The notes below the pieces were generated by a model. The model made no database searches. It worked only from the letters and a program-made list of their open reading frames with translations, and was not told where the DNA came from. The translations under genes were made by a program, and so were the position numbers. Below, piece after piece: positions 1 to 64,000 of a DNA stretch of 64,000 nucleotides. This DNA comes from Candidatus Fraserbacteria bacterium (lineage in GTDB: Bacteria; Bipolaricaulota; Bipolaricaulia; RBG-16-55-9; JAJCYT01). The stretch covers positions 1-64,000 of the forward strand of contig JAJCYT010000034.1 in the NCBI GenBank assembly GCA_029262795.1. The letters are read 5' to 3'. Numbering within the stretch: the stretch's first letter is position 1; each line of letters opens with the position of its first letter.

Positions 1-22
1 TTCATTTGCTCAAATTGAAAAA

Positions 23-2200
23 CTATTCGCGCACGATGTCGGCGCGTGGGTGATACGAGAAGATCATGTTGTCGTGGAACAACGGGTCGAACTGATAGAA
101 CAATTGCGCCCCTGACCTTGGTGATTCAATGTTTGCAACGATAGATGTTTGAGGCTGCACTGGCCGACCGTGCATGTAGGTCTGATCCACCCACCAGGTG
201 CCATCGGGCGCTTTGAGTGTGCCGGTTTCTGGATTCAGGAACAGGAACGGTGCCCACACTGGTGTTGGCGGAATGAGATCGCCGCCTTCAGGGTTTGGAT
301 TTCTCAAGAACCCTGGGAAGTTCAACTCAGCAAAGTCGGTTTGATTTGGATGCTTGGTGATGGTTTCCGTTGGCATTTTGGCAATGCCGAAGGCTTCGGT
401 GTCCAGCCCCATTTTCACACCTTCCGTGCCATCGGTTTCTTTCATCGGTTCACCAGGAGGTAAGAATTCTGCCAAAGCCCCAGAGCCTTCACGAATCGGC
501 GCGGGTGGACTGAAGCGCCAGTGACCGCTCACATTTTTAAACACATAGCCCATCTGGGTTTGCCCAAATTGATCAAGGAAAGGCGTTAAGCCCATTTGAT
601 CTTCTTCTCGTGGGAACGTCCAGGCTTGTGGTGTGACGCCCAAATGTGGCGTATATCCCCAGCCGGTGCGCCATTGCATTTCGACCACTTTGGCGTGCCC
701 GTAGGTTGGTTTCGGATTGAACTTGTTAAAGCTGAATTTACCGTTGCCAAACACCTGGCGCATTTCATCCACCACCGGTTCACCAAAATCCACATTGCGA
801 TAATAATGAACATGATTGTCCAGGTTGATGACCTTTGCTTTAACTGTGCCACCTTGTTCAAAGTTGCGTATCACGCCGCCTTTGCCCTCGGTGCCAACTT
901 GTGCGTAAGGGGTTTCACCATAAATTTCGTTGTTGACATAGGCCAAAATTACATCGTAATCGCCAAATTCGCCTCGACCCAAGCCATCTTCTTCAGTCAG
1001 AATGTCCCAGGCTTCGTCGGGCAATTGACGCACGTCTGATCCCAGTCGCACCCACTCACGAAAGGTGCCGCGCGGTGCCACATCTGGATCGTACAACATG
1101 GCGACAATTTCATCGCCTGTGGCACCATCCAAAGCAGCTTTGGCCACGGTGTACATCTTCAAGTCTGGAGAGGCCGAGCCGATGTCGTCTATCGACATCA
1201 ATGCCGTGCGTTCCAGGAAGGAAGCTGCATGTGGTGTGCCTTCAGTGGTAAATTGCAGGAACTGTACCCGTGGAGGATGGGCCCCCCAACCCCACACATA
1301 AATGCCACGCATGCTGGAGGCGATAGGATATTTGATCGTGATTTCGCCCAGCGTTTCGTTGGGAATTTCGGTAAAGGTGCTGTCCAGGCCGTGCAAAATT
1401 TTCCCTGCCGCGTCATTGACCACGGTGGTGGGCGCAAGGTCTTCTTGAATTAAGGAATAGATGCGCCAGTGGATCACAAATTCATCCAATGGGTGCACTT
1501 CTTTGGGCAGCACAACCAGGAACGTATCGCCCAGGAAATCCTGTTGCAACCAAAGTTGGTTGACCGTAATTTCCCAGAGTTTGTGCTCCTGACCATCAAT
1601 GCTGCTGATGAAAGTTTCGCCAGTGTTCTGAAGTTTTTTTGTTTTGTACTGGCCATCTTCATGGTCGGGCATAAACGCGCCACGATTAAAGTTCAGCAAC
1701 TGAAAGCCGTCATACACACGACCTTGGGTGTTGCCCAGTTCGATGTCGACGATTTCCTGGGCATCACTCAGATCCCTCAAGCTTTCAGCGCCCGCTTCAC
1801 GCGCTTTGGAGCGCAGGCGAGCCAAGGCCAATTCCAGATCCTGATGTGGATCGCGGGTGCTGGTAATGGCATGGCCAGTGAGGCTGCGGGCTTGAGTCAG
1901 TGGCGTTAATTGTTTTTCAGTTTCGTGCAGATTGGCGACCATGTGGCCATTTTCCTCAATCACCGGATTGGTGTTGGGCAGACGCACGATTTCTTGTCGT
2001 TGCACACTCATCACCGGATCGACAATGTCATGGCAGGCCAGTTCATAATCGGATAGGCCAGCCGTTAAGGTTTTATAGTCACTAAAGGTTTGACCCAATG
2101 CTGTGGGGGCGGTTTGACCCAATCCTAAAGCGCTGAGAGAAAGACCGGCTGTACCGGCACCCAGCGCCTTCAAAAAGTTTCTGCGGTTTAAATGTTTCAT
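23..2200 (-). CDS. Tat-exported protein of unknown function, probable operon partner of the upstream multicopper oxidase
   Basis: 725-aa ORF; N-terminus MKHLNRRNFLKALGAGTAGLSLSALGLG is a twin-arginine signal; starts 14 bp after the stop of the large multicopper oxidase on the same strand; no domain recognised in the body. Confidence 0.8.
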   Translation of the reverse strand: MKHLNRRNFLKALGAGTAGLSLSALGLGQTAPTALGQTFSDYKTLTAGLSDYELACHDIVDPVMSVQRQEIVRLPNTNPVIEENGHMVANLHETEKQLTPLTQARSLTGHAITSTRDPHQDLELALARLRSKAREAGAESLRDLSDAQEIVDIELGNTQGRVYDGFQLLNFNRGAFMPDHEDGQYKTKKLQNTGETFISSIDGQEHKLWEITVNQLWLQQDFLGDTFLVVLPKEVHPLDEFVIHWRIYSLIQEDLAPTTVVNDAAGKILHGLDSTFTEIPNETLGEITIKYPIASSMRGIYVWGWGAHPPRVQFLQFTTEGTPHAASFLERTALMSIDDIGSASPDLKMYTVAKAALDGATGDEIVAMLYDPDVAPRGTFREWVRLGSDVRQLPDEAWDILTEEDGLGRGEFGDYDVILAYVNNEIYGETPYAQVGTEGKGGVIRNFEQGGTVKAKVINLDNHVHYYRNVDFGEPVVDEMRQVFGNGKFSFNKFNPKPTYGHAKVVEMQWRTGWGYTPHLGVTPQAWTFPREEDQMGLTPFLDQFGQTQMGYVFKNVSGHWRFSPPAPIREGSGALAEFLPPGEPMKETDGTEGVKMGLDTEAFGIAKMPTETITKHPNQTDFAELNFPGFLRNPNPEGGDLIPPTPVWAPFLFLNPETGTLKAPDGTWWVDQTYMHGRPVQPQTSIVANIESPRSGAQLFYQFDPLFHDNMIFSYHPRADIVRE

Positions 2201-2213
2201 TTCGCGTTGCCTC

Positions 2214-5200
2214 CTATGGCATTGGCATGTCTAGCACATGGCCATAGTGAACGTTCATCATCTTGGTGATGCGGTCACTGTCGTAGGTTTCGTTGGACAA
2301 AGTCATTGCTGCTGAAACGGTAAAAGTGCGATCTGACAACGGCATGAAGTCCACTTCTTCGTTAGGGGAGAACAAACGCATCATGCCCCACTGGCCTGCT
2401 TTTTCGTAGGGCAGGCGGTGATTGCCCCACTGATAATCGCCTGAGAGATGCTGTGGTCCGCCCGTGCTCATGAGCTCGATGTTGAGCACGCCCGTTGGTG
2501 GAATGTAACGCGAACTGACCACGTCTGAGCCTGCAATTTGCGGTGTGAGCATCCATTCATGCCCCTCCACAAAGAACACTTGGGGCTGTTCGCTGTAAGC
2601 GTTGACCACACGGAAACGAATGGGATCGCCCGTAAACGAATCAAACAAGTGGGTTTCTGGGTCACCGTATGCCTGGCTGTTAAAGATGGCGCTGGCCTGT
2701 AATGCGGCATTGCTGCCCATCAATGGGTCCTGATCGCGGATTACATTGAACTGCTCCAGGCGCAAACTCAATGGTGCAGAACGGTAATTGACGCCAACCA
2801 AACGGTTGACTTCTTCATCGTATGGCATGAGGAACAAGCCAATGTCCGGATCGTTGTCCTGCATCACGGTCACAAATTCGCGGAAGTCCGGTATGTTCGG
2901 ATTTTCGATCATGGCTTCCACGCCACTGCGCAGTTCGCCACCTGTTGTCGGATCGACATACGTGGAGCCCTCAGGTTCGATAATCACAGCGCCGTACAAG
3001 CCTTCACGGGCGTTGCGGAACACGTTGCCGAAGTCGCGCATCAACACGGTGCCCAGTTCTTTCTCGGTGTAATAGCGATAGGTCATGCTTTCACCAGGTT
3101 GTACTGTCTGATCTGGATTGAAGCCCAAAGTGATGCCCAATGAGCCTTGCGGATCAAAGGTGGGCGCATCCAGATTAATAGAGGCTGGCTGGTTGCTCAT
3201 GCGATTGGTCAGCGTAATGCTGAGGCAGTCACCAGCATTGGCGCGAAGCACCAAGGGTTCGGGTCGTTTGCTGCCAGCGAGCACTGCGTCCATGTCTTCA
3301 TCCAACACATACATGCGGCCTGTGGGAATCATCAAGGCGGCTTCTTCATTGAACATCAGTTCTATGTCGATGGCCGACACGTTATAAGATTTAATGGGGG
3401 CTGTTCTAGGGCAAGGGTTTCCCGATGACGTTGCTTTGGGCGGTGCTTCACCCGTAAATCTTAGCGATGGGAAACCACCCCCAGGTGAAGGCAAATGCCC
3501 TGGTAGTGTTTGCAAATCTCTTTGAAAAGTGTCATAAACACGGAAAATACCCCAACTGCCCTCACGGAAATGACGCTCTGCGCCGTTGTAATACATATAA
3601 TCTCCAGGGCTTTGCGATTCACCGCCTGCAGCCACAATATGGGCATTAAAACGTTCTGAAATCCCCACCCCAAAATGAGACATTGGCGGTGAGTTTCCTA
3701 CAAAACGTTCTTGCCTGAACGTATGCCCCGTGATGTGGAACGGATGAATTTCTTCCGTTGCTGAAGTCAGCAAGCGCAAAATTATCGGATCCCCCGCATA
3801 TGCCCGCAACAGTGGCGTATGCGGGTCGCCATGCATCACACTGCTGAATGCAAGCTCTGGTGGCCCTTGACCACGTGCAGTGTCTGCCCGCAATGGTTCT
3901 GCCCGGAGATTAAATGAACTTCCTGTATACGTGTTGCCATCATTCATAAACAAAACAAACTCACGGAAACTGCCTTCCAAATCCGGTAACACTTCGCGGT
4001 TTAGATCCACATGAATGTCGGCCATTGGTCCACTTCGGATTTCTTCACCCGTGACTGGATGGTGATAGGTTGAGCCTGTGGGTTCAGCAATGATGGCTCC
4101 AAACAGCCCATGCCCCCAGCGGATGGCGGCGTCCACATGGTCGTGGTAATAAATGGCGCCATTTTGTCGGGCCACAAACCAGCGGTAGCGAACAAACTCA
4201 ACACTGACCAGTTCGCCTTGTTCATGGTTGTTTTTCAACGGTTGTTCCAACAAAAGCTCATTTCCCTGGATATCGGCGATGATGGCGGTTTCAAATCGAT
4301 CTGTGTCCTGATCGATCCCAATCGCCACGGTGGACCCAACATGGAAGCTGGACGTATCGTCCAGCCGAATACGATTGCTGCCTTTGGTAACCCGTTCCCG
4401 AATTTTAAAACTCATACCAGGGTCAATGAACGGGCGTGGGGACTGTTCATACTGGGCCCCCGTGATGACCCCATCTGAAGCCTGAGTGTCGAACTGCACA
4501 AAATGGATGTGGATGTTGGTTTTGCTCAACTCGGCAGGATCGCCAGTGACTTCAAGCTCATTGACCAAAATCACATCGACACAATCACCCTGGTTGGCGC
4601 GAATGGCTAATGGCACTTTGAACTCTGGATTCGATCGGGCCAGCGCTTCATTTTCCTTGAGCACAAAAATCATGCCGTCTGGATCGGTGATGTCGCTGGT
4701 CACTGGAATTTCAGTTTGTATCGCGTGAATCTTAAACGTTCGCCGTGGTGCACCTTCAGGGCACAGGCTGTATTTGCCGTTGGTGCCTGGAGGAGAAGGT
4801 TCGCCGCGTTCATGGTTCAACGGTTCCAGGAATGGCGCGGGGCCATTGTGTGGCGCAAACGGCGGACGTTGTCCCAGGTGCGGCCTCAGGAACGGATAAG
4901 CCAATTTCCCTGTGGCTGGATCGAACTTGAGCGCTGGACGTTGCCCAGGGGTTTCAGATTCGAAATTTGGCCAAGTTAAGCTGGTTTCAGGTTCGTTGAG
5001 ATAAAGGTTGCCGTTTTTTGCCCAGTTGAACACAGCGGCATCCATCACATGATTGGGCGTGCCCTGTGCAGGCAATTGAGATTCTACGATCATTGACAAT
5101 GTGTCTTCGGTCACTTCAGTGGTGCCGCTGGCATATTCGACCGTGGTACCCAGCAGGTCTTCAGAGGTAACAGCAAGCTGCATTCTGTTTTCACGATCGG

Positions 5201-6797
5201 GCAATTCTGCCAATTGCTGCAATGGGTCCAAGGATTCTGTGTCTGTCTGCAGCGTGTTGTACACACGCCAGAAATGCCACATCCCTGAAATATAATGCGA
5301 GGCCACGTGGCAATGGAACAGGAAATCACCTGCGCCTTGTTGGCAAGCGCCACTGCCGCAAGGAATTTCCAGTTCATACGTTTCAGATGGCCCGATGGTC
5401 TGGGCATCATTACCGGAACTTGGCATGCGGCTGTTGAATATCTTTTTGATACCCGCATCAATCGGCGTGTAATCGGGGTCCGTGTCTTTACCCACATCCT
5501 GCTGACGCTGCCATTGGTCGCCGCCACCGTGCAAATGGGGCACATGGAACGTTTCGCTGCCGCCATGAATCAAGCGAAATTTGGCAGGGTCACCCAAATA
5601 AGATTGTGGTATTGGCGTGGCAGGTTCACCAAAGGCGTAGGTGCCATAGGCTTGAGATTCGTCACCAAAGCCGACCACCTCTTCTTGTTCATTGAGGCGT
5701 CGCCAGAACGATTCACTGCGGTAATTGATACCGCGACCGTTTGGTTTGTAAGACTGTGTGATGGGGTCAATGCTTGGATTGGGCGTGCCGTCTTTGTCCA
5801 CGGTCAGGAAGCGAGCGTTGCCAACTTCGTGGTAGAACATGGCAAATTCACGAAAATCCGAACTGCCATCGCCTGGAGAAATAATGGCATCCCAAGCGTT
5901 GCGGCAAGTTAAATCTCTTAATGGATTGCGTCCGCCCTGCCTTGGGTTTGCAAGTTCACCACACAACGGCTGGCCTGTTCGTTGGTCAAAGTAGGTAGAA
6001 CCTACAGGCTCTACAATCAATGCGCCAAACAATCCATGGCTGACCTGAAAGCGTGATTTCGGGCCGTGTGAATGAACATAATGCGTGTTTTCGCTGTAGT
6101 AATCCGGTTCAACATACCATTCATAATCTACACTTTCGCGAGGCAGAGCCATTGACATTGGATTGGATGAAAGCGCAGGTTCGCCAGTAGACGTCAGGAT
6201 AAAATTCGCACCGTGCACATGGAAGCTGGTTGGTTCACTCAATTCATTTCTCAAACGCACACGAACACAATCGCCAATGTTGGCACGAATCGTGAGTGGT
6301 TGAATGGGGTCGGCACCCAAGCCCAGGCTCAAGCCAAAAGCAGCCGTTTCGTCGTCAGCCAGAGCTTCCTGTGCTCGAATGGCTGGGATTTCGCTCTGGA
6401 GCGCGTACATGTAGGCATGAGGATCACGATCTCCCCAACGGTTCAGGACCATTTCCACTTCAATGGTTACCACATCATAAAATTTAACAGGTGCGTTTTC
6501 AGGGCAAGATTGCGCTTGACTGGTGGCTTGCGTGTGCTCTTCGAAGTTACCACGAATGGTTGGGCCTTCACCCGCTTCGTGTCCTTCAATTTCAAACCCT
6601 AATGTTTTTTCAATTTGCTCGCGAAGTTTTTCTTCAAGCGGAGAGTTTTCATGGCCCTGGTCTTCGTTGCTGTGTTGATGAGAATGATGATCATGGATAG
6701 CTGTTTCAGTCGGAATATGACGATTTGAAGCATCGGCACCAGTCAATAAACTGGTCACCAAAATAGAAATAAGAATGAGAAATTTGTTAACACTCAA
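2214..6797 (-). CDS. Giant multicopper oxidase (six cupredoxin-like domains, MnxG-like architecture)
   Basis: 1527 aa with signal peptide and His-rich N-terminus; copper motifs SFHVHGANF, HYVHSHG, HVPHLHG, FLFHCHVASHYISGMW, HIHFVQFD, YYHDHVD, IHPFHITGH; three modules each starting CPxxAPxxxY/F. Confidence 0.9.
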   Translation of the reverse strand: MSVNKFLILISILVTSLLTGADASNRHIPTETAIHDHHSHQHSNEDQGHENSPLEEKLREQIEKTLGFEIEGHEAGEGPTIRGNFEEHTQATSQAQSCPENAPVKFYDVVTIEVEMVLNRWGDRDPHAYMYALQSEIPAIRAQEALADDETAAFGLSLGLGADPIQPLTIRANIGDCVRVRLRNELSEPTSFHVHGANFILTSTGEPALSSNPMSMALPRESVDYEWYVEPDYYSENTHYVHSHGPKSRFQVSHGLFGALIVEPVGSTYFDQRTGQPLCGELANPRQGGRNPLRDLTCRNAWDAIISPGDGSSDFREFAMFYHEVGNARFLTVDKDGTPNPSIDPITQSYKPNGRGINYRSESFWRRLNEQEEVVGFGDESQAYGTYAFGEPATPIPQSYLGDPAKFRLIHGGSETFHVPHLHGGGDQWQRQQDVGKDTDPDYTPIDAGIKKIFNSRMPSSGNDAQTIGPSETYELEIPCGSGACQQGAGDFLFHCHVASHYISGMWHFWRVYNTLQTDTESLDPLQQLAELPDRENRMQLAVTSEDLLGTTVEYASGTTEVTEDTLSMIVESQLPAQGTPNHVMDAAVFNWAKNGNLYLNEPETSLTWPNFESETPGQRPALKFDPATGKLAYPFLRPHLGQRPPFAPHNGPAPFLEPLNHERGEPSPPGTNGKYSLCPEGAPRRTFKIHAIQTEIPVTSDITDPDGMIFVLKENEALARSNPEFKVPLAIRANQGDCVDVILVNELEVTGDPAELSKTNIHIHFVQFDTQASDGVITGAQYEQSPRPFIDPGMSFKIRERVTKGSNRIRLDDTSSFHVGSTVAIGIDQDTDRFETAIIADIQGNELLLEQPLKNNHEQGELVSVEFVRYRWFVARQNGAIYYHDHVDAAIRWGHGLFGAIIAEPTGSTYHHPVTGEEIRSGPMADIHVDLNREVLPDLEGSFREFVLFMNDGNTYTGSSFNLRAEPLRADTARGQGPPELAFSSVMHGDPHTPLLRAYAGDPIILRLLTSATEEIHPFHITGHTFRQERFVGNSPPMSHFGVGISERFNAHIVAAGGESQSPGDYMYYNGAERHFREGSWGIFRVYDTFQRDLQTLPGHLPSPGGGFPSLRFTGEAPPKATSSGNPCPRTAPIKSYNVSAIDIELMFNEEAALMIPTGRMYVLDEDMDAVLAGSKRPEPLVLRANAGDCLSITLTNRMSNQPASINLDAPTFDPQGSLGITLGFNPDQTVQPGESMTYRYYTEKELGTVLMRDFGNVFRNAREGLYGAVIIEPEGSTYVDPTTGGELRSGVEAMIENPNIPDFREFVTVMQDNDPDIGLFLMPYDEEVNRLVGVNYRSAPLSLRLEQFNVIRDQDPLMGSNAALQASAIFNSQAYGDPETHLFDSFTGDPIRFRVVNAYSEQPQVFFVEGHEWMLTPQIAGSDVVSSRYIPPTGVLNIELMSTGGPQHLSGDYQWGNHRLPYEKAGQWGMMRLFSPNEEVDFMPLSDRTFTVSAAMTLSNETYDSDRITKMMNVHYGHVLDMPMP

Positions 6798-7330
6798 CGC
6801 TAAAAACCCCCTGGTATTGTTGTGAAACGTTTTCCTAATGTCGGTATTTAATTAAAAAGCTAAAGAGAAATAAAAGTAATGATTGGGTGGAAGTATCTCC
6901 CCCTGTCCAAGTATAGATTTCTTTGAGACTTGGCTTACACTCACATGACTAGATTTATACTTTATTGACGTCAGTTGTGAGTGATACCCGTAACTCATCC
7001 CTGAAAACTTTGAGCTATGGGGTATTCATCAACATTAACTTAGTCTGTATATTATTACAAATATTAAAGCTTGGATGTTGTGTTCTGATAAACAATTTTG
7101 GATATTTTGAATATTGACAAACGATGAAATGTTTTGCTTGCAGAGAAACGTTTTTATAAATGCATTTGCCATAAAATCAGTTATTGATTTGAATAGGGAT
7201 TGCTTGCTAGTATGGTTTTATAAGAGAAATTTGTTAAACTATCAATGCCAAGTGCTTTGCTAATCATCAGGGATTTTCAAAAGGCACTTGAAAAATCTCG
7301 AAAGTCGTTAGGGTTTTAGGGGAGTTCTAT

Positions 7331-8125
7331 TTGTCATTTTCACAGATGTCTCCGGTGGCGTATTCTGTTAATCAACGCGCTTGTTTAGAAATTCATTTGA
7401 TGGGCGAAGTGCGTGTGTTTGCTGCTGGTGAGCCGGTTCATTTCCATACACAAAAAGCCTGCTGTATATTTTGTTGTTTGGTTGCCCATGCGCAACGCGC
7501 TCACTCACGCAGTGGGCTTGCCAATATGTGTTGGGGACATTTGGACGAGAAAAAAGCCAGGGACAATCTCAACACTGCCATTTCATCGTTGCGCCGATCT
7601 TTAAAAAGCTGTGATGAAAACAGCGATTTGGTCATGGCCAACCGCCAATTGATTCAATTTAACACCCAAAGTGATTATTGGTTGGATGTGGATGCCTTTG
7701 AACAATTGATCCAACAGGCGCGAGAGCAGAAAGATTGTGATGCCTATGCCAAGGCAATGGCCTTGTGGCAGGGTGATTTCATGCAGGATTTTAACAAGGA
7801 CTGGTGCGAGGCCATCCGCTCTCGATTGCGTTCGTTGATGTTGGAAGCCTGTGATGCCTTAATCAAATCTTCCCAGGATCAACAACATCTTGAACAAGCC
7901 ATCAGTTGGGCACATCAAATTTTGCAAAGTGTGCCAGAGCGAGAGCAAACCCACTATCAATTGATGGAGCTTTATGCCAATATGGGCGATCAAAAAGCTG
8001 CACTTAACCAGTTTGACCGCTGCATAAACGCACTTTCTGAAATTGGTGTGCAACCTCACCGCCAAACCCGTTCGTTGTATCATAAAATTCGCCAGGGCGA
8101 GTTGCCTTTTCTCCCTATCGAATAA
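7331..8125 (+). CDS. BTAD-domain (SARP/AfsR-like) transcriptional regulator
   Basis: winged-helix N-terminus plus BTAD-type helical repeats (YWLDVDAFEQLI..., ALWQGDF, EREQTHYQLMELYANMGDQKAAL); TTG start preceded by AGGGGAG; divergent from the oxidase operon. Confidence 0.85.
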   Translation: MSFSQMSPVAYSVNQRACLEIHLMGEVRVFAAGEPVHFHTQKACCIFCCLVAHAQRAHSRSGLANMCWGHLDEKKARDNLNTAISSLRRSLKSCDENSDLVMANRQLIQFNTQSDYWLDVDAFEQLIQQAREQKDCDAYAKAMALWQGDFMQDFNKDWCEAIRSRLRSLMLEACDALIKSSQDQQHLEQAISWAHQILQSVPEREQTHYQLMELYANMGDQKAALNQFDRCINALSEIGVQPHRQTRSLYHKIRQGELPFLPIE

Positions 8126-8424
8126 TTTGAAAAAGCACTTTTGACATTGGTTTTCAAGAAAAATTCTGTCATTCTAACGCTTCAACCAACGGACATCACC
8201 ATCAGCTAGTGTCATCTTTTCTATGGCTAAAATAAAAAACTTTACAATTGTTGTTTATCTGGTGAGATTTTCAATCAAGCGCGCATTGAAAGCGGCAAAA
8301 TCCAACGATATACTGACGTTTCGTCCGTCATTTTTTGAATTTTTCAACCTTTTAGGGCGATTGGATAGACAAATTGTGAAACAAAAAACAAACAAAAGAC
8401 GAATGAATGATACTAGGAGGCAGC

Positions 8425-9423
8425 ATGAAGCGGGTTGCAATTAATGGATTTGGTCGTATTGGACGTGCGTGTTTGCGCATTGCAGAAGAACGAGGGTCTT
8501 TGGAAGTTGTCGCTATCAACGATATCCAGCTTGATCCAGATTTGGCCGCCTACCTGTTTGCCCACGATTCTGTGTATCGACGGTTTTCCAAACCCGTCAG
8601 TCACGATGATAAGGGCATTAGTGTGGGGGGCCGCCATGTTCAATTGTTGTCCGAGCGCGATCCTTCGGCGTTACCTTGGGGCGATTTGAATGTGGACATT
8701 GTGATTGAATCCACCGGCGTGTTTCGCACAGCCGAAGCCGCTGGTCAACACGTGAGTGCCGGTGCCAAAAAGACCATCATCAGCGCCCCAGCCAAAGGCG
8801 GCGGCGTACCCATGTTTGTGGTGGGGGTCAACCACGAAGACTACAACGCAGGCGAGCAACACGTTATCTCAGCAGCATCTTGTACCACCAATTGCCTTGC
8901 GCCGATGGCTTATATTTTGAACCAGGAATTTGGTTTGGAAAAAGGTTTGATGAATACCGTCCACGCCTACACCGCCGGCCAGAGTTTGGTTGACGGACCC
9001 AAACCCGCCGACTGGGCTCGTGGTCGCGCTGCCGCACAAAACATTGTGCCCACCACCACAGGGGCAGCCTCTGCTGTGGGACAGGTCTTGCCCGAATTAG
9101 ATGGCAAGCTGGATGGTATGGCCCTTCGCGTGCCCACGCCCACCGGCTCGGTGGTCGACTTAACCGCCATTCTCAGCAAAGATGTGACCGTGGATCAAAT
9201 CAACGATGCCTTTCGCAAGTACGCAGCAGGGTCCATGAAAGGTGTGCTTGCTGTGAGTGAAGTACCTATGGTGTCTTCCGACTGCGTGGGTGACAACCAT
9301 TCTTCGATTATTGATCTGAAATCCACCAGCGTCATGGGCGGCAACTTTGTTAAAGTGCTGTCCTTCTACGACAACGAATGGGGCTACACCAACCGCCTCA
9401 TCGACTTGGCTGAGATTGCTTAA
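8425..9423 (+). CDS. gap: Glyceraldehyde-3-phosphate dehydrogenase, type I
   Basis: INGFGRIGR, SAASCTTNCLAP active site, YDNEWGYTNR; AGGAGG 4 nt before ATG at 8425. Confidence 0.97.
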   Translation: MKRVAINGFGRIGRACLRIAEERGSLEVVAINDIQLDPDLAAYLFAHDSVYRRFSKPVSHDDKGISVGGRHVQLLSERDPSALPWGDLNVDIVIESTGVFRTAEAAGQHVSAGAKKTIISAPAKGGGVPMFVVGVNHEDYNAGEQHVISAASCTTNCLAPMAYILNQEFGLEKGLMNTVHAYTAGQSLVDGPKPADWARGRAAAQNIVPTTTGAASAVGQVLPELDGKLDGMALRVPTPTGSVVDLTAILSKDVTVDQINDAFRKYAAGSMKGVLAVSEVPMVSSDCVGDNHSSIIDLKSTSVMGGNFVKVLSFYDNEWGYTNRLIDLAEIA

Positions 9424-9439
9424 TGAATTAAAAGAAATT

Positions 9440-9525
9440 AGGGACAAAAGGGGATTTTGGATTTTTATAATTTAAGATTTCAAATCCCCCAACCCCCTTT
9501 GCTAAAGGGGGCTACGATTAAACTA
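9440..9525. repeat. Single copy/end of an intergenic palindromic repeat family (CAAATCCCCCAACCCCCTTTGCTAAAGGGGGCTACGATT)
   Basis: near-identical core also at 24633-24666, 24862-24893 (inverted), 28561-28596 and 28744-28780 (inverted). Confidence 0.8.
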
Positions 9526-9649
9526 CGGATGTCAGTTCTGAAATAGAACGTTGGTTCTTTGCGGCAGTGAATTAATTTTTCTCAAAATGCCACCCCTGAT
9601 AGTCTTTTACTTAATTGCAGGTTGCTGAACAAATTTAAAGAGGTGAAAT

Positions 9650-10369
9650 ATGGATTCATTATTAAAACCTCTGAATGGACTATTACACCTCATCTACCCG
9701 CTTCATTGTGCGGTCTGTGAAACGCCTATCGAGCAAAACCAACTTTGTTTTAAATGTGAAAACGATCTAAGACCACTCCCTTTAGGTCACTGTTTTCAAT
9801 GTGGTCAATGGATTGGTGGCTCAGCCACGCGCTGTTTGACGTGCGTCGAAGAAATGGCTTACAGCGGTTTCTGCTACGGCCTTTATGAGGAAACCAAACC
9901 TTTGGCCATGTTGATTCAAAAGCTCAAATACAGAGGGGACCGTGGGTTGATCCCTCTATTGGGAGAGTTGTTATTTCAGGTTTCTGTATCCGCGCCTCAA
10001 CCAGATCTCATCACTTTTGTGCCGATGCAAAAACGACGGCAGCGTCAACGTGGTTACAATCAGGCAGAGTTACTGGCGAAAGACTTGTCTGAATCGTTGG
10101 ATGTGGCAGTTCAATCTCTTCTTGCAAAAATAAAAAAAACCAAACCTCAGGCGGCCTTGCAGCGCCGCGAACGCTTGATTAACTTGGAACATGCGTTTGT
10201 GGCACGGCCTTGTGATGCTCAAACGGTATGGCTCATTGATGACGTTCGCACCACGGGGGCAACACTTCGAGCTTGTGCCAAGGCGTTGAAAGATGCAGGG
10301 GTGACTCAAGTGGTTGCTTTAACATTGGCAGCCGCACTGCCTCCGAAAGGGGTTTCCAATTCAGATTGA
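9650..10369 (+). CDS. comF: ComF family phosphoribosyltransferase-like protein
   Basis: paired Cys (CAVC...CFKC, CFQCGQW...CLTC), KRRQRQRGYNQAELLA, VWLIDDVRTTGATL PRPP-type motif. Confidence 0.9.
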   Translation: MDSLLKPLNGLLHLIYPLHCAVCETPIEQNQLCFKCENDLRPLPLGHCFQCGQWIGGSATRCLTCVEEMAYSGFCYGLYEETKPLAMLIQKLKYRGDRGLIPLLGELLFQVSVSAPQPDLITFVPMQKRRQRQRGYNQAELLAKDLSESLDVAVQSLLAKIKKTKPQAALQRRERLINLEHAFVARPCDAQTVWLIDDVRTTGATLRACAKALKDAGVTQVVALTLAAALPPKGVSNSD

Positions 10370-10949
10370 AACATTTGTTCTCACAAACTATCAGGCCAAT
10401 TGTTATTTGGTCAGCCATGAAGACAGCTTGATTGTCATTGACCCAGGGGGACCCAGTGAAGACCTCAACAATGCCATAGGAGATCGAAAGCTGGATGCCA
10501 TTCTCTGTACTCATGCTCATCCCGATCATGTTCAGGGCGTGTCGGCGTTGCTCAAGCAACAGGATGTGCCCTTCTATCTTCACCCTCTTGGAGAAGACTT
10601 GTTGGATGTCCTTGCGCCTGACATCAGTGCATTCCTGCCCATTGATGTTGAGCAGCCATTCACCGTGGGGGCATTTACATTCAAATTAATGTTCACTCCA
10701 GGACATTCGCCTGATCACGTTATTTTCATTCATGAAGCTGAAAAAATTATTTTCGTGGGGGATTTGGTATTTGCAGGCAGTATTGGGCGCGTGGATTTAC
10801 CAGGGAGCGATCCTGCTGCCATGATGCATTCGTTGCAAACATTGCTGAACCTTTCTGAAGACTATACGCTGTATTCGGGGCATGGACCGGTGACCACACT
10901 GGATCAGGAGCGACAGACCAACCCCTTTTTGCTGCAACTGAACAACTGA
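10359..10949 (+). CDS. MBL-fold (glyoxalase II-like) hydrolase; probable ATT start
   Basis: THAHPDHVQGVS, FTPGHSPDHV, VFAGSIGRVDLPGSD, SGHGPVTT; the ORF track starts at TTG 10407 but family-like sequence QIETFVLTNYQANCYLV lies upstream in frame. Confidence 0.85.
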   Translation: MQIETFVLTNYQANCYLVSHEDSLIVIDPGGPSEDLNNAIGDRKLDAILCTHAHPDHVQGVSALLKQQDVPFYLHPLGEDLLDVLAPDISAFLPIDVEQPFTVGAFTFKLMFTPGHSPDHVIFIHEAEKIIFVGDLVFAGSIGRVDLPGSDPAAMMHSLQTLLNLSEDYTLYSGHGPVTTLDQERQTNPFLLQLNN

Positions 10950-10959
10950 GGGGATCATC

Positions 10960-12690
10960 ATGCAGGACCGTCAAGCGATCAAAGAATCTGTTCGAGCCAG
11001 GATAGATATGGTCGATTTGGTGGGCCGCTATGTGGGGCTTCGACAGCAGGGCAGCAACTTTTCTGGACTATGTCCCTTTCATGAAGAAAAATCACCGTCA
11101 TTTACTGTGAGTCAGGAAAAAGGCGTGTTCCACTGTTTCGGCTGCAAAGCCGGTGGGGATGCCTTTGAGTTCATCATGCGTATCGAAAAACTCGATTTCC
11201 CTCAAGCGTTGGAATTTCTGGCCAACCAGGTTGGGATTGACATTCCCAAGCCTGGGCAAAAAGATTCGCCACAACAGCAACTCCGTCAACTCAATGAACA
11301 AATTGCCACGTATTACGAACGCGTTCTTGCATCACCGGAGGGTCAGGAAGCCGTTGATTATTTAAAAAATCGTGGGTTGGATGGCAAGACAGCGAAAAAA
11401 TTTCGTATCGGGTTTGCCAAAGCAGGTTGGCAGAATCTCATCAGTCAGTTCACCACGCAACAGGAACATTTAAAAACATTGGGCATGGCAGTGGTCAATC
11501 AACAGGGAAGAATTTATGATCGATTTCGAGATCGAATTATGTTTCCGTTGTGCGACGCGCAGGGACAGGTGGTTGGCTTTGCCGGTCGGCAGCTTCACCC
11601 TGAAGAAGGCTCTCCCAAGTATGTCAACACGCCGGTCACGCCTTTGTTGCAAAAAGGCACATTGCTTTACGGCATCGACCTGGCTGGCCCTGCCGCACGT
11701 GAGTCGGGACAGCTGGTTTTGATGGAAGGCTACACGGACGTCATCGCGGCACATCAAAATGGAATACACAATGTTGTCGCCAGTATGGGTACGGCGCTGA
11801 CCAAAACCCAGGCGCGCTTATGTGGGCGTTTCACGCAACGGGTGATTTTGGCCTTTGACCAGGACACCGCCGGCCAATTGGCCACGCTGCGGGGGATTCA
11901 GTCACTGCTTGAGGAAGGGTTGGAAGTGGGCATGATTCAACTGGAACCAGGGCACGATCCTGACACATATATCCAGGAAAATGGGGTCGAAAAATTTGCC
12001 GCCCTCTTGAAAAATTCTCGATCTTTCTTTGAAATGTATATAGACATGCTGCTCAAACAACATGACGTTTCGGGGTTCAATGGGAAACAGCAGGTGCTCA
12101 ATGACGCATTGCCTTTTTTAAAAGGCCTGAGCAATCTGCACTGGCGTAGCCATTTGGTCAGTGAGTTGTCTGCCGCATTGGATCTGCCCAATGAAGACAT
12201 TGTCCAAATGTTACGTGCGCCACAAAAGGCACTTGCAACATCTGATCAGAGTCCGCACAATGAAAATATCGGGCATTTGAATCAGGAAGAGCAATTGTTT
12301 TACTTTTTGATTCACGGGCATTTGTCCTTCGAGCGTGCGACGTCCGAGCTGGAAATGGAAGATTTCGCTCGGTACGGTGGGTTATGGAAGTTGCTAAAGG
12401 GGTGTCATCAACAAAAAGGGTCTGTGCAATTGGAACATTTATATGAGTTTGTTGATGACACGTGGAAAACTGAGCTTAGTCGGTTAAGTGTGAGTGAGAA
12501 TGTCCATGCCGACAACATCACTCGTGGGGTTGAAGAGGTGTTGCAGCACTTTAAAGCCAATCGTTTTGAAAAACAGATTCGACGTCTAGAAACAAGTATT
12601 CGTGAGGCAGAATCTGTAGGAGATGGTGAACAAGCCAAAGTGTTACAACAGCAATTACTAGATGTTCAGCGATCCAAGAAAGCACAATAG
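10960..12690 (+). CDS. dnaG: DNA primase
   Basis: CPFHEEKSPSFTVSQEKGVFHCFGCKAGGDAF zinc-binding domain, VLMEGYTDVIAAHQNGIHNVVASMGTALT TOPRIM. Confidence 0.98.
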   Translation: MQDRQAIKESVRARIDMVDLVGRYVGLRQQGSNFSGLCPFHEEKSPSFTVSQEKGVFHCFGCKAGGDAFEFIMRIEKLDFPQALEFLANQVGIDIPKPGQKDSPQQQLRQLNEQIATYYERVLASPEGQEAVDYLKNRGLDGKTAKKFRIGFAKAGWQNLISQFTTQQEHLKTLGMAVVNQQGRIYDRFRDRIMFPLCDAQGQVVGFAGRQLHPEEGSPKYVNTPVTPLLQKGTLLYGIDLAGPAARESGQLVLMEGYTDVIAAHQNGIHNVVASMGTALTKTQARLCGRFTQRVILAFDQDTAGQLATLRGIQSLLEEGLEVGMIQLEPGHDPDTYIQENGVEKFAALLKNSRSFFEMYIDMLLKQHDVSGFNGKQQVLNDALPFLKGLSNLHWRSHLVSELSAALDLPNEDIVQMLRAPQKALATSDQSPHNENIGHLNQEEQLFYFLIHGHLSFERATSELEMEDFARYGGLWKLLKGCHQQKGSVQLEHLYEFVDDTWKTELSRLSVSENVHADNITRGVEEVLQHFKANRFEKQIRRLETSIREAESVGDGEQAKVLQQQLLDVQRSKKAQ

Positions 12691-12708
12691 GGGAGAGGAA
12701 AGGCGCAT

Positions 12709-13794
12709 ATGCTAGAAAACAATTCCATCCAAGAAAACGGTTTTGATGCAACTGCACTCGATCAAGAAACGGCAGTGGTTGACATTGATGCTGAAGTGAT
12801 CAAAAGCGAAAACGTTTCATCCAACGGTGAAGATGTCGAAGTTTTTGTCATGCCCGAAGCCGAAGAAGGCACCTTTGACGAAAATTTCAACGTGGAAGAA
12901 AACGAATTCGATGAGACCGAGTTGATCAATGAACCGATTGGCAATGCCAGCATTGATCCCGTTAAAGTCTATCTTCAGGAAATCGGTCGCACCCCTCTGC
13001 TGACTCGCGAACAAGAAGTCGAACTGGCTCGCCGCATCCAAATGGGTGACGGTCAGGCCCGCGAACAACTGATCACCGCCAACCTGCGCCTGGTGGTGTC
13101 TATCGCAAAAAAATACATTGGTCGCAACATGTCGTTCCTCGATCTCATCCAAGAAGGCAACATGGGCTTGATGCGCGCCGTGGAAAAATTTGACTATACC
13201 AAAGGCTATAAATTCTCCACCTATGCCACCTGGTGGATTCGCCAGGCCATCACTCGCGCCATTGCAGATCAATCCCGCACTATTCGTATTCCTATTCATA
13301 TGATCGAAACCGTGCGCGAGTTGCAGCGTGTTAAAAAAGAACACGTTCGAGAGCATGGAGAAGCGCCAGATTTGAAAGAACTTTCCAAACAGTTGGGTCT
13401 GTCTCCTGAAAAAATTCGCCGCGTGGAAAACGTGTCTCAGTTCACCGTGTCTTTGGAACGCCCTGTGGGCGACGACGATGATGACACGATGGGTGATTTT
13501 CTTCAGGATGAGCAAGCCACTTCTCCAGTTAAAGAAACGTTACGTTCTTTGCTGAAAGAAGAACTGGATTCCGCCATCGATCAATTGAGTGATCGTGAAC
13601 GCCAAATTCTCATCCTGCGTTACGGCCTCAAAGACGATCACCAGCGCACCCTCAAAGACGTGGCCCGCGAGTTTAACATCACCCGCGAACGCGTGCGTCA
13701 AATCGAAATCAAGGCGCTGGAAAAACTTAAGCATCCCAAGCGTAAAGAAAAATTGCAAAAATATAGAGAAATGCTCCACAACGAAGAAGTTTAA
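12709..13794 (+). CDS. rpoD: RNA polymerase primary sigma factor
   Basis: [60 protein letters not shown]; directly downstream of dnaG. Confidence 0.98.
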
Positions 13795-13865
13795 CGATTA
13801 GCCATTGCCACTTGAGTGAGAACTTTGGCTTGCTTCTTTTTATGAATGGGGTTTTTATCTGTAGT

Positions 13866-13900
13866 TTAAATCAGATTGATCTATGCCTGATCTGATTTAA
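13866..13900. terminator. Hairpin between convergent genes (TTAAATCAGAT / ATCTGATTTAA)
   Basis: 11-bp inverted repeat with 13-nt loop overlapping the end of the minus-strand gene. Confidence 0.45.
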
Positions 13901-14328
13901 AAGCTGTAGCGCATGCCCACTGCCATGGATTCCAACAAACCTGTGGCGTAATTGGGCGAGATGCCTAGATTGAAAAAAGCAGCGAAGTTTGATTCAGGGA
14001 TATTGGCTTCCAGTCCGACCAAACCGGCCCACTTTAAAACGGATACATCCTCAAAGGCGATTTGTCCTGTGCCGCCAATAAAAGGCTGAATGGTGCTTTC
14101 GTTGAAATCCCATGTGCCCAAAAACAGTTTTGCAGAAGCATAGGCTTCCAGTTTAGACAGGTCGGTGCGCAGGGGCATACCGATTTCGAGCGAGGCAAAT
14201 TCCATTTTAAAGCTGCCAAATGCAGCCAAGGGCGCTTGAAGACCCACGCTGAGTTGAGCCAGTCCAGTGGATGAGAAAAAGCTGACAAAGGTGATCAATA
14301 AAAGAAATACAATCCCTATTCTAAACAT
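13897..14328 (-). CDS. Small secreted / outer-membrane beta-barrel-like protein
   Basis: signal peptide MFRIGIVFLLLITFVSFFSSTGLAQ; C-terminus GMRYSF typical of outer-membrane strands. Confidence 0.6.
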   Translation of the reverse strand: MFRIGIVFLLLITFVSFFSSTGLAQLSVGLQAPLAAFGSFKMEFASLEIGMPLRTDLSKLEAYASAKLFLGTWDFNESTIQPFIGGTGQIAFEDVSVLKWAGLVGLEANIPESNFAAFFNLGISPNYATGLLESMAVGMRYSF

Positions 14329-14359
14329 GCGCCCTCTCTATGAAAATTATTGGCGTTGG

Positions 14360-15106
14360 TTACAAGGTTTCAAACACTTCGTCAGGTACTTCGAAATTGG
14401 CATAGGCATCTTGAACATCTTCGTGATCGTCAAGGGCCTGGAAAAATTTGACGATGCGTTCTGCCGCCTTGCCTTTGAGTTTGATCGTATTTTGCGGCAC
14501 CATGGTGATGCTGTTTTCACCAGGCTCGATCCCCGCCTGCTTGACCCCATCCACTAAGGCGCTGGTCTGACCAGGGTCACAGTAAAGCTGAATCGTTTCG
14601 CCATCGTCTTCCAAATCTTCTGCGCCCCAGTCCATGGCCTCGAGCAAAAAATCTTCAGGGTCTGTGGTCAGATTGCTCTTGCTGATGCTGACGACACCTT
14701 TACGATCAAACATCCAGGCCACGGAACCACCCAGTGAACCACCGCCCTGGTCGAACATCTGGCGAATTTCGGCTGCTGTACGATTTTTGTTGTCAGTGAT
14801 GACGTTGAGCATGATGGCCACGCCATCCGGCCCATAACCTTCGTAAGTGATTTCTTCATAGCTGATACCAGGAATTTCGCCAGTTGCACGCTTGATGGCG
14901 CGATCGATATTGTCTTTAGGCATGTTGGCTGCCTTGGCGCGATCCAGTGCGGCAGACAGTCGAATGTTGGCACCCGGATCAGGACCGCCGCCTTGCTTCA
15001 CGGACATTGTGATCTCTTTGGCTATTCTAGAAAACACCTTACCGCGTGCTTGATCCTGGCGTTCTTTGCGATGTTTGATATTGGCAAACTTCGAATGACC
15101 AGCCAT
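14360..15106 (-). CDS. yebC: YebC/PmpR (TACO1) family protein
   Basis: MAGHSKFANIKHRKERQDQARGKVFSRIAKEI ... YEGYGPDGVAIMLNVITDNKNRT. Confidence 0.97.
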   Translation of the reverse strand: MAGHSKFANIKHRKERQDQARGKVFSRIAKEITMSVKQGGGPDPGANIRLSAALDRAKAANMPKDNIDRAIKRATGEIPGISYEEITYEGYGPDGVAIMLNVITDNKNRTAAEIRQMFDQGGGSLGGSVAWMFDRKGVVSISKSNLTTDPEDFLLEAMDWGAEDLEDDGETIQLYCDPGQTSALVDGVKQAGIEPGENSITMVPQNTIKLKGKAAERIVKFFQALDDHEDVQDAYANFEVPDEVFETL

Positions 15107-15302
15107 AAACTCACCTCGTTTCGTAAATCTTCATTAATGTAACCAAAGACAAGACCCAGAACAAGTCAACATTTGCTCAAGGGTTTTGACTGAAAACAGC
15201 CTTTGTTTCATTCATATTTGGCCAGTGTTAACAGATTTATTGACGCTGTCAAACGTTTGACAGTCTATCCTTTGCCACATATAATCGTGCTCGCAAAACA
15301 TT

Positions 15303-15377
15303 GGCGGCGTAGCCAAGTGGTAAGGCAAGGGTCTGCAAAACCCTCATCCCCCGGTTCGATTCCGGGCGCCGCCTCCA
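15303..15377 (+). tRNA. tRNA-Cys (GCA), CCA encoded
   Basis: acceptor GGCGGCG/CGCCGCC, anticodon arm AGGGT-CTGCAAA-ACCCT, T arm CCCGG-TTCGATT-CCGGG, U73, CCA. Confidence 0.96.
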
Positions 15378-15543
15378 ATTTTTCCATTTGACCAACGAAC
15401 GTTGATTTTATTGACAAACAAGGTTTTGAAAAGTTAATAAAAGAAGCTTTCGAAAGGTCTTTAAAAGTGAACGATCCAGAACAAACTGATGTCGTGTTCA
15501 AATGCAGTAATAGCAACAAAGATTCGTTCGCCGAATAAAAAAT

Positions 15544-15618
15544 GGGCGGTTAGCTCAGGGGAAGAGCGTCTGCTTGACGTGCAGAAGGTCATTGGTTCAA
15601 TTCCATTACCGCCCACCA
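15544..15618 (+). tRNA. tRNA-Val (GAC), CCA encoded
   Basis: acceptor GGGCGGT/ACCGCCC, anticodon stem TCTGC-TTGACGT-GCAGA, A73, CCA; one T:T mismatch in the T stem. Confidence 0.93.
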
Positions 15619-15678
15619 ATATAGAGATAATCCCCATATGAATTAGAAAATCTATATTTTTGTATCTAGCTTTTTTCT

Positions 15679-16436
15679 TTGTCAAAACCACAGAATATTT
15701 CCGATAAGACGCAGTTCACAGAGCAAGAATTTTCCCTGAATGAAGCCGCCCTTTTATTTGTTCAACATGGCAGGCTTCATGGAAGATCGAAAAAAAACAT
15801 TGAACTTTATGAATGGGTTTTCAAAGTTGTCGAATCAAAATTAGGCAACCTAAATCTAAATGATTTGGACACGACTCAAGTTGAGGAAATTGCTAGCAAA
15901 CCTTTACGACTTAGAATGGAAAGTGTCCAGTATTAGTATCATTCATCGAGTTCTAAACGCCTTTTTAAATTGGACTAATCAGAGAGCAAGTCTTAGAACA
16001 CAACCCTCTTACCAATATTCCGTCACCAAAAACACCCACTGTCTATCCTTTCATGCTTGATGACTATCAAGTGCTGGCCATTTTGAAAGCCAGTTCAAGG
16101 AAAGGAAAAAATGGCGTCAGAAACTATGCCATCATTTTGTTGTTCCTAGATTGCGGCTTGAGATTATCTGAGTTGACGAATCTAAGGTTAGCTGGGCTAT
16201 CTCTCCATCATCGTAGTCTAAGAGTGCAGGGGAAAGGCGCTAAAGAAAGGATGGTTTATTTAGGCGAGCGTACCTCTAAAGTTCTCAGAAAATGGCTTGC
16301 GTATCGTGGACAAAACCTAGGTTTTTCAGACCATATTTTTCTTGATAGAAAGGGTGATCCTGGACCTACTAGATGGGGCAGGCCACAACCCTTGATGATG
16401 ATTGACAGTCATTGTAACAAGGGTCGAAAAAATTAA
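15679..16436 (+). pseudogene. Degraded tyrosine recombinase (phage integrase/XerC-D-like)
   Basis: SAM-like N-terminus (frame of 15679), IIHRVLNAFLNWT (frame of 15860), HNPLTNIPSPKTPTVYPFMLDDYQVLAILKAS...YAIILLFLDCGLRLSELTNLR (frame of 16053): three frames; C-terminal HxxR...Y not found. Confidence 0.85.
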
Positions 16437-16540
16437 ACAAGCTGATGCAGATCCAAGGGCAGAATCAACTTATACAGCTTCAACCTGTGGATTTTGGCCT
16501 AAACGAGATGCAGATCGCCATTTGTTGTGATGTAGAGGGC

Positions 16541-16569
16541 TTGACAATTATGTCTATTATGTGTATTGT
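16541..16569 (+). promoter_or_regulatory. Candidate sigma-70 promoter of recA
   Basis: TTGACA, 17-nt spacer, TATTGT, about 50 nt before the recA start. Confidence 0.5.
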
Positions 16570-16617
16570 ATAAAAAACATATTGAGTTTAAGTTGGCAGG
16601 AGACAGGAGTGAATGTT

Positions 16618-17772
16618 ATGATGACGACAACTACAATAGCCAAAAACACGAACAAAGGTGGGGATGCTGTGGGTAAAAAAGAAGTTTTAAATACCGTACT
16701 GGATCAGATTAAGAAACAACATGGTGAAGGCTCCATTATGTGGTTGGGTGACAACACACAGATGGATGTGTCCACCATTCCAACAGGGTCTTTGGCTCTG
16801 GATGCCGCATTGGGCGTTGGTGGCGTGCCTCGTGGTCGCATCATCGAAGTGTATGGTCCGGAAGCTTCTGGGAAAACCACCTTGGCACTCCATATTGTGT
16901 CTGAAGCTCAGAAACTGGGTGGCGTCACTGCTTTTGTCGATGCTGAACACGCGTTGGATCCGAAGTATGCCGAATCCATTGGCATTAATCTGGACGAAAT
17001 TCTGATTTCTCAGCCGAACTCTGGTGAACAGGCACTCGAAATTACCGAAAAACTGGTCCGCAGCGGCGCATTGGACGTCGTCGTGGTCGATTCTGTGGCC
17101 GCTTTGGTGCCTGAAGCTGAAATCGCAGGCAACATGGGCGATGCTCAGGTGGGGTTGCAAGCCCGCCTGATGAGTCAGGCCATGCGTAAATTGTCCGGCG
17201 CAATCAGTCAGACCAAAACAGTTGTTATTTTTATTAACCAGGTTCGTCAGAACATCACTGGCATGTCCTGGGGGCCAAAGACCACCACATCTGGCGGTTT
17301 GGCATTAAAGTTCTACGCCTCTGTGCGTATGGATGTGCGCCGCATTGGCACCATCAGCGAAGGCGACGACAAAGTGGGCAACGAAACGCTGGTCAAAGTT
17401 GCCAAGAACAAAGTGGCACCCCCGTTTAAAGAAGCTCATTTTGATATTATTTTCGGCAAAGGCATTGTGCGTGAACGCGATTTGATTCATGCTGGTGTGG
17501 CTGCTGGTGAAGTGAAGAAAAAAGGCGCATGGTTCTCTTATGGCGATGTCCAATTGGGCCAAGGCTTGAGCAAGAGTGCCGATCACTTGCTGGAAAATCC
17601 AGATATGGCCAAAGAGATCGAAATGAAAATTCGCACCCATGCTGGTTTGCCAGTAGGCGAAACCATTTCCATGCCGAGCCCTGAAGTGCTGGAAGAAGCC
17701 GAAGACGACGCAGCACCAAAAGCCAAGGCCACCAAGAAGACGACAAAGGCCAAGAGTGCCGCAGCCGACTGA
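16618..17772 (+). CDS. recA: Recombinase A
   Basis: [65 protein letters not shown] before ATG at 16618 (the ORF track over-extends to 16561). Confidence 0.98.
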
Positions 17773-18235
17773 GCAGCAACAAGCCGCACGTGAAGCTGTT
17801 TATCAGTTGATCAAATTTCGCCCTCAGAGTGTGGGCGAAGTCCAGCAAAAGTTAAAACGAAAAGGTTATGACGCCCAGGTGATTGATGAAACGATCACCT
17901 GGGCGCTTTCATCTGGGCTGCTCGATGATGAAAAATTCGCCGAGCTTTGGGTCTATGATCGCATGGTTCGACGTTCTATGGGGGCGCAGCGCTTGAAGAT
18001 GGAGCTACGCCTCAAAGGTGTATCGCAAGACAACATCGACAACGCGCTGTCCAGCATCGAATCTGATGAACAGGAAATGATTCGTGATTTAATCGAGCAG
18101 CGCATGTCCATGTATCGTGGTCTGGAACATGAAAAACGTCAGCGACGCATCGTGTCCTTTTTGCTCAACCGTGGGTTTTCTTATGGAGATATTTTTTCAG
18201 TGCTAAAGACCATTAAATTTGACACGGATGTTTGA
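17756..18235 (+). CDS. recX: Regulatory protein RecX
   Basis: [46 protein letters not shown]...; GTG start overlapping recA by 17 nt. Confidence 0.9.
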
Positions 18236-18278
18236 ACTGATAGATTTTATAAGACAGCAGTGAGTGGCTGGGAAATGT

Positions 18279-18321
18279 AAAACAGGGACACGACAAACTG
18301 TCGTGTCCCTGTTTTCTTTTT
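18279..18321. terminator. Strong (bi-directional) intrinsic terminator between recX and the convergent 928-aa gene
   Basis: perfect 17-bp stem AAAACAGGGACACGACA-AAC-TGTCGTGTCCCTGTTTT followed by CTTTTTC. Confidence 0.95.
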
Positions 18322-18346
18322 CATGTTTAACTTAAAAAACGTTGGC

Positions 18347-21133
18347 TTAGAACAAACCTAAAAGGTTGCCGCCAAGCGTGATGTAGATTTGTGGTTTGGC
18401 TTCGCCGACGCCTTGGGCCACACCAATGCTGAGGCCAGGGCCGCCGAAGTAGCTGAACAAGTTCATGGTCAAGGTGACTTCAGCCCCGAAACCAACCTGT
18501 AAACCATTCATGCCCAATTCATCGCCTGCCATACCGGCATCAACAAACAGGCTGCCGTTGATGTCATCGAAGAACACAGGCCATAAGTCAATGCCTTTCT
18601 CGATGGACGCAATGCGATGGTTGAACTGCAATGTACCAGCCGCAGCCAATTTACCTGCCTGCACACCACCGGCAAACCCACGGATACCAAACGCACCCTG
18701 AGGCCCGCCCACACCAAAGCCCAACTGTGGCACCGTGGCATCACTCCAGCCGCCAGCAAAACTGAGACTGAGGAAACTTGGGGTTTTCACAGGCAACTTC
18801 AGATTTTCCTGGAAATTAGTGGTCACTTTCTGCACAGGGTCCAAGCCATCAATCATGGTCATTGAGGCAGAGACGGAAAGATTGTGCTGTTGTGCAAACA
18901 AATCGAAGCCGCTGCCAGCGCCCATGTTCCATGTGCCTGTGAAAGTTTGGGAGAGCGTGCCAAAATCAGCGCGCTGATAACCGGCAGACATGTTCATGTT
19001 CAGGCTGTTGGTGGAGATTAATGGATAATTGGCGTTCCCACCGGCGTAATAGCCACCAGGGTTCATGCCGGCAAAGGTGGCAATGGTCGGCAGGAAATCA
19101 CTGGTGGTGTAGAACAGATCGAAGTAAGGCTGTTGTGCCTCCCAGTTCCAGCCACCATTGAAGCTATACACCTGTGAAAACAACGCATCCTGGCCAAAGG
19201 TGGTGATGCCAGCCTGGTTTTCGCCAAACACGGGCAACCACAATTTTGGCATCAAGGAAGGCGTTGGATCGTAAGGGTGCACTTCGTAATCAGTGACAGG
19301 GAACCCGTCCCACTCGGGAATGGTTTCGTGTTCAAACGTTACTGGTTCCCAGTTGTCGCGGTCCACGTCCACCAAGTGAATGTCATAACCTTCAGAACTG
19401 TAACCACTGAAAGCAAATTGTGTGCCGTCTGGAGATGGCCTTGGCGTGTAAGCGCCGGTCAACACGTTGGTGGCCTGATAGCCCTGCTTGGCGTCCACGT
19501 CATAGGCGTAGGAATTGGTCACGCCTGTGCGATCTGAGGAGAAATACAAATATTTCCCATCGGCTGACCAGGAAGGTTGGCCATCTGTGGCTCTGTCCTG
19601 TGTCACTGGCGTCAGTTCGCCGCCGTCGACAGGAATAGTGTAAATATCAGAAAAACCACCGCGTTTAAACGCAGACACAGCAATGGTCTGGCCATCAGGA
19701 GACAGCGACATCTGCTCGATGGTGACATTGCCAGGGAATTCCTGAATCGTGGTGGTTTCACCTGTGGCGAGATCCAAGCGAGACAACGAAGGTGTTAGAT
19801 CTCCCCAGTTATAGCGGGCATACACCACACTGTTGCCATCAGGTGACACAGCGGTGGAAAGTGGACGTTCGCCCTCAGTCAAGCGGGTGACTTTTTCGGT
19901 TTCAAAATCATAATGATACAAATCGTTGCGGGCGTAGAATTTTTTATAGGTGTCGCCACGCGTGAAAATAGCACCGGAGCCATCGGGCAACACGTTGAAG
20001 TTGCCCGCATTGCTCAACACAGGTTCATCGCCTGTGCCATCTGGATGCACACGACGGATGCCGCCGGACACACCAGGGGCGAAGCGGCCATAGTAAATCC
20101 ATTCACCATCAGGAGACCAGGTGGCACCAGTGGCAGCGTTGTTGCCGCCGGTGAAGTAGCCGTGGTTGGTCAACTGACGACTGGTGGTTAGGCCGACTTC
20201 CTGAATCTGAGTCACTTGTTCACTGAACTGTTCGTTGACCCAAACTTTAAATTCGGACCACAGTTCAGGGCTACGCTTGCCCGTGGCTGCTTCGTAAACA
20301 TCATCAAAGTTGCCAGTGAGTCCAGTAAAGGGGCCAAAAAGCGCAGAGCCAGCCAAGCTGCCAATCGCCCACATAGGATGACTGGTTTGAGCTTCTTTAA
20401 TTTTGCGATAAGTGTCCGTGCCATAGGTTTCTTCCAGATAACGGATGAACCAAGGGCCGATGTCATGTGAAATGCTGCCCACAGGTGGCCATTGATCTCG
20501 CTGGTAGTAGAAGCTGGAAGCGTCTGATTCTGGATAATTGTTTTCCAACATCATGGCGCGCAACATCATGGCATTGCGGGAGTCGTTGGCGCGAGACTGA
20601 CCACGGTATTCAAATTCCCCATAAGTGGGGATACCTTCAACAAGCAAGGTGGGCTCAGAGGTGCCTGGCACCACGTGGCGGCCAAAAATGCCGCGCAACG
20701 TTTCTGAAAGGCCGGACACAAAATCGAGATCAGCAATGTGACCGTATTCATGAAAGGCCAGCAAATCTTCCCAGGAGTTGACTTCCGAGTTGGCAAAGCC
20801 CGTGGCAAAGCCCGCCGAAGATGTGAAGTCTACAAACTGGTTGTTGGGCACCAAGTTGGCAAAGCCATTTGGACCATCGGTTAGGTCCACAATGACAACA
20901 TCCACTTTTCTCTCTGGTGAATACCCGAGTTTTTCGGTCCAATATTCCCAAGCTTCTTCTGAGGCTTCAGCGGTCTTTTGAGCCTGACCTTCTGCGCCTT
21001 CGTGGTAAATCACGCGGAAGTGAGGTGTTTCGATGGTGAACCATTTTAAATCTGGATCAAAGAACTGGGCAGATGCCCCCATACTCACTGTGACAAGAAA
21101 CAGTAACAAAACGCTAAAAATGCGTTGCAGCAA
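18347..21133 (-). CDS. Secreted/outer-membrane protein: peptidase-MA-like domain + PD40/TolB-type propeller + C-terminal beta-barrel-like region
   Basis: signal peptide; LLAFHEYGHIADLDF (HExxH); repeated LSPDGQTIAVS/PSWSADGKYLYFSSD; Gly/aromatic-rich C-terminus ending GGNLLGLF. Confidence 0.8.
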   Translation of the reverse strand: MLQRIFSVLLLFLVTVSMGASAQFFDPDLKWFTIETPHFRVIYHEGAEGQAQKTAEASEEAWEYWTEKLGYSPERKVDVVIVDLTDGPNGFANLVPNNQFVDFTSSAGFATGFANSEVNSWEDLLAFHEYGHIADLDFVSGLSETLRGIFGRHVVPGTSEPTLLVEGIPTYGEFEYRGQSRANDSRNAMMLRAMMLENNYPESDASSFYYQRDQWPPVGSISHDIGPWFIRYLEETYGTDTYRKIKEAQTSHPMWAIGSLAGSALFGPFTGLTGNFDDVYEAATGKRSPELWSEFKVWVNEQFSEQVTQIQEVGLTTSRQLTNHGYFTGGNNAATGATWSPDGEWIYYGRFAPGVSGGIRRVHPDGTGDEPVLSNAGNFNVLPDGSGAIFTRGDTYKKFYARNDLYHYDFETEKVTRLTEGERPLSTAVSPDGNSVVYARYNWGDLTPSLSRLDLATGETTTIQEFPGNVTIEQMSLSPDGQTIAVSAFKRGGFSDIYTIPVDGGELTPVTQDRATDGQPSWSADGKYLYFSSDRTGVTNSYAYDVDAKQGYQATNVLTGAYTPRPSPDGTQFAFSGYSSEGYDIHLVDVDRDNWEPVTFEHETIPEWDGFPVTDYEVHPYDPTPSLMPKLWLPVFGENQAGITTFGQDALFSQVYSFNGGWNWEAQQPYFDLFYTTSDFLPTIATFAGMNPGGYYAGGNANYPLISTNSLNMNMSAGYQRADFGTLSQTFTGTWNMGAGSGFDLFAQQHNLSVSASMTMIDGLDPVQKVTTNFQENLKLPVKTPSFLSLSFAGGWSDATVPQLGFGVGGPQGAFGIRGFAGGVQAGKLAAAGTLQFNHRIASIEKGIDLWPVFFDDINGSLFVDAGMAGDELGMNGLQVGFGAEVTLTMNLFSYFGGPGLSIGVAQGVGEAKPQIYITLGGNLLGLF

Positions 21134-21277
21134 AACGTCCTCCTTTAACTAAAGGCAATCTGGCACAAAGAAAATACGTGGAGAAACACGCTGTCCACAT
21201 GCCTTGCCTTTCCCGTCCTACTTATCTCTACCAATGTCATGCTACTCGACCAAAAGCGGGTTCTGACGATGACCATT

Positions 21278-22384
21278 TCAACCGAATAAAGGCTTGATTT
21301 CGCCGAGTTGGTTGAAGAACAAATCAAAGCGAATTTCAAGTGGAAATTCTTCAAGCCCTAATACCAGACCAACGCCCCAACCAATTTGATTTTGAGGCTC
21401 AATCAAGTCGCCATTCACATCCAACTCACTGGGGTTGGGTTGGACATGAAGCACATCGCCAAAGCCTGAGGCTTCGACTTTAAACGTGAGGTTGGGCATA
21501 CCTGCGCCAGGTACATCTTCAAAAAGTGTTTCAAGGTCCAAGGGAACGGTCAACAATCGCACCCGACGATCCAAACGAAGCTGTGAAAAGCTGTGGCCTT
21601 TGAGTGGATCATCAAAACCGTGAACCTGGCGGGTGTATTCAAATGCGTGCAAACCAGCCTCATTGCTGGAAGTGCCAGTGGCAAACTCAAACAACAGTTC
21701 GCCCCATTGGCCATTTACTGAAAAGCTATTGGATTCAAACATACCCTCTTGGTCCACAATCATTCCAACAGTGAAATTGCTGCTTAAAGTAAGTGAAAAA
21801 TCAAACTCACCAGTGAAAGTGTGGCTCGACTTCATATTAAAGTAATGAACGTCCGTTGATATTTCTTCTTCGTCGATCAGCCATGGTTGTGCCATACGGA
21901 AAGAAGCGTTGCCAAAGCCAAGATCCAGCATCCCCATCAGGCCACTTTCACCGGAGCGTCCCAACACGGTTGCCGAAGCCCAGTCGTAGGCAGCCACAGA
22001 CAAACCCATCCAACCCACGCCACCTTGATAGCGAAGCGCATTGTGTTCCAAATCGTAGCCCAGTTTGGCAAACGGGCGGAATCCAGAAAGCGTTATATCG
22101 CCACTGAGGCCAATCACTTCACCATCTGAAGAGCCTGGAAAAACAGGTTCGAGTGTCCAATCAAGCGGTGGAGCTTCTACTTCGGACGCTTCTTCCTGAG
22201 CCAGTGCGATGCCAGGTAAAAATAACATCCATGCCACGATGGCAAGTCCCATCCAAATTGCTGTGAAACGATCATTGAAACAAAATTTCGAAGCCAGAAC
22301 GGCTTTGTTGGGCGTATGTAACCCTCTCATCCATCCTCCTTGAGGAAAACAACGTGGTTGCAGTTTACTGGAGTGCTGTATCAC
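21278..22384 (-). CDS. Hypothetical exported (outer-membrane-like) protein
   Basis: hydrophobic signal MGLAIVAWMLFLPGIALAQEE; alternating hydrophobic strand-like sequence; start may be further downstream. Confidence 0.6.
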   Translation of the reverse strand: MIQHSSKLQPRCFPQGGWMRGLHTPNKAVLASKFCFNDRFTAIWMGLAIVAWMLFLPGIALAQEEASEVEAPPLDWTLEPVFPGSSDGEVIGLSGDITLSGFRPFAKLGYDLEHNALRYQGGVGWMGLSVAAYDWASATVLGRSGESGLMGMLDLGFGNASFRMAQPWLIDEEEISTDVHYFNMKSSHTFTGEFDFSLTLSSNFTVGMIVDQEGMFESNSFSVNGQWGELLFEFATGTSSNEAGLHAFEYTRQVHGFDDPLKGHSFSQLRLDRRVRLLTVPLDLETLFEDVPGAGMPNLTFKVEASGFGDVLHVQPNPSELDVNGDLIEPQNQIGWGVGLVLGLEEFPLEIRFDLFFNQLGEIKPLFG

Positions 22385-22509
22385 GCCGCAAAGTTTTTGA
22401 TGGCCCTAGAAATGTTGCCTGTTGATGTCTGTTTGGTTCTGGTTGTGAAGTGGATAGACTTCTTTGTTTTTTCTTGGTGTCGGTGTGAAGATTGCGTATA
22501 ATCTTAGTT

Positions 22510-22752
22510 ATGGCCATTCAACTGAAATTGTTCAGCAGCATGCGAAAAGCCATCGGGCAGGCGAACATTCATTGGGAGCAGCCTGTGGATAATGCCCAAC
22601 AGCTTTGGGATGCGTTGCTGGAAAAACATCCAGAACTCAAACCCCTCAGCGCCAGTCGTGTGGTGGCCGTTAATCGTCAGCATGTGGAACCAAATCATCC
22701 ATTGCAGGATGGCGATGAGGTGGCTTTTTTTCCACCGGTGAGTGGCGGCTGA
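22510..22752 (+). CDS. moaD: Molybdopterin synthase sulfur-carrier subunit
   Basis: ubiquitin-like MAIQLKLFSSMRKAIG... DGDEVAFFPPVSGG with terminal GG. Confidence 0.93.
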   Translation: MAIQLKLFSSMRKAIGQANIHWEQPVDNAQQLWDALLEKHPELKPLSASRVVAVNRQHVEPNHPLQDGDEVAFFPPVSGG

Positions 22753-22753
22753 G

Positions 22754-23161
22754 ATGCATTTTAAACTCACCACCGACCCCATTTCCATCGAAGATGCGAC
22801 CAGCCGTTTGAGTCAGGATGGCAATGGTGCGCTGGTCACTTTCAGTGGGCATATTCGGCCCGAAGATTCCTTTGGCAACAACCTGTCTCATATGGAATAT
22901 GAGGCATATGTCGAAATGGCCGAAATGGAACTGCAAAAAATCGCTGATACGATCGAAAAGCGCTGGGGCATTACCGAACTGGTGATGCTGCATCGCACCG
23001 GACGGGTGGAAGTCAATGAACCCAGTGTGGTCATTGCTGTGGCAGCAGGCCACCGCCCTGAAGGCTTTGAAGCCTGCCGCTTCGCCATCGACGAACTCAA
23101 ACGCACCGTGCCGCTTTGGAAGCACGAAGTGCTGGCCATTCCTCAAACTCAGTCTGAGTAA
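22754..23161 (+). CDS. moaE: Molybdopterin synthase catalytic subunit
   Basis: NGALVTFSGHIRPED...LEYEAY-like...HRTGRVEVNEPSVVIAVAAGHRPEGFEACRFAIDELKRTVPLWKHE; 1 nt after moaD. Confidence 0.95.
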   Translation: MHFKLTTDPISIEDATSRLSQDGNGALVTFSGHIRPEDSFGNNLSHMEYEAYVEMAEMELQKIADTIEKRWGITELVMLHRTGRVEVNEPSVVIAVAAGHRPEGFEACRFAIDELKRTVPLWKHEVLAIPQTQSE

Positions 23162-23434
23162 ATTTGTTTATTATTCTTGTTCTTTTCCAACTTCATCAAT
23201 AGAGGCCGCGACGTTTCCCGAATTAATTTTTACAGCTTTATCCGAAATTTTTTTGAAAGAGCAAGACGTAGAAAAGTAATCGAAATCACTTGGCATCAGA
23301 AGATGATTGGACTTATGACCTTTTGCGATGTCATTGACCGTCCATTGTAAAACTGACCCCAGTCCTAGGTTGATTGAGTTGGCTCAACTAAGCTTGAAAA
23401 CAACTGAATTATGTAGGAAGCGAGGGTGTGCCAA

Positions 23435-24508
23435 ATGAAGCAGGGATGGCTCAAACTGATTGCACTTTCAATAAACGGAATTTTACTTGTTTTGTTATCG
23501 GGGTGTTTGGCGCTTGATCAAATTGCGCCAACGGTGGTTACCAACACGCCATTGAATGGATCGATAGACATTGCGCTCAATTCTGCATTGACCGCTGTGT
23601 TTAGCGAACCAATCAATGCCTCAACACTAAATAACACGTCCTTCATTGTGACCAGCGCTGGGGGTGCCGTGGCAGGCACAGTCACACTCACAGATTTAAC
23701 GGCCACGTTTACACCAACCATCGCTTTGGATCAGAACACAACGTACACCGCCAGCATCAGCGAAACGGTCAAGGATTTGGCAGGAAACACCTTGGGTGCT
23801 GCCTTTCGTTGGACGTTTACGACAATCAACCTGATTCCAACGGTTGAGTTTTCTGTCGATGCGCAGTTGGTGGATGAAAGTGTTGGTGTGGTTACGGTCA
23901 CAGCCAATTTGAGTGCGACCAGTGGCAGTTTGGTCACCATTCCTTTCTTGGTCAGTGGCACGGCACTTAGCCCTGGGGATCATGATTTGATTGATGGCAC
24001 GATCATCATCTCGCCTGGGTTGACCACAGCTAGCACCACTTTTACTGTGGTCGATGATGGCGACGATGAGAACAATGAAACTGTCATTATCAATATCGGT
24101 ACACCCACCAATGCCACAATTGGTGCAATGAACAAGCAAACGGTGACGATTAATGACAACGATTTGCCGACGGTGAACTGGACCATCAACGGTCAGACAG
24201 CGAATGAACTCAACACCTGTCCTTGTCCAGTGACGGTATCTGCGACACTGAGTTCAGCGTCCGCATTGGATGTGACGGTGCCTTATACAGTGACAGGGAC
24301 TGCGACGGAAACCACGGACTTTTCCACGCCTACGGCCAATCCATTGGTCATTACTGCGGGAAGTGTCACCGGTTCGATTTCATTTAACATCCTGGATGAT
24401 TTGCAGACCGAATCTTCCGAGTTCGTCAGCTTGACGATTGGTGCACCCACCAACGCTGTGGCTGGTTCCACGGTGCAACACTCGGTTGAAATTATCGACA
24501 ACGAATAG
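23435..24508 (+). CDS. Lipoprotein with bacterial Ig-like (SbsA-type) and Calx-beta domains
   Basis: lipobox LLSGC; IAPTVVTNTPLNGSIDIALNSALTAVFSEPI; two Calx-beta-like repeats with DDGDDENNETVIINIG. Confidence 0.85.
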   Translation: MKQGWLKLIALSINGILLVLLSGCLALDQIAPTVVTNTPLNGSIDIALNSALTAVFSEPINASTLNNTSFIVTSAGGAVAGTVTLTDLTATFTPTIALDQNTTYTASISETVKDLAGNTLGAAFRWTFTTINLIPTVEFSVDAQLVDESVGVVTVTANLSATSGSLVTIPFLVSGTALSPGDHDLIDGTIIISPGLTTASTTFTVVDDGDDENNETVIINIGTPTNATIGAMNKQTVTINDNDLPTVNWTINGQTANELNTCPCPVTVSATLSSASALDVTVPYTVTGTATETTDFSTPTANPLVITAGSVTGSISFNILDDLQTESSEFVSLTIGAPTNAVAGSTVQHSVEIIDNE

Positions 24509-24539
24509 CACGCACTACGTAAATCAGTTTGAGCGAGGT

Positions 24540-24573
24540 AAAAGGGCAGCGCGAACACGCGTTGCCCTTTTTC
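24540..24573 (+). terminator. Intrinsic terminator
   Basis: AAAAGGGCAGCGCG-AACA-CGCGTTGCCCTTTTT. Confidence 0.9.
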
Positions 24574-24579
24574 ATTTTT

Positions 24580-24915
24580 GAAACAATTTAAAAACTTTTT
24601 AGGGTTTGGAATATTTAAATTTATAAAAGCTTCAAATCCCCCAACCCCCTTTTCTAAAGGGGGCTACATTGGTTTCTGCGAGTGAAGTTCTTGAATTGAC
24701 ACTTTGTGCTTGTTGTTAGTTTGCTTATGTTCATAAAAATAAAAACCAGTTTTCTTAAATCTTTATTCAAAAATTCAAACCCAATTCCGCAAAGAAAAAA
24801 GTAGCGTAATTTAGAATCACTCTATGCAGTCTAATCGTGCCCCGCTTCCTTAAAGAAGCGTCCCCTTTGAAAGGGGGTTGGGGGTTAGAAGGCTTTTCGT
24901 TTAATTTCCGTCTCT
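24580..24915. mobile_element. MITE-like element, copy 1 (terminal inverted repeats carrying CCCCCAACCCCCTTT)
   Basis: inverted cores at 24633-24666 and 24862-24893; outer A/T-rich arms resemble copy 2; no coding capacity. Outer limits approximate. Confidence 0.6.
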
Positions 24916-25029
24916 TTTTCATTCCGATTTGTTGCTTGCATCACATTTATGTTTGCTGAAATGTCTAAAAATCTTTTTATAAGGCAAAATAATTCTAAAA
25001 GAGTTTTAGCAATCAGTGAGGTGGACTTC

Positions 25030-25131
25030 GGTTTCGAAACGGCAAACTGCGTGAAAGCGCAAGGCGCAAAACCACAGATCCTAACAGCAACGTGCGATCA
25101 TTGCTGCGGATGGCTGGGTTACCGAAAAACC
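25030..25131 (+). promoter_or_regulatory. Cyclic-di-GMP-I (GEMM) riboswitch
   Basis: CGGCAAACTGCGTGAAAGCGCAAGGCGCAAAACCACAGATCCTAACAGCAA...TTGCTGCGGATGGCTGGGTTACCG: conserved GGCAAA, GAAA tetraloop hairpin, GGCGCAAAaCC, CCTAA/ATGG receptor, P3 AGCAA/TTGCT, terminal GGGTTACCG. Confidence 0.93.
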
Positions 25132-25133
25132 AG

Positions 25134-26450
25134 ATGTTATACAAGCGATCATATGTCTATACTCTCTTATTTATAGCCGCATTGAGCCTGTTGCATGCGC
25201 CATTGGTGTTGGCCAATGCGGCTGCACCTCTGCTTAATTCACTGACGTTTCCTAATGTGGTTCAAACAGGACAAACTGGCCAGGGCCAGATTACATTCAG
25301 TTCCGATGTATCTGTAGATCGATTGGAGCTGGCTGTGGTCGATGGCCGATATATGCGCCATGATTTTGAACTTGAAGGCAGCAGCGGCACCTTTTCTTTT
25401 TCCCTGGATTGCACCGATTACGCACAGCGCATTGTGCTTCAGGCGACGTTGCTGAATGAGGATGGTGCGCGTAGCGAGCCGGAATTAATTACCTTCAACT
25501 GCGGGCAACCCCCTCGTTATGATTTCACACAGCAACAGGCAGCCTCGATGCCGATGGGGCAGTACATGAGGCTGAACGTATTTGTATTGGAAGATCAGGT
25601 CACCAGCTTAACTCAGGGTGCCCAAACGGGTCAGTCAAATTGGTGGAGTGCGCCTTCGCCTTTGTTGATCCGTGCGTTGGAGGACACCATCTTGCCATCA
25701 CTGAATGGCATTTGGGATCAGTGCAGCGTTGGTTTTGAATTGGGCACGGTACGAGTGCTCCATCCCGATGAAGTATCTATTCCTCAAGGTTCTTTTGGCA
25801 AATTGCTGTTCAGCAAACGAGGAGAAGAACGCTACATTCAGCATGGAGGTCGTGTCGGAGCGGTCATGAAGTTGGGGCGAGAAGCAGTGGCACAAAAGCT
25901 GATTGAAGAAGGCATTGCTGTTGGGGGTGAAGATGTATTTGTGTTTGTGGTGGGATCACGCATTTATACCTCCAACAATGGTAAAAAACTGGATATTGAA
26001 GGATTTGGTGAAGTCAACCATCCCACGTATAGCATCGTACGTTGGGGCGCGATCCATGAACAGGGCAGCGAGTTTGTGATGCCGAAGCAATTCATTTCAT
26101 CTCTGGCGCATGAACTGGGACACAACATGGGATTATATCATCCAGGCACGGACGGCTTGTCCAACACAGCGTCCGACAGCAACAATTTGATGAAAGGTTC
26201 CGGTGTGGCGCCAGAGCCACGCGCGAACCTGTTACCGGCCCAATGCCAAATGGTTTCGAACCAGATTGCACAGCTTGCCACGCAGGTTGCGGCAGATCAG
26301 GCTTCGGCAGACGCACCAGCCACTGATGCACCTATCAGTGATGGCGGGCAAGGGATTACTTCAGTTAAGCAACCCTTTTACACGTTTCTACTTTTTCTCA
26401 CGCTTGTGCTTTGGACCTCTCAAAGCGGATTGCGCCGCCTCAAACAATAA
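25134..26450 (+). CDS. Secreted, C-terminally anchored metzincin-like zinc metalloprotease
   Basis: signal peptide MLYKRSYVYTLLFIAALSLLHAPLVLANA; HELGHNMGLYH (HExxHxxGxxH), NNLM Met-turn; C-terminal TM and basic tail. The ORF-track start 25092 lies inside the riboswitch. Confidence 0.88.
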   Translation: MLYKRSYVYTLLFIAALSLLHAPLVLANAAAPLLNSLTFPNVVQTGQTGQGQITFSSDVSVDRLELAVVDGRYMRHDFELEGSSGTFSFSLDCTDYAQRIVLQATLLNEDGARSEPELITFNCGQPPRYDFTQQQAASMPMGQYMRLNVFVLEDQVTSLTQGAQTGQSNWWSAPSPLLIRALEDTILPSLNGIWDQCSVGFELGTVRVLHPDEVSIPQGSFGKLLFSKRGEERYIQHGGRVGAVMKLGREAVAQKLIEEGIAVGGEDVFVFVVGSRIYTSNNGKKLDIEGFGEVNHPTYSIVRWGAIHEQGSEFVMPKQFISSLAHELGHNMGLYHPGTDGLSNTASDSNNLMKGSGVAPEPRANLLPAQCQMVSNQIAQLATQVAADQASADAPATDAPISDGGQGITSVKQPFYTFLLFLTLVLWTSQSGLRRLKQ

Positions 26451-26551
26451 CTTTTTAATCCTCCCATTTTTCAAAATCATCCATGCTCAACCTGTCAGGG
26501 TTGTCAGCTTCGGACCTATGATGACATCAACTTACATCCCTTGGAGGGGTT

Positions 26552-27532
26552 TTGATGAATCTTGCCTTGGTCAGGTTTCACAGTCAATTTTTTCGGGTTA
26601 TGGCTTTTTCCTTGATCGCCATTTTGGGGCTGATGCTTGTGATCACCACAAGCGCGCAAACGGGAAGCTCTGTTGTGGTTGAAACACTGGCTGAAATACC
26701 AGCATCTACCGGTGGCATTGCTGTTGATGCGCAAGGGAATGTGTATGTCGGCGACATTGGACCGCCTTCAAATCGGGCACTGGGTACGAAGGTTTACAAA
26801 ATCACGCCCGAAGGCGAAGCGAGTATCTTCGCTGAAGGCGATTTGTTTATGGCTGCATCCGGTAATGCTTTTGACTCTCAAGGCAATTTGCTGCAGTCGA
26901 ATTACATTGGGCATACCATTAACAAAATTAGTCCAGAAGGTGTCGTGAGCGTTTTTGTGCGCAACCTCTCTGGTCCCGTTGGCATCGCTGTGGACGCTGA
27001 TGACAACCTTTATGTCGCCAACTGCAACGCTGGTAATGTGCAGAAATTTGGACCTGATGGCACAAGGCTCGATACTTATGTGAGTGCCCGATTCAGATGC
27101 CCAAATGGCATTGCCCTTGGAGATGACGGAAACGTTTATGTGGCTAATTTCACTGGAGGAGCGATTCTTAAAGTCGATATCGAAACCCGCCAAATTACTC
27201 AGTTTGTAGATGTTGGCACCAACAACAATGGTCATATTTTTAATGGTGGCGATGGTCAGTTTTATCTTGCAGATCGAGGCCAGAATTTAATTTACACACT
27301 GTCTTTTGATGGCGAACTTAACGTGCTGGCCGGTACTGGAGAAATTGGTCGCGCAGATGGACCGGCACTGGAATCCACGTTCTTTCGCCCCAACGATATC
27401 AGCATGAGCCCTGATGGCAAAATTCTCTATTTCAACCACGTTGTGCCCACCGCCCAAGGAAGCGACAATTTTCCCAGCATCATAAGAAAAATAATTCTTA
27501 ACTCTGATGATGCAACAGAGGGTGGCGAGTAA
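26552..27532 (+). CDS. Exported NHL-repeat / SMP-30-like beta-propeller protein
   Basis: repeated GIAVDAQGNVYVGD, GIAVDADDNLYVANC, GIALGDDGNVYVANF; paralogue of 48733-49686. Confidence 0.85.
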   Translation: MMNLALVRFHSQFFRVMAFSLIAILGLMLVITTSAQTGSSVVVETLAEIPASTGGIAVDAQGNVYVGDIGPPSNRALGTKVYKITPEGEASIFAEGDLFMAASGNAFDSQGNLLQSNYIGHTINKISPEGVVSVFVRNLSGPVGIAVDADDNLYVANCNAGNVQKFGPDGTRLDTYVSARFRCPNGIALGDDGNVYVANFTGGAILKVDIETRQITQFVDVGTNNNGHIFNGGDGQFYLADRGQNLIYTLSFDGELNVLAGTGEIGRADGPALESTFFRPNDISMSPDGKILYFNHVVPTAQGSDNFPSIIRKIILNSDDATEGGE

Positions 27533-27557
27533 CAAAATACCTTCAGCACCTTGGCTG

Positions 27558-27602
27558 AAAGGATTGACCGACGTTGACAAAGCATCGGTCAATCCTTTTT
27601 AA
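27558..27602 (+). terminator. Intrinsic terminator
   Basis: AAAGGATTGACCGA ... TCGGTCAATCCTTTTT, 14-bp stem. Confidence 0.85.
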
Positions 27603-27857
27603 CTCAATAACAAATTTTTTGATGATCCAGGGGAGCCAGTTGGCTCGCAGGTGTGACAACTCATTGAATTCACTTTTCAAATCTTGTAAGTCGATCAGCG
27701 TAATGACTTGGACTTCATTAAAAAACTTCAGTGACAGAAGAGCCACTTTCGGTTGAATGTACTGTTGAATAAGTTATCATACTTTAAGCATCGTTAGATC
27801 GAAGATGCTTTATGCAGTGATTCCAAGTGCGATTAAACAAAGTTTAGGAGGGTGTTT

Positions 27858-28517
27858 ATGCCTTTACGAATTGGTGATGAAGCGCCAAATTTTACCGCAG
27901 AAACGACCGAAGGTAGCATTAATTTCCATGACTGGATTGGTGATGGTTGGGGTATTTTGTTTTCCCATCCAAAGGATTTCACCCCAGTCTGTACCACCGA
28001 ACTTGGTACGATGGCTGGCCTGAAACCAGAATTTGATAAACGAAACTGTAAAATTATGGGCCTGAGCATTGACCCTGTGAGCGATCACGTCGAGTGGGCC
28101 AAGGACATTGAAGAAACCCAAGGTCACGCTGTCACTTATCCGATGGTGGGCGACACGGACATGAGCGTTGCCAAGCTCTACGACATGATTCACCCCAACG
28201 CCACCGGTGAAGCCAGCGAACGCAATGCCATGGACAACATGACCGTGCGTTCCGTTTACATTGTTGGCCCTGACAAAAAGATCAAACTGGTACTCACTTA
28301 CCCGATGACCACTGGCCGCAACTTTGCCGAAATTCTGCGCTCTTTGGATTCCATGCAGTTGACTGCCAAACACAAAGTCGCCACGCCAGCCAATTGGCAA
28401 AATGGGGACAACGTGATCATTGTGCCAGCCGTGTCCAACGAAGAAGCTCAGCAAAAATACCCGGATGGTTGGGAATCACCCAAGCCCTATCTGCGTATTG
28501 TGAAACAGCCTGAATAA
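27858..28517 (+). CDS. Peroxiredoxin (1-Cys, Prx6-type AhpC/TSA)
   Basis: SHPKDFTPVCTTELG, C-terminal NGDNVIIVPAVSNEEA...YPDGWESPKPYLR; SD AGGAGGG. Confidence 0.95.
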   Translation: MPLRIGDEAPNFTAETTEGSINFHDWIGDGWGILFSHPKDFTPVCTTELGTMAGLKPEFDKRNCKIMGLSIDPVSDHVEWAKDIEETQGHAVTYPMVGDTDMSVAKLYDMIHPNATGEASERNAMDNMTVRSVYIVGPDKKIKLVLTYPMTTGRNFAEILRSLDSMQLTAKHKVATPANWQNGDNVIIVPAVSNEEAQQKYPDGWESPKPYLRIVKQPE

Positions 28518-28534
28518 ACAAAGACAGAAATTTA

Positions 28535-28815
28535 GAAGCAAATATAAAATTTAAAGACATCAAATCCCCCTAACCCCCCTTTACTAAAGGGGGGCACGGT
28601 GGGGGTTTTTGTGTTTAGAGTGGTACGTTTGTGGATGCTTTGCGCTTTGGGAATTCTTATTCATAAAAACAAAACCTTAACTGCCTATTTCGTCAAAAAG
28701 AAAAACATTACTAAAAGCAGAAAAAGCTTTCGCATTCCAATCGTAGCCCCCTTTAGATAAAGGGGGTTGGGGGATTGAAGCCTTTTACATATTTCTAAAT
28801 TTTAAAAGTTTTTAA
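28535..28815. mobile_element. MITE-like element, copy 2
   Basis: inverted cores at 28561-28596 and 28744-28780; right arm reverse complement CAAATTAAAAACTTTT...AAAAGGCTTCAATCCCCCAACCCCCTTTATCTAAAGGGGGCTACGATT matches left arm of copy 1. Confidence 0.65.
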
Positions 28816-28825
28816 TTTGCTTGAA

Positions 28826-28861
28826 AAAGAAAAGGCCACAGCAATTTGCTGTGGCCTTTTT
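28826..28861 (-). terminator. Intrinsic terminator for the subtilase gene
   Basis: AAAGGCCACAGCAA/TTGCTGTGGCCTTT with T tract on the minus strand. Confidence 0.85.
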
Positions 28862-28888
28862 AGGTTTGTCAGTTCAAACGAATGTAGA

Positions 28889-31018
28889 TCAATAGACCCA
28901 AGGTGCGCCTGGACCAGGGACGGTCAGGCCCTTTGCAGGATCGATGAAGTTTTCCCACCAGTCGTACCATTCGGAGGAATACAACGTTTCGCCGGGCTGA
29001 AGCACGTAAGGGCCATAGGATTCGATGGCGCCGTTTTGTTCAACGGTCACAGTGACACTGACTGGACCGTTGGCGTTTTCAGCACTCAGTGCCAATGGGT
29101 AAATGGCAAATGGATAGTGATCTTCATCCAGGGTGTAGATTTCCTGATTGCTGCCATTGGAGGCAGTGGTCAGGGCGAAAGCACCCCAGTTAGAGGAGGA
29201 AGATTTCTCACTGACCCATTCGATGCCAATGGCGCTGGGCTCACCGACGATCAAGTCCACGTCGCCATCACCGGTCCACTGCATGGTGATTTTGAGTTGT
29301 GTATTAAATTCCATGTTCACATCCGCAAAGTTGCCGCTGGACACGCTGACGCTGGAATGCTCTGTCAGGCGATTGGCCGAGCGGAAGTTGTGCAGGATGG
29401 TGTCGCCACCAGCCACTTGCACGTCGTAGCTGCCTGGGTTCAAGTTAAGGAACAATGCCTGGCCCAATGCGTTGGTCTGTGCAAACTGAATCACTTCGCC
29501 GTTCTGGGTGAGGATCACATCGGTGATGGGAACGCCAATGGTTTGATCGTTGGCATCTACAAAGCCGTTGCCATCGGTATCGGCCACGTTGCCGGTGTTG
29601 ACGTTGACCATCACAGCCGAGCCGTCTGCGGGCAAGCTGGTGGCCTGCAAGGCGCGGGTGAGGTTGATGCGGCCCCAGCCAGTGCGACGATCGTAGCCTG
29701 GGGCTTCGATGTCATCGGCGGTTACTTCCAGCAATTTCTGTAACTGATATGGGGTGGCATCTGGGAATTTTTCAATCAATAGGGCAATGGCGCCTGTGAC
29801 CTGCGGTGCCGCCATGGATGTGCCACTGATGTGCTGATACGCATACGGTGAACCATCAGGGCCGCGATGCCACATGGGCCAAGTGGAGAGAATGTCAATG
29901 CCGGGTGCACCCACAGAAAGGTTGTGGCCCATGGTGGAAAAGCCCACTTTGGTGTCAATCGGATTGGTTGCGCCCACGCCCATGATGCCAGGATAGCCTT
30001 TTGGATAAAGCACTTCGTCGTGGCTGGAGTTGCCCATGGAGTTGACGAAGACCACACCATTGCTGACCACTTCATCAATAGCGGCTTTCAACACGTGACC
30101 ATAACCACGACCGCCCCAACTGTTGTTGAGCACATCGGCTTCGTCGCCGGAATTGGGAATACCGTCGCCACCGATGAGGGAACCCCACATGATGCAGCGG
30201 GCCACATTAAGATCGCCCACATAGCCGCCACCGTTGCCAGGGCCGACCATCACATCGTTAAAAATAACCATGGACATTAATTGAGCTTCAGGTGCGACGC
30301 CCACAATGCCTTCACCATTGTTGCCCCAGGCACCAGCGATCCCGGCCACATGGGTGGCGTGGATGTTGGTCTGGGAAAAATCTTCGTCAGGTGCAATCAT
30401 GTTGCCGGTCAGGCAGTCCATGCCGGTCACCTGCTTGCCGCGCAAATCAGGGTGTGCGCCGTCCATGCCGGTGTCCACGATGCCCATGATGACGCCTTGG
30501 CCTGTGGCATACTGCCAAGCGCTGTCTGCGTCCATGATGTCCAACGCCCACTGTTTAGAGCGCAATGGATCGTTGTAGCTGCCGCGTCTTTGCGCAGGCG
30601 CAGGGGTGGCACTTTCACTGGCCACGATGGTGTCGTTAATCGAAAAACCATCGGGGCTTGGTGCAATATAACCGCGAATGTAGCTGGGCTCAGCAAAGCG
30701 CAAACCTTGAGGCTGACTCAAGTTAAGCTGCATCACAGCTTCGGGTACGCTTACGCCGGCTGGCAGTGCGATAGACGCAGCCTGGAGGCTGTCCAAACTG
30801 TCAATCACCTGACCGCCTACAGCGGCGGCGATGTCGGCCAAAGCGGCTTCGTTGTCATAGCCCACCAAGATTTCGCCTTCAAACCAATCGCTGGCCGTGG
30901 CTGAATCTGGAATAGAGAACTGTTTGTCCGACTTGGCAAGGTCAAGTGAGAACGTGCTGCAACCTGCCAAAACGCCCAGCAGCATCAGGCCGAGCGCCAT
31001 TGAAAAGAATCTTCGCAT
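28889..31018 (-). CDS. Subtilisin-like (S8) serine protease lipoprotein
   Basis: lipobox LLGVLAGC; GIVDTGMDGAHPDL, THVAGIAG, ISGTSMAAPQVTGAIALL; start at ATG 31018. Confidence 0.95.
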   Translation of the reverse strand: MRRFFSMALGLMLLGVLAGCSTFSLDLAKSDKQFSIPDSATASDWFEGEILVGYDNEAALADIAAAVGGQVIDSLDSLQAASIALPAGVSVPEAVMQLNLSQPQGLRFAEPSYIRGYIAPSPDGFSINDTIVASESATPAPAQRRGSYNDPLRSKQWALDIMDADSAWQYATGQGVIMGIVDTGMDGAHPDLRGKQVTGMDCLTGNMIAPDEDFSQTNIHATHVAGIAGAWGNNGEGIVGVAPEAQLMSMVIFNDVMVGPGNGGGYVGDLNVARCIMWGSLIGGDGIPNSGDEADVLNNSWGGRGYGHVLKAAIDEVVSNGVVFVNSMGNSSHDEVLYPKGYPGIMGVGATNPIDTKVGFSTMGHNLSVGAPGIDILSTWPMWHRGPDGSPYAYQHISGTSMAAPQVTGAIALLIEKFPDATPYQLQKLLEVTADDIEAPGYDRRTGWGRINLTRALQATSLPADGSAVMVNVNTGNVADTDGNGFVDANDQTIGVPITDVILTQNGEVIQFAQTNALGQALFLNLNPGSYDVQVAGGDTILHNFRSANRLTEHSSVSVSSGNFADVNMEFNTQLKITMQWTGDGDVDLIVGEPSAIGIEWVSEKSSSSNWGAFALTTASNGSNQEIYTLDEDHYPFAIYPLALSAENANGPVSVTVTVEQNGAIESYGPYVLQPGETLYSSEWYDWWENFIDPAKGLTVPGPGAPWVY

Positions 31019-31038
31019 GAGACATGCCTCCTTTGGCA

Positions 31039-32496
31039 TTAATTATTACCTGTCAAAAATGTAAAGTTGTCCGTGGACGCAATGCCCAATGGCACCACTG
31101 GAATATCAGGATGTGCAATGCCAAAGCGATTCACGGCAATGGACACAGCTCTTGGATCATTAATGTTGTCCACTGCGGCGGCATAGGCCACCTGCCACTC
31201 ATACAATCGTTCTGATTGTAACACTTCCCAGGGCGTGCCTGAGTAGCGACCGTCCTGATTCCAGCGCCAGGACACCTGATTGGTGAACTCGGGCGGATCA
31301 GGCGTGATCCAGAAACTGCTTTCACCCAGCACGGTGTCCCACAGCACGACGCCATAAATCTGAGTGCGGCCCACACGTTTGGTGGGCTGCCAGCGGAACA
31401 CAGGCGAGCGGGATACGCCGCTTTCTGAGTCAGTTGGCGATACAGACAACACATCAAAAGATTCAAGTGGGCGGGTTGTGGTGATCTCAGACCACTCACT
31501 TTCATCACCGCCGCGGAATGCAGCCACACGATAGTAGACGTTGCGGCCAATCTGAATATCAGAGCCAGGATCCACATAACGGAGTTGTGTCGGACCAACG
31601 CTTGCCAGTGGTGTAAAAGTTACACCGTTGAGGCTGCGATAAAGGCGATAGCCGTCCACATCACCCGATGAAGGACTCCAGGTGACTTCGACATAAAGGT
31701 TGGTGTCCAGTTCAGCTGCTTCAATGCCAGCGTTGGAAGTTGGGTCAACTGGATCTTCAAAGAATGCAATCTGCTTGCCCAGCGTGACCGAAATAGCCTT
31801 CGGATCCAGAGGTGGCAATATCAAGCCCGATACAGAAATAATGTTGATATAGCGAATAATATGCGTGCGGTTGCCATTCATGTCGTAGGCGACCACTTCA
31901 AATGTGGTTTCGCCGCGAACACCGTACGTGCCAGGATCGATGGTGGCATCCCCACTGGTATCCGATTCAGTGTATGCCTGGCGTGGGTTGGTCATAAAGC
32001 CGGACCCAGGCGTTTTGCCCAAGGCCACATAAAGCAGGTTCATTGGGTTTTCGGCTTCCACATCCACACGGAATGGAATTTCGCCCTGAAAGCTGTTGCC
32101 TTCGGACACACCACTGATGTCAACCACGGGAGGTTTGGTGGACCAGCGCGGGTTAAAAGCCTCACGCTGAATAATGTTGATATGGGTTGGGCTGTTGGCA
32201 TCCACCCCGTAAACATGACTGGAAGCGTAACCGGACTTGGACAGTTTGATTTCGTAACGATCCGGTTCTACCCCAATACTAAATTCGCCGCGTGCGTTTG
32301 TCTTTGCCGTGGCAATAAAGCCCGTGCTCAAACCCCTTACCCACACATGGCTGGCACCGATGGCCTCGCCACCTGCGGCGTTGACGACCATACCTTCAAT
32401 TCGAGAGTCGAATGAAGCAAACAAAGCCGTACAACCTGACAGTGTGAGAACCACACCGACCATTAATAAAATTTTCACCCTAGCTAATACATTCAA
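31039..32496 (-). CDS. Lipoprotein with carboxypeptidase-regulatory-like and fibronectin III-like domains
   Basis: VVLTLSGC lipobox; IEGMVVNAAGGEAIGASHVWVRGLSTGFIATAKTNARGEFSIGVEPDRYEIKLSKSGY; VTWSPSSGDVDGYRLYRSLNGVTF. Confidence 0.8.
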   Translation of the reverse strand: MNVLARVKILLMVGVVLTLSGCTALFASFDSRIEGMVVNAAGGEAIGASHVWVRGLSTGFIATAKTNARGEFSIGVEPDRYEIKLSKSGYASSHVYGVDANSPTHINIIQREAFNPRWSTKPPVVDISGVSEGNSFQGEIPFRVDVEAENPMNLLYVALGKTPGSGFMTNPRQAYTESDTSGDATIDPGTYGVRGETTFEVVAYDMNGNRTHIIRYINIISVSGLILPPLDPKAISVTLGKQIAFFEDPVDPTSNAGIEAAELDTNLYVEVTWSPSSGDVDGYRLYRSLNGVTFTPLASVGPTQLRYVDPGSDIQIGRNVYYRVAAFRGGDESEWSEITTTRPLESFDVLSVSPTDSESGVSRSPVFRWQPTKRVGRTQIYGVVLWDTVLGESSFWITPDPPEFTNQVSWRWNQDGRYSGTPWEVLQSERLYEWQVAYAAAVDNINDPRAVSIAVNRFGIAHPDIPVVPLGIASTDNFTFLTGNN

Positions 32497-32661
32497 GGGA
32501 GCAACACTCCTTTCCGTCAGCCTACAGAAACCGATTTATAACATTATAAAACAGGTTTCCCTAAAGTTTAAATGTCGTTTGGACCACGTTAATGAAAACC
32601 GCCGCCTAACAATAGTTTATCACGATTTTATCAGATTCTAACACGCTGTGGGCAAAGTGCC

Positions 32662-35600
32662 TCAAAACGATTTACGAGAGGAAGATCCGCCACCACCAAA
32701 ACTGCTGCGAGAAGAAGAACCTCCACTGCTGTAACTGCTGCCTGAAGAAGAGCTGGAACTGCCCCACGATGAACCGCTTGACCTGGATTGAGAGAGATAT
32801 CCCCAAGAATCGTTGTCGCTGTTTGACCACCAGGAACCATAATCATCATCGTCATTGTACATCGAGTCATAATACAGGCGTCTTTGACGTCGGCGGCGTT
32901 GGGCTTCAATTTTGCGTCGATGTTCTTTGATGTGGTTCTGGATGGCTCTGTTGGCCATTTGTTCAGCTTGTTTTGCCAATCGGCCAGCTTCATCTGCGGC
33001 ATGTTTGATCCGTTGAATCGCATCCAGGGTGTCGCCCGTTTTTGGCATGCTGGGCAATCGGCTCATGGCCACGTCCAACTGACTTTTACCTGTGCCAATG
33101 GCACGATAATTGGCACAAGCTCTTTGCGCTTTTTCAATCGCATTATGGGCCTGATGCACGGCTGCTTGTGCGTTTTTGAGATGTACTTTGTAATCGGTTT
33201 GATCGTCAATGAATGATTCAAAGGCATCCACTGCCAGTTGTTGTACTTTCTGATAGCCTTCAAAACTTTGACGATACGCCTTTGACATGGCCTGATCTTC
33301 CAGTGTCAGTGCCTTGGCTTCATGTGTTGCAGCTTCCTGGATGCTTGAAACAGCGGTTGCCATTTTCTTGTACGTGATTTGTTTTACAGAGGTTTGTGGC
33401 GCAGATTCAATTGCATCTTCCAAATTTTCCAAAGCGACTTTGGCATCAAATTTGGCATCCTCTTTTTTCTCGATCCATTGATTAATTTCTTCAACCTGTT
33501 GGGTGATTTCAGCATTGGCCCGATCGCACAGGGCTTGAACATCCTGACAGAACGACAGCACGTCCAGGTAGCTCTGTGCATCAATTGCCACTCTGGCTTC
33601 TCCCAGGGCAGTCGTTGCTTTTTCGATCCATTCATCAACTTCATGATTGACCAGGCGGTCGCTTTCATCTCGTTGTTTGCTGGTTTGTGTGAGTTTCTTT
33701 TGAGCATTTTGATACGTGATTTGATGAATGTCTTTGGCTCGGTTGATTTTCTCATGCTGTAATTGGATCTGACTCAGCAGAATGTTGGCTTTTTCCAGAT
33801 CGCTTTCAGCCTGGCTGAGCAGGTTTTCAGCCTGTGTAAACTTCTGTTGTTCAAAACTGTTGAGCTGCTGCACTTGAGAGGCAAGATCTTCATCATCCGT
33901 TGGATCATCAAACAGTGCTTCGATAAAAGCGGTGGCTTGATCAAAATGGCCTTCGATCTCATCCCAATTTCCTTCATGGAATTCCGCCTGCATCGATTGC
34001 CACAACGGTGTGTAAATTTCCAAGCGTTGCTGTTCGATTTGAGCAACATCCTTAGCAAGTGTCTTGAGCCTTTGTTCGTTTTGCCGTTGTAGCGTTTCCA
34101 GTCCCTGCATCTGTTGTAAAGCAGCTTGGGAGGTTTGCTCCAATTCTTCGATCCAGTTTTTGGCGCGGAGGAAATCAGCAATAGCCAGTGCATCATTGGC
34201 CCATTGTGCGCACTGATTCACATGGTCCATCTGTTCTTGAACGACGATGCGGTATCCATGCGATTCTATTTGTTGAATCAGTCTGAGTCGTTGATCATGA
34301 TCATCCAAGAAGATTGAGAATTTCGATAACAGTCCTATGGCTTCGGGTTGTGCCTCATCCAGTGTTTTGGATTTTTCCAAAGCGAGTTCAAATTCGCCTT
34401 GGGCAATCAACTGGCCCACTGCTGCCAATTGTTGATCGACGGCAGTGCTGACGATCTCAGGCTTGGTTACATCGGATCGAATATCAGGCACAGCAGATGG
34501 AAATGCTTTCCAGCTTTGTTCTGTTTTGGCCAATGCCTGTGCGGCCTGTTGAATGTTTTTAATTTCGCGCTGCGTTTCTGCCAATGCTTCGGAGGCACGC
34601 AGCACATAGTTTTTGCCAACCCAGAATTCAATTTTTGTGATGCGTTTGTTCAGTTCCAACTTCAGAGGGTCATAGGCAGGCAAGTGATTGCTGTGGCGGT
34701 TTAGATCGCTGTATTCACTTTTTAGTCGATTCAATTGGCCTTGTGTGATTTTAAAGTTCTCGTGAACCTGAGTCACTTTATCCTGAAGTTCGTTATGCTC
34801 TGTTTCGAGTTCTTTGATCCATTCTGTGATTTTCTCACGCGACCCTTTCAATCGTTTGTACCCTTCTACCAGCCATCTCAACTTGTGTGTTTCGACCAAC
34901 AAGTGAGCAGGTTTTTCACCAAACTTCATGCTTCGACCCAGAATGGACTTCATCTCCGTTCGTTTCTGTTGATATGCCTCCTCCCAGCGTGTTGCCTGAT
35001 CTGGCGCTTCCACACTGTAAATCGGCATAAAGTAAGCCATTGACGGTTGCTGATTGAAATCGTCGGGCAATCGTTGAGTTAAATTGGCATTGGCTTTTGC
35101 GTTTTCTAATCTCAAGGGCCGAATCTGATTGAGCAAAGGTTTACGTTGGCGATAGGCAGGAATCACTTTACCGGACAAAGTAAATATAAAGATGATGGAT
35201 GCTATTGATACCACAACCCAAAGCAAGATATTCGTTGCAATATTACTCTCGCCACGAATTGCCTTTTGAATTGCATCAAACCCATCGACAAATGCTTGAG
35301 TGGGGTTTTCTCTGGCAATAGGCAAAATGGCATTGTCAAGGATGTTGTCAGATTGTGAATCGAGATAACGACGGAAGTTATCACCATAGGAAATTTGGAT
35401 GTTGTTGTCTTCATAATCAAAGGCAATCAGGATGACATTAGGGTTAATCCAAGGTCGGGTTGAGGCAAAACCGTTTCTTGTTAAGAACTGTAATTCATAC
35501 TCATCGGAGGTAAGGCCACCCTTGTTGTCATAGGTCAAGGCAATGGGGTTGGCGTTGGTGATTTCTGCAAGTCGATCAATGGCGCGGTGAATTTCTGTGA

Positions 35601-35733
35601 CATCGAGTTCACCGGTGACATCAGCGACGCTGCCAATCAATTCCGGAAATACTGGTTGCGCTTGGACTGAAACTGCCAAGCCGAAGATGAGGCTCAGACC
35701 AATCAAAAAATATCTTATTTGTGATGGTTTCAA
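32662..35733 (-). CDS. TPM-domain (YgcG/Psb32-like) membrane protein with long coiled-coil and Ser/Gly tail
   Basis: signal peptide; TPM-like TGELDVTEIHRAIDRLAEITNANPIALTYDNKGG; TM NILLWVVVSIASIIFIFTL; extended coiled coil; tail SSGSSWGSSSSSSGSSYSSGGSSSRSSFGGGGSSSRKSF. Confidence 0.75.
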   Translation of the reverse strand: MKPSQIRYFLIGLSLIFGLAVSVQAQPVFPELIGSVADVTGELDVTEIHRAIDRLAEITNANPIALTYDNKGGLTSDEYELQFLTRNGFASTRPWINPNVILIAFDYEDNNIQISYGDNFRRYLDSQSDNILDNAILPIARENPTQAFVDGFDAIQKAIRGESNIATNILLWVVVSIASIIFIFTLSGKVIPAYRQRKPLLNQIRPLRLENAKANANLTQRLPDDFNQQPSMAYFMPIYSVEAPDQATRWEEAYQQKRTEMKSILGRSMKFGEKPAHLLVETHKLRWLVEGYKRLKGSREKITEWIKELETEHNELQDKVTQVHENFKITQGQLNRLKSEYSDLNRHSNHLPAYDPLKLELNKRITKIEFWVGKNYVLRASEALAETQREIKNIQQAAQALAKTEQSWKAFPSAVPDIRSDVTKPEIVSTAVDQQLAAVGQLIAQGEFELALEKSKTLDEAQPEAIGLLSKFSIFLDDHDQRLRLIQQIESHGYRIVVQEQMDHVNQCAQWANDALAIADFLRAKNWIEELEQTSQAALQQMQGLETLQRQNEQRLKTLAKDVAQIEQQRLEIYTPLWQSMQAEFHEGNWDEIEGHFDQATAFIEALFDDPTDDEDLASQVQQLNSFEQQKFTQAENLLSQAESDLEKANILLSQIQLQHEKINRAKDIHQITYQNAQKKLTQTSKQRDESDRLVNHEVDEWIEKATTALGEARVAIDAQSYLDVLSFCQDVQALCDRANAEITQQVEEINQWIEKKEDAKFDAKVALENLEDAIESAPQTSVKQITYKKMATAVSSIQEAATHEAKALTLEDQAMSKAYRQSFEGYQKVQQLAVDAFESFIDDQTDYKVHLKNAQAAVHQAHNAIEKAQRACANYRAIGTGKSQLDVAMSRLPSMPKTGDTLDAIQRIKHAADEAGRLAKQAEQMANRAIQNHIKEHRRKIEAQRRRRQRRLYYDSMYNDDDDYGSWWSNSDNDSWGYLSQSRSSGSSWGSSSSSSGSSYSSGGSSSRSSFGGGGSSSRKSF

Positions 35734-35947
35734 TGTCGAAATTCCCCTTTGACTACTAGAGCTTACCGTACAGGATGGATGTTGTTTTTATCAACTTATG
35801 CCGAAAGCTCCATATAGATCATACGTTTTTGTTTCATAAGCCTTCCCTGTTTTTGTTGAAACCTGATCATCCGAACAAATTAAGAACATTTAAATCTCAC
35901 ACTGTGGTTCCCCGATCGGAACAAACTTTAAAATAAGGAGATCAATG

Positions 35948-36451
35948 ATGGCAAACAACATTGCAGTATCAGGAAAGAAAAGCGCAACTTTTGTGGTAGA
36001 CAACCTCAACAGCGCTGAAGGTTTTGGGCTTCACGTTTCCACCATCAAAGGTACCGATGGTTATGGGGGCAGGAATGCTGAGTTCCATTTTAGATCCGGC
36101 ACCACTGAAAAACCCAGCAATGAAGTGGTGTTTCAGTGCTACGATGGGTTTAAGGATGCCAACTTGCACACCAACGAGTTTCGCGTGGACTTGGGTCCCA
36201 AAGAACAAATCTGTCAGGCATTGGTGGAAATTTCAGAGCGTCGTGTGACCTTAAGTGTTGCACGCACATCCAAACCCAAACCAGGTTCCAATGAGGAGCA
36301 TGTGTATGACATCGTAGCCTGCATCCCGCTTCGTGAGGAAACGGGGTTCTGGCAAACAGGTGAATTGTTCTGGAATGAAAACGGCGTGCTCAATGGTCGC
36401 AGTGGTCGTGAAGGCCATAACTATCAAGTGACCAATCCCATCGTTCGTTAG
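35948..36451 (+). CDS. Hypothetical cytoplasmic protein
   Basis: 168-aa ORF with good SD (AAGGAGA), followed by a terminator; family not recognised. Confidence 0.7.
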   Translation: MANNIAVSGKKSATFVVDNLNSAEGFGLHVSTIKGTDGYGGRNAEFHFRSGTTEKPSNEVVFQCYDGFKDANLHTNEFRVDLGPKEQICQALVEISERRVTLSVARTSKPKPGSNEEHVYDIVACIPLREETGFWQTGELFWNENGVLNGRSGREGHNYQVTNPIVR

Positions 36452-36475
36452 CGGTGGGCTGGCGAAAAGAAATCA

Positions 36476-36520
36476 AAAAGGTGTTCTGCTGATGCATGCA
36501 GAACACCTTTTCTTCTTTTT
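36476..36520. terminator. Intrinsic terminator between convergent genes
   Basis: AAAAGGTGTTCTGC-TGATGCAT-GCAGAACACCTTTTCTTCTTTTT. Confidence 0.92.
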
Positions 36521-36522
36521 AT

Positions 36523-37503
36523 TTACATGCTGGGCAGCCAGCTCCACTGATTTTCAAATGTGCGACTGGCCACCACATAGCCCACCCCAGGGAAGGGGAA
36601 ATGGTAGCCTAAAACCTTAGTGCCTGCATCAGCAAGGTGGTTAAAGAAGGCGATTCGGGTTTCCACCGCTTTTTCTGGATTACTGTCGAAAGCAAGATGC
36701 CAATCCGGTTTTTTCAGGCTGAGTACATAATGATTGCTGACATCGCCTGTGAGCACTAGTTTTTCATCGTTGGAGCTTAGAGAGTAGGCCATGTGGCCTG
36801 GGGTGTGTCCTGGTGTTGAGATTGCGTAAATCCCAGGCAAAATTTCTTCATCGCCTTGAAACAGCGTCATCTGGTTTTCTAGAGGCAGAATATGGCTGGT
36901 AATAAATTCAGCGTTTGCGCCTTCTTGACTCAGCCAATGAGTCCATTCAGTTTCAGACATGAAGTGTTGGGCTTGAGAAAAAATGGGATTGCCATCCGCA
37001 TCAATGGTTCCTCCCACGTGATCTGGGTGTGCGTGGGTGAACACCACATGTGTAATGTCTTCAGGCGCATGGCCTAACTGAGACAGCGCTGTGGTGAGTT
37101 GACCGCCAATGGGGCCAAGGTCTTTTCCACCTGTGTCGAACAAAATGAGTGAATCACTCGTTTCCAGCAGGGCCACATTCATGGGGGCTTGAGCTGGTTC
37201 AGTGGTCAAACCAACGGTTTCCAGCACGGCATCAATGGATGTTTGACTTGCGTTGGTGGCAAAGACATTGGTTGGAATGGTCAACATGCCGTCACTGATG
37301 GATGTCACTTTAAAATCACCCACTGCAAAGCGATAAAAGCCTGTGCCGTTGATGATCTCAACATCTGATTTTGCCTGGGTCAATTGCTCGGGTAAAAACA
37401 AGCCACTTCCCAATGCCACAGCGCCTGCTGCCGTGCCTTTGAGTAAATTCCTGCGTGAGACTTTTTTCTCATTGAATTTTGAATCAAGGTTTGAATGCAT
37501 CAC
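36523..37503 (-). CDS. Tat-exported MBL-fold metallohydrolase
   Basis: SRRNLLKGTAAGAVALGSGLF Tat motif; FTHAHPDHVGGTID, STPGHTPGHMAY, LTGDV. Confidence 0.92.
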   Translation of the reverse strand: MMHSNLDSKFNEKKVSRRNLLKGTAAGAVALGSGLFLPEQLTQAKSDVEIINGTGFYRFAVGDFKVTSISDGMLTIPTNVFATNASQTSIDAVLETVGLTTEPAQAPMNVALLETSDSLILFDTGGKDLGPIGGQLTTALSQLGHAPEDITHVVFTHAHPDHVGGTIDADGNPIFSQAQHFMSETEWTHWLSQEGANAEFITSHILPLENQMTLFQGDEEILPGIYAISTPGHTPGHMAYSLSSNDEKLVLTGDVSNHYVLSLKKPDWHLAFDSNPEKAVETRIAFFNHLADAGTKVLGYHFPFPGVGYVVASRTFENQWSWLPSM

Positions 37504-37522
37504 ACACTCCTTTTGATATTGA

Positions 37523-37936
37523 TTATGATTTTTTTAAGCCATGCCCATTGCTTAAAAACGGGTTGGCTGGCTTGTCTGTGGTCAACATATGGCGCTGTAG
37601 ATCTTTCAAGCTCACATAGCGCAAAGCCACTTCATGCGTGGCTTCCAGAACCACCGGTGGGGCCATATCTGCATCCAGAGCGTCTTTCCAGCGCAATACG
37701 CACAAGCACCATTGGTCTCCTGCTTTCAGGCCTGCAAAGTGAAGTTCTGGGATAGGGGTGATAAGGTCGTTGCCTTGGGCTTGAGAAAATTCCAAGAATG
37801 CCTGGGTCATCTGTGCACAGACCACATGAGTGCCCTCATCCGCTTCGCTGCTGTTACAGCAACCGTCACGGTTGTAGCCGGTGAGTGGATCGGCAGAACA
37901 CAATTGCAATTCTGTACCGAGCACGTTTTTTGCCAT
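37523..37936 (-). CDS. DUF2237 family protein
   Basis: NVLGTELQLCSADPLTGYNRDGCCNS...GTHVVCAQMTQAFLEFSQAQGNDL...GDQWCLCVLRWKDAL. Confidence 0.85.
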   Translation of the reverse strand: MAKNVLGTELQLCSADPLTGYNRDGCCNSSEADEGTHVVCAQMTQAFLEFSQAQGNDLITPIPELHFAGLKAGDQWCLCVLRWKDALDADMAPPVVLEATHEVALRYVSLKDLQRHMLTTDKPANPFLSNGHGLKKS

Positions 37937-37942
37937 GCTAAC

Positions 37943-38947
37943 CTACGCCCTTTTTTTGTTTTTTTGTCTGGGGTCCAACACATCGCGAACGGTATCGCCG
38001 AGCAGGTTCCAGGCCAACACGAACAAAAAGATGGCTGCACCTGGGAACACATAGGTGTACCAAAATTCAAAGGCACTGCCGCCGACCACGCCGGCAATGC
38101 GGTTGCGGGCCAGGGCAATCATCTGCCCCCAGTCGGCATAATCCTCACCTGACCCCAAGCCGAGAAAACTGAGCGCAGACAGGCCCAGCACCACGCTGCC
38201 AATGTCGAGCGAAGCCAAAATCAATGCAGGATAAATCATATTGGGAATCACATGCTTAAACAGCAGGCGGGTGTGACTGGCCCCCAAGGCTCTGGAGGCA
38301 TGGATGTATTCACGCTCTCGAATGGAAAGAATGTCGCCTCGAATCAGGCGCGCATAGTTGGTCCAGCCAAAAACGATGGAGGCAAAAATGATTTTATCCA
38401 GCCCTCGCCCCAACACCGACACCAAAACAAGCGTTGCCAGAAATCCTGGCATGGCAATCATGAAATCGACCAGTCGCATGATGACGCTATCAATCCAGCG
38501 ACCAAAATAACCGGATAATCCGCCCATTGTCAGCCCAATCAGGAAGCTGAAAAATACGATTAATGCGCCTGCTGCCAACGCGGTGCGTGTCCCCCACACC
38601 AGACCATACCAGATATCATAACGGTTTTCGGTTGTGCCTAAAGGATGAAGCTTCCAGTCCGGTGGAAAGGTTTTCCAAGCATCCAGGTTTGGCGGAATGG
38701 GCGGAATTTTGAACCCATCTCGCGGAATTTGATGTGGCTTGCAAGGCAGGTCATGATCAAACAGTGCGAAAAACCAGTCCGGCACAATGTAGTAGATGGG
38801 CGAAGGGCAGGCGCGTTCCGGCGGGGCCAGCCAAGGCGCGGCAAACACCACAACCACAAAGAAAAATAATAGAAACAGTGACAGCAGCGCAATCGGGTTT
38901 TTCTTCAGCCGTTGCCACACGCTGGGCCGTTTGTAGAGTTCAGTCAT
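37943..38947 (-). CDS. Oligopeptide/dipeptide ABC transporter permease (DppC/OppC family)
   Basis: IREREYIHASRALGASHTRLLFKHVIPN EAA-like loop; ALSFLGLGSGEDYADWGQMI; start at ATG 38947. Confidence 0.93.
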   Translation of the reverse strand: MTELYKRPSVWQRLKKNPIALLSLFLLFFFVVVVFAAPWLAPPERACPSPIYYIVPDWFFALFDHDLPCKPHQIPRDGFKIPPIPPNLDAWKTFPPDWKLHPLGTTENRYDIWYGLVWGTRTALAAGALIVFFSFLIGLTMGGLSGYFGRWIDSVIMRLVDFMIAMPGFLATLVLVSVLGRGLDKIIFASIVFGWTNYARLIRGDILSIREREYIHASRALGASHTRLLFKHVIPNMIYPALILASLDIGSVVLGLSALSFLGLGSGEDYADWGQMIALARNRIAGVVGGSAFEFWYTYVFPGAAIFLFVLAWNLLGDTVRDVLDPRQKNKKRA

Positions 38948-39992
38948 AGCGCACTCTGGGGTCGACCACGGTATAGAAAATATCGACAATCAAATTGGCC
39001 AGCACAATCAAGGTGGCCGTAAACAGCGTGATGCCAATGACCGCAGGCACATCAAAACTCAAAGCCGCATCGACTGCCCAGAAGCCGACGCCACGATAAT
39101 TAAAAATGGTTTCGATGATGAACACGCCGGTGAGCAGGCCCACAATCACAAACCCGGACAGTGTGAGCACAGGAATCAACGCATTTCGGCGCGCGTGTTT
39201 GTGAATCACGGAGGTTTCGGTCAACCCTTTGGCGCGTGCAGTGGTGATGTAATCCTGTTTCAATGTTTCCAACATGCTGCTGCGGGTGACGCGTAACAAC
39301 GCCGCCCAGCTTAAATAGGACAGGCTGATCACAGGCAGCACCAGATGTCGGATCGCATCCACAAAAATATCGAATCGGCCGTTGAGCAACGTGTCTACCA
39401 GATTCATTCCAGTGAACCTGGTAAATGAATCAGAAAACACCACTTGATCAGCCCACAGCGACAATCGCCCTGGCGGGAACCAATCCAGCCAGCCATAAAA
39501 AATCACCAGCACAAAGATTGCAAACACAAAGCTGGGCAGTGAAAATCCGGTGATGGCGATAAAGCGTGTGGCGTGGTCGATCCAGCGATTTTGATGGACG
39601 GCGGATTTGACCCCCATCCAAATGGCCAAAAAGATCAAGGGGCCGATGGACAGCATGGTGAGTTCGATGGTGGCCGGCAACCGTGATATGAGTGCCTCCA
39701 TCACCGGTGCCTGTGCGGTGGTGGACCAGCCAAAATTGAAACGAAGGACTTCAGACAGCCACTTGCCATACTGCACATAGAAAGGGTCGTTTAAGCCGTG
39801 CTTGTCAAACACGCGCTGGAGTTGTTCCTCGGAAAGCTTGTTGGCAGGCACAGCCATTTCAGGATTGTTGTCCAGAAACAGGGCCAATTTTTGATAGGGG
39901 CCAAGCGGCTCCAGCATCAAAAAAATCATTAACGTCACGGCCAACCACATGGCTGGCAAGAGTGCCAGCCGTCTTACGATATAGGCCAGCAT
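38940..39992 (-). CDS. Oligopeptide/dipeptide ABC transporter permease (DppB/OppB family)
   Basis: MLAYIVRRLALLPAMWLAVTLMIF; LKQDYITTARAKGLTETSVIHKHARRNALIPVLTLSG. Confidence 0.93.
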   Translation of the reverse strand: MLAYIVRRLALLPAMWLAVTLMIFLMLEPLGPYQKLALFLDNNPEMAVPANKLSEEQLQRVFDKHGLNDPFYVQYGKWLSEVLRFNFGWSTTAQAPVMEALISRLPATIELTMLSIGPLIFLAIWMGVKSAVHQNRWIDHATRFIAITGFSLPSFVFAIFVLVIFYGWLDWFPPGRLSLWADQVVFSDSFTRFTGMNLVDTLLNGRFDIFVDAIRHLVLPVISLSYLSWAALLRVTRSSMLETLKQDYITTARAKGLTETSVIHKHARRNALIPVLTLSGFVIVGLLTGVFIIETIFNYRGVGFWAVDAALSFDVPAVIGITLFTATLIVLANLIVDIFYTVVDPRVRYD

Positions 39993-40001
39993 AAGGGCCC
40001 T

Positions 40002-42077
40002 TTAACTTTCTGCCTTATCGAAGTGCCAGTAGTAATAGCTTGGGTAGCCGGAATTGTGCACGTAGCCCTGCATCCAGCTACGCATAAAGCGGCGGCGTGT
40101 CCATTCTTCCATGGTGATGATGATTGCTTCATCAAACGTAATGCGTTGCAACTCATGATACAGCGCTTCGCGTTTTTCCAGGTCCAGCTCACTGCGTGCT
40201 CGAATGATGATGTCGTCCAACTGCGCCTGAATTTCAGGATCGATGTTCATGTTGCGCGCATAGTTGCCCAAACTGTGCAAAATCGGAAATGCCCAGTTGT
40301 GGGGATCGTGATAATCTTCCCCCCAGCCATTGTAGTCGAATGGAATTTGTCCGGTGTTGCTGTCCTGAACCAGTTTGCTGCGCTGGAAGTCTTGAGGAAT
40401 CAACTGAAATTTGGGATTGATGGTTTCAAAGCTTTTGGCCATGATTTCCGTGGTCAACTTCACGGCCTGACCACCGGATACGTAGGGCACAATTAATTTA
40501 AATCCCTTTTCCCAAAGTTCGCCGTCCCAGGCCTTTTTCAGATGTTCCTCTAATTTTTCCAGATCGACATCATAAACCATTTGATCTGGATTGGCGCCAA
40601 ACACTTCGGAGTGAATTGGGCCAGGCATCCGTATGCCCTCGCCGTTGATCACGTCACTCCAATAGGTTTCCCAGACAAAGGCATAGCCAAAGGCTTTGCG
40701 CACATCGACGTCGCTGAAGAAATCGGGTGGCACACCGTCTCCATCCAGTTCGCCGCTGCCGATATAGTCGTTGTTGTTAGGATTGACTTTCTGATTGAAG
40801 GTCCAGAAATAGCCGGTACCGGTTGGCAGTTTTTCATACATGGTGACCAAACCTTCATCAACGAGCGGGAAGATTTGGTCTTGGTTGGCCACTGGCACGG
40901 CAATGATGTCTGCATCGCCTTGAGACATCATCAACAGGCGGGTGGCCATTTCAGAACTGGCCTGATAGGACACGTTAAGGTTGGCAGGTCGGCCGCGCCA
41001 ATAATCTTCATTCACTTTTAAAAAGACTTCTTCTTCCCTGCGCCAGCGTTCCAGTTTGTAAGGGCCGGTGCCGTTGGCTTTGTCGAAAAGGGCTGAATCT
41101 TCAACTTGAGGGTCGTAATAATTCTGCCAACTGGAACAACTGCCATCCCACCCGGCTTTTTTATCCACATTGCCATCAGCATCCAGGATTTCGGCCATCA
41201 CCCATTCTTTGTCCAGGACTGAGGCCCAGTAGCCTACGACCACTTGCAGGAAAGGGGAAAATGGCGTGTCGAGTTTAAAGACCACATTGTTTCCGTCGCT
41301 GTAGATGGCCTCTTTTACTTGTTCACAAATAGCCAACAAAGTTTCAGTGCTCAGATCGGTGAGGGCTTCGACCTCCACGCCTTCGATTTGTTCGCCCAAA
41401 TCTTTGACGGAACTAAGGCCCAAAATGGGTTCGATCATCATCCAGTTAGGGCCACCGGCACGGTCGGTCAAAATGAGGCGGTGCATAGAGTAGGTAACAT
41501 CTTCGGGCGTCAGTTCACCACTGCCTGGAATCACATTGCCGTCGGCATCGCTGACGGGGCCTTCATGGAACGTTGTGCCCATTCGAATTGGAAAGGTGTA
41601 GGTGAGACTGTCTTCGCTGATCAGTCCGTTTTCCATTGTGGGAACTTCAGTGGACAGCATCGGAATAAATTTATCGGTGTGTTCACCGTCAAAGAAGATC
41701 AGCGTTTCCATGATGTTAAAAATCATGGCCCCGCTGCCTGCATTGTAAGAATAAGCAGGGTCTAAAGAGGTGATTGGAATAGTGGTGTTGACCAACACAA
41801 GTGTGTCAGGGTTTTTAATTTCAACATTGCTGGCAGTGCTTGTGTCCGTGGAGGGCGTTTCAGACGTTGTATTGTCAGTTGAAGACGTGTCTGTCGATGT
41901 ATCAGTGGATGGTGTTTCCGTTGTAGTGGAGTTTGTGCTGTCTTCTGTTTCTGTGGTAGACGTGGACGTTTGATCATCCTGGTTATTGTTTTGGTTTGTT
42001 TCAGTCTGATTTCCACACCCAGCCACCAACAATACCAGCATCAATAACAACGGCAAATACCAACCCTGACGACCCAT
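40002..42077 (-). CDS. Oligopeptide ABC transporter substrate-binding lipoprotein (SBP family 5)
   Basis: lipobox LLVAGC; long S/T/D linker; SLDPAYSYNAGSGAMIFNIMETL; FKLDTPFSPFLQ; DVRKAFGYAF. Confidence 0.92.
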   Translation of the reverse strand: MGRQGWYLPLLLMLVLLVAGCGNQTETNQNNNQDDQTSTSTTETEDSTNSTTTETPSTDTSTDTSSTDNTTSETPSTDTSTASNVEIKNPDTLVLVNTTIPITSLDPAYSYNAGSGAMIFNIMETLIFFDGEHTDKFIPMLSTEVPTMENGLISEDSLTYTFPIRMGTTFHEGPVSDADGNVIPGSGELTPEDVTYSMHRLILTDRAGGPNWMMIEPILGLSSVKDLGEQIEGVEVEALTDLSTETLLAICEQVKEAIYSDGNNVVFKLDTPFSPFLQVVVGYWASVLDKEWVMAEILDADGNVDKKAGWDGSCSSWQNYYDPQVEDSALFDKANGTGPYKLERWRREEEVFLKVNEDYWRGRPANLNVSYQASSEMATRLLMMSQGDADIIAVPVANQDQIFPLVDEGLVTMYEKLPTGTGYFWTFNQKVNPNNNDYIGSGELDGDGVPPDFFSDVDVRKAFGYAFVWETYWSDVINGEGIRMPGPIHSEVFGANPDQMVYDVDLEKLEEHLKKAWDGELWEKGFKLIVPYVSGGQAVKLTTEIMAKSFETINPKFQLIPQDFQRSKLVQDSNTGQIPFDYNGWGEDYHDPHNWAFPILHSLGNYARNMNIDPEIQAQLDDIIIRARSELDLEKREALYHELQRITFDEAIIITMEEWTRRRFMRSWMQGYVHNSGYPSYYYWHFDKAES

Positions 42078-42229
42078 GCAATGCCTCCTTGAAACAATTG
42101 AATTTGATCAATTATAGCAGCAAAAGCATTGCAGTATACAACGGCAAGGTAGATGAGCGATGAGGGGGGCCCATCTCCTTCTTGTTTCTGGCTGCAATGG
42201 GGAGCGGGTGGGCGAAGTTTATAAAAAGT

Positions 42230-42361
42230 GTTAATCAGGGCTTGGCACAATATGCCACAAGAAACCGACCATCAAAAAAAATTCGCCAAGGATGCCTGTA
42301 AAAAATCCTGGTGATAAAACTGAAGGTGATTTTGAATCGGCTCACCAAGCCCTTGATTAAC
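42230..42361. repeat. Inverted repeat GTTAATCA(A)GGGCTTGG flanking ~100 bp
   Basis: GTTAATCAGGGCTTGG at 42230-42245; CCAAGCCCTTGATTAAC at 42345-42361 (one-base indel). Confidence 0.6.
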
Positions 42362-42612
42362 GATTGCTGGGGTATCAAGCACAGCAAAGAAATGATTGCT
42401 GGGAAAAGAAAATGGCTCGTTTGATTGGAAAAGAAATATCGAACCTTCATGGTGGCTCTATCGTAAACAAGGAGATGCAAAGAAAAGAATTGAATAAAAG
42501 ACCGAAAGGATAATGTATATTAGAAATTTTGGCGCGGTAGAAATGAATAAGGTGGAAAAAATATTAGTAACGGTGATAAAAAACTTTATAACATCTTTAA
42601 TTGCATCAGTAT

Positions 42613-45600
42613 TTAATCTGTGGATGTGTCGTTGTCAAGCGATTCTTGGAGTAAATCGAACAATTTTGTCGCATTTTGTATTTGAATAGAGAGCAGTTGG
42701 CTGAGGTCGCCAGCACTTTGCACGATTTTTTCTTGGATGAATACCTGCCCAAGCATCAATTTAGACAGCTTGATTTTACTGTTGGCAAAAACGGTGCCTG
42801 TGCGGTCATTAAAGGTTTTGTCGCACTGCTTGCAGCGATAACGGTTCATCGGGCCGTTGCTGCTGTGGTTTTGCACCGAGTTGCTGTTGCAATAGGGACA
42901 TGTGACACCATTTGACCAGCGCGAATCTCGCAAACGCTCATAGGCCAATGCTTCGGCTGAGTCAGAACTGGCTTGACGTTGTGCGTAGGTCTGTAAAATA
43001 TTTCGATGCATGGTAATGGCCGAAAAACTGTGCCGGTTTTTAGGGCGTTCAATTTTGCGAACAGAACTCAGCAGCAATTGATACGAATACTCCAGTGCTT
43101 CTAAAGATTCAGTTGATTGTCCCGATGCATCCAGCACACATGCATGTTGCCACCACATTTGTGTTGCACGGGGTGTGTCGCCTCGTTTTTGCAATAATTG
43201 AAGCGATTCTTCAGATGTTTCTAAAGCTTTTTTAAATTGATTCAAGCCAAGATAAGCCATTGCCTGATCTGAGAGAATGAGCATTTCTTCTTCTTTGGCT
43301 GTTAAGGATCGTTTAATCACCAGGGCTGACATCAAGCTTTCCAGGGCTTTTTCGTAATCATGTAAGTCTGTATATAATTGACCCAAATGATGCAGACCTG
43401 AACCTTTTAGCCATTGATTCTGAGCATTCTCAAAGATATCGAGAGATTGAAGTCGTAACGCCAGAGATTTTTCAAGCTGGCCTTGCGCGCGATGAATTTG
43501 AGAAAACCCTCCAAAAACCAGCCCTTGCCCAACTTCCCATTCGATTTTTGAAATGACTTCAAATGCTTGCTCATGATACTGATAGGCTTTTTCATAATGG
43601 CCCAACGAAAGATAAACCAAGCCCAAGTTGTTTAAGCTGATGCCTTGGCCCCTTAAATTATTGATTTCAGTATGGATTTTAACGGATTGGCTGATTTCAG
43701 TTTCAGCCAATTCATATTCCCCAATAGACCAATAGACCAATCCTAAATCTCCAAAGGCTTGTGCTTCACCTCGTTTATCACCTATTTTGCATGTTATATT
43801 AAGAACTTCTTTGTAAGATTCAATGGCTTTAATATATTCATTTTTTGCCCAAAACATTGAGCTTTGATCTGTCAATATCATAGATTTAGCCTGTTCATTG
43901 TTGATTTTCTCTTGTAAATCCAAAGCTTTTTCAAAATATAAACCTGCTTCTTCATACAAGCCTTTCCACCAATATAGCCTGCCAAGGTGAGAAAAAGTTT
44001 CGGACAAATCATTTTTTTCTTGAAAAGATTCCTGAATGCTTTTTTCTTGATGGAAATAGTTTAATGAATCTTCAAAATTTCCAACATTCCAATGATAAAG
44101 GCCAATACAATGAAGTGAACGTGCTTTGTAAACAAGATGGTCGCCCGAAAAGTCCAGTGCCTTGTAACTCTCTAGCAACATTTCAGGATAGCGTCCCAGG
44201 TCGGAATAAAGTTCTGCATACATCAAATGAATTAAAGTACGCTTGTCTGAATGATTCAGCTTTTTAGATAGATGCAGTAATTCATACAATATGTTTTCCT
44301 GCTCGTTTTTCCGGCCCATCATGTCAAAGATCTTTGCCTGTTCGATGAATGCATTGAATTTGGCATTTTCAACAAAGGCTTGGTCTTCGTTTAAGGATAG
44401 CTTTTCAAGCTGCTTGCTGGCTTGATCAATCAAATCTAAAGCTTCTGAGTTACGGTAGCTTTGAACGGCTTTTTGAATCGTAGGAATCAAATGCGTGACA
44501 GCCTGTTTGGGTAAATTGGCTTGGGCGTAATGATAGGCCAGCACGCCGTTGTTTTCCTGTAAAGCCCACGGAGGCTGTTCAAGTGTCTGTGCAATGCTTT
44601 TGTGTAAACTTTGACGTTTTGCCTGTTGCGTGTTTTGATATACCACCTCACGAAACTTGTCATGTGCCATCTGGTAATGTGCCCGATCCTCCAAGATGAA
44701 ATGTGAAAGGAGAAGCGTTTCCAGCAGTGTGCTGAAATCACCGTGAATGGCCTGAAGGTCATTTTGCCACAGTTCATCCAGCAGTGCCCGGTTGCAAGGC
44801 TGATTGATGACACTCAATAACTCCAGAAGCGCCCGCTCACTGGGAGGCAACTGTGCAATTCGATGCAAAAAGATATTGCGTATTTTTTCGGGAATCAATC
44901 CGCGAAATATTGTCTGGAAATTTTCAGCTTGGAGTTCCCACTGCCCCATTGGATTGACAATGAGTGCTTGTTGTGCCTGAAGGGTGTTTAGAATTTCAAT
45001 TAGAAAAAGCGCATTGCCTTCACTTTCTTGAAATAAAAATTCTCCCAATTGCGATGGCGTTGCCAGTTGAGGCACTTTGTCTGCCACCAGTTGTTCAAAA
45101 ACCGTTACTTCAAAGGCTTTTAATTCGATATGAGCAATGGGCTCGCCTTCGCTGCCCCGTATGGCGCGGCGTACCAGCCGACTGAGTGCGCTTTGAGGGT
45201 CGAGGTCTTCACTGCGGTAAGTGCCCACCAGCAGCAAAGGAAAGCGGCCCATTTGGGTGAGCAGGTAATCCAAAAAATCAATGGTGGAGGCATCTGCCCA
45301 ATGGAGATCATCCAGAAATAACAACAAGGGGGCATTTTGTTCGGAAAGTCTAAAAAGCAATTGTCGAAGTGTTTCAAACAATCGCAACCGTTCTTGCTCT
45401 GGTGCCAATGGTGTTGGTGGATCGGGGTGACCAAAGTAGTCTTCCAGTCCAAAAATCCACTGACATAAAATACCAGCGCTTAATGGATGTAGGTTCAGTG
45501 TTTTTGGCGAGTGCTTGGGCAGTTCATGACGTAACAGTTCAAACAAAGTTAAATATGGCGATTGCGCACTGACTTCACTGTTTCCGCTTTTAAACACGGT

Positions 45601-46650
45601 AAAACGTCCCTGTAGCTGTTTGTAGCGCCCTTGTCCATTTTTGTGATTGTGATGGTTTTTTTCCACAAACTGAATGGCCTGTTTCACCAGGCGTGATTTT
45701 CCCACGCCCGATTCTCCGCCAATCAACAACATGCCTCCCTGGCCTTGAAATGCCTGGTTGAGCCAATGCAGCAATTGGCTGTATTCGTTTTGCCGGCCAA
45801 TCAATGGCAGGCGTTCAAAGGGCTCTCTGATGGGAACATATTCATGGTAATCAGGGTAATTTTCCGCTTCGGGCACATGGCCTGCATTGATTTGATCGTA
45901 CAAAGCCTGCGTGGCTGGGTCAGGGGCCCTAAGGTCATCAGAAAAATTCTGTTCCAGTAGTTCAACAAAAGTTTGATACATCTGCTTGGCCTTGTTGCTG
46001 TTTCCCTGCAAAAAACTATAGAGCATGGCTTTTCGCAGTACATCCTCCCGCAAAGGCGCTTTTTTAAGCGCGCGTTCACAGAGCGCAACTGCTTCAGGGT
46101 AATTGGCCTTTTGCGCATGACATTCCGATAACCCAAGTAATACCAGCAAATAGTCCTGCAAATATTTTTCACGAAACTCGTTCGTCCAGCTTTCATAAAG
46201 ATCTTCTTCGAGAAAATCGCCTTTGTACCCTTCGAGAGCCTGTTCAAATTCTAAGATGGCCGCATCGAGGTTGGGTTGCTGAACGTATTGTTGGGCCAGC
46301 TTTAGGTGATGCTCGAATTCATCCAGATCCACAATGCAATTGTCGGTTTTGAACAGGTACCCACCGGAGCAGGTTTCGATAAAGCGGTCGCTGGACTTTT
46401 GATCGGGCTCCAAGGCTCTACGGGCGTTATAGACCCGCCCTCGAAGGAGCGTCATGGCCCTTGTTTCTGTAAAGTCGTTGTTGGACCAGATGTTTGCGAT
46501 GATTTGCTCGTTGAGGCAGATTTGGTTTCGTCTGCTCACCAGATACTTAAATACTGATTTGGTTTTTTCAGATTCCCACACATCAACAACCACCCCATTA
46601 ATGGTAACCACAAATTCTGACAACATTTGTATTTGCATGAAGGTAGTCAT
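42613..46650 (-). CDS. BTAD winged-helix - AAA/STAND ATPase - TPR regulator with C-terminal IS1595-type zinc ribbon
   Basis: IQMLSEFVVTINGVVVDVWESEKTKSVFKYL; IGGESGVGKSRLVKQ Walker A, LLLFLDDLHWADAST Walker B; multiple TPRs; terminal CPYCNSNSVQ...RYRCKQCDKTFNDRTGTVFANSKIKLSKLMLG. Start uncertain (track: 46734). Confidence 0.88.
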   Translation of the reverse strand: MTTFMQIQMLSEFVVTINGVVVDVWESEKTKSVFKYLVSRRNQICLNEQIIANIWSNNDFTETRAMTLLRGRVYNARRALEPDQKSSDRFIETCSGGYLFKTDNCIVDLDEFEHHLKLAQQYVQQPNLDAAILEFEQALEGYKGDFLEEDLYESWTNEFREKYLQDYLLVLLGLSECHAQKANYPEAVALCERALKKAPLREDVLRKAMLYSFLQGNSNKAKQMYQTFVELLEQNFSDDLRAPDPATQALYDQINAGHVPEAENYPDYHEYVPIREPFERLPLIGRQNEYSQLLHWLNQAFQGQGGMLLIGGESGVGKSRLVKQAIQFVEKNHHNHKNGQGRYKQLQGRFTVFKSGNSEVSAQSPYLTLFELLRHELPKHSPKTLNLHPLSAGILCQWIFGLEDYFGHPDPPTPLAPEQERLRLFETLRQLLFRLSEQNAPLLLFLDDLHWADASTIDFLDYLLTQMGRFPLLLVGTYRSEDLDPQSALSRLVRRAIRGSEGEPIAHIELKAFEVTVFEQLVADKVPQLATPSQLGEFLFQESEGNALFLIEILNTLQAQQALIVNPMGQWELQAENFQTIFRGLIPEKIRNIFLHRIAQLPPSERALLELLSVINQPCNRALLDELWQNDLQAIHGDFSTLLETLLLSHFILEDRAHYQMAHDKFREVVYQNTQQAKRQSLHKSIAQTLEQPPWALQENNGVLAYHYAQANLPKQAVTHLIPTIQKAVQSYRNSEALDLIDQASKQLEKLSLNEDQAFVENAKFNAFIEQAKIFDMMGRKNEQENILYELLHLSKKLNHSDKRTLIHLMYAELYSDLGRYPEMLLESYKALDFSGDHLVYKARSLHCIGLYHWNVGNFEDSLNYFHQEKSIQESFQEKNDLSETFSHLGRLYWWKGLYEEAGLYFEKALDLQEKINNEQAKSMILTDQSSMFWAKNEYIKAIESYKEVLNITCKIGDKRGEAQAFGDLGLVYWSIGEYELAETEISQSVKIHTEINNLRGQGISLNNLGLVYLSLGHYEKAYQYHEQAFEVISKIEWEVGQGLVFGGFSQIHRAQGQLEKSLALRLQSLDIFENAQNQWLKGSGLHHLGQLYTDLHDYEKALESLMSALVIKRSLTAKEEEMLILSDQAMAYLGLNQFKKALETSEESLQLLQKRGDTPRATQMWWQHACVLDASGQSTESLEALEYSYQLLLSSVRKIERPKNRHSFSAITMHRNILQTYAQRQASSDSAEALAYERLRDSRWSNGVTCPYCNSNSVQNHSSNGPMNRYRCKQCDKTFNDRTGTVFANSKIKLSKLMLGQVFIQEKIVQSAGDLSQLLSIQIQNATKLFDLLQESLDNDTSTD

Positions 46651-46823
46651 GATATGGTTTGTACAATCGTTTTTATTAAAAATCATAACAGAAAATGATT
46701 CATAAAGCCATTTTCTGTTATGAGACATAATCAATGAATCAGAAATTGAGATGACAATTATTTCTTACGATGGATTTGCTGAAAAGAACCTTTGGTAAGC
46801 GCTTAAAACATGACGACTTTAGT

Positions 46824-48635
46824 TCAGGCCGCAGATCTTTCTCGACGATTTGCCCAGGCTTGATAAACAGATGTGCCACGTAGTGTCTCCAGACGAGGTT
46901 CGGACCACAGCAAGGCGAGTGGCCATGAGCGTTGTTGTCGAGCTTGTTCAAGCTGATCCACCGCCAACTGATGTTCTTGCATGCCAGCAAACACAATCGC
47001 CAGGTGATACGGAGATACAAATTGTTTTGCTGATACCGATTGCAGTTGTGTAATGACACGTTCAGCCTCGGTTCGTTTACCGATGGTGCCATAAGTATGT
47101 CCCAGTGAAACCCAGTAACTTGTTGCACCACCTGACAATTGAGCCACTTTTTCGAGTTGATGAAGTGCTTTTTTTGATTCGGATTGCTGGATATAGGCAT
47201 GGCTTAAAAATTGGTAAGCGAGCCAGGAATTAGGCTCTAACTCAAGCGCTTGTTTGGCCGCATCGATGACATTGACAGGGTCTTTCATCAAATAGAAAAT
47301 CCGTGCCATAGCGATGTAGGTTTCAATGGACAATGGATTGATTTCATGGGCTTTGGATGCCCATGTCATTGCCTTTTTATAATCTCCCCAGGCTGCATAG
47401 AGAGCGGCCAATCGCAAGTAAGTGGGTAAATAGGATGGGTCAAGTTCGAGGGCTCGCTGGAGGTGGTTTTCAGCTGCTTCTCCTTGCCATTCAAAGTTCA
47501 TCAACACCAAAGCCAGGGCGGTGTGTGCAGCTGGAGAAGCATTGTCTAAATGCAGCGCTTGCTGAGCTTCGGCTTTTGCCGCTTTACAATGGGTGCTAAG
47601 TGAATGTTGATGGTAAATGACCAGGCTGGCGTGCACATCGGCCAACCCTGCATGAGCATCTGCATTTTCTGCATCGAGGTGTGTCGCTTGGTGAAAATAT
47701 TTGTATGCCTGTTGTGTTGCTCTGGCAGTGTTTTTGCTCAACAAAAAGCGTCCCTTTAATAGCGCTTTTTGTACCTTTGCTGTTTTGTTGTCCAAAATAA
47801 ACCCGGCAGGATGTTTGCGAAGCGATTGATTTAACCAAATCGTTTTGGTTGTGGGTGCGACGCTGAGGTTTTGTAACGTATCTTGGCATTGATCATAAAC
47901 TTGAGTGATTTCTTTTGTCTGGCCCAGGCGAGAAAGCGCCATCATTTTTTCCTGATAGAAAACCTCATTGAATGGGTTTTGTTCAAGGCCCTTGTTTGCA
48001 CAAGCAAGAGCCTCCTGAAATTGCTTCTGTCTTCGGTGCAGGATGGCGGCCTCACGCAATGCATTTTCATAATCAAACTTCCAGGCATTGCGAGGCAACA
48101 TTGTCCATTCCTCATAAATATCCTGAGCCAGAAAAGGGCCCCGATAAATTTTTAGAGCAGTTTGAAAAGCATGAGCAGCGTCTGAAAATAACCCTTCATT
48201 TTGATACCTTCGTGCGATTGAAAGCTGATGTGAAAAAGTTTCGGTATCCACCCAGACAGAGGCATTTGGGTCGAAACGATAACAGCCAGGCGCCAACCGT
48301 TTGATATAGGCAGAATCCACCCCTCGTGTCAAATTAGGTTCTAGGGCGTAACGCAATTCCGAAATCCTTGCGTGAAGATTTTTAATTGCCTTCTCAAATC
48401 TGAGTTCCGGGAACAAGTGGTGGGCCAGCATTTCGGAAGTAAATATTTCACTTCGGTTATGCACCATTAACTTAAGCAAAGCGATGGTTTTTGGTCGCCC
48501 AAAGGCTGAATTTGGTAAACGCAGTTTTTGTAGCCAAACCTCAAACTCACCAAATAATTTTATGGCAAGTGGGCTTTTGTCTTCCTTTTGAATGCCTAAG
48601 TTTATGTTGCCCATGGCTTTCATCATATTTGCCAT
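46824..48635 (-). CDS. BTAD-domain regulator with C-terminal TPR array
   Basis: LAIKLFGEFEVWLQKLRLPNSAFGRPKTIALLKLM; VWVDTETFSHQLSIARRYQNEG; TPR motifs (ADAHAGLADVHASL, LDPSYLPTYLRLAALYAAWGDYKKAM). Confidence 0.87.
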   Translation of the reverse strand: MANMMKAMGNINLGIQKEDKSPLAIKLFGEFEVWLQKLRLPNSAFGRPKTIALLKLMVHNRSEIFTSEMLAHHLFPELRFEKAIKNLHARISELRYALEPNLTRGVDSAYIKRLAPGCYRFDPNASVWVDTETFSHQLSIARRYQNEGLFSDAAHAFQTALKIYRGPFLAQDIYEEWTMLPRNAWKFDYENALREAAILHRRQKQFQEALACANKGLEQNPFNEVFYQEKMMALSRLGQTKEITQVYDQCQDTLQNLSVAPTTKTIWLNQSLRKHPAGFILDNKTAKVQKALLKGRFLLSKNTARATQQAYKYFHQATHLDAENADAHAGLADVHASLVIYHQHSLSTHCKAAKAEAQQALHLDNASPAAHTALALVLMNFEWQGEAAENHLQRALELDPSYLPTYLRLAALYAAWGDYKKAMTWASKAHEINPLSIETYIAMARIFYLMKDPVNVIDAAKQALELEPNSWLAYQFLSHAYIQQSESKKALHQLEKVAQLSGGATSYWVSLGHTYGTIGKRTEAERVITQLQSVSAKQFVSPYHLAIVFAGMQEHQLAVDQLEQARQQRSWPLALLWSEPRLETLRGTSVYQAWANRRERSAA

Positions 48636-48732
48636 CCCGAAGATTCTTACAAACGGAAGATTTCTGGAAGGTCTCTCAATAAGATCAATCGTAGCGTTTG
48701 TTCATTCTGTCTATAAAAAAGGGAGTACGAAT

Positions 48733-49686
48733 ATGGACCATAGCTATTACAAAAGTTTAAGGCGGATCAGGATTGTGGTCTTTATGGCATTTGTCCTGTC
48801 AGTTGGTGGTATCGCACCGGTTGTGATCAGCCAGCAAGGCGTTGTTGTGACCACATTGACCGACTTGTCTAGTGGAACGGGTGGTGTGGCGGTTGACGCA
48901 CAGGGCAATATTTTCGTGGCAGACATTGGGCCCAACCCCACGTGGAGAGGGACAACAATATATCAAGTGACACCGGAAGGTGACGTGAGCGTTTTTGTCA
49001 GCGGTCAAGGATTGCTTGGCCCAACCGGCAACGCTTTTGACACGAAGGGCAATTTATTTCAATCCAGTTTAACTGGCAGCCAGGTTCACAAAATAACACC
49101 CGGTGGTGAAGTCAGCCTGTTTACGAATCAAGGCGTAACAGGGCCGGTTGGGGTTGCATTGGACAGCGATGACAATGTATATATCGCCAATTGCAGAAGT
49201 GCATCCATCCAGAAAGTGACACCAGAGGGCGTTTCCACTCGCTTTATCAGCAGCAATCTTTTGAATTGCCCCAATGGCATTGCGTTGGATGAGAGCAACA
49301 ATGTGTATGTTTCTAATTTTCGTAATGGCCGCGTAATCAAAATCACGCAAGGAGGAGAAGCCTCTGTGTTTGCCAGTGTGCCTGGAAGTGGAAATCTTGG
49401 ACACATTACCTATGCAGGAGATGGCATTTTTTATGTGGTTTCACGGGGAACGCATCAAATATACGCATTGAATTTAGAAGGTGAATTGACATTGCTGGCT
49501 GGATCAGGAGAACGAGGCCATCACAATGGGCCCGCTCTGGAAGCCACTTTTTCCTTACCCAATGATCTGAGCATCAGCCCAGATGGAAAAAAACTGTATC
49601 TGAATGAAATGGCCAACACCGAAGCCAATATCAATACACCCAGCGTGTTGCGTGTGATTCATCTGCCAGAGGCTTCTACAGAATAA
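48733..49686 (+). CDS. Exported NHL-repeat / SMP-30-like beta-propeller protein
   Basis: GVAVDAQGNIFVADIG, GVALDSDDNVYIANC, GIALDESNNVYVSNF; close paralogue of 26552-27532; start at ATG 48733 gives a clean export signal. Confidence 0.85.
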   Translation: MDHSYYKSLRRIRIVVFMAFVLSVGGIAPVVISQQGVVVTTLTDLSSGTGGVAVDAQGNIFVADIGPNPTWRGTTIYQVTPEGDVSVFVSGQGLLGPTGNAFDTKGNLFQSSLTGSQVHKITPGGEVSLFTNQGVTGPVGVALDSDDNVYIANCRSASIQKVTPEGVSTRFISSNLLNCPNGIALDESNNVYVSNFRNGRVIKITQGGEASVFASVPGSGNLGHITYAGDGIFYVVSRGTHQIYALNLEGELTLLAGSGERGHHNGPALEATFSLPNDLSISPDGKKLYLNEMANTEANINTPSVLRVIHLPEASTE

Positions 49687-49722
49687 GATTGGATTCCAAT
49701 TTGAAAGGTATTCGTTAAGTTT

Positions 49723-49757
49723 GAAAGAGAGGCAACCATTTTGGTTGCCTCTCTTTC
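49723..49757. terminator. Hairpin terminator between convergent genes
   Basis: GAAAGAGAGGCAACCA-TTT-TGGTTGCCTCTCTTTC 16-bp perfect stem. Confidence 0.8.
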
Positions 49758-49769
49758 ACTAAGAAAAAT

Positions 49770-49886
49770 TTAACAGTTGCTTGGGCAAGGGTCTGCAAAG
49801 GCAACAGCACCATCGACAAAATCCATTACGCCCAACACTGCCAACGTCAATGCGAAGACCAATAAACCGATTTTAACTACTTTCAT
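49770..49886 (-). CDS. 38-aa putative secreted peptide precursor
   Basis: MKVVKIGLLVFALTLAVLGVMDFVDGAVAFADPCPSNC*; SD AAGGGAG 5 nt before ATG; hydrophobic leader with A-F-A signal-peptidase-like site; below the ORF-track size cut-off. Confidence 0.6.
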   Translation of the reverse strand: MKVVKIGLLVFALTLAVLGVMDFVDGAVAFADPCPSNC

Positions 49887-50134
49887 TGAAACTCCCTTCA
49901 GTTTTTTGCAGCCAGCTGCCGGCAAGTGCTGCTGTGCTTGATGGACCAAGCATGCAAAAGGATTGTTCCAACTTTGTTAAGAAATGTCTTTAGAAGGAAT
50001 TAAATGCGTTGCTTATGTTTGAAATAAAAAACGGCTTGTTGATTAAATTGAATGAAGCGGGAAATGAGAGCGATAAAATTTTTAATCGCTGATTTTAGTT
50101 AAGGAAGGCTTGATCGATCATGGGGCTAAAAAAG

Positions 50135-50173
50135 AACATCCGCCGCGCAGCAAAAAACCGCGCGGCGGATGTT
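50135..50173 (-). terminator. Intrinsic terminator for the substrate-binding protein gene
   Basis: AACATCCGCCGCGC ... GCGCGGCGGATGTT; T tract on the minus strand (rc of CTAAAAAAG). Confidence 0.9.
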
Positions 50174-50210
50174 GACTTTAGTTCAATTTGAACTGTCAAC
50201 CAATCAGTGA

Positions 50211-52256
50211 TTAGTTGGTGCTGCAAGAGCCTTCGTTCCCGGCAATGTCCACGCGATATTTCAAGTGGGTGTTGCCGTTGACGGTGCGACCGTGGTTGCA
50301 AAGGCGGTCGGTGCGCACTGCGAACAAAGCGTTAGGAATGGCCAAATGCATGAAAGGTTCACCCTGGAGGAACGCAATCTGTTCCTTGTCAAAGCCAACC
50401 TGTGCATCTGGAATGGTTACTGAAGCAAAGCCTTCATCAAAACCGGCTTCCACAGCGGCAGAAGAAGGATCCTGGGCCGTCAAACCATCCGTGGCGTTTG
50501 GATCACAGCTGAGGTGCCAGAAGTACAAAGCAGCACCGCACTGGTAAATGTTAGCGCCGCCACCTGGGTCGCCACCGGTCAAACCAAGCATGATGTAACC
50601 GGAGAAGGTGCCGCCCAGCAATTCAGATACCAACGTGGAGAACGCTTTTTCCTGAGCCTGGCAGCTGATGCCAAGTGGTGTCCAACTGGAACAAGCGATT
50701 TCACTGTAGGCCAAGCGCGTGGTGTTACCGGCGTTGGTAACCACAACAACATCAAAGTTACCACCAGGGTTGCCGAGACCATCGAAGTCGGCAGGGATGT
50801 TGCGGATGCCGTCGCCATCGGTGTCAACCACACCAACGCTGTCGAGCAATTCACCAGCAGTGGCAACACAAGCATCGTAGTCCACCAAGCAGCCCAAGTG
50901 TTGAGCGGCTTCTGGGGTAGAGTTAGGATCTGGCAATTTGTTGACCTGCAAGCTCAAACCGGTCTCCAAGCTCCAGACGCCACCCACACAATTATCAGCC
51001 GTGGCCAAACCAGCGTTGATCATGGTATCACAGGTGTTGTCGCGACCCAGGAAGAACGTGGTGCCAGCGTTGCCGCTGAGCGTGGTCATGGTGTACTGAG
51101 GTGTGCCCAGACCCAACAACACGTTGAAAACAGCGGCGGTACGGTCATAGGCCAGAGACAATGCACGGCGCACTGTCTGATTACGGGCAGCAGCAGCCAA
51201 GTTAGGATCGGGATCGTCTTGGTTTGGCGTGATCCAGGCTGTGCCTGCTGCAGGCGTGCCGTTATCTACATCGCCGTTGACTTCAAAACCAGAGCCAGCC
51301 TGACTGAAGATTGTAGAAAGGTCACCAGGGCGTGGACCCAGCCATTCGGTCTGACCGTTGAGGAAGTTACTCACTGCCAAGTTCTGACCGTTGGTTGGGA
51401 AAATGATGACTTCCAATTCATCCAAATAAGGCAACTGGGTGCCGTTGCTGTCCACACCGTAGAAAGCTTCATTACGGCTGAAGCGGCCCACTTGGTCGGA
51501 CACAAATTCGTTGATCACAAATGGACCCAAGCCACCGGTCAACATGTCAATGTCCACACCCAATCCCATAAATTCCTGGACAGCGCGTGGGCCGTTGACA
51601 CCATCTTCAGTTGCGATACCTTGCACGTCGATGAGATCCAAAGCCATCTGCCTGGAAATCACGAACTGAGAGCCAGCCAAACCGGTGTAGGTGCGGAAAG
51701 GCGCGTTGCAGGTGATGGTCAGTTGTGTGGCGGACAATGCTTCGAGGGCAAATGGGTTGCCATCGCTGCATACGAAAGCGGACGTGGAGGAGTTTGGCAA
51801 GTTAGGGTTATATACCACGTCATTGTACCAATATAAAACGTCATCAGCTGTTACAGCACTGCCATCGGCATAGGTCATGCCATCGCGCAGGGTGTAAGTG
51901 ACCACTGTGGCATCTTCATTCACTTCAATGACGGAAGCGGCGCGTGGGTCCAAGCCATTGGCGGCGCTGCCCAAAATGCCGAAATCCAACGTGGCAAATG
52001 GGTTAGAGCCAGCCGTGCCGAACAAATGTTCGTAAATGGAAGAAGACGCTGTGTCATTGGATGTCACTGGGTTCAGTGAAGATGGTGAAGCGATGATGGA
52101 GTAAGAAGCCGTTCCACCAGCCGTTGGCGCACAATCGAATACGTCGGAAGAGTCAGCACAATCAATGGCTTGCCAGCTCTGGGCAGAGGCAACAACGGAC
52201 AGCAGTCCGATGGCGCCCAGTACAGCAAAAACAGCAAACAAATTCTTAAAATTCAT
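50211..52256 (-). CDS. ABC transporter substrate-binding protein (SBP family 5)
   Basis: signal peptide; SLNPVTSNDTASSSIYEHLFG, YTLRDGMTYADGSAVTADDVLYWYN, RRALSLAYDR. Confidence 0.92.
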   Translation of the reverse strand: MNFKNLFAVFAVLGAIGLLSVVASAQSWQAIDCADSSDVFDCAPTAGGTASYSIIASPSSLNPVTSNDTASSSIYEHLFGTAGSNPFATLDFGILGSAANGLDPRAASVIEVNEDATVVTYTLRDGMTYADGSAVTADDVLYWYNDVVYNPNLPNSSTSAFVCSDGNPFALEALSATQLTITCNAPFRTYTGLAGSQFVISRQMALDLIDVQGIATEDGVNGPRAVQEFMGLGVDIDMLTGGLGPFVINEFVSDQVGRFSRNEAFYGVDSNGTQLPYLDELEVIIFPTNGQNLAVSNFLNGQTEWLGPRPGDLSTIFSQAGSGFEVNGDVDNGTPAAGTAWITPNQDDPDPNLAAAARNQTVRRALSLAYDRTAAVFNVLLGLGTPQYTMTTLSGNAGTTFFLGRDNTCDTMINAGLATADNCVGGVWSLETGLSLQVNKLPDPNSTPEAAQHLGCLVDYDACVATAGELLDSVGVVDTDGDGIRNIPADFDGLGNPGGNFDVVVVTNAGNTTRLAYSEIACSSWTPLGISCQAQEKAFSTLVSELLGGTFSGYIMLGLTGGDPGGGANIYQCGAALYFWHLSCDPNATDGLTAQDPSSAAVEAGFDEGFASVTIPDAQVGFDKEQIAFLQGEPFMHLAIPNALFAVRTDRLCNHGRTVNGNTHLKYRVDIAGNEGSCSTN

Positions 52257-53107
52257 CTTTGGTAGACCTCCTGATTTTCCCTAGAGATTTATTTGGGAAA
52301 ATTTATAGTTGTAAAATTCATTGATCTTTTAACACGCACGATGCTCTATATAAACCTCCTTGTCTTGAAGTGAATGATTTGTTCATCTTCTGTGCTGCAA
52401 CAATCTGTGATTGGTAACAGGGCATAAAACTGGTGAGCCCATGCCGACCCAGACTGAAACAGCGTTGCTTTGATTTTTCTGCTTTAAATAAAAATTGGAA
52501 AAATGGTGTGAAAGAACACCTTGAGGAAAAACAGATAGGATCCCCATCAATGAGGACAAAAACCTGCTGGATAAAATATCACGCCTAAACAGCGCAAAGA
52601 TGCTCAAGGGGCACTTTTTCACAAAACTCTCCTTGCCGAACCCTTTACAGGGCTTCGGTTGAAAATCTGTTAAAAGTCCCCTTAGCTCTAGAGATGAGCC
52701 AAATGGTATGTAACGCCTTTAAAAACCTATTCCTTACGATAAAATGTGTTCGCTGCACAACGTAAGGAACCAATGTTTTCTAGGTAAAACTTTAATTGTG
52801 TGCCTCAAATCCCTGATAAAATTTGTGGCACAAAATTCCCTTACTTACAGACCCATTATAATAACGCTAAATTCCAGTCTGACAAGTTTTATATTTGGCA
52901 TAGAGAGTCAATGGTATAGCGAAAGTTGATGTGGTTGATTGACAGATTCAATCATCAAGGATTGAAAACCTCAAACAATTTTCTAAACACATTTGTAAAA
53001 AGCTTCAAACCTCCAATCCTCTGGATCTACAGGGGGCTAAGGCAAATCTTCAAAGATAGGCTCTAAAGCTTTAGGGGTATTCTTTTTGAAACTCTGAAAA
53101 ATAAGAA

Positions 53108-53144
53108 GAGGCCAATCTTTCATAACTTATGAAAGATTGGCCTC
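53108..53144 (-). terminator. Intrinsic terminator
   Basis: GAGGCCAATCTTTCATA-ACT-TATGAAAGATTGGCCTC, T-rich on the minus strand. Confidence 0.88.
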
Positions 53145-53175
53145 CAACTTTGTTTGATTCTAAGTACAGATTACA

Positions 53176-54798
53176 TCAAGGCATGACGGTTTGATTGGCC
53201 CAAATGGTGATTAATGCCAACATGGTGGCATCATCAATGGTTTTGCCGCCTGTGCGGGGCACACCTGCGCCACTGATCCATAATTGTAGCGCTTCTTTAA
53301 TTTCCAGGTCGCCGATGTAATGATCCGCATTGGGATCGCCTTCAGGATCGTTGCTGATCATGCGGGCAACGGCCTGGGCAACCGGCAAATCTGGATCAAA
53401 GTTTTCGCATCCAATTTCGCAAAGTGGCAATCCACTCGGCACGCTGGTTGGAATTTGTTGCGCGTAGTTAAGGCAACTCATGTCTGTAAGCGAATTCAGA
53501 AATGCCATTAACTGTTCGATTTCCAATTCTTCCAAATCAGTTGGCATCAACTCAATCGCATCCGCAATGGCCTGTCGCCGGACAGGATCGTTATGTGCCA
53601 CAAAATCCATCGCATTCAAATCTGCCCGCGATGGCATTGAGGTTAGAAAGGCATCATATTGTGCCAATGATTGTGTTGGATTGAGATGATGGCGCACCAT
53701 CTCTTCTAAATCTTCATAGGCACCGTCATGGCCCCAAGGACCAGTCAAGGTCACCTGACGTAATGGTGGCGTACGGAAACGGAAGCGATCTTCAGTCAAA
53801 CCCGTCACCCGTTCGCGCCCAAAATCGTCATGGCCGTCCGAATATCCTGGCAGGTTGTCGCCTTTGCCAGGGCCGATTTGGGGCATCCCAATCGCATAAA
53901 AATTGTGATCGGTTTGAAATTTACCAGAGTGACAATTGACACACCCGGCTTTGCCGTAAAAAAGATCTTTGCCCGAAAGCTGAATTTTTGTCAATGCAAA
54001 CGGATCGCCATTCAAATAACGGTCAAATGGGGCGTTTGTACAACGAAACGCCTGAGCCTCATAAGCGGCAATGGCATTGGCAGCATGAACATAGGTGATG
54101 TCCTCTGCTGTTTGAATATTTCCAAATGCTTCGCTGAACAATTGGACATATTCATCAATGCCCTGAAGTCGCTTGGCAATTTGTTCCCAGACCCCATTAG
54201 GGCCAGCAAGGTTGCCATTGGCAGCGACATCGGCAATCGAGTTTTCGCCTGCCTGTCCCGCCATCTCCGTGCCGGAAGTGACAGGAAACATTGCCTGGGC
54301 AGCCAGCGTACTATCAAGGCCAACGGGCAAATCTAACCCTGCCGGTGTGCTGAAACCGCTGGGGTGACGAGTATCCATCATCACGCGACCATCGTGGAAC
54401 ATCACCACAAATTCATTGGCGCCCAAATTGAAGATGGCAGGTGAGTTTCGAGGCACACGCTCATGCACGGCATCTAATCCCAAGCCTGTGTTACGAGAAC
54501 GCCCTAACCCCATTCCACCTTCACCCACGGGCAAAGCAAGAGCGTCTCCCGTTGCCATATATGGATGATGGCAGGTGGCACATGACATATTGCGATTGCC
54601 GCTCAACACCTTGTCAAAAAACAACAGTTTGCCAAGTTCCTCTTTGGCGACATCCCGATCTTGAAAATCCTGATCAGTGATGGGGATACCATCACTGCTG
54701 CCGCCAAACGTACCCGCAGGCAGCGCGATACTGAGCACAAAGCCCAGCAATAAAACCAACAATGGAAAGACAAACGTGGTCTGCTTAGAAGACCTCAT
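53176..54798 (-). CDS. Di-haem cytochrome c peroxidase / MauG family protein
   Basis: two CxxCH (MSCATCHHP, AGCVNCHSG); LGKLLFFDKVLSGNRNMSCATCH; PPLRQVTLTGPWGHDGAYEDLEEMVRHH. Confidence 0.93.
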   Translation of the reverse strand: MRSSKQTTFVFPLLVLLLGFVLSIALPAGTFGGSSDGIPITDQDFQDRDVAKEELGKLLFFDKVLSGNRNMSCATCHHPYMATGDALALPVGEGGMGLGRSRNTGLGLDAVHERVPRNSPAIFNLGANEFVVMFHDGRVMMDTRHPSGFSTPAGLDLPVGLDSTLAAQAMFPVTSGTEMAGQAGENSIADVAANGNLAGPNGVWEQIAKRLQGIDEYVQLFSEAFGNIQTAEDITYVHAANAIAAYEAQAFRCTNAPFDRYLNGDPFALTKIQLSGKDLFYGKAGCVNCHSGKFQTDHNFYAIGMPQIGPGKGDNLPGYSDGHDDFGRERVTGLTEDRFRFRTPPLRQVTLTGPWGHDGAYEDLEEMVRHHLNPTQSLAQYDAFLTSMPSRADLNAMDFVAHNDPVRRQAIADAIELMPTDLEELEIEQLMAFLNSLTDMSCLNYAQQIPTSVPSGLPLCEIGCENFDPDLPVAQAVARMISNDPEGDPNADHYIGDLEIKEALQLWISGAGVPRTGGKTIDDATMLALITIWANQTVMP

Positions 54799-54954
54799 CC
54801 CTAAGACCCCCTCATTTCGATTACGATCAATTAATCTCAGGTGCTATTTTAGAGATATTTTGGAAGATGTCTAATGTTTTAAAAAAAGTCGTGCTAAAGC
54901 GTTTTAGCAGAGATTGACAATTGGTTAGATGGATTGTCTATGGATGCAGCATAT

Positions 54955-56202
54955 TTAGGCGTTCAGATGCTCGGCAGATGCCAACTCAATGCACAAGGCC
55001 AGTACGCGCATGGCGTCTTCCACTTCAGCCAGGGGGGGGCGCGTTGGCGCAATGCGAATGTTGCTGTTGTTCGGGTCTTTTCCAAACGGATAGGTGGCTC
55101 CTGCGGGGGTGAGTGCCACGCCGATTTCTTTGGCCAGCGCAACCACACGATCGGCCACAGGGTGCTTGGTATCGAGATTGACGAAATACCCGCCTTTGGG
55201 ATCCGCCCAAGTAGCGAGATCTTTGTCGCCAAGCTCTTCGGACAGCACACGCTGAACCGCACCAAACTTGGGTTTGAGAATTTGGGCATGATGGCGCATC
55301 AATCCAGAAACGCCACCCTCATATTGTGTCAAAAACTTTACGTGGCGGTACTGTTCAATCTTGTTGGGGCCAATGGTCAATGCATTGAACAGTTTTCCCA
55401 TGTAAGCCAGGTTGGCCTCGCTGGTTCCCATGAAGCCCAGACCTGCACCTGCCAAGGTGACCTTTGAAGTTGAGCCAAACAGATAGGCTCGATCAGGATT
55501 TTCGGCGGCTTTGCAAGCTTCTAAGATATTCAGAGGCACGGACGGTTGATCGGTTAAATGATGAACGGCATACGCATCGTCGGCAAAGATTGTAAAGTCC
55601 GGCGCGGCAGCTTTGAGGCTGGCAAGGCGTTTGACATTCTCATCAGAAATCGTATCGCCTGTTGGGTTGCTGTAAGTGGGCACAAAATAAATGCCCTTGA
55701 TGTCTGGATCACTGCCAGCCAGGCGTTCGACTTCATCCAGGTTGGGGCCACTTTCATCAATCCCGACAGTGACCAATTCGTAGCCCAGTGTGTCCAGCAT
55801 ATGAAAGTGACGATCATAGCCAGGCACGGTCACGATGATTTTGGCGGCACTTTTGCCCCACGGTTGTGGGCTGTCTTTGAGCCCGCGCAACAAGCCCAAA
55901 GCAAACACATGACTCATGATCTCCATGCTGGCATTGTTGCCCACCAGCGTTTCTTCAAGGCGCACACGTAAAATAGAGGCGCACAACTCACGGGCTTCGG
56001 CCAATCCATAAATCCCGCCACCGTAATTGCGAAGTGCAACACCACTTGAAGTGATTGCGTCGCCCTTATCCACAATGGTCATCATGGGGTTGGACAAATC
56101 GAAGTTTTCATCGGACGGCTGACCACGGGTCATGTCCAAATTTAGCGCTTGCTTTTTATAAGTTTCGTGGCGTTGTGTGAGCGTGTTTAAATCAATCATC
56201 AT
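54955..56202 (-). CDS. PLP-dependent aminotransferase (AspB/PF12897-type aspartate aminotransferase)
   Basis: LDMTRGQPSDENFDLS, ALRNYGGGIYGLAEARELCASIL, VPTYSNPTGDTIS, FGSTSKVTLAGAGLGF. Confidence 0.9.
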   Translation of the reverse strand: MMIDLNTLTQRHETYKKQALNLDMTRGQPSDENFDLSNPMMTIVDKGDAITSSGVALRNYGGGIYGLAEARELCASILRVRLEETLVGNNASMEIMSHVFALGLLRGLKDSPQPWGKSAAKIIVTVPGYDRHFHMLDTLGYELVTVGIDESGPNLDEVERLAGSDPDIKGIYFVPTYSNPTGDTISDENVKRLASLKAAAPDFTIFADDAYAVHHLTDQPSVPLNILEACKAAENPDRAYLFGSTSKVTLAGAGLGFMGTSEANLAYMGKLFNALTIGPNKIEQYRHVKFLTQYEGGVSGLMRHHAQILKPKFGAVQRVLSEELGDKDLATWADPKGGYFVNLDTKHPVADRVVALAKEIGVALTPAGATYPFGKDPNNSNIRIAPTRPPLAEVEDAMRVLALCIELASAEHLNA

Positions 56203-56230
56203 GTCACTTCCAGGTCATCAGGATACAGAT

Positions 56231-57883
56231 TCACAGCTTGGCCGCAATCGGCATGCGGCGTCCGCTACCAAAGGCTTTGCTGGTGACTTTGAGGCCGGGA
56301 GCCATTTGCCGCCGTTTGAATTCATTGAGATTGGTGGTGCGGATGATTTTTTCAATCGTGTTTGCATCGGCCAGTCCCTTTTTCAGAATTTTTTTTATAC
56401 TCAAATGATCTTCCAGATAGGCTTGCAATACGGCATCCAATACGTCGTATTCAGGCAATGAATCGCTGTCTTTTTGATCGGGGCGAAGTTCTGCTGAGGG
56501 CGGTTTGGCGATGGTGTGATCGGGAATCATTTTTCGATTGCGATTCAGATGTTTGGCCAATTGAAACACCAGGGTTTTCCACACATCTGACAACACCGCA
56601 AAACCGCCTGCCATGTCGCCGTACAATGTGCAATAACCCATGGCCACTTCCGATTTGTTGCCTGTTGACAGCAGCAATGTGCCAGGGTTTCGATTGGCCA
56701 TCGCCATCAACAGATTGCCTCGGATGCGTGCCTGAATGTTTTCTTCAGTCACATCCCCAGGGTTTTGCCCTGGTGGGTGCCAGCCAATGATGGGTTCTAA
56801 GGTTTGACCATAAGTTTCGTAGAGCGATTCTATTTCAATCTTGTGTGAGTGAATACCTAAGTTTGTGACCAACTGTTCCGAATCGGTGACACTGTGACCC
56901 GAAGAAAAAGGCGAGGGCATCATCACAGCAGTCACGTTTTCAGATCCAACAGCATCGGCAGCGATACAGGCGGTGAGTGCGGAATCAATTCCACCGGACA
57001 AGCCCAGCAATGCGTTTTGGTGTCCGGTTTTTTTCATGTAATCACGAACACCTAGCACCAAGGCTTGATAAAGATTTTCCAGATTAGAATCTTCCAAATA
57101 ATCCATTCGATCTGATGTCGATGTGTCGATCACCTTCACAGCTTCTTCAAATGCAGGTGCAACATCGACACATTTTCCTGATGAATCAAGCACAAAACTG
57201 CGACCATCAAACACCAGATCGGTGTTGCCGCCCACTTGATTGACGTAGACCACATGGGCATTCAGTTGTTGCGCCACGCGGCCCACCAGGGTGAGGCGGT
57301 CGTTGCCTTTTTTCCAGTGATAGGGTGAGCCGTTTGGCACGATTAATATATCAGGATTCAGTTTGGATAATTCTTCAACAGGGTCACGTTGATAGAGTTG
57401 TGGGCAATCCAAAATTTCAGCCCCGCCCCAAATGTCTTCACACACCAGCATGGCGATTTTTTTATCCTGATAGTCAAACACAAACACATCATCCCGGCCC
57501 GATTCAAAATAGCGCGCTTCATCAAACACGTCATAAGTGGGCAGCAAAGCTTTGTGCCAGCGTTGCCTGATTTCTCCATCCTGAATCAACACAGACGCAT
57601 TGAACAAACGCTTGCCAGGTCCTTCTCGACGTTCACTGACGCCCAGGATTAAACCAACTCTGTGAATGTGTTTTTGAAGTTCACCCAACATGGCTGCCTG
57701 TATGTCATGCGCTTCGGGGCGTTCCAGAAAATCGAGGGGTGGGTAGCCATACAGGGCCAATTCGCTGGTTACCACCAAGTCTGCCCCTTGGTCGCAGGCC
57801 TGCTGATAGCCGTCGAGTATTTTCTGGCCATTGCCATGAAAATCTCCGACGATGAAATTAAGTTGTAACAGCGCAATTTTCAT
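56231..57883 (-). CDS. nadE: Glutamine-dependent NAD+ synthetase
   Basis: N-terminal nitrilase-like amidase (MKIALLQLNFIVGDF); LLGLSGGIDSALTACIAADAVG; LLSTGNKSEVAMGYCTLYGDMAGGFAVLSDVWKT. Confidence 0.97.
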   Translation of the reverse strand: MKIALLQLNFIVGDFHGNGQKILDGYQQACDQGADLVVTSELALYGYPPLDFLERPEAHDIQAAMLGELQKHIHRVGLILGVSERREGPGKRLFNASVLIQDGEIRQRWHKALLPTYDVFDEARYFESGRDDVFVFDYQDKKIAMLVCEDIWGGAEILDCPQLYQRDPVEELSKLNPDILIVPNGSPYHWKKGNDRLTLVGRVAQQLNAHVVYVNQVGGNTDLVFDGRSFVLDSSGKCVDVAPAFEEAVKVIDTSTSDRMDYLEDSNLENLYQALVLGVRDYMKKTGHQNALLGLSGGIDSALTACIAADAVGSENVTAVMMPSPFSSGHSVTDSEQLVTNLGIHSHKIEIESLYETYGQTLEPIIGWHPPGQNPGDVTEENIQARIRGNLLMAMANRNPGTLLLSTGNKSEVAMGYCTLYGDMAGGFAVLSDVWKTLVFQLAKHLNRNRKMIPDHTIAKPPSAELRPDQKDSDSLPEYDVLDAVLQAYLEDHLSIKKILKKGLADANTIEKIIRTTNLNEFKRRQMAPGLKVTSKAFGSGRRMPIAAKL

Positions 57884-57957
57884 ATCCACGTTTTATATCC
57901 CATGTTCAGGCCAACGTCCACCGGAGCCATTTTGTGTTAAGCTCAAAGCCATTCATC

Positions 57958-58368
57958 ATGACTGAAAACAAGCTTTTTCTTTATGGCACATTGAGGCGGG
58001 CATTCAATAAACCGATGTTTCGCTTTATCGAAAACTATTCATCCTATTTGGGAGAAGCCACGGTGCAGGGCAGGCTTTATCACATCCTCACTTACCCGGG
58101 GGTGCTGCCCTCAGATCAGAAAGGTGACCGGGTGCTTGGAGAAGTGTACCAGTTGCATCAACCTGGAAAAGTGTTTGAAAAACTTGATCCTTACGAATAT
58201 TGTGGCCCGAATGATCCTGAACCGCATGAGTACAGGCGCGCATTGACGACGGCCAAATTGAAAAATGGGGCTGAAATAGAAACTTGGATTTATTGGTACA
58301 ATCACAAGATTATCTTGCCCAATCGAATTGAATCCGGCGATTATCTGGAATTTTTAGAAAAAGCTTGA
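57958..58368 (+). CDS. Gamma-glutamylcyclotransferase-like (AIG2/GGCT) protein
   Basis: LFLYGTLRRAFNKPM ... YPGVLPSDQKGDRVLGEVYQL ... LDPYEYC ... YRRALTTAKLKNGAEIETWIYWYN. Confidence 0.9.
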   Translation: MTENKLFLYGTLRRAFNKPMFRFIENYSSYLGEATVQGRLYHILTYPGVLPSDQKGDRVLGEVYQLHQPGKVFEKLDPYEYCGPNDPEPHEYRRALTTAKLKNGAEIETWIYWYNHKIILPNRIESGDYLEFLEKA

Positions 58369-58370
58369 TA

Positions 58371-58404
58371 CCACATCACCCTATCTATATGCAGGGTGAT
58401 GTGG
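58371..58404. terminator. Hairpin between convergent genes
   Basis: CCACATCACCCT ... AGGGTGATGTGG. Confidence 0.6.
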
Positions 58405-58415
58405 TGGTTTGAAGA

Positions 58416-60149
58416 TTAATTTTCTGAAAGTGATTTCATGTACGCAACAAGCGCATTGAGTTCTTCTTCAGTAAAGTTCGTATAAGCAGCCATACCACCA
58501 CTGTAGCCTTCAACAAGTTTTGCGTTGGGGTCTACGATGGATTCAATGAGATATGCTTCATCCGCCAACACGGTGCTGCCATCACTGAGGGTTTCCATTT
58601 TGCCATACAGATTAAACCAGCTAGGGCCCACCGACTGAGTACCATCCACGCTGTGACAGAACAAACAATTTGAACCTGCAAGTTGCTGACCTTGTTCAAT
58701 CAATACCGTATCGTCAACAGGTGCTTCAGAAACATCGGTCGGTTCAGTGGTTTCTTCGGAAGGTTCTTCAGTTGCTTCAGGTTGTTCTTCAACGACTTCT
58801 GGTGTTTCCTCAGTGGTTTCAACTTCGCTGACTTCAGGTGTTTCGGTCGTTTCAGCAGTTTCTGTTGGTTCAGTGGTTTCTTCTGCTGTTTCAACGGGTT
58901 CAGTTGTAGATGTTTCTTCTGAGGTTGTGGTGCTGCTGGTTTCTTGTGCCCCTGGTGCTTCTAAAGATTCGTAACCAGAAAAATCTTTGGCCATGGCTTG
59001 GAAAATTTCCCAGATGAGCGGATCGCTCAAACTGTGGCGTGCATTTTCTCTGGCAATTTCGCTGCCTCGACCAAGCAGGTCGGCCGCTTCAATGCTCTTG
59101 CCCCGCATTTCTAGGGACAAGCCGCGCTGCATCAGGGCAAAATATTCTTCGCCAGGTCCATGACACATCTGACAGGAGCCTTCTTTGGACAATTTATCAA
59201 AGGCTTCATCCGACACCATGATGTTGCTAAAGTCAATGTCGGTCCATAAACGAATATGGTCTAACTGGTTGCTGATGGTCGTAATTGAATCGGTGCTGTT
59301 GGCATTGACGGCCTCTTGCAATCGTTCGGTATACAGGTTGTTGTGACAGCCGATGCAGGAGTTGTTGTTGACAAAATTCAACTCTTTGCCGCTTGCCGAC
59401 ATTTTTGGATCTTCGTGAACCACTTCAGCCAACGGGTTTTCTGTTTTGAAAGGAGACCCACGTTCTCCAAACCCTTCGGCATAAAACGTTTCTTTATGAA
59501 GCTCCCACCATTCCAGGATATCATCAATAATAGCTTCTTTTTCTTCAGCAGGCGCGTCATGGGAATAGCCAAAATCGTCGCCCACCATCCAGCGGATTTT
59601 TTCAATGGCCTTCTGGCGTGTGATCCAATCAGGCGCGGTGAGTTCAGCTATCTTGAGGAAGAAAAATTCTTCAACTGTATCGGTCAATGCTTCATGCGCG
59701 TGATGCGGATCAAGCGACAATCCCAAGCCACCATGACAGGCCGTGCAGCCAAATTGATCAAACGGATAATTGTTTTTGATGTATTCGGAGTGGACAGCAA
59801 ACAAATCTTCCAAGGGATGTTCCATGTAGCCTTCGACCCCACCCTGGTTGATGTGACAGGTCATGCACAAATCGGCGGTGCGACCAGGATCGGTCACCAC
59901 TTTGACCATGCCTAGGCTGAGTTCGGTTTCCACTGCGCCTTGCACGCCAGAAACCACGGACATGAGCTGATCGATCAGGGACATTTCCTGAGGTTGTTCT
60001 GTGTCGGTTTGGACTTCTTCCTGAAGCAGCGCATAGTACTCACGCTGATATTTTTTCCAATCCCGGTTGTAATTATTGAAGGCCACCGCCATCAACATCA
60101 ACAACAATAAAAAGCTCGAAATGGCAAACGCTTTACGATACAAGAACAA
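58416..60149 (-). CDS. Membrane-anchored pentahaem cytochrome c with E/T/S-rich linker and terminal class I-type cytochrome domain
   Basis: N-terminal TM; CMTCH, CTACH, CIGCH, CQMCH, CLFCH; linker EETSTTEPVETAEETTEPTETAETTETPEVSEVETTEETPE; terminal DDTVLIEQGQQLAGSNCLFCHSVDGTQSVGPSW. Confidence 0.93.
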   Translation of the reverse strand: MFLYRKAFAISSFLLLLMLMAVAFNNYNRDWKKYQREYYALLQEEVQTDTEQPQEMSLIDQLMSVVSGVQGAVETELSLGMVKVVTDPGRTADLCMTCHINQGGVEGYMEHPLEDLFAVHSEYIKNNYPFDQFGCTACHGGLGLSLDPHHAHEALTDTVEEFFFLKIAELTAPDWITRQKAIEKIRWMVGDDFGYSHDAPAEEKEAIIDDILEWWELHKETFYAEGFGERGSPFKTENPLAEVVHEDPKMSASGKELNFVNNNSCIGCHNNLYTERLQEAVNANSTDSITTISNQLDHIRLWTDIDFSNIMVSDEAFDKLSKEGSCQMCHGPGEEYFALMQRGLSLEMRGKSIEAADLLGRGSEIARENARHSLSDPLIWEIFQAMAKDFSGYESLEAPGAQETSSTTTSEETSTTEPVETAEETTEPTETAETTETPEVSEVETTEETPEVVEEQPEATEEPSEETTEPTDVSEAPVDDTVLIEQGQQLAGSNCLFCHSVDGTQSVGPSWFNLYGKMETLSDGSTVLADEAYLIESIVDPNAKLVEGYSGGMAAYTNFTEEELNALVAYMKSLSEN

Positions 60150-60437
60150 TCCCCTCCAAAAGGAACCTGCAATCTTAAAATAACCTCAACGTAGCGACTG
60201 GATTTTAGAGGCTTTGCTCAGCGCTTGCAAGTCACAAGATCATGAAATGGGAAGATATAGGTTTTGTCTGGAAATGTGATGGAGAACTTTTCAAAACAAG
60301 TGTCTAAAATTTCACCCATAAACCTGCTTGACAGGATTTAAGCAGGTAGATATAATCCGCGACGATTGCAGAAGTTTCTCTGATCTCAATTCATTTTGCA
60401 GTCAAAAATTTGGTGACTAATATAAGGGTGACAGGGT

Positions 60438-61097
60438 TTGTCTGAAGACAACAGCAGGAGAGAATCAAAGGTCGGTTTTTTTTCACGGCGTAAGCTTTTT
60501 TCGGTTTTGGGCTTCGGCTCTTTGTTTGCTGCCTTAGGGGCGCTCAGTAACGGTATTGTGGCCGTGATTTTTCCACGGCTGAATTTTGAGCCATCTTTAA
60601 AAATGGCCGTGGGCCGTCCCACGGATTTCCAAACAGGGCAAATGAAACTTATCAACAACGCCCAGGTGTACATTTTTAAAGACAGTCAAGGGCTGCAGGC
60701 TGTGTCTGCAGTTTGTACACACCTTGGCTGCACTTACAAGCCATTTGGCAAAACAGGCGTTCCCGATCATAGAGAATGCCGTGCTCAAGATTTAGGCGCG
60801 GATGACCCCAATGCACCTGTGGTGGAAGTGTTTTCCTTTTGTCCCTGCCACGGCAGTGTGTTCTGCCGCACGGGCGAACATGTGGGTGGCCCTGCGCCTC
60901 GTCCCTTGCCATTTTACAAGTTGGAAATGACCCCCGATGGTCGCATCATCGTCGATAAAGGTGCCAACGATCTTAGCGATGGCCTCAGCCGCGCATCCGG
61001 TGAAGGCGTGGCACACAATCTTTATCTGGACGAAGCCAGCGGTCAAATGGTTTCAGGCCCTTATCCCACTGGTGAGGAAACGGACTTTTCGGCATGA
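60438..61097 (+). CDS. Rieske iron-sulfur protein of a cytochrome bc/b6f-like complex
   Basis: SRRKLFSVLGFGSLFAALGAL anchor; CTHLGCTYKPFG ... CPCHGSVF. Confidence 0.95.
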   Translation: MSEDNSRRESKVGFFSRRKLFSVLGFGSLFAALGALSNGIVAVIFPRLNFEPSLKMAVGRPTDFQTGQMKLINNAQVYIFKDSQGLQAVSAVCTHLGCTYKPFGKTGVPDHRECRAQDLGADDPNAPVVEVFSFCPCHGSVFCRTGEHVGGPAPRPLPFYKLEMTPDGRIIVDKGANDLSDGLSRASGEGVAHNLYLDEASGQMVSGPYPTGEETDFSA

Positions 61098-61858
61098 TCG
61101 ATAAATTTATTGACAAACTCCTTCTGATCCTTCGGGATCTGAGAAGCTCGCGTGCTTGGTTGTCTATTTTCCGTCGCAGCAATCTGCCACGTACGGAAGC
61201 CGACTATCTGGCGATGAACCGCCGCAACTTTTGGGTTCATGTGCTGCCAGCAAAAATCAACCGCCGTTCCGTCAAATTCAGTTACAATTGGATGTGGATG
61301 GGGGTTGTCACGTTTTGGCTCTTTATTATTCTGGTCTTATCTGGTGTTTTCTTAATGTTCTATTACGTCCCATCCATTGAGCGTGCGTTTGACAGCGTGT
61401 TGGCTATTGTCAATGCGGTGTCGTTTGGTCGGTTTATGCGCAACCTGCATAAATGGGCCGGCGAACTCATGATTCTGGCGGCTTTTTTGCATATGATGGC
61501 CGTCTTTTTCAAAGGCGCGTATCAGGAGCCACGCGAATTCAACTGGATCATTGGTGTGCTGTTATTGTTGATCACCATTTTCTTTGGCTTTTCGGGCTAC
61601 ATTCTGCCGTGGGATCAGTTGGGGTATTACGCTGCGGCCATTGCTGCCAATATCGCCGATGGGACCCCTTTTATTGGAAAATTTGTGAAATCAATTCTGC
61701 TGGGCGGCGGTCAGCTTGACCAGCCCACGCTGTTGCGTTGGTATGTGATCCACGTGTTCATTTTGCCAACCGCGTTGCTGTTGCTGCTGGGTGTGCATTT
61801 TTGGCGCATCCGCAAAGACGGCTACAGTGTGCCAGCCCCACCGGAGGAGGACGAGTAA
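61094..61858 (+). CDS. Cytochrome b N-terminal domain protein (b6-type)
   Basis: RNLHKWAGELMILAAFLHMMAVFFKGAYQEPREFNWIIG; GFSGYILPWDQLGYYA; 4-nt ATGA overlap with Rieske gene. Confidence 0.95.
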   Translation: MIDKFIDKLLLILRDLRSSRAWLSIFRRSNLPRTEADYLAMNRRNFWVHVLPAKINRRSVKFSYNWMWMGVVTFWLFIILVLSGVFLMFYYVPSIERAFDSVLAIVNAVSFGRFMRNLHKWAGELMILAAFLHMMAVFFKGAYQEPREFNWIIGVLLLLITIFFGFSGYILPWDQLGYYAAAIAANIADGTPFIGKFVKSILLGGGQLDQPTLLRWYVIHVFILPTALLLLLGVHFWRIRKDGYSVPAPPEEDE

Positions 61859-63289
61859 ATGGCCGTTGTTGGAGGTCTATCGACATTTAAGGGAGGCCAT
61901 TATTTCGGCGATTTTGAAGGCCGCCCCAAAAGCGACCTGCAAGTGTTCCGTCCTCCCAAGCGCGCACTGATTCCTTTGCGTCAGCAGGGTTTCATCCGTG
62001 GTGAACACATCAAGACGTGGGCTGAACCCAAAGCGCTGGTGGCTGTGGGGGATATGGTGAAAACCGGCCAGATCATTGCCCGCGATGACGAAGCGTTGTG
62101 TTCTCCGGTCCACGCGACAATTTCAGGTAAAGTGACCGCCATTGAATCACAGGAACATCCCTTTGGTGAATCCACCCAGGTTGTGATCATTGAGTCTGAC
62201 AACAAAGACGATTGGGTGGAATTAGATAACCATGCGGATTTTACCGGCCTGAGCGCCGACACATTGAGTCAAATTCTTTATGAAACCGGCGTCACCGGCT
62301 TGGGTCTGGAAGGGTTTCCGTCTGCGTTTAACTCTGGCATGGCCGAACCTGGCAGCATCAAGCACTTGGTGATTAATGCGATTCAGACCGAACCATTTGT
62401 CGACGGCGACGAAGATTTGATCTACGACGAGTTCGACAAACTGGTTACAGGCATTCGCATCTTGCGCCAGGCGCTTGGCAATGTGGAAGTTCATATTGGC
62501 ATTGGTTGGAACAAACCACGCATTATTGAAGAAATTGAGACACGCATTCCTCAGGAATGGTGCTACGTTCATCCACTCAAAGACAAATATCCACAAGGCG
62601 AAGACGAAGTGTTGTTGCGCACAATTCTCGATTTAAGTGTGCCTGCCGGCGGTGTGCCCAGTCAGGTTGGGGCTTTGGTGTGCGATGTACAACAAGCTGT
62701 GGCCGCCTATGATGCGGTGCTTGAAGGCAAACCGTTTGTGGAGCGCGTTGTATCTGTTTCAGGGACGGCCCTGCAAAACCCCAGCAACATGAAACTTCGC
62801 ATTGGCACACCTTTGAATGATTTTATCAAACTCAGCGAAGATGGGTCCACTGTGTTGGGTGGTGTGATGCGCGGTGTAAAAGTCGCTGACCTCAAAGTGG
62901 TCAGCGTATTGCGAGACACCAAATCCATTGTGGCTCTAAAGCATCCGCGAAAAGCGCTGACCGCTGTGTCTGAACCAGGCTTCAGGCGCGATTCTTACAC
63001 CAATGTGTATGCGGTGATTCCAGGCTTGACCAAAATTGCAGACGATGGGTTGCATGGCATGGACCGCGCCTGTGTGCGCTGTGGCTATTGTTTTGATGTG
63101 TGTCCTCAAAATTTAGCCCCCATTACGATTGCCGATCATGCCAAACAGGATCAACTTGAAGATTGTAAAGAACTGGATATTGGCGCGTGTGTGGAATGTG
63201 GCTTATGCAGCTATGTTTGTCCGTCCAAAATTCCGGTGATGACGCTGATCCAAGAGGGCAAAGCAAAGATTGCAGAGGAAGAAGGTTAA
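61859..63289 (+). CDS. rnfC: RnfC-like electron transport complex subunit C
   Basis: GGLSTFKGGHYFGDFEGRPKSDLQVFRPPKRALIPLRQ...; two 4Fe-4S motifs CVRCGYCFDVCP and CVECGLCSYVCP. Confidence 0.92.
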   Translation: MAVVGGLSTFKGGHYFGDFEGRPKSDLQVFRPPKRALIPLRQQGFIRGEHIKTWAEPKALVAVGDMVKTGQIIARDDEALCSPVHATISGKVTAIESQEHPFGESTQVVIIESDNKDDWVELDNHADFTGLSADTLSQILYETGVTGLGLEGFPSAFNSGMAEPGSIKHLVINAIQTEPFVDGDEDLIYDEFDKLVTGIRILRQALGNVEVHIGIGWNKPRIIEEIETRIPQEWCYVHPLKDKYPQGEDEVLLRTILDLSVPAGGVPSQVGALVCDVQQAVAAYDAVLEGKPFVERVVSVSGTALQNPSNMKLRIGTPLNDFIKLSEDGSTVLGGVMRGVKVADLKVVSVLRDTKSIVALKHPRKALTAVSEPGFRRDSYTNVYAVIPGLTKIADDGLHGMDRACVRCGYCFDVCPQNLAPITIADHAKQDQLEDCKELDIGACVECGLCSYVCPSKIPVMTLIQEGKAKIAEEEG

Positions 63290-63292
63290 GCC

Positions 63293-64000
63293 ATGAAACG
63301 ATTACAGGACCTTCATCATAATCTGGCAGATAAAATTGATAATGGCCTTCATTCTTTAGAAGAAGGTTTGCGTAAAAAAGGCGGGTTTGTTGGTCGCTTC
63401 GACGTGATTGTTGAAGGCGTACGTGATGCCGTTTTGGGCGGCACCAATAAAACCGTCAAACAGGCTCCTTATTTGCGCGATTCCATCGGTATGCAGCGTT
63501 ATATGATTATGCCGATTGTGGTGTGCATTCCTCTGTTGTTGATGGCCATTTACCTCTACGGTTGGCGCACAATGGTTGTGGTGGGTGTCACTTATGCCTT
63601 TGGGGTGCTGGCCGAGTTGATTTTTGTGATGGTTCGTAAACACGAAATCACCGAAGGGGTACTGGTTACGTGTATGCTCTATGCATTGTTCCTGCCGCCG
63701 ACCATACCGCTATGGATGGTGGCTGTGGGGATTGTGTTTGCTGTGGTCGTGGGCAAAGAGATTTTTGGTGGCACAGGTTACAACATTTTCAACGTTGCTA
63801 TTGTTGGACGTGCTTTTCTGCTAATTTCATTCCCGGTTGAATTGACCACGCAATGGTTGGAACCTTTGACCTTTGCGGCCAGTTCGGACAGTCTGTCCTG
63901 GCTGGGTGGGTTCCTTCATTTTGCGTCGTCGCCGGATGCGGCAACAACTGCAACCCCATTACAACTCATGAAGTTTGAGGGCGAAGTCACACCATTTTTG
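63293..64000 (+). CDS. RnfD/NqrB family subunit (truncated by window end)
   Basis: translated directly from ATG 63293: MKRLQDLHHNLADKIDNGL...YLRDSIGMQRYMIMPIVVCIPLLL...GKEIFGGTGYNIFNVAIVGRAFLLISFP; open to the window edge. Confidence 0.92.
   Translation, partial: MKRLQDLHHNLADKIDNGLHSLEEGLRKKGGFVGRFDVIVEGVRDAVLGGTNKTVKQAPYLRDSIGMQRYMIMPIVVCIPLLLMAIYLYGWRTMVVVGVTYAFGVLAELIFVMVRKHEITEGVLVTCMLYALFLPPTIPLWMVAVGIVFAVVVGKEIFGGTGYNIFNVAIVGRAFLLISFPVELTTQWLEPLTFAASSDSLSWLGGFLHFASSPDAATTATPLQLMKFEGEVTPFL

Follow-up and report, generated by a model that had tools for sequence, protein, structure and literature searches.

The closest described counterpart of the locus analysed here is zmpI of Clostridioides difficile (PPEP-1, CD630_28300), which lies downstream of the class I riboswitch Cdi-1-12 and whose product, a secreted metalloprotease, cuts two proteins of the cell surface; zmpI expression drops strongly as c-di-GMP rises, and the genes of the cleaved proteins go up (PMC6200980). 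The Bc1 c-di-GMP-I riboswitch is reported to have a long platform that contains two Rho-independent terminators (PMC11218506). A different arrangement is direct translation attenuation, which Barrick and Breaker (2007) define by a start codon no more than 15 nt from the aptamer core and which is known for SAM-I, TPP and preQ1 riboswitches; in SAM-I the 3' side of P1 incorporates the ribosome-binding site (PMC2258182). GEMM is not mentioned in the text of that survey (PMC2258182).

The window, by which we mean the whole stretch of 64,000 nucleotides that was analysed, also holds a c-di-GMP-I aptamer before the gene of a secreted zinc metalloprotease. The features of this locus are the following.

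25030..25034, + strand: 5' strand GGUUU of the P1 outer helix, complementary to 25127-25131
25031..25126, + strand: c-di-GMP-I (GEMM-I) riboswitch aptamer, from the RF01051 covariance model
25041-25046, + strand: GGCAAA, position by sequence
25041, + strand: equivalent of G20 in Vc2 numbering, computed position
25048..25061, + strand: P2 hairpin TGCG/CGCA with a GAAA tetraloop at 25053-25056, from cmscan and sequence
From 25063, + strand: GGCGCAAA, an aptamer element named in the preliminary description and present
25068, + strand: equivalent of A47 in Vc2 numbering, computed position
25080..25113, + strand: P3 (CAGCAA/TTGCTG) and tetraloop receptor, CCUAA at 25080-25084 and AUGG at 25110-25113
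25122, + strand: equivalent of C92 in Vc2 numbering, computed position
25127..25131, + strand: 3' strand AAACC of the P1 outer helix, covering -7 to -3 relative to the start codon
25134..26450, + strand: secreted metzincin-like zinc protease, 438 aa, from the open reading frame, weak Pfam M12 matches, alignments and a structure model

We hypothesize that this aptamer probably switches off translation of the secreted zinc protease when c-di-GMP binds, and that it does so without a separate platform; ligand binding, the direction and level of control, and proteolysis are what we infer. The preliminary description of this DNA had drawn a parallel to the c-di-GMP-regulated protease of C. difficile, and the parallel is borne out by zmpI, which is under Cdi-1-12 and repressed by c-di-GMP (PMC6200980). 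The regulatory logic proposed here would be the same, although the effect on zmpI was measured on the transcript, the enzyme belongs to another protease family, and the window aptamer abuts its start codon without a terminator. The c-di-GMP-I riboswitches of C. difficile and Bacillus that have terminators, Bc1 among them, share the aptamer class but differ from the window leader, which has none.

The identity of the aptamer is the firmest part of this proposal. A cmscan of the whole window returned a single riboswitch, an RF01051 (c-di-GMP-I) match at 25031-25126 (+) that spans the full model (1-87) with E = 2.8e-8; its score of 56.1 bits, well over the gathering cut-off of 35, is also the outcome of the Infernal search that the preliminary description had proposed. 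The hallmark GEMM-I elements named there were all located at the positions given, and GGGTTACCG is also present. The bases at 25041, 25068 and 25122 correspond, in this order, to positions G20, A47 and C92 in Vc2. A guanine at the G20 position favours c-di-GMP and an adenine cGAMP, A47 stacks between both ligand guanines, and C92 pairs with one of them. All three of these ligand-contact bases are present, as are the GAAA tetraloop in P2 and its receptor in P3. Judged by its sequence, the RNA at 25031-25126 is a genuine c-di-GMP-I riboswitch.

The 438-aa protein comprises a signal peptide, an Ig-like domain at about residues 34-124, the zinc motif HELGHNMGLYH at 326-336, a Met-turn NLM at 351-353, and a C-terminal hydrophobic helix with a basic tail at 416-438. 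The HExxHxxGxxH motif, which is shared with M12-type metzincins, has H326, E327, H330, G333 and H336 invariant in the closest homologue set; in the alignment of 12 homologues both this motif and the Met-turn are nearly invariant, the latter being fully so in the closest 4. No family in Pfam, NCBIfam or PDB was found above cut-off, with M12, M66 and related metzincins sub-threshold: the best Pfam score is 17.8 bits against a cut-off of 27, and the best PDB sequence match has E = 0.2. Of the earlier designation as a secreted metzincin protease, the signal peptide, zinc motif and Met-turn stand, whereas the family assignment finds no match above cut-off, and the term "metzincin-like" is supported by the motif and its conservation, not by family membership. 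A structure model built from a 4-sequence alignment (pLDDT 69) recovered the Ig-like domain. The Bacteroides structures BF3526/BACOVA_00663 likewise combine an Ig-like domain with a peptidase, but the whole-chain matches to them are weak (TM-scores of about 0.25) and no match to the catalytic domain is convincing.

The preliminary description had also named a Calx-beta/Ig lipoprotein (23435-24508) as a candidate substrate. Nothing beyond proximity supports this candidate: cmscan of the whole window places no riboswitch before its gene, and no gene of this type was seen in the list of open reading frames around the L122 homologue. Upstream of the aptamer, short C-/G-rich stretches at 24640-24665 and 24850-24890 (CCCCCAACCCCCTTTTCTAAAGGGGG and a near mirror of it) flank the intergenic region and resemble the arms of an inverted repeat.

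How would an aptamer in this position govern the protease gene? The preliminary description held that the 3' strand of P1 ends 2 nt before ATG 25134 and that no separate expression platform is visible. Both points agree with our analysis, in which AAACC occupies 25127-25131 and no intrinsic terminator was found between the aptamer and the protease gene. The start codon, 7 nt past the end of the RF01051 match, falls within the 15 nt of the aptamer core that define direct translation attenuation; it is itself outside P1. A point against the proposal is that ATG 25134 has no Shine-Dalgarno sequence before it; P1 would then mask the initiation region and not a clear ribosome-binding site. In a leader that is free of terminators and whose P1 lies over positions -7 to -3 relative to the AUG, initiation would most simply be blocked by P1 once the ligand stabilises it. 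At low c-di-GMP, the 3' strand of P1 would be free or mis-paired and ribosomes may start at AUG 25134. With c-di-GMP bound, the aptamer would lock P1 (GGUUU/AAACC) over the bases immediately 5' of the AUG, the ribosome could not load, and protease output would drop, with neither a terminator nor a separate expression platform required.

The pairing of aptamer and protease recurs in homologues. A search with the 4-sequence alignment finds homologues of the window protein in Candidatus Fraserbacteria and Candidatus Acetothermia, and three distant ones (in G008, in G003 at C18 and, as a fragment, in G005; 38%, 37% and 34% identity, respectively) are immediately preceded by one or two c-di-GMP-I aptamers, with the ATG 6, 6 and 1 nt past the aptamer (L017, L018, L023). 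The P1 strands are all complementary yet different (GGUUU/AAACC in the window, GGUCC/GGACC in G008, CGGUUC/GAACUG in G003 and AGCAUC/GAUGCU in G005), and in the G005 homologue P1 encloses the start codon. Several other homologues, including a second G003 copy and NHL-fused forms, lack an aptamer (L027, L022, L019, L020, L028, L031, L029); the association is frequent, not universal. In G005, two loci (L072/L076, at G005:C115 and G005:C79) are ordinary tandem pairs of c-di-GMP-I aptamers before secreted-protein genes, one of which is the protease homologue.

The placement of start codons was also counted across the clade. Among 70 aptamers of the order, 36 have an ATG at -1 to +12, whereas later bins as wide as this one hold 5-13. 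The positions peak at +1 and at +5 to +7, with 15 cases each. ATGs that open a reading frame of 60 codons or more occur 23 times in that bin against 2-5 in later ones. The 81 aptamers from the rest of the class show a smaller excess (42 vs 16-25; frames 29 vs 8-18); all of these aptamers are within Bipolaricaulota, and the species in the spacing and pairing counts are related, so that the counts are not independent events. True pairs of 5' and 3' flanks are more complementary than shuffled ones (mean 9.56 vs 6.41, sd 0.41), and 0 of 2000 shuffles reached as high. When P1 is taken as a helix of at least 4 bp, the AUG is inside it in 23 of the 31 aptamers with an ATG at -1 to +2, compared with 13.6 (sd 2.7) when 5' flanks are drawn from other aptamers, a control that is conservative because many flanks carry CAUC. 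Clean examples are L303 (GUGACCAUC/GAUGGUCAC) and L277 (CAGCAUCC/GGAUGCUG). The likeness to direct translation attenuation is that the start codon follows no more than 15 nt from the core, and the difference in Bipolaricaulota is that the start codon itself often lies within P1. As a comparison set for other phyla, a pattern scan of viral contigs gave only 1 aptamer with a recognisable 3' end and does not enter these counts.

In energy models the ligand-free fold of the window leader, a slipped helix UUCGGU/ACCGAA, is more stable than the P1 fold by about 2 kcal/mol. This helix ties up C92 and leaves AAACCAGAUG open, which, as a prediction for this single leader, would fit an OFF switch. Helices of this type are not enriched in relatives (4 of 63, with 3.2 expected), and the helix was rejected as a conserved anti-aptamer element. 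The same models predict a weak hairpin near the AUG even without ligand, which counts against an OFF switch. Together, the ligand-free helix and this hairpin are what would favour an ON switch, in which the ligand removes one or the other and thereby exposes the start. We regard this as unlikely: the ligand-free helix is not conserved, and in G005, as in many other aptamers across the phylum, the AUG forms part of the P1 helix, which the ligand would strengthen.

The block to translation may also act indirectly. An untranslated mRNA becomes exposed to Rho and RNases, and control could be exerted on the transcript, by Rho-dependent termination or mRNA decay once translation is blocked, and not on initiation itself. 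This general behaviour of blocked messages speaks for such a route, but the leader has no intrinsic terminator and control of initiation explains the start-codon spacing most simply; we consider transcript-level control improbable, slightly more so than an ON switch.

A second in-frame ATG lies at 25110, within the tetraloop receptor of the aptamer, and its frame is open and continuous to 25134. If translation began there, receptor bases would double as coding sequence (MAGLPKNQ...), as might be argued from a locus of the same genome, L002, whose aptamer contains AAAGGAG and an ATG leading into a signal peptide. This start is nevertheless very unlikely: no Shine-Dalgarno sequence precedes 25110, the G003 homologue has no upstream in-frame ATG and begins at +6, and the fixed length of the aptamer core yields in-frame ATGs at -20 and +1/+7 by geometry. 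The homologues point to ATG 25134, rather than 25110, as the probable real start. L002 itself (G000:C28:27487-27572) has its Shine-Dalgarno-like AAAGGAG and ATG within P3 and reads into the signal-peptide protein MAAGLPKFNIISLL..., and from its sequence the start signal appears to be built into the aptamer. Least probable of all is that the ligand is cGAMP rather than c-di-GMP, for although some relatives in the order (L109, L110 and L119, in G013) have c-di-GMP-I-type aptamers with an A at the G20 position, a change known from cGAMP-sensing variants, the window aptamer has the c-di-GMP-type G at 25041.

The translational OFF switch that we favour for the protease belongs to a larger set. c-di-GMP-I aptamers were found in 97 of the 100 Candidatus Bipolaricaulota genomes searched. 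The window's genome has 15 RF01051 matches, 14 of them above cut-off, and five strong GGDEF domains, and most of its aptamers that stand before a recognisable gene precede a secreted protein. At five loci (L092, L098, L099, L102, L104) an N-terminus MRGTAMPAxxSSxIPNA, conserved across several species, begins about 110-190 nt downstream of the aptamer. We tentatively suggest, as a possibility just short of probable, a phylum-wide c-di-GMP-I start-codon lock, in which the AUG of many secreted-protein genes lies in or against P1, the aptamer is itself the platform, and the protease is one member of the regulon; linked to it is the nesting of aptamers in some species.

In nine genomes (G000, the window's own, and G002, G024, G030, G036, G057, G090, G092 and G093), the P3 loop of one c-di-GMP-I aptamer accommodates another, complete one. 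The case in the window's genome is on the minus strand at about 94530-94720 of G000:C34 (L012/L014), outside the window. The inner aptamer lies between the 5' and 3' halves of the outer one, and the outer P1 (GCAUCUA/UAGAUGC) closes the whole. When GAAA stands in for the inner aptamer, 92.8% of cells pair and 9 pairs are changed on both sides compared with 3.6 in shuffles, where the structure is taken from a single member of the set and the loop-closing pairs beside GAAA are artificial. Sliding the partners destroys the pairing, and the outer helices covary. A literature search on nested aptamers found no natural case among the papers covered. This side finding may be more novel than the protease switch, and nested aptamers merit separate study.

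In a phylum that has hardly been studied, the switch proposed here would make a secreted protease subject to c-di-GMP and would repeat the logic of C. difficile, to which the lineage is unrelated. The clade would offer dozens of natural, platform-free c-di-GMP-I switches, which would be useful to test how a ligand-stabilised P1 alone can gate translation.
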